Part shown: positions 1 to 14,892 of the stretch, piece by piece
Position numbering within the stretch: position 1 is the first letter of the stretch
How the letters are laid out: every line of letters begins with the position of its first letter
Assembly (NCBI GenBank): GCA_025774865.1
Contig: JALGZO010000043.1
Span: 1 to 14,892 of the forward strand
Source: a bacterium
GTDB lineage: Bacteria > ARS69
Direction: 5' to 3'
Length of the DNA stretch: 14,892 bases
Translations under genes and position numbers: made by a program
Notes under the pieces: model-generated
Database searches by the model: none
Told to the model about the DNA's origin: nothing
The model's input: the letters and a program-made list of their open reading frames with translations, nothing else

Positions 1-1084
1 CGGCGAGCCTCCCGACGCCGGCCCCCACGGCCCCCTGACGCAATGCGATCCAGGTGAGCGGCAATACGCACCCGAGGAGCGCGACCGGCGGCAGCACGAC
101 GAGCGTCACGATCCCGACCGCCCGGACGAGATAGACCGCAAGCCCTCCTCCTTCGGGCAGCGCCTCGAACCCCGTCAGCGCCCGGAAGACGACGAGCGAC
201 GCACCGATCCCGACCGCACCGAGCCCGCACGCCGCCGCGATGCCGAGACGGGGCGCGACGCGTTCTCCGAGCCGCGCGACGATCGCGCTCCCCGTCGCCA
301 GCGCGACGAGAAACACCGCCACGACCGAACCCAGCGTGTAGGTGCTGTTGTGAAGCGTCAGGGCGAAGAGGCGAACGTACAGAACCTCGAGGCCGAGAGT
401 GCCGAACCCGGAGAGCGCCGCGAGCACCCACCAGCTCGGGGCGATCACCGATCCGGGGGTGGCCGCGACTGGCTCGGGTGCGGCCACTGGTTCCCGCCGA
501 GCGAGGGCGATCGCGGCGACGCCTACCAGCGCGGACGTCAGCGCCGCGAGTTGCGCGCTCGCGCCCACTCCCACGAACAGGAGGAGCACCGACGTCGCCA
601 GGGTCACGCCCGCGACGCCTCCCGCGGTGTTGATCGCGTACGCCATCGCCACGCGGCGAGGCGCGTGCCGCCGCGCCGGCGATGCCCACTCCGCGACGAA
701 GGGCAGCGTCACGCCGAGAGCGGTCGTGGCGGGCAACAGGATCGCGAGACTCGCCGCGCCGCGAGCCAGGAGTCGCGTGGCGAGCACCTCGTGGTTCACG
801 AGGCTCTCGAGCGGCGCGTGAGCGATCGCCAGCAGCCACGGGACGATCAACGCCCATGCCGCCACGACGATCTCCGCGGTTCCATAACCCACGAGCGGAC
901 GACGAAACCGGCGAAGAGCTCGCGCTCCCAGCCCGTGGCCGAGCGCGAGCCCGCCGAAGAACGCGGCCAGGACGACGGCGGCGGCCTGCGCCGTGTGCCC
1001 GAACCAGAGCCCGATCTCCCGCGACCAGGAAATCTGGTAGACGAGCCCGGCCGCGCCGGAGAGGAAGAAGAGGACGAGGACCAC
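1..1084 (-). CDS. Spermidine-synthase-like fused membrane protein, N-terminal membrane half (3' end cut by window)
   Basis: 361 codons are visible, reading from a proposed GTG at 1084-1082 off the left edge. The protein is almost entirely hydrophobic, with about ten membrane spans. It opens with FFLSGAAGLVYQISWSREIG, the signature start of the membrane proteins fused to or resembling spermidine synthase (fused MFS/spermidine synthase family). Further family marks are ATTALGVTLPF, the AYAINTAGGVAG loop, a second internal repeat beginning with SGFGTLGLEVLYVRLF, and LPPVALLGCVLPLTW. In this family a C-terminal Rossmann-like aminopropyl/methyltransferase-type domain usually follows; here it would lie outside the window, so catalytic capacity cannot be judged. 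The gene starts two bases after the stop of the preceding gene, so it is probably the fourth gene of the dipeptidase operon. The GTG start is the first suitable one next to the family motif. No ATG and no clear Shine-Dalgarno is visible, and the frame stays open upstream, so the start is uncertain. The substrate is unknown; polyamine synthesis is not implied by the family name. Confidence 0.82.
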   Translation of the reverse strand, partial: MVLVLFFLSGAAGLVYQISWSREIGLWFGHTAQAAAVVLAAFFGGLALGHGLGARALRRFRRPLVGYGTAEIVVAAWALIVPWLLAIAHAPLESLVNHEVLATRLLARGAASLAILLPATTALGVTLPFVAEWASPARRHAPRRVAMAYAINTAGGVAGVTLATSVLLLFVGVGASAQLAALTSALVGVAAIALARREPVAAPEPVAATPGSVIAPSWWVLAALSGFGTLGLEVLYVRLFALTLHNSTYTLGSVVAVFLVALATGSAIVARLGERVAPRLGIAAACGLGAVGIGASLVVFRALTGFEALPEGGGLAVYLVRAVGIVTLVVLPPVALLGCVLPLTWIALRQGAVGAGVGRLA

Positions 1085-1086
1085 GA

Positions 1087-2550
1087 CTAGCCCGGCACGT
1101 TCCAGAACGCCCGGATCGCGAGCAGCACCACGAGCTGCGCGCCGGCCAGAGGCAAGAGATCGCGAGCCGGGCGGCCGCGTGAACCGAGCGCCACGCCGGC
1201 GACCGCGAGCGGCATCAGGAACATCCAGATGCGTCCGGTCTCGCCGAGGATCCGTCCCGACGCGTCGAGCCCGAGAAGCGCGGCCAGGAGCGCGATCGCG
1301 AACGGCGTCTCGATCCCGCCTCGCGGCGCCGCGCGAGCCTCAGCCCCGACCCTCGCCATCCAGGCGACGGCGAGCGGAGGCCCGAGGAAGACGACGAAGT
1401 CCACGAGGTTCTGAACGACCCACGTGGAGTACTGCCGCCCGAAGACCACGACCTGGACGTGATGCGCCGCCGCCGTCGCCTCGCGGAAGACGGCCGACCA
1501 GTTCATCCCGAGAGCGGCCGTCACGGCCGGGACGATTGCGAGCCCCACCAGGGCGGCGATCGATAGCGTCGCGAATCGCTCCACCGAAGGAAGCGGGGCG
1601 TCGCGGAAACGCGCGAAGATCAGCATGCCGACGACCCCGAGCCCCCACGCCCCGAGCGCCGCCAGAGAGGTGAACGAAACGAAGACCCCCAGCGACCCAC
1701 AGAGTCCCGCCGTGCAGGCGAGAGCGGGCGCGCGCGCCCGGCCGGGCCGGCGCATCGCCTCCAGACCGAACGCGGCCGCCGACATCGCGAGCACCAAGAT
1801 GAGGTGATCGGTCTGCGGGGTGAACAGGACGAAGCTCGGCACGCACGACATCAGGAGGACGGCGGTGCCCACCGCCTCGGGCTCGGCCCGCCCCCCCACG
1901 ACGACCGTGAGCGGCACGATGGAAAGCGCGCCGAGCCCCAAGAGGAGGAAACCCGCCGCCACGGCTCCCGCGCGCTGGCCTTCGGTGGTCCCGGGCGGCC
2001 CGGGTGGAACCCCTCCGAGCCAGGCTCCGAAGGAGAGCAACAGTTCCGTCCTCCCCGGCGCCGAAGCCCAGTCGTTGATCGCGTGAAAGAAGAGAACGCG
2101 GCCCGGCGGTTGCGACGGCCCGTGCACGGGAAACGTGCGCTGGATCTCGTGGTAGCGACGCAGGAACTCGGCCGGGTCCTTCACGCTTCTCGCGACGGTG
2201 TGATAGCTCGTGAACGATGGATCCAGCACGCGGCGTGCCACGTTCGTCAGGCCGCCCGGTTCCGCCGCCGTGAGAGCGAGCATCTGTGCGATCACCAGCG
2301 TGACGGCGACGGCCAAGAGGAGGGCGCGTGCTCCGACTCGCGCGACGCCCCATACCTTCCGGATGCGAAACGCCACTCCCACCGTCGCGGCGAAGATCAC
2401 GACGCAGACGAACAGCGGCGCGAACGAGTCCAGCGCTCGACGTTGCCATCGCCACGTGTCCGAACCGCGCAAGCCGGGGACGGCGTCGGTACCGATGAGC
2501 AGCGCCGTCGCGCCGCCGACCGCGAGCACCAAGACGTCGAACCGCCTCAT
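1087..2550 (-). CDS. Polytopic membrane protein, GT-C glycosyltransferase-like
   Basis: 487 residues with roughly ten hydrophobic spans (for example residues 5-22, 44-61, 75-93, 196-218, 227-243 and several in the C-terminal half). A long polar loop after the third span contains HGPSQPPGRVLFFHAIND (about 143-160), followed later by PQTDHLILVL (about 245-254). This order of a (H/Q)PPG-x-x-L-F loop and a later P-x-x-D-x-L helix is familiar from uncharacterised bacterial membrane proteins with GT-C-like topology. No sugar donor or acceptor can be named. The ATG overlaps the TGA of the upstream glycosyltransferase gene in an ATGA arrangement, which indicates translational coupling. The next gene starts two bases after its TAG. 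The operon context (two consecutive GT-C-like proteins) suggests envelope glycan or lipid-linked sugar work, but this is inference. It could instead be an unrelated membrane protein; the hydrophobic topology is certain, the enzyme class is not. Confidence 0.75.
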   Translation of the reverse strand: MRRFDVLVLAVGGATALLIGTDAVPGLRGSDTWRWQRRALDSFAPLFVCVVIFAATVGVAFRIRKVWGVARVGARALLLAVAVTLVIAQMLALTAAEPGGLTNVARRVLDPSFTSYHTVARSVKDPAEFLRRYHEIQRTFPVHGPSQPPGRVLFFHAINDWASAPGRTELLLSFGAWLGGVPPGPPGTTEGQRAGAVAAGFLLLGLGALSIVPLTVVVGGRAEPEAVGTAVLLMSCVPSFVLFTPQTDHLILVLAMSAAAFGLEAMRRPGRARAPALACTAGLCGSLGVFVSFTSLAALGAWGLGVVGMLIFARFRDAPLPSVERFATLSIAALVGLAIVPAVTAALGMNWSAVFREATAAAHHVQVVVFGRQYSTWVVQNLVDFVVFLGPPLAVAWMARVGAEARAAPRGGIETPFAIALLAALLGLDASGRILGETGRIWMFLMPLAVAGVALGSRGRPARDLLPLAGAQLVVLLAIRAFWNVPG

Positions 2551-4190
2551 GGCTCGTCGTCCTCCACCCGTCGCCAGATCTCGACCCGGGGGTGATCGAA
2601 GACTCTCATCAGGACCTCCGCTCCGTCGTCCTTCAGGAGGAGCGGCCCGAGGCGAGGATACGATTTGAACTCCTGGACTTTCCGGAACGGAAGGCGTCCC
2701 GAATCGAGATCGGCGTAGAACGAGCTCTCGACCGGGCGGGCCTCACCGGCCACCGTGAACTCCACGCGGTGTCCCTCGGATAGGGCGAGCCAATCGGCTC
2801 TGTCCAGCACCCGGTCGAGCTGCGCCTCCCGCGCCGCGTCGTCGCTCTTCTCGTAGTCATAGAAGCCGCGGGGCCCGCGCCACAGGAACTCGTAGCGAAG
2901 CGGTGGGCGCACGAGGCCGGGCGACGGCGAGCCCGCCGGTGGCCCATAGCCGGGCGGGTCCTCCATGACGACGATCTCGCGCTCTCCCACGTTCTCGTCC
3001 AACCACCGGGCGGCGGCGACTCTCGAGTCCGTCTCCGCGTACACGGCGCTGAACGCGAGTCCGTGAAGAAGCGTGACGACGGCCGCCCCCGCCCCGATCG
3101 GCGCGCGCCACGCGGGAAACCGTTCGCCGAGGACGCGCACGGCCTCCGCCGCCAGCACCGCCAGCGCCGGGAGAGCGGGCAAGAGAAAGCGCACCGTCTT
3201 CACGCGGGCCGGCAACACGAGAAGAAGGATCGGAACGAGCCAGAGCAGCAAGCGCACGTCCCGGCGCGCTCGTCTCCGGACGAAGAGGGCGAGACCGGCG
3301 AGCGCGAGAAGCTCCGGCCCGACTCCGATCGCGTGGGGCAGCACGCTCGTGAGCTCCGTCCAGACCGGCACGTCGTTCATGTACGGCAACGTCCAGTCGT
3401 GGAAGTCCGACGAGTAGGCGCGGCGTAGATTACCGCCGAGCGTCGTGTGTTCGCCGGCGCGCGTCTCCGGATCCGGCCCGCGGGCGAGCGACGGGTTGAG
3501 CGCGACCGCGACGACGACCGCCGTGACGGCGATCGTGGCGACGCGGGTCACCCACGGGCGTCCGCCGTCGCCGCGCGCCGCGTGCGCGAGCGGGAGCATG
3601 AGGATCGCACCCGGCGCCTTGACGGAGACCGCGAGCCCGAGCAGGAGTCCCCCGGTCAATGCCCGCGGCGTGCCCGGGCGCTCCGCGAGCCGCTCGGCCG
3701 CGAGCATGCCGGCGGCGAGAATCGCGACGAGCGGCGCCTCGACGGTGCCGAAGTGCGACGCCTGCACCAGCGCCGGGAAGCCCGCGACCAGCGCGGCCGC
3801 GACGATACCCGTGAGGCTCCCCCACCGGCGCGCCCACCAGCCGACCCAGAGGATGGTCACGGTGCCCCAGATCGCCGAGATCCATCGCGCGAGCAGTACG
3901 GTGCCGGCGAACTCGTCGCCGTAGGCAGGCGGTCCGGCCCCGGATACGACCCCGAGAAAGAGCTTCCGCGCGATCATGAGAAGCCACAGCGGCACGATCC
4001 CGTACGACGTGATTCCCGGGTCCGGCCAGCCTCCCTCGCTCAGGCCGTACTCCATGCGGAGGGTCTTCGCCACGACGAAGAGCCGCTCGTCAATGTGGAG
4101 AGCCCAGGGGAGCCCCCAGTCGAGCCCGCGCACGCGCAACGCCGCACCGATGACGACGACGGCGACGAGCCCGACCGTTTCCTTTTTCAA
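2547..4190 (-). CDS. GT39/ArnT-like membrane glycosyltransferase (GT-C fold), TTG start
   Basis: 547 residues. The first span (about 5-20) is followed by the loop GLPWALHIDERLF with acidic D34-E35, the position where GT-C enzymes of the GT39/PMT type carry the catalytic or metal-linked aspartate. About ten more spans follow (for example 95-118, 127-145, 150-165, 178-200, 215-232, 290-304, 313-328). K331-R334 precede the helix FLLPALPALAVLAA, a usual feature of this family. The C-terminal 150 residues form a soluble periplasmic-type domain ending in FDHPRVEIWRR, close to the ends of other GT39-like proteins. Family knowledge says such enzymes move a sugar from a polyprenyl phosphate carrier onto lipid, glycan or protein; donor and acceptor are unknown here. 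The frame stays open about 200 codons further upstream, but that stretch is antisense to the dipeptidase gene and is arginine-rich low-complexity. The TTG at 4190, five bases after GGCGGGG and two bases after the dipeptidase stop, is therefore preferred. Confidence 0.83.
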   Translation of the reverse strand: MKKETVGLVAVVVIGAALRVRGLDWGLPWALHIDERLFVVAKTLRMEYGLSEGGWPDPGITSYGIVPLWLLMIARKLFLGVVSGAGPPAYGDEFAGTVLLARWISAIWGTVTILWVGWWARRWGSLTGIVAAALVAGFPALVQASHFGTVEAPLVAILAAGMLAAERLAERPGTPRALTGGLLLGLAVSVKAPGAILMLPLAHAARGDGGRPWVTRVATIAVTAVVVAVALNPSLARGPDPETRAGEHTTLGGNLRRAYSSDFHDWTLPYMNDVPVWTELTSVLPHAIGVGPELLALAGLALFVRRRARRDVRLLLWLVPILLLVLPARVKTVRFLLPALPALAVLAAEAVRVLGERFPAWRAPIGAGAAVVTLLHGLAFSAVYAETDSRVAAARWLDENVGEREIVVMEDPPGYGPPAGSPSPGLVRPPLRYEFLWRGPRGFYDYEKSDDAAREAQLDRVLDRADWLALSEGHRVEFTVAGEARPVESSFYADLDSGRLPFRKVQEFKSYPRLGPLLLKDDGAEVLMRVFDHPRVEIWRRVEDDEP

Positions 4191-4192
4191 GA

Positions 4193-5254
4193 TTACCCCG
4201 CCGGGAGAGTACGCTCGAGGAACCGGACCCAGTTGCGACCGAGGATGTCGTAGATCTCGTCGTCCGTGAAGCCGAGATCGGAAAGAGCGTCCGACAGCCG
4301 GGGAAGATCCGCGATGGTGTCGAGCCCGACGGGCGAGGCTTCCGCGCCGAACCCCCCGTCGAAGTCGCTTCCGATCGCCGCGACCGTGCGGCTTCCCGAC
4401 ACCTGCACGACGTGCTGGATCGCCTCGGCGACCCGGGTCAGAGGAACCTCGGAGCCGCCTTCCCAACCCTCGACCAGCATCCGATTGAACGGCACCGTAC
4501 CGATGACGCCGTCGTGAGCAGCGATTGCGCGAATCATCGCGTCCGAGAGCTGCCGATCGCTTGGGCAGAGCGCTCGAGGATTCGAGTGCGACGCGATCAC
4601 GGGACCGTCCAGGAGATCCATCGCCTGGAAGAAGGACTCCTCGGCGGCGTGCGACAGGTCGACGGTGATACCCGCCTGTCCGAGCGCGGGAACCAGCCGG
4701 CGCCCCTCGGCGGTGAGCGGTCCCGGCTCCCCGGTGCCTCCCGCGTACCGCGTGCCGCGCCAGGCCAGCCCGACGATGCGCACGCCCCGCTCGAACCACA
4801 GAGGGGCGTGCTCCGGGCGGCGGATCGGGTCGGCTCCCTCCATCAACGGTAGCAAGCCCACGTCGCCGACGGCCTCGTCGGTCCAGGTGCCCAGGGTGGC
4901 GTCGAGATCGGCCCGATGGCCGATGAGGCGGAAGCCATCGCCACGATCGAGCTCACGATAGAATTCGAGTTGCGAGAGACCGATCGCCTCCGCCTCCTCT
5001 TCGTTCGCGTAGGCGAGTCCCTTGGAGTCGGAGGACGCGGTCCAGTCCGCGGCCCGCGGAACGAAGAGCGTACCGAAGACCACCGCCACCCTCCCCCGTC
5101 GCAACTCCGGCAGCCCGACCATGGCCTGGCCGCGCCACCGCTCCTTCGCCTTCTCCCCTTCACGCGCTCGCGTGTCGAGCGCGGACTCCCGCGGATCGCG
5201 CCCCCAGCACGATCGATTGAAGGCAATGTCGAGGTGGCCATCCAAGATGATCAT
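4193..5254 (-). CDS. Membrane dipeptidase, peptidase family M19 (renal dipeptidase-like)
   Basis: 353 residues, a normal length for bacterial M19 dipeptidases. The two-zinc site of the family is complete. H7-x-D9 lies in LDGHLDIAFN. The bridging glutamate is E139 in LMEGADPI. H202 is in DLSHA and H223 in ASHSN. R234 follows in PSDRQLSD, and D297 is in GSDFDGGFG. M19 enzymes hydrolyse dipeptides, including D-residue-containing ones, and some act on beta-lactams or on amidohydrolase-type substrates; the exact substrate cannot be read from sequence. No signal peptide is visible (the protein starts MIILDGHLD), so a cytoplasmic location is likely despite the family name. The start is set by GGAGGAGA four bases before ATG. 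It is the first gene of a four-gene operon with two GT-C-like membrane proteins and a spermidine-synthase-like membrane protein. A role in recycling D-amino-acid-containing dipeptides is possible but unproven. Confidence 0.92.
   Translation of the reverse strand: MIILDGHLDIAFNRSCWGRDPRESALDTRAREGEKAKERWRGQAMVGLPELRRGRVAVVFGTLFVPRAADWTASSDSKGLAYANEEEAEAIGLSQLEFYRELDRGDGFRLIGHRADLDATLGTWTDEAVGDVGLLPLMEGADPIRRPEHAPLWFERGVRIVGLAWRGTRYAGGTGEPGPLTAEGRRLVPALGQAGITVDLSHAAEESFFQAMDLLDGPVIASHSNPRALCPSDRQLSDAMIRAIAAHDGVIGTVPFNRMLVEGWEGGSEVPLTRVAEAIQHVVQVSGSRTVAAIGSDFDGGFGAEASPVGLDTIADLPRLSDALSDLGFTDDEIYDILGRNWVRFLERTLPAG
4196..4202 (-). promoter_or_regulatory. Ribosome binding site that supports the TTG start at 4190
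   Basis: Reading the minus strand, GGCGGGG sits five bases before TTG and overlaps the last codons of the dipeptidase gene. It is G-rich rather than a canonical AGGAGG. Together with the two-base gap between the genes it suggests that ribosomes finishing the dipeptidase re-initiate here. Confidence 0.5.
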
Positions 5255-5424
5255 GATCTCTCCTCCGGGCCGAGCCGCCGATGGTACCTCAATCCGGCGG
5301 ATCGCCCGGTCGTGTCTGCGACGAAATCGGAGCCCGCGACGCTCGACGCGGCCCGGAGCAACCCTTTACAGTAGTCGCCATACGTGACTCGTCCCCCCAC
5401 TCTCCAGTCTCGGGAGACAGCCTC
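5255..5424. promoter_or_regulatory. Divergent intergenic region between the dipeptidase operon and the protease gene
   Basis: 170 non-coding bases that must hold promoters in both directions. The Shine-Dalgarno of the dipeptidase is GGAGGAGA at 5266-5259 on the minus strand; that of the protease is GGGAGA at 5412-5417 on the plus strand. The latter lies inside a perfect inverted repeat GTCTC-GG-GAGAC (5407-5418). A TACAGT hexamer near 5366-5371 could be a -10 element for the plus strand, but no convincing -35 is present. The 17-base motif found before the sensor kinase and the FG-GAP gene is absent here. No small gene is supported. Confidence 0.45.
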
Positions 5425-7920
5425 ATGAAACCGCGTGATCGCTTCGCCCTGATTCTCTGCCTCACCGTCGCGTTTCAGCCCGTATCCGAGGCCCTCGCCC
5501 GGAGGGGGATCGAGCCCTTCACGGCTCTCGGCGTCGGCGAGCCGCTCGCCCGCGTCGATACGTACGCCGTCGCCGAGCTCGATCGGGAGACGTTGATCCG
5601 GGAGGCCGACGCCCGTCAGAAGGAAGGCCACCCGTTCATCTTCGCCGAGCCCATCCCCGTGTCGCTGGGGCCGGCCACGCACGGAACGACGGAGCTCCTC
5701 GACGACGGTGACCGTCTTTGGCGGCTCCGCATCGAAGCCCCGGGCGCGACCGATCTGAACCTGGGCTTCTCGCGCTACCGCTTGCCGCCGGGCGCGACTC
5801 TCTACGTATTCAGCGAGACCCGCGACTACTGGGAGGGACCGTACACGTTTCGGGACAACGCCCCGCACGGCGAGCTCTGGCTTCCGGTCGTTCCCGGTCC
5901 GCGGTCGATCGTCGAGCTGTACGTTCCCGCGTCCGCCGAGTTCGAGCCCGAGCTCGAGATCGGGCAGATCGGCTACGGGTTCCGCGACAAGTTCAATCTG
6001 GAGGCCCCGCTGCGTCAGGGTTTCTGCAACAACGACGTCATCTGTCCGGAATGGGACGCGTGGAACGACGATGAGCAAGCAGCCGCCGTGTATCAGCTGA
6101 ACGGGTTCTGGACTTGCAGCGGTCAGATGGTCATGAACACCGCCGCTGATTTCGCACCTTACTTCCTGACCGCGAGACACTGCGGGATCTCATCCGGGAA
6201 CGATCACACGATGGTCGTGTACTGGAACTACGAGTCCCCGAACTGCGGCGACCTCTGCTGCGGTAATCTCAGTGACAACCAGACCGGTGCGATCTGGCGC
6301 GCCTCCCGTTCGGGCGTGGACTTCTGCCTCGTGGAGCTCGAAGAGGATCCCGATTCGACTTCGAACGTCTACTGGGCCGGCTGGGATCGATCGGGCGTGG
6401 CCCCGATGGGGTGCATCGCGATTCACCATCCGAGCACCGACGAGAAGGCAATCAGCTGGAACGATGATCTTCTGACGACGATGAACAGCTGCATCGGAGG
6501 CGGGTCGCAGACGCACTGGCGCGTGAACAACTGGGAAGACGGTACGACGGAGCCCGGATCTTCCGGCTCGGGAATCTGGGATCCGGTCGGTCATTATCTC
6601 ATCGGCTTTCTCTCGGGCGGACTCGCCTCCTGTACGAACATCAACTACGACTGCTACGGAAAGTTCTCCCTCGCGTGGGACGGAACCTCTGCGACGTCGC
6701 GACTGTCCGACTGGCTCGATCCCGGCAACACCGGCGCGATGACGATCGCCGGATCCTACTCCGGGGTGACGGGGCGCGTGAGCTACGTCGCGAACGGTGG
6801 CACGGACGAGTGCGCGAGCAACCCTTCGAATGAGAACGGGATATGGGAGCCCGGAGAGATCGTCACGATTCCGGTGACCCTTCTCGCAATCGGAAACCAC
6901 ACGAGCATCACGGGCACGCTCTCCACCTCGACGGCCGGAGTCGTGATTCTCGACGACACCGCCACCTGGCCGGACCTCGGCGACGGCCAGTCCGCCGAGT
7001 CGGACGCGCCGCATTTCCAGATCGCGATCGACCCGGGTTTCCCGTGCGGCGAGACGATCGATTTCGACCTGTCGCTGTCGAGCGCCGAGGGCGGTCCCTG
7101 GGCCGAGTCCTTCTCGGGCGAGGTGGGCGGCGAACTCACGCCGATCGGACTCCCCATCGCGATCCCGGACAACTTGCCGGCCGGAGTCGAGAGCCCGCTC
7201 CAGGTGGACGTGGACGAGACGATCCTGGACGTCGAGGTGTACGTGAAGATCACGCACACTCGAGTGGGAGACCTCGTGCTGAAACTGCAGAGCCCCACGG
7301 GCACGACGGTCACGCTTCTGGACCGCCCGATGTATCCGCTGCTTCCGAACGGCTGCGAGGACAACGACATGAAGGTCACGTTCACCGATGCCTTCCCGGC
7401 CAATCTCGATTTCCATTGCGCGGGTAGCACTCCCTGGTACTCGGGCGACGCGAAGCCCATGACTCCGCTGTCGGCGATCGACCTCGAGTCCTCGCTCGGG
7501 ACGTGGAAGCTGATCGTCGAAGACCACGGCGCCGGAGACACCGGCTCGATCGACGAGTGGCGACTGCTCACGACTCCGGTCTTGCGCGAGTGCGAAGTCT
7601 GTCCGGCGTCCACCGGCGCGGACCTCGTGGGTGCATCGGCCAGCGCGTTCGGACTCAGCCAGAACCGACCGAACCCGTTCCAGGATCGGACGACGATCCG
7701 GTTCGAGCTCGTTCGCTCCGCGACCACTTCGATCGAGATCTTCGACGTCACCGGGCGCAACGTCCGCACGCTCGTCGATCGTGCGCTGCCGGCCGGTCCT
7801 CACACGATCGTGTGGGATGGGCGCGATTCCCAGCGGAAGCCCGTGGCCGGCGGCATCTACTTCTACCGGCTCACGAGCGGCGGGCAGACCGAGATCAAAC
7901 GGATGAGCCTGGTGCGGTAG
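5425..7920 (+). CDS. Secreted lysyl-endopeptidase-like serine protease with P-domain and C-terminal sorting domain
   Basis: 831 residues. A signal peptide covers about 1-25 (KPRDR, hydrophobic FALILCLTVAF, then SEALA). Residues 26-195 resemble the prodomain of lysyl-endopeptidase-type proteases. The trypsin-fold catalytic domain covers about 196-445, with H252 in FLTARHCG, D299 in SGVDFCLVELEED and S380 in TEPGSSGSGIWD. It is rich in cysteines (for example C201, C207, C231, C253, C274, C278-279), as in extracellular disulfide-bonded enzymes. A beta-sandwich linker (about 446-570, with NGIWEPGEIV) precedes a proprotein-convertase P-domain (about 572-718; VYVKITHTRVGDLVLKLQSP, then GTWKLIVEDHGAGDTGSIDEW). 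The C-terminal FlgD-Ig/secretion-tail domain covers about 740-831 (NRPNPF, VTGRNVRTLVD, GIYFYRL). The enzyme probably cleaves after lysine outside the cell, but this specificity is a family inference. The start at 5425 is preferred to an in-frame ATG at 5281, because GGGAGA precedes it and the signal peptide begins there. It converges on the cysteine-rich gene with 33 bases between the two stops. Confidence 0.92.
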   Translation: MKPRDRFALILCLTVAFQPVSEALARRGIEPFTALGVGEPLARVDTYAVAELDRETLIREADARQKEGHPFIFAEPIPVSLGPATHGTTELLDDGDRLWRLRIEAPGATDLNLGFSRYRLPPGATLYVFSETRDYWEGPYTFRDNAPHGELWLPVVPGPRSIVELYVPASAEFEPELEIGQIGYGFRDKFNLEAPLRQGFCNNDVICPEWDAWNDDEQAAAVYQLNGFWTCSGQMVMNTAADFAPYFLTARHCGISSGNDHTMVVYWNYESPNCGDLCCGNLSDNQTGAIWRASRSGVDFCLVELEEDPDSTSNVYWAGWDRSGVAPMGCIAIHHPSTDEKAISWNDDLLTTMNSCIGGGSQTHWRVNNWEDGTTEPGSSGSGIWDPVGHYLIGFLSGGLASCTNINYDCYGKFSLAWDGTSATSRLSDWLDPGNTGAMTIAGSYSGVTGRVSYVANGGTDECASNPSNENGIWEPGEIVTIPVTLLAIGNHTSITGTLSTSTAGVVILDDTATWPDLGDGQSAESDAPHFQIAIDPGFPCGETIDFDLSLSSAEGGPWAESFSGEVGGELTPIGLPIAIPDNLPAGVESPLQVDVDETILDVEVYVKITHTRVGDLVLKLQSPTGTTVTLLDRPMYPLLPNGCEDNDMKVTFTDAFPANLDFHCAGSTPWYSGDAKPMTPLSAIDLESSLGTWKLIVEDHGAGDTGSIDEWRLLTTPVLRECEVCPASTGADLVGASASAFGLSQNRPNPFQDRTTIRFELVRSATTSIEIFDVTGRNVRTLVDRALPAGPHTIVWDGRDSQRKPVAGGIYFYRLTSGGQTEIKRMSLVR

Positions 7921-7921
7921 G

Positions 7922-7934
7922 CGCTCGGCGAGCG
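7922..7934. terminator. Short hairpin between convergent genes
   Basis: CGCTC-GGC-GAGCG forms a perfect five-pair stem with a three-base loop directly after the protease stop. It lies in the 33-base gap shared with the convergent cysteine-rich gene. There is no T-run on either side, so intrinsic termination would be weak; it may act in both directions or not at all. Confidence 0.3.
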
Positions 7935-7953
7935 GCCGCGCGGGGTCCGGGCC

Positions 7954-8697
7954 TCAGCGCGTCAGAACGATCTTCCGGGTCGTGCGGGTGCCGGCCGCTT
8001 GCAGGTGCAGGAAGTAGATCCCGTTCGGCAGGTCGCGTCCGTCGACGGTGGTCGGAGTCCACCCCATCGTGTAGACGCCCCCGGGCAGTGGGGCGTGCAC
8101 CGGCTCGCCCACGACCCGGCCCGTCACGTCGACGATGCGGATCCGTACGGGGGTGGAAGCCGGGAGCTCCACCCGGTAGTGCACGACGCCGGCGGTGGGA
8201 TTGGGGAAGGGGCCGCGCAGGGTCACCCGCTCGGCGGCGCGATCCGGACCGAGGGCGCTCGTCGCGGTACAGGGGTCCGGTGTGCAGGTCGTGCCGACGC
8301 CCTGCCATTCGCCGTCGCCGAAGATGCAGTCGCTCTGCTCGGCGATCGCGCAGAGATCCCCGAACAGGCAACACGCGCCGAGCGGCGGACACTCGACCGC
8401 TCCGCAGGCGGTGCTGTCGCCCTGGAACACGCCTCCGGCCGCCGCGCACTCGGCCATCTCGAGCTCCTGGCAGGTGTCGTCCGGGAAGCAGCACGCGCCG
8501 AAGGGCGTGTGGCACGGATTGGGATCACAGGTCGTTCCGTCCCCGAGGTACTGGCGGCCGCCCGCCTCGCAGATCTCTCGCGTCGTCTCGATGCAGGTGC
8601 CGGTCGGACTGCAGCAGGCCCCGGTCTGCGCTGCCACCTGAATCGGGGCGGCGAAGGCCAGGACGAGAAGTCCGAGAAGCGAATGGCGTCGGTCCAT
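7954..8697 (-). CDS. Small secreted protein with three six-cysteine GACC modules and a C-terminal sorting domain
   Basis: 247 residues. A signal peptide (about 1-24; DRRH, LLGLLVLAFAAPIQ, AAQ) is followed by three tandem modules of about 41 residues starting at 26, 67 and 107. Each has the pattern GACC-x5-C-x7-C, then a glycine-rich W/Q-x-G-x-G-T-x-C and a closing x-x-x-C. The cysteines are C28/29/35/43/57/62, C69/70/76/84/98/103 and C109/110/116/124/138/143: eighteen in all, an even number that suits three disulfides per module. Residues 155-247 are a FlgD-Ig-like sorting domain (GPFPNPTAG, IVDVTGRVV, NGIYFLHLQ). No catalytic motif is visible. Modules of this look are familiar from secreted proteins of Planctomycetes and Eisenbacteria-like genomes but have no function known to me. 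The start has a perfect AAGGAGG six bases upstream. It faces the protease gene tail to tail and is divergent from the sensor kinase. Roles as a structural, adhesive or inhibitor-like domain are all open. Confidence 0.88.
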   Translation of the reverse strand: MDRRHSLLGLLVLAFAAPIQVAAQTGACCSPTGTCIETTREICEAGGRQYLGDGTTCDPNPCHTPFGACCFPDDTCQELEMAECAAAGGVFQGDSTACGAVECPPLGACCLFGDLCAIAEQSDCIFGDGEWQGVGTTCTPDPCTATSALGPDRAAERVTLRGPFPNPTAGVVHYRVELPASTPVRIRIVDVTGRVVGEPVHAPLPGGVYTMGWTPTTVDGRDLPNGIYFLHLQAAGTRTTRKIVLTR

Positions 8698-8703
8698 CGA
8701 CGA

Positions 8704-8710
8704 CCTCCTT
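8704..8710 (-). promoter_or_regulatory. Perfect Shine-Dalgarno of the cysteine-rich gene
   Basis: The minus strand reads AAGGAGG six bases before the ATG at 8697, a full match to the anti-Shine-Dalgarno of 16S rRNA. It fixes the start and predicts strong translation. Confidence 0.8.
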
Positions 8711-8717
8711 TTCGACC

Positions 8718-8726
8718 AGGATAGCA
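8718..8726 (-). promoter_or_regulatory. Candidate extended -10 promoter of the cysteine-rich gene
   Basis: The minus strand reads TGC-TATCCT, an extended -10 (TGn-TAnnnT). The hexamer 17 bases upstream, TCGATC, is a poor -35. Transcription would begin around 8711, immediately before the Shine-Dalgarno, leaving a leader of only about 14 bases. Tentative. Confidence 0.35.
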
Positions 8727-8788
8727 GCGTGGCGGCCGGCGATCGAGCCGATGTCGTCCTGGACGCATCTGGGGCCGCCGGTGCGAAT

Positions 8789-8805
8789 CCCCCAGTTCGG
8801 GTAGT
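8789..8805 (+). promoter_or_regulatory. 17-base motif, copy 1 (upstream of sensor kinase): candidate response-regulator site
   Basis: CCCCCAGTTCGGGTAGT, identical over 17 bases to the copy at 12634-12650. With the preceding T (8788) the core reads TCCCC-CAGTTC-GGGTA, an imperfect inverted repeat of two five-base arms around six bases. This is the geometry of NarL-type 7-2-7 sites, whose half-site begins TACYY. The motif covers the -35 position of the TGC-TAGGTT extended -10 at 8816-8824 and lies 48 bases before the kinase start. It also sits 91 bases upstream of the divergent cysteine-rich gene, which it could influence. Identity and placement are seen; binding by the neighbouring regulator is inferred. 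Confidence 0.6.
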
Positions 8806-8815
8806 TTTCCCGCCG

Positions 8816-8824
8816 TGCTAGGTT
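8816..8824 (+). promoter_or_regulatory. Candidate extended -10 promoter of the sensor kinase operon
   Basis: TGC-TAGGTT is an extended -10 element. The hexamer TTCGGG at 8796-8801, 17 bases upstream, is the -35 position and falls inside the 17-base motif. A start near 8831 would give a leader of about 23 bases containing GAGGAGG, the Shine-Dalgarno for the ATG at 8854. Confidence 0.4.
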
Positions 8825-8853
8825 GGGCGATGATGAGAGTGAGGAGGTGCTGA

Positions 8854-11800
8854 ATGCTCGAACGGCTCGAGACCGCCCTACCCCGGATTCTGGTGCCGGT
8901 TGCGATCCTCGCGCTCGCCGTCCCCGCGCCCGCCGTCGAGTTCGAACACGCTTCGCTCGAAGACGGCGTCTCGCACGACCGCATCTTCTGCATGCACGAG
9001 GACCGGCAGGGCTTCCTCTGGGTCGGCACGATGTACGGGCTCTTCCGCTACGACGGGAACGAGTACCGGCCATTTCGCCACGATCCCGAGGATCCCCGGT
9101 CGCTTTCGAACGACGACATCGTATGCCTGGCCGAGGACGACCAGGGGGATCTCTGGATCGGAACGTACGGAGGCGGCGTCAATCGCTGGGACCGTGCCGC
9201 CGGGGTCTTCGAGCGCTTCCCGGCCGACGGACCGGACATCTCGACGCTCTCCAGCGGCATCGTGTGGGACGTCACGGTCGATCGTGACGGCTCCGTATGG
9301 GTCGCGACCGCCGAAGGGCTGGACCGGATCGATCCCGTTTCCGGGCACGTCGCGCACTGGCGCCACGACCCCGACGATCCCGCGAGCCTCGCCAGCATCG
9401 TCGCCCGCGCCGTTCACGTGGATCGGGCGGGTGCGGTGTGGATCGGCACCGGAGGCGGCGGACTGGCGCGCCTGGACCGAGAGAGCGGTGCGCTCGAGCA
9501 CTGGCGCCACGACCCCGACGATCCCGCTTCGCTCGGCCACGACACCGTGACCTCCCTCGACGAGGATCTAAACGGACACCTCTGGGTCGGAACGTACGGC
9601 GGCGGTCTCTCCCGGCTCGATCCGGACACGGGCGAGCTCACTCACTACCGTCACGACCCCCGCGACCCGGCGAGCCGGGCGACGGATTGGGTCAACACGG
9701 TGGTCGAGGACGACGACGTGCTCTGGGTCGGCACCCGCCAGGGTCTCAGCCGTTTCGACCCGGCGACGGGAGAGGTGGAGCGGTTCGTCCATGATCCGGA
9801 CAATCCGACGAGCCTGCGCGGCCAAAACGTCGTGGCGATCCAACCCGACCGGTCGGGCGTCCTCTGGGTGGCAACCTACCGCGGTGGGCTCGATCGCCTC
9901 GTGCCGGGCGGACGGCGCTTCGCACACCACGGCTTCGAATTCTCGGGAGGCCCCGCGCATCGCGACGTGAGCGCGCTGCTCGAGGACCGGAGGGGAACTC
10001 TCTGGATCGGAACGGCCGGCGGGCTCGTCGCCCGGGAGGGAGCGTCGGGGCCGTTTCGCGAGTACGCGGGTGATCCACAGAATCCCGACGCCCTCGGCGG
10101 CCGTCAGGTGCAGGCGATTCTCGAGGATCGCGAAGGGCGCCTCTGGTTCGGGACCACTAACGGGCTCAGCCGCTTCGATCGCGCGAGCGACCGCTTCCGG
10201 ACGTGGAGACACGATCCCGAAGACGACACCACGTTGTCGGCGTCCTGGATAACCGCGCTCGCCGAGGATAGCGACGGCACGCTGTGGGTCGGCACATCGA
10301 ACGGCCTCAACGCATTCGATCCCGCGACCGGCGCGGCCGTGCGCTACCAGCACGACCCCGACGACGATCGGAGCCTCGTCGAGAACACGGTGCTCTCGAT
10401 TCACCCGGACCGAGCCGGCCCCTTGTGGATCGGCACGTACGGAGGGCTCAGCCGTCTCGACCGCGATCGGGGCGGGTTCGAACACTTCCGGCAGAATCCC
10501 GACGACCCCACGAGCCTCAGCAACAACTACGTCTACGCGTTCCGAGAAGCGGCGGACGGCACGCTGTGGCTCGGCACCGGCGGCGGCTTGAACCACCTCC
10601 GGGAGGACGGGACCTTCTCGCACTTCACGGAGCGCGACGGCTTTCCGAGCGCGGTGATCGGGGGAATCCTCGCGGACGAAGAGGGACGCCTCTGGCTCGG
10701 TACCCATCGTGGGCTCTGTCGGTTCGATCCCGCGACGGGGTCGATCGAGACGTTCGGAATCTCCGACGGTCTCCAGAGCAACTTCTTCAATCCCGGCGCG
10801 TATTGCCGCCTGCGAAGCGGTGAGCTCATCTTCGGCGGGATCCACGGCTACCACGCGTTCGATCCATCACGGTGGACGCGGAACGAGCACGTGCCCCCGG
10901 TCGTCCTGACGCGTTTCCGCGGCGCGGGGCCCGCCTCCACGCCCTGGATCGACCTCGCCACGGTCTCCGAGATCGAGCTCGGTCACCGCGAGAGCTTCTT
11001 CACGTTCGAGTACGCCGCGCTCGATTTCCGCGAACCGCATCGGAACCGCTACAGGTACCGTCTCGAGGGCGTCGACCACGACTGGGTGGACGCCGGGACT
11101 TCGAGCTCGGCCACGTACACGAACGTCCCGCCCGGTGACTACACGTTTCGCGTACGAGGCTCCAACGGCGACGGAGTATGGAACGAAGCGGCGGCCTTCA
11201 TCCCCGTCACGATCGTGCCGCCGTTCTGGCGGACGAAGTGGTTCTACGGGGCAATCACCGTCGCCGGTCTGCTCGCTCTCTGGCTCGTACACCAACTCCG
11301 CGTACGCGCGAGAATCCGACGCTTCGCCGAGCTCGAGGAAGCGCGCACGGCCGAGCGGGAGCTCGTCCGCCGCAAGGCCGCGCACGACTTCCACGACGAG
11401 ATCGGTCACCGGCTGACGAAGATCGGCCTCTTCAGTGAAATGGCGAGGCGACGCGCCCCCGCCACGGTCCCCGAGGTCGACGATTACCTCGAGAGGATCG
11501 TCACGGAATCGCATCGACTGTCGGATGACACTCGTGACTTCATCTGGACGCTCGGACGGAGCGGCGACTCGCTTCTCGACGTGGCGAGCCACCTGCGCGA
11601 CTTCGGCGAGGAGCTCTTCGACCGAACGGAGGTGGCGTTCGAGGCCGCAGGCATCACGGACGCCCTGAAGCGAGTGCCGCTGACGATGGACACTCGCCGG
11701 CACATCACGTCCATCTTCAAGGAGGGCATGAACAACGCGCTGCGGCACGCGCACTGCGAGCACGTCACCCTGCGCGTTCGGACTCAGGCTGAGGAGTTCG

Positions 11801-11964
11801 AGATTACCCTCGAGGACGACGGGCGAGGCTACGAACGACCGCCGGGACGTACCGCTAACGGATTGAACAACATGGAGTTGAGGGCGCAGAAGATCGATGG
11901 TACGATTCGATTCGCTTCCCGCCTGGGGAACGGATCCACCATCACTCTGACTCGAAGGGCCTGA
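8854..11964 (+). CDS. Sensor histidine kinase with two-component-regulator propeller (Reg_prop) and Y_Y_Y domains
   Basis: 1036 residues. An N-terminal signal anchor (about 10-27) exports a long sensor region. Thirteen (L/V)W(V/I/F/L)(G/A)T motifs, spaced 41-48 residues from about 55 to 617, plus a degenerate LIFGGIHGYHAFD at 658-670, make 14 blade motifs. That fits two seven-bladed Reg_prop propellers. A Y_Y_Y domain follows (about 710-790; NRYRYRLEGVDHDWV, then TNVPPGDYTFRVRGSN), then one membrane span (about 797-814), a short helix and the HisKA_3 dimerisation helix AAHDFHDEIGHRLTKIGLF with phospho-acceptor H847. The HATPase domain has the N-box FKEGMNNALRHAHC (956-968), DDGRGY (988-993) and NGLNNMELRA near the C-terminus. 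Unlike the Bacteroidetes HTCS proteins it resembles, it carries no fused receiver or AraC domain; these functions lie in the separate response regulator 18 bases downstream. The start has GAGGAGG upstream. The ligand is unknown; glycans are the usual ligand of HTCS relatives. Linkers between blades repeat HDPDDPASL. Confidence 0.94.
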   Translation: MLERLETALPRILVPVAILALAVPAPAVEFEHASLEDGVSHDRIFCMHEDRQGFLWVGTMYGLFRYDGNEYRPFRHDPEDPRSLSNDDIVCLAEDDQGDLWIGTYGGGVNRWDRAAGVFERFPADGPDISTLSSGIVWDVTVDRDGSVWVATAEGLDRIDPVSGHVAHWRHDPDDPASLASIVARAVHVDRAGAVWIGTGGGGLARLDRESGALEHWRHDPDDPASLGHDTVTSLDEDLNGHLWVGTYGGGLSRLDPDTGELTHYRHDPRDPASRATDWVNTVVEDDDVLWVGTRQGLSRFDPATGEVERFVHDPDNPTSLRGQNVVAIQPDRSGVLWVATYRGGLDRLVPGGRRFAHHGFEFSGGPAHRDVSALLEDRRGTLWIGTAGGLVAREGASGPFREYAGDPQNPDALGGRQVQAILEDREGRLWFGTTNGLSRFDRASDRFRTWRHDPEDDTTLSASWITALAEDSDGTLWVGTSNGLNAFDPATGAAVRYQHDPDDDRSLVENTVLSIHPDRAGPLWIGTYGGLSRLDRDRGGFEHFRQNPDDPTSLSNNYVYAFREAADGTLWLGTGGGLNHLREDGTFSHFTERDGFPSAVIGGILADEEGRLWLGTHRGLCRFDPATGSIETFGISDGLQSNFFNPGAYCRLRSGELIFGGIHGYHAFDPSRWTRNEHVPPVVLTRFRGAGPASTPWIDLATVSEIELGHRESFFTFEYAALDFREPHRNRYRYRLEGVDHDWVDAGTSSSATYTNVPPGDYTFRVRGSNGDGVWNEAAAFIPVTIVPPFWRTKWFYGAITVAGLLALWLVHQLRVRARIRRFAELEEARTAERELVRRKAAHDFHDEIGHRLTKIGLFSEMARRRAPATVPEVDDYLERIVTESHRLSDDTRDFIWTLGRSGDSLLDVASHLRDFGEELFDRTEVAFEAAGITDALKRVPLTMDTRRHITSIFKEGMNNALRHAHCEHVTLRVRTQAEEFEITLEDDGRGYERPPGRTANGLNNMELRAQKIDGTIRFASRLGNGSTITLTRRA
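9354..9383 (+). repeat. 30-base direct repeat in propeller coding region, copy 1
   Basis: Thirty bases, from GCACTGGCGCC to GATCCCGC, recur exactly at 9498-9527, 144 bases (48 codons) later. They encode the inter-blade linker HWRHDPDDPA. Exact identity over a linker suggests recent blade duplication or gene conversion. Confidence 0.85.
9498..9527 (+). repeat. 30-base direct repeat in propeller coding region, copy 2
   Basis: Second exact copy of the linker-coding repeat at 9354-9383, one blade period downstream. The linkers before and after (for example at 9070-9100 and 9640-9670) are related in protein sequence but have diverged in DNA. Confidence 0.85.
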
Positions 11965-11982
11965 TCGCGCCCTGGTAATCCG

Positions 11983-12600
11983 ATGATTACCGTTTCCATC
12001 GTCGAAGACGATGACGACATCCGCGAGACTCTCGCTCTTTTGATCGACGGCTCCCACGGATTTCGTTGCGCCAGCCACTTCTGCGACTGCGAGGGCGCGC
12101 TCGCTGCGATCGTCGAGGATCCGCCCGACGTCGTGCTCATGGACATCGAGCTACCCGGTATGTCGGGGATCGAGGGCGCGGCGCGAATCAAAGAGCGCTT
12201 GCCCGACACCGACGTCGTCATGCTGACCATCCACAAAGACGACGATCTCGTGTTCCAGGCCCTCAGCGCCGGCGCGACCGGCTATCTGTTGAAGGACTCG
12301 GGCCCGGAGGCGATTCTCGCCGCCGTCCGCGACGTTCGCGAGGGTGGCGCCCCCATGAGCAGCAACGTCGCGCGGATGATCGTCGGGTCCTTCCGCAAGG
12401 CGTCCGAATCCCCGCTCTCGCCGCGCGAGACCGATGTCCTGGCCCAGCTTTGCAAGGGTCAGAGCTACCGGATGATCGGCGAGACGCTCTTCATCTCCGA
12501 AGACACGGTGCACTTCCACATCAAAAACATTTACAAGAAGCTCTCCGTCCACTCGAAGTCTGCTGCCGTGGCCAAGGCCTTGAAGGACAAGCTCGTCTGA
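11983..12600 (+). CDS. NarL/FixJ-family response regulator (receiver plus LuxR-type HTH)
   Basis: 205 residues. The receiver domain (1-120) has the acidic pocket E8-D9-D10, phospho-acceptor D54 in VVLMDIELPGMSG, T82 in MLTIH, and K104 in GYLLKDSG. The LuxR-type DNA-binding domain (about 144-205) opens LSPRETDVLAQLCKG and contains the recognition region LFISEDTVHFHIKNIYKKLSVHSKSAAVAKAL. The gene starts 18 bases after the sensor kinase, so the two form an operon and almost certainly a cognate pair. Phosphotransfer from H847 of the kinase to D54 is expected. No strong Shine-Dalgarno precedes the ATG, which suggests translation is partly coupled to the kinase. A candidate target is the identical 17-base motif before the kinase and before the next gene. 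The recognition helix wording is of the type seen in FCB-group regulators. Confidence 0.95.
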   Translation: MITVSIVEDDDDIRETLALLIDGSHGFRCASHFCDCEGALAAIVEDPPDVVLMDIELPGMSGIEGAARIKERLPDTDVVMLTIHKDDDLVFQALSAGATGYLLKDSGPEAILAAVRDVREGGAPMSSNVARMIVGSFRKASESPLSPRETDVLAQLCKGQSYRMIGETLFISEDTVHFHIKNIYKKLSVHSKSAAVAKALKDKLV

Positions 12601-12633
12601 CGCTCTCCCGAGTCGCGGCGGCGCCCCCCAAAA

Positions 12634-12650
12634 CCCCCAGTTCGGGTAGT
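12634..12650 (+). promoter_or_regulatory. 17-base motif, copy 2 (upstream of FG-GAP gene): candidate response-regulator site
   Basis: CCCCCAGTTCGGGTAGT, identical to the copy at 8789-8805 and in the same orientation to the downstream gene. It lies 64 bases before the FG-GAP start. With the preceding A (12633) the core is ACCCC-CAGTTC-GGGTA. A poor -10 (TGGAAT, 12663-12668) follows 16 bases after the TTCGGG part of the motif, the same relative place as the better -10 of the kinase promoter. Flanking DNA differs between the two copies, so the shared block looks selected rather than left by a recent duplication. Confidence 0.6.
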
Positions 12651-12666
12651 AGGCGTCACTCCTGGA

Positions 12667-12676
12667 ATTCGCGAAT
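12667..12676. promoter_or_regulatory. Perfect 10-base palindrome ATTCGCGAAT in the FG-GAP leader
   Basis: ATTCG-CGAAT is fully palindromic and lies between the 17-base motif and the leader hairpin, around the expected transcription start. It may be an operator for another regulator, or chance. Confidence 0.3.
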
Positions 12677-12704
12677 CTGGGATCAGATCGAACGCAGATC
12701 CCAG
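12677..12704 (+). promoter_or_regulatory. Leader hairpin overlapping the Shine-Dalgarno of the FG-GAP gene
   Basis: CTGGGATC (12677-12684) pairs perfectly with GATCCCAG (12697-12704) across a 12-base loop. The last two bases of the 3' arm are the first two of the AGGAGG Shine-Dalgarno (12703-12708) for the ATG at 12715. The stem would therefore hamper ribosome binding when formed. The structure is seen; control by it is inferred. Confidence 0.45.
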
Positions 12705-12714
12705 GAGGATTCCG

Positions 12715-14562
12715 ATGCCCCTTCCGTTCCCGTCCACCCGCGCCGCTGCCGCGACGCTTGTCGCGCTCTGGCTTCTCCCCACCGACGCGGCGGCCCAGAA
12801 CTTCGTCGCCGTCACCGACAGCACGAATCCCATCATCGCCGTCACCGCCGCCGGGTCCTACACGGGCGCCGCGTGGGTGGACGTGGACGACGACGGGCTG
12901 CTCGATTTCTTCGTCGTCCGGCGCCGGCCGATCTTCCGCAACCTCGGCAACGGCAACTTCGAGATCATGAGCGGCGCCCTGAATGGCCAGGGAGCGCAGC
13001 TCGGCACGACGTGGTCCGACTACGACAACGACGGGGACATCGACTGCTTCATGTCCGGATCGGTCACCGCGACGCAGGGATCGCTCCTCTACCGCAATGA
13101 CGGCGGTTTCTCGTTCACGAAGATCACGACCGGCGACATCGGAAACTCGCTCGACAACGCGGGCTGGGGTTGCGCCTGGGCGGACATCGACAACGACTCC
13201 TACACCGACCTCGTGATCGCGGCCGCCAACGGCTTCGGCGGGGTCAATCACGTGAACCGGCTCTTCTACAACAACGCCGACGGAACGTTCTCGTCGATCG
13301 ACACCACCGTCGTCACCGACTCGCTCGACGCCCACACCATTCCCACCTGGTCCGACTACGATCAGGACGGCGACGTGGACCTCTTCATCGGAAGCGGGGA
13401 GATCTCGCAGCTCGATCCCGACAACCTCTTTCGCAACATGACGACCGAGATCGGCGGCGGGGGCTGGGGCTTCGAGCGTATCACGACCGCTCCGATCGCG
13501 ACGGACCTCGTCGACGGTCAGGTCTGGAACTGGATCGACATCGACAACGACGGCGACCTCGACGGATTCCTGACGAACTACAACTTCGCCAAGACGAGCA
13601 ACCTCTACCGCAACGACGGCGGCACCTACGTCGGCATGACCGAATCGGAGGTCGGGACGATCGTCTCGGAGACGGGGGCGGCGCTTGCCAACGTCTGGGG
13701 TGACTTCGACAACGACGGCGATCTCGACTGCTTCGTCACGAACGACGGAGCCGGCAAGAACGACTATTTCTCAAACGACGGAGACGGGACGTTCACCCAG
13801 GACTTGGCCAGCGCCGTAGTCCAGGAGAACGGCCCTCACTACGGCACGACGATCGCCGACTACGACAACGACGGCGACCTCGACCTGTATGTTCACGGCA
13901 CCACCGCGACGAAACGCCTCTACCGAAACGACCTCGCGAACGGCTTCGCCTGGCTCAACGTGAAGCTCGTCGGCGGGGGCGCCGGTGCCTCGAACATCTC
14001 CGCCATCGGGGCGAAGGTGCGCGCGCTCGCGACGATTGACGGCAGCCCGATCTGGCAACTTCGCGAGGTGTCCGCGCAGAACAGCTTCAACTCGATGAAC
14101 ATGCTCAACGTGCACTTCGGTCTCAAAAACGCGACCGTCGTCGACTCTCTCGTGATCGAATGGCCGGCGGGCGGTGTCGAGACTTACACGGACGTGCCGG
14201 TGAACCTCTTCCTCAGGCTGACGGAAGGCACGGACCCCACCGGCGCGGCGGCGGTCTCGACGTCGTCCAGGATCTCATGGCTCCGGCAGAACTCCCCGAA
14301 CCCGTTCCGGCCGCAGACGACCATCGGGTTCGAGGTTCCCTCCGTCGGTAACGTCAGCCTCCGGATCTTCGACACCGCCGGCCGACTCGTCCGTACGCTC
14401 GTCGACGAGCCACGCCCCGCCGGCTCCTACGGGGAGCTGTGGGACGGGCGCAGCGAGTCTGGCCGTCCCGTTGCCGCGGGGGTCTACTTCTATCGACTGC
14501 GAGCCGTAGGACTCAACGGCCGCGGTATCGAGGAATCGCGCAGGATGACGCTCCTGAAGTAG
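12715..14562 (+). CDS. Secreted FG-GAP/VCBS seven-repeat propeller protein with ASPIC/UnbV domain and sorting domain
   Basis: 615 residues. A signal peptide covers about 1-27 (AAAATLVALWLL, then DAAAQ). Seven FG-GAP/VCBS calcium-loop repeats of the form D-x-D-x-D-G-x-x-D begin near residues 56, 102, 157, 214, 275, 330 and 382 (for example DYDNDGDID, DIDNDGDLD), which suits one seven-bladed propeller. The ASPIC/UnbV domain follows (about 412-504; WLNVKLVGG, AIGAKVRALAT, HFGL, VVDSLVIEWPAGG, YTDVPVN). A FlgD-Ig-like sorting domain closes the protein (about 524-615; RQNSPNPFRPQTTIGFEV, DTAGRLVRTLVDE, AGVYFYRL). AGGAGG at 12703-12708 fixes the start. Such proteins are exported or surface-bound and thought to bind ligands or matrix through a calcium-stabilised propeller; no enzymatic activity is assigned. 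It lies 114 bases after the response regulator and has its own copy of the 17-base motif, so it is the likely output gene of the two-component system. Confidence 0.92.
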   Translation: MPLPFPSTRAAAATLVALWLLPTDAAAQNFVAVTDSTNPIIAVTAAGSYTGAAWVDVDDDGLLDFFVVRRRPIFRNLGNGNFEIMSGALNGQGAQLGTTWSDYDNDGDIDCFMSGSVTATQGSLLYRNDGGFSFTKITTGDIGNSLDNAGWGCAWADIDNDSYTDLVIAAANGFGGVNHVNRLFYNNADGTFSSIDTTVVTDSLDAHTIPTWSDYDQDGDVDLFIGSGEISQLDPDNLFRNMTTEIGGGGWGFERITTAPIATDLVDGQVWNWIDIDNDGDLDGFLTNYNFAKTSNLYRNDGGTYVGMTESEVGTIVSETGAALANVWGDFDNDGDLDCFVTNDGAGKNDYFSNDGDGTFTQDLASAVVQENGPHYGTTIADYDNDGDLDLYVHGTTATKRLYRNDLANGFAWLNVKLVGGGAGASNISAIGAKVRALATIDGSPIWQLREVSAQNSFNSMNMLNVHFGLKNATVVDSLVIEWPAGGVETYTDVPVNLFLRLTEGTDPTGAAAVSTSSRISWLRQNSPNPFRPQTTIGFEVPSVGNVSLRIFDTAGRLVRTLVDEPRPAGSYGELWDGRSESGRPVAAGVYFYRLRAVGLNGRGIEESRRMTLLK

Positions 14563-14587
14563 CACCCCCGCGCTTTTCACCACGGCG

Positions 14588-14593
14588 TATAAT
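14588..14593 (+). promoter_or_regulatory. Consensus -10 hexamer upstream of the EgtB/SenA-like gene
   Basis: TATAAT is a full match to the sigma-70 -10 element, preceded by G and followed by TCGG. No good -35 is found 16-18 bases upstream (a C-run is there). The start would be around 14600, giving a leader of about 45 bases to the ATG at 14645. Confidence 0.5.
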
Positions 14594-14595
14594 TC

Positions 14596-14621
14596 GGCCC
14601 CCGTCGAAGTCGGCGGGGGCC
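14596..14621 (+). terminator. GC-rich hairpin after the FG-GAP gene
   Basis: GGCCCCCG (14596-14603) and CGGGGGCC (14614-14621) form a perfect eight-pair stem with a ten-base loop, followed by GTTTC. The T-run is short, so it is a modest intrinsic terminator for the FG-GAP transcript. Because it overlaps the predicted start of the next transcript it could instead be a protein site or part of that leader. Confidence 0.5.
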
Positions 14622-14644
14622 GTTTCATCGTCAGGGAGGCTGCC

Positions 14645-14892
14645 ATGATCTCCGGTGCCGTTCGCGCCGTCGCCACCGACGCGGAGCTCGCCGAATGGGT
14701 GATCGACGCGCGTCAGCGGGTGATGGATCTCGTCTCCGACCTTTCGGACGAGGAACTCCTGGGCCCGAAGCTCGACATCGTGAATCCGCTGCTATGGGAG
14801 ATCGGCCACGCCGCGTGGTTCGAGGAGAAGTGGGTCCTTCGCGTGGCCGGCCAGCAGCCCCCGATCCGGGAGGACGGCGACGCACTTTGGGA
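14645..14892 (+). CDS. DinB_2-domain protein, EgtB/SenA-like (5' part only, cut by window)
   Basis: 82 codons are visible before the right edge. AGGGAGG (14633-14639) precedes the ATG. The segment TDAELAEWVIDARQRVMDLV, followed by NPLLWEIGHAAWFEEKWVLR with H55, matches the N-terminal DinB_2 four-helix domain of the EgtB and SenA non-haem iron sulfoxide/selenoxide synthases. In these, this histidine is the first iron ligand and a later H-x-x-x-H or H-x-E element completes the site. The second half (FGE-sulfatase-like domain) is outside the window, so EgtB (ergothioneine), SenA (selenoneine) and other DinB-type proteins cannot be separated. It is probably a separate transcription unit, given the TATAAT and hairpin before it. 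Confidence 0.72.
   Translation, partial: MISGAVRAVATDAELAEWVIDARQRVMDLVSDLSDEELLGPKLDIVNPLLWEIGHAAWFEEKWVLRVAGQQPPIREDGDALW

Follow-up and report, generated by a model that had tools for sequence, protein, structure and literature searches.

The question raised by this locus is whether two identical short sequences, one ahead of a sensor kinase gene and the other ahead of a gene for an exported protein, are the binding sites of the response regulator that is encoded between them. The window, by which we mean the whole stretch of 14,892 nucleotides that was analysed, contains three adjacent genes on the plus strand. The first (8854-11964) encodes a sensor histidine kinase of 1036 amino acids with Pfam Reg_prop repeats, Y_Y_Y, HisKA_3 and HATPase_c domains and a transmembrane segment, as read from the sequence, and its relatives in the PDB are the HTCS sensor domains 4a2l (E 1.7e-103) and 3v9f. 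The second (11983-12600), a separate open reading frame, encodes a response regulator of 205 amino acids. The proposal in the earlier note that this protein belongs to the NarL/FixJ family is confirmed by matches to Response_reg (PF00072, 9.8e-26) and GerE (PF00196, 1.5e-18), and the phospho-acceptor aspartate D54 is invariant among 14 relatives. The nearest solved structures to its DNA-binding domain include NarL, and its recognition helix, SEDTVHFHIKNIYKKL, was aligned with the helix of NarL. The third gene (12715-14562) encodes a predicted exported FG-GAP/UnbV_ASPIC protein of 615 amino acids, hereafter ASPIC, with the Pfam domains FG-GAP_3, UnbV_ASPIC and FlgD_ig, and with CRTAC1 (9etn, E 4e-8) as the sole match in the PDB. 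The C-terminus is of the T9SS type, with FlgD_ig above its cut-off and CHU_C just below; a Por_Secre_tail is present in several of the orthologues, and SprA of the T9SS is encoded in the same genome (SprA_N, 52.6 bits, above the cut-off).

Exact copies of the 17-base sequence CCCCCAGTTCGGGTAGT were recovered by a search of the window at 8789-8805 and 12634-12650, both on the plus strand, which end 48 bases 5' of the kinase ATG at 8854 and 64 bases 5' of the ASPIC ATG at 12715, just as first described. A third copy was not found in the window at up to three mismatches, again in agreement with the first description. Taken alone, the repeat is only suggestive, because 25 of 300 versions of the window shuffled by dinucleotides also contained an exact direct repeat of at least 17 bases and because the window contains further repeats of such length, all of them within the repeat-rich kinase and ASPIC genes. 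The search with 0-3 mismatches was extended to the whole genome, as had been suggested (4,716,238 bases in 785 contigs, 92.65% complete). The two window copies are the sole matches with 0-2 mismatches, and the matches with three mismatches (n=18) bring the total to 20, as compared to 18 for a reversed-pattern control, which is the control level. All eighteen are most likely located inside genes, since stop-free stretches of 252-852 codons run through them.

We compared the locus to related regions in other genomes: 80 loci with relatives of the regulator, and another 20 from a set of 391 genomes that belong to the same class as L024. The order kinase, regulator, ASPIC was found in L022, L023, L024, L025, L032, L043, L046, L052, L056, L062, L176, L178, L182, L189, L190, L192 and L194, about 17 distant genomes in all, of which L025 and L176 differ very little. 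The ASPIC gene is located 4 kb further on in L039, the regulator and ASPIC genes are present with the kinase gene off the contig in L059, and the cassette is cut by the contig end in L021. The loci numbered below L176 come from records with the labels Eisenbacteria, Gemmatimonadetes, Ignavibacteria, Melioribacteraceae, Bacteroidetes and Deltaproteobacteria, and the assembly that holds the class A locus L024 bears the name Melioribacter roseus. Pairwise distances among the kinases, regulators and ASPIC proteins of 19 cassettes are correlated (Mantel r 0.70, 0.78 and 0.77, with none of 2000 permutations as high). The distribution of the cassette is patchy: neither an orthologue of the regulator (cut-off E 1e-30) nor the site was found in four genomes from the family to which the window belongs (G001-G004), and the regulator was not found at a strict cut-off in five of seven genomes from the phylum of L022. 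In L182, a second, weaker ASPIC-like gene was observed downstream of the cassette, some 3.4 kb beyond the regulator gene.

Two sets of regions, those 5' of the kinase gene (U) and those that follow the regulator gene or precede the ASPIC gene (D), were subjected to an unsupervised motif search, from which three classes of 18-bp dyad emerged, with arms GGTAGT (class A), TGAGAT (class B) and GGTYAT (class C). The class A motif, AACtCCCaGtTc.GGTAG(T), was identified in 16 of 18 regions, the two window sites among them. The class B motif, tATCTCATATATATGAGA(T), was present in every examined U region and in every D region with an ASPIC gene, and was absent at comparable score from D regions without ASPIC, while the class C motif, aTgACCCgTTTGGGTtAT, was found in most regions. 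The comparison of orthologous regions put forward in the earlier note thus revealed paired U and D sites that recur in the relatives, with a sequence that differs by clade. The identity between the two sites of a locus is 18/18 in L182, where AATGACCCGTTCGGGTCA occurs at both promoters, and 17/18 in both the window and L190 (none of 100 shuffles in each of the three cases). A generic test of U/D similarity was not significant for most loci taken singly, because the arms are short. A recognisable upstream site is absent from L056, L062, L189 and some class C kinases, and no site of classes A, B or C was found in L043.

In the window, the predicted sites are 18-bp imperfect dyads on the plus strand: site U in the kinase promoter region (8788-8805, TCCCCC-AGTTCG-GGTAGT) and site D between the regulator and ASPIC genes (12633-12650, ACCCCC-AGTTCG-GGTAGT). 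A position-weight model of class A, trained on sites from other genomes with the window excluded, was used to score both strands of the window. Site D obtained the highest score (24.0 bits) and site U the second highest (18.8 bits), as compared to 11.7 bits for the next unrelated position, which is well beyond chance. Counterparts of site U are located 5' of the kinase genes in L021, L022, L024, L025 and L176, and counterparts of site D before the ASPIC genes in L022-L025, L052, L056, L062 and L176, as well as at the same place after the regulator gene in the truncated L021. A gene for a cysteine-rich protein with a T9SS sorting tail (7954-8697, minus strand) is divergent from the kinase gene, and the two have a common upstream region of 156 bases; site U could act also on this gene.

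Across the related loci, 61 model matches of at least 18 bits fell in U or D regions, as compared to 10 outside (about 570,000 strand-bases). Two of the ten (L049:536-538, both strands) represent the uncaptured kinase promoter of L049, one (L177:9407) is an ASPIC promoter, and four (L184:4432 and L187:4247, both strands) are located just 5' of the regulator gene. The latter correspond to near-perfect class C palindromes between the kinase and regulator genes, ATGACCCGTTTGGGTCAT at L184:4432-4449 and ATGACCCATTTGGGTCAT at L187:4247-4264, and the regulator gene in these two loci may have a controlled promoter of its own. The site signal emerged only once the location of matches with respect to genes was taken into account: a loose dyad, CCC-N-GGTAG, gave no clear excess across all loci, and plain mismatch counts were at the control level (27 versus 29). 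A loose class A pattern was at background level genome-wide in most genomes. We also searched ten class B genomes for the ASPIC-type site of that class. At 0-1 mismatch, 10 of the 11 matches are located directly 5' of an ASPIC orthologue, including those in L203, L204 and L205, where the ASPIC gene does not adjoin the regulator gene; in class B, the prediction that the site follows the ASPIC gene when the genes are apart therefore held. The sole exception, in L206 (G018:C241:933-950), is a perfect ASPIC-type site of class B with no ASPIC gene after it. The kinase-type site of class B occurred as one perfect copy, at the kinase promoter, in four of five genomes.

The three site classes were then considered together with the recognition helix of the regulators, which is TVHFHIKNIY in class A, TVRHHIKNIY in class B and TVRRHIKSIY in class C, or close variants of these. 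The class is marked by residues 177-178, which are HF in class A, RH in class B and RR or RK in class C, and these two changing residues align without gaps with the K and V of NarL TVKVHVKH. In NarL, K188 and V189 contact DNA bases. When groups of related loci were left out of the training, the class predicted by the helix was recovered for all 40 regions in which a clear site was present; later class members had been assigned by helix, and the agreement amounts to about two independent switches, because each site class corresponds to one regulator clade. Column statistics point to residue 178, which is partly circular because later loci were classed by helix, and they were not used as proof. 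Overall similarity alone does not account for the site, since the window kinase is closer to that of L182 in class C (44% identity) than to that of L024 in class A (26%), yet the window site and helix are both of class A.

From the order of the genes, the paired sites, the clade-wise change of site and helix and the fixed distance to the promoter in relatives, we consider it likely that the linked regulator acts on both promoters, most probably as an activator. The cassette, the paired sites, the helix-site change and the promoter spacing also bear out the view of the earlier note that the sites are those of the neighbouring regulator and connect the kinase-regulator operon to the ASPIC gene, with binding as the predicted step. 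The propeller kinase would sense a signal and phosphorylate the NarL/FixJ-type regulator of the adjoining gene. This regulator would then bind, presumably as a dimer, to the 18-bp imperfect dyad, of which one copy precedes the kinase-regulator operon and the other the adjacent ASPIC gene, and binding would activate both promoters. The expected outcome would be positive feedback on the sensor operon together with the production of one FG-GAP/ASPIC surface protein, probably exported by the type IX route. Very few sites were found per genome in the window genome and in the class B genomes, and at up to two mismatches the regulon of the window genome looks like two promoters and one exported protein. 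Of the "one or more" exported proteins originally envisaged, the single ASPIC output is retained for this genome and the suggestion of several is not.

The sign of the regulation was considered from the promoter geometry at 39 sites from all three classes, with the window and the Eisenbacteria loci left out. A -7 box resembling TAnnTTTG starts exactly 22 bases 3' of the right arm in the relatives, with a mean match of 4.51 out of 6 at this spacing, as compared to at most 2.8 at other spacings from 8 to 33 bases, and none of 1000 shuffles was as high. The spacing of 22 bases is alike at the kinase and ASPIC promoters of the relatives. In Bacteroidota, the box for the primary sigma factor has the sequence TAnnTTTG (PMC7366714), and sigma-A boxes span -12 to -5 (PMC9723704). 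In the kinase promoters of L021 and L022, TATGATTG (5/6) is located at 22 bases, and the window promoters have only 2/6 and 3/6 matches at this position, so that the evidence for the spacing comes from the relatives and extends to the window by homology. With the box 22 bases after the right arm, the dyad in the relatives would span about -52 to -35, with its centre at about -43, which would be the position of a class II activator; this placement upstream of the predicted start is the reason for proposing activation of both promoters. Class II activators are usually centred near -43, and NarL-type regulators that work with HisKA_3 kinases are mostly activators.

Alternatively, the linked regulator could bind to the sites and repress the promoters, or repress its own operon while activating the ASPIC gene. 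Autoregulation is common with either sign, and a dyad that ends 22 bases before the -7 box borders the -33 region, as would suit a repressor. However, the same -7 box spacing at the kinase and ASPIC promoters suggests a single mode of action, and both the centre near -43 and the general habit of NarL-type regulators with HisKA_3 partners argue for activation, which makes repression improbable. In class B, the ATG of the kinase gene starts three bases after the -7 box (L027, L032, L039, L046, L177, L178, L179, L192 and L194), which suggests that these kinase mRNAs are leaderless, since the ATG would coincide with the transcription start or differ from it by about one base.

Activation by the linked regulator was also weighed against the idea that the sites bind another regulator of T9SS or surface genes, with the neighbouring two-component pair as a target rather than the source of control. 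Genes with T9SS tails are common near these loci, and a site does not by itself name its binder, but the sites and the recognition helix of the linked regulator change in parallel, and the sites are confined to these promoters in the window genome, and nearly so in class B, where a broad surface regulator would be expected to have more targets. We therefore regard this explanation as slightly less probable still than repression. The arms, with their CCC and GGG, could also pair in a transcribed RNA hairpin, and site D is located directly 3' of the regulator gene, as a leader or terminator element might be. We reject this interpretation as very improbable, because in relatives the element is fixed at 22 bases upstream of the -7 box and thus lies outside the transcript of that promoter, because its sequence changes with the DNA-recognition helix, and because the class B element precedes ASPIC genes on separate contigs. 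A chance repeat in a GC-rich window, of the kind seen in the shuffled windows, has a negligible probability and counts as already refuted, given that precisely these two sites are selected by a model built independently from other genomes and that paired sites occur in homologous promoters.

Activation of both promoters by the linked regulator would place familiar components in a new arrangement. Like the window kinase, the HTCS proteins of Bacteroides, such as the one with the 4a2l sensor, combine a Reg_prop propeller with Y_Y_Y and a histidine kinase, but in HTCS the kinase, receiver and DNA-binding domain are in one polypeptide, and their regulators are of the fused AraC type. The window kinase is of the HisKA_3 type and separate from its regulator, which is of the NarL/FixJ type; instead of a polysaccharide-utilisation locus, a single exported ASPIC protein is the predicted target. 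NarL, the nitrate response regulator of E. coli, has the same receiver and GerE domains and a dyadic site, but the window helix has HF where NarL has KV. The NarL-type site geometry assumed in the earlier note was not upheld: sites of class A are best read as 6-6-6 dyads of 18 bp resembling ACTACC-N6-GGTAGT, and not as the 7-2-7 arrangement of TACYYMT heptamers that is bound by NarL. The window ASPIC protein resembles CRTAC1 and other ASPIC-UnbV proteins in having FG-GAP repeats followed by UnbV_ASPIC, and differs in being bacterial, in its T9SS-type C-terminal domain and in apparently having a two-component circuit of its own. Consistent with the earlier note, no description of a propeller two-component pair with an ASPIC output was found in open-access PMC papers; propeller sensors (HTCS), NarL-type regulators, autoregulation and ASPIC proteins are each already known, and it is their joining that appears to be new.

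The bacterial ASPIC/CRTAC1-like proteins hereby gain a defined candidate regulator and a testable regulon. The loci also provide a natural series with joint changes in the recognition helix of a NarL-type regulator and in the DNA site at both promoters. Such a series is of value in working out the recognition code of a large family in uncultured phyla with few links between regulators and targets. A broader and much more tentative idea, which we consider rather unlikely, is that a loop of one sensor and one effector is found across several phyla and has been passed on whole, by inheritance or transfer, along with the DNA sites that match it. In this reading, the exported CRTAC1-like protein would act outside the cell on the ligand of the kinase, closing the loop between the sensor and its sole output. 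The genes adjoining several class C regulators are not ASPIC genes, and the output may thus vary between clades. Larkinella and relatives have a regulator of the same subfamily (53-55% identity) and a related propeller kinase, but the neighbouring gene, of about 1065 amino acids and by its size probably a SusC-like receptor, is not ASPIC. A related site, CCCCCATTTAAGGGTAG, was observed in Larkinella (L033, about 6753-6775) between the regulator and a gene of about 1050 amino acids, hinting that the regulator subfamily may control other outer-membrane genes elsewhere. Full palindromes were also observed in Polaribacter (L098), ACTACCCATAATAGGTAGT at about 6628 and ACTACCCATTTTAGGTAGT at about 12120, of which the former adjoins a regulator that is paired with a TPR kinase and not with a propeller kinase.
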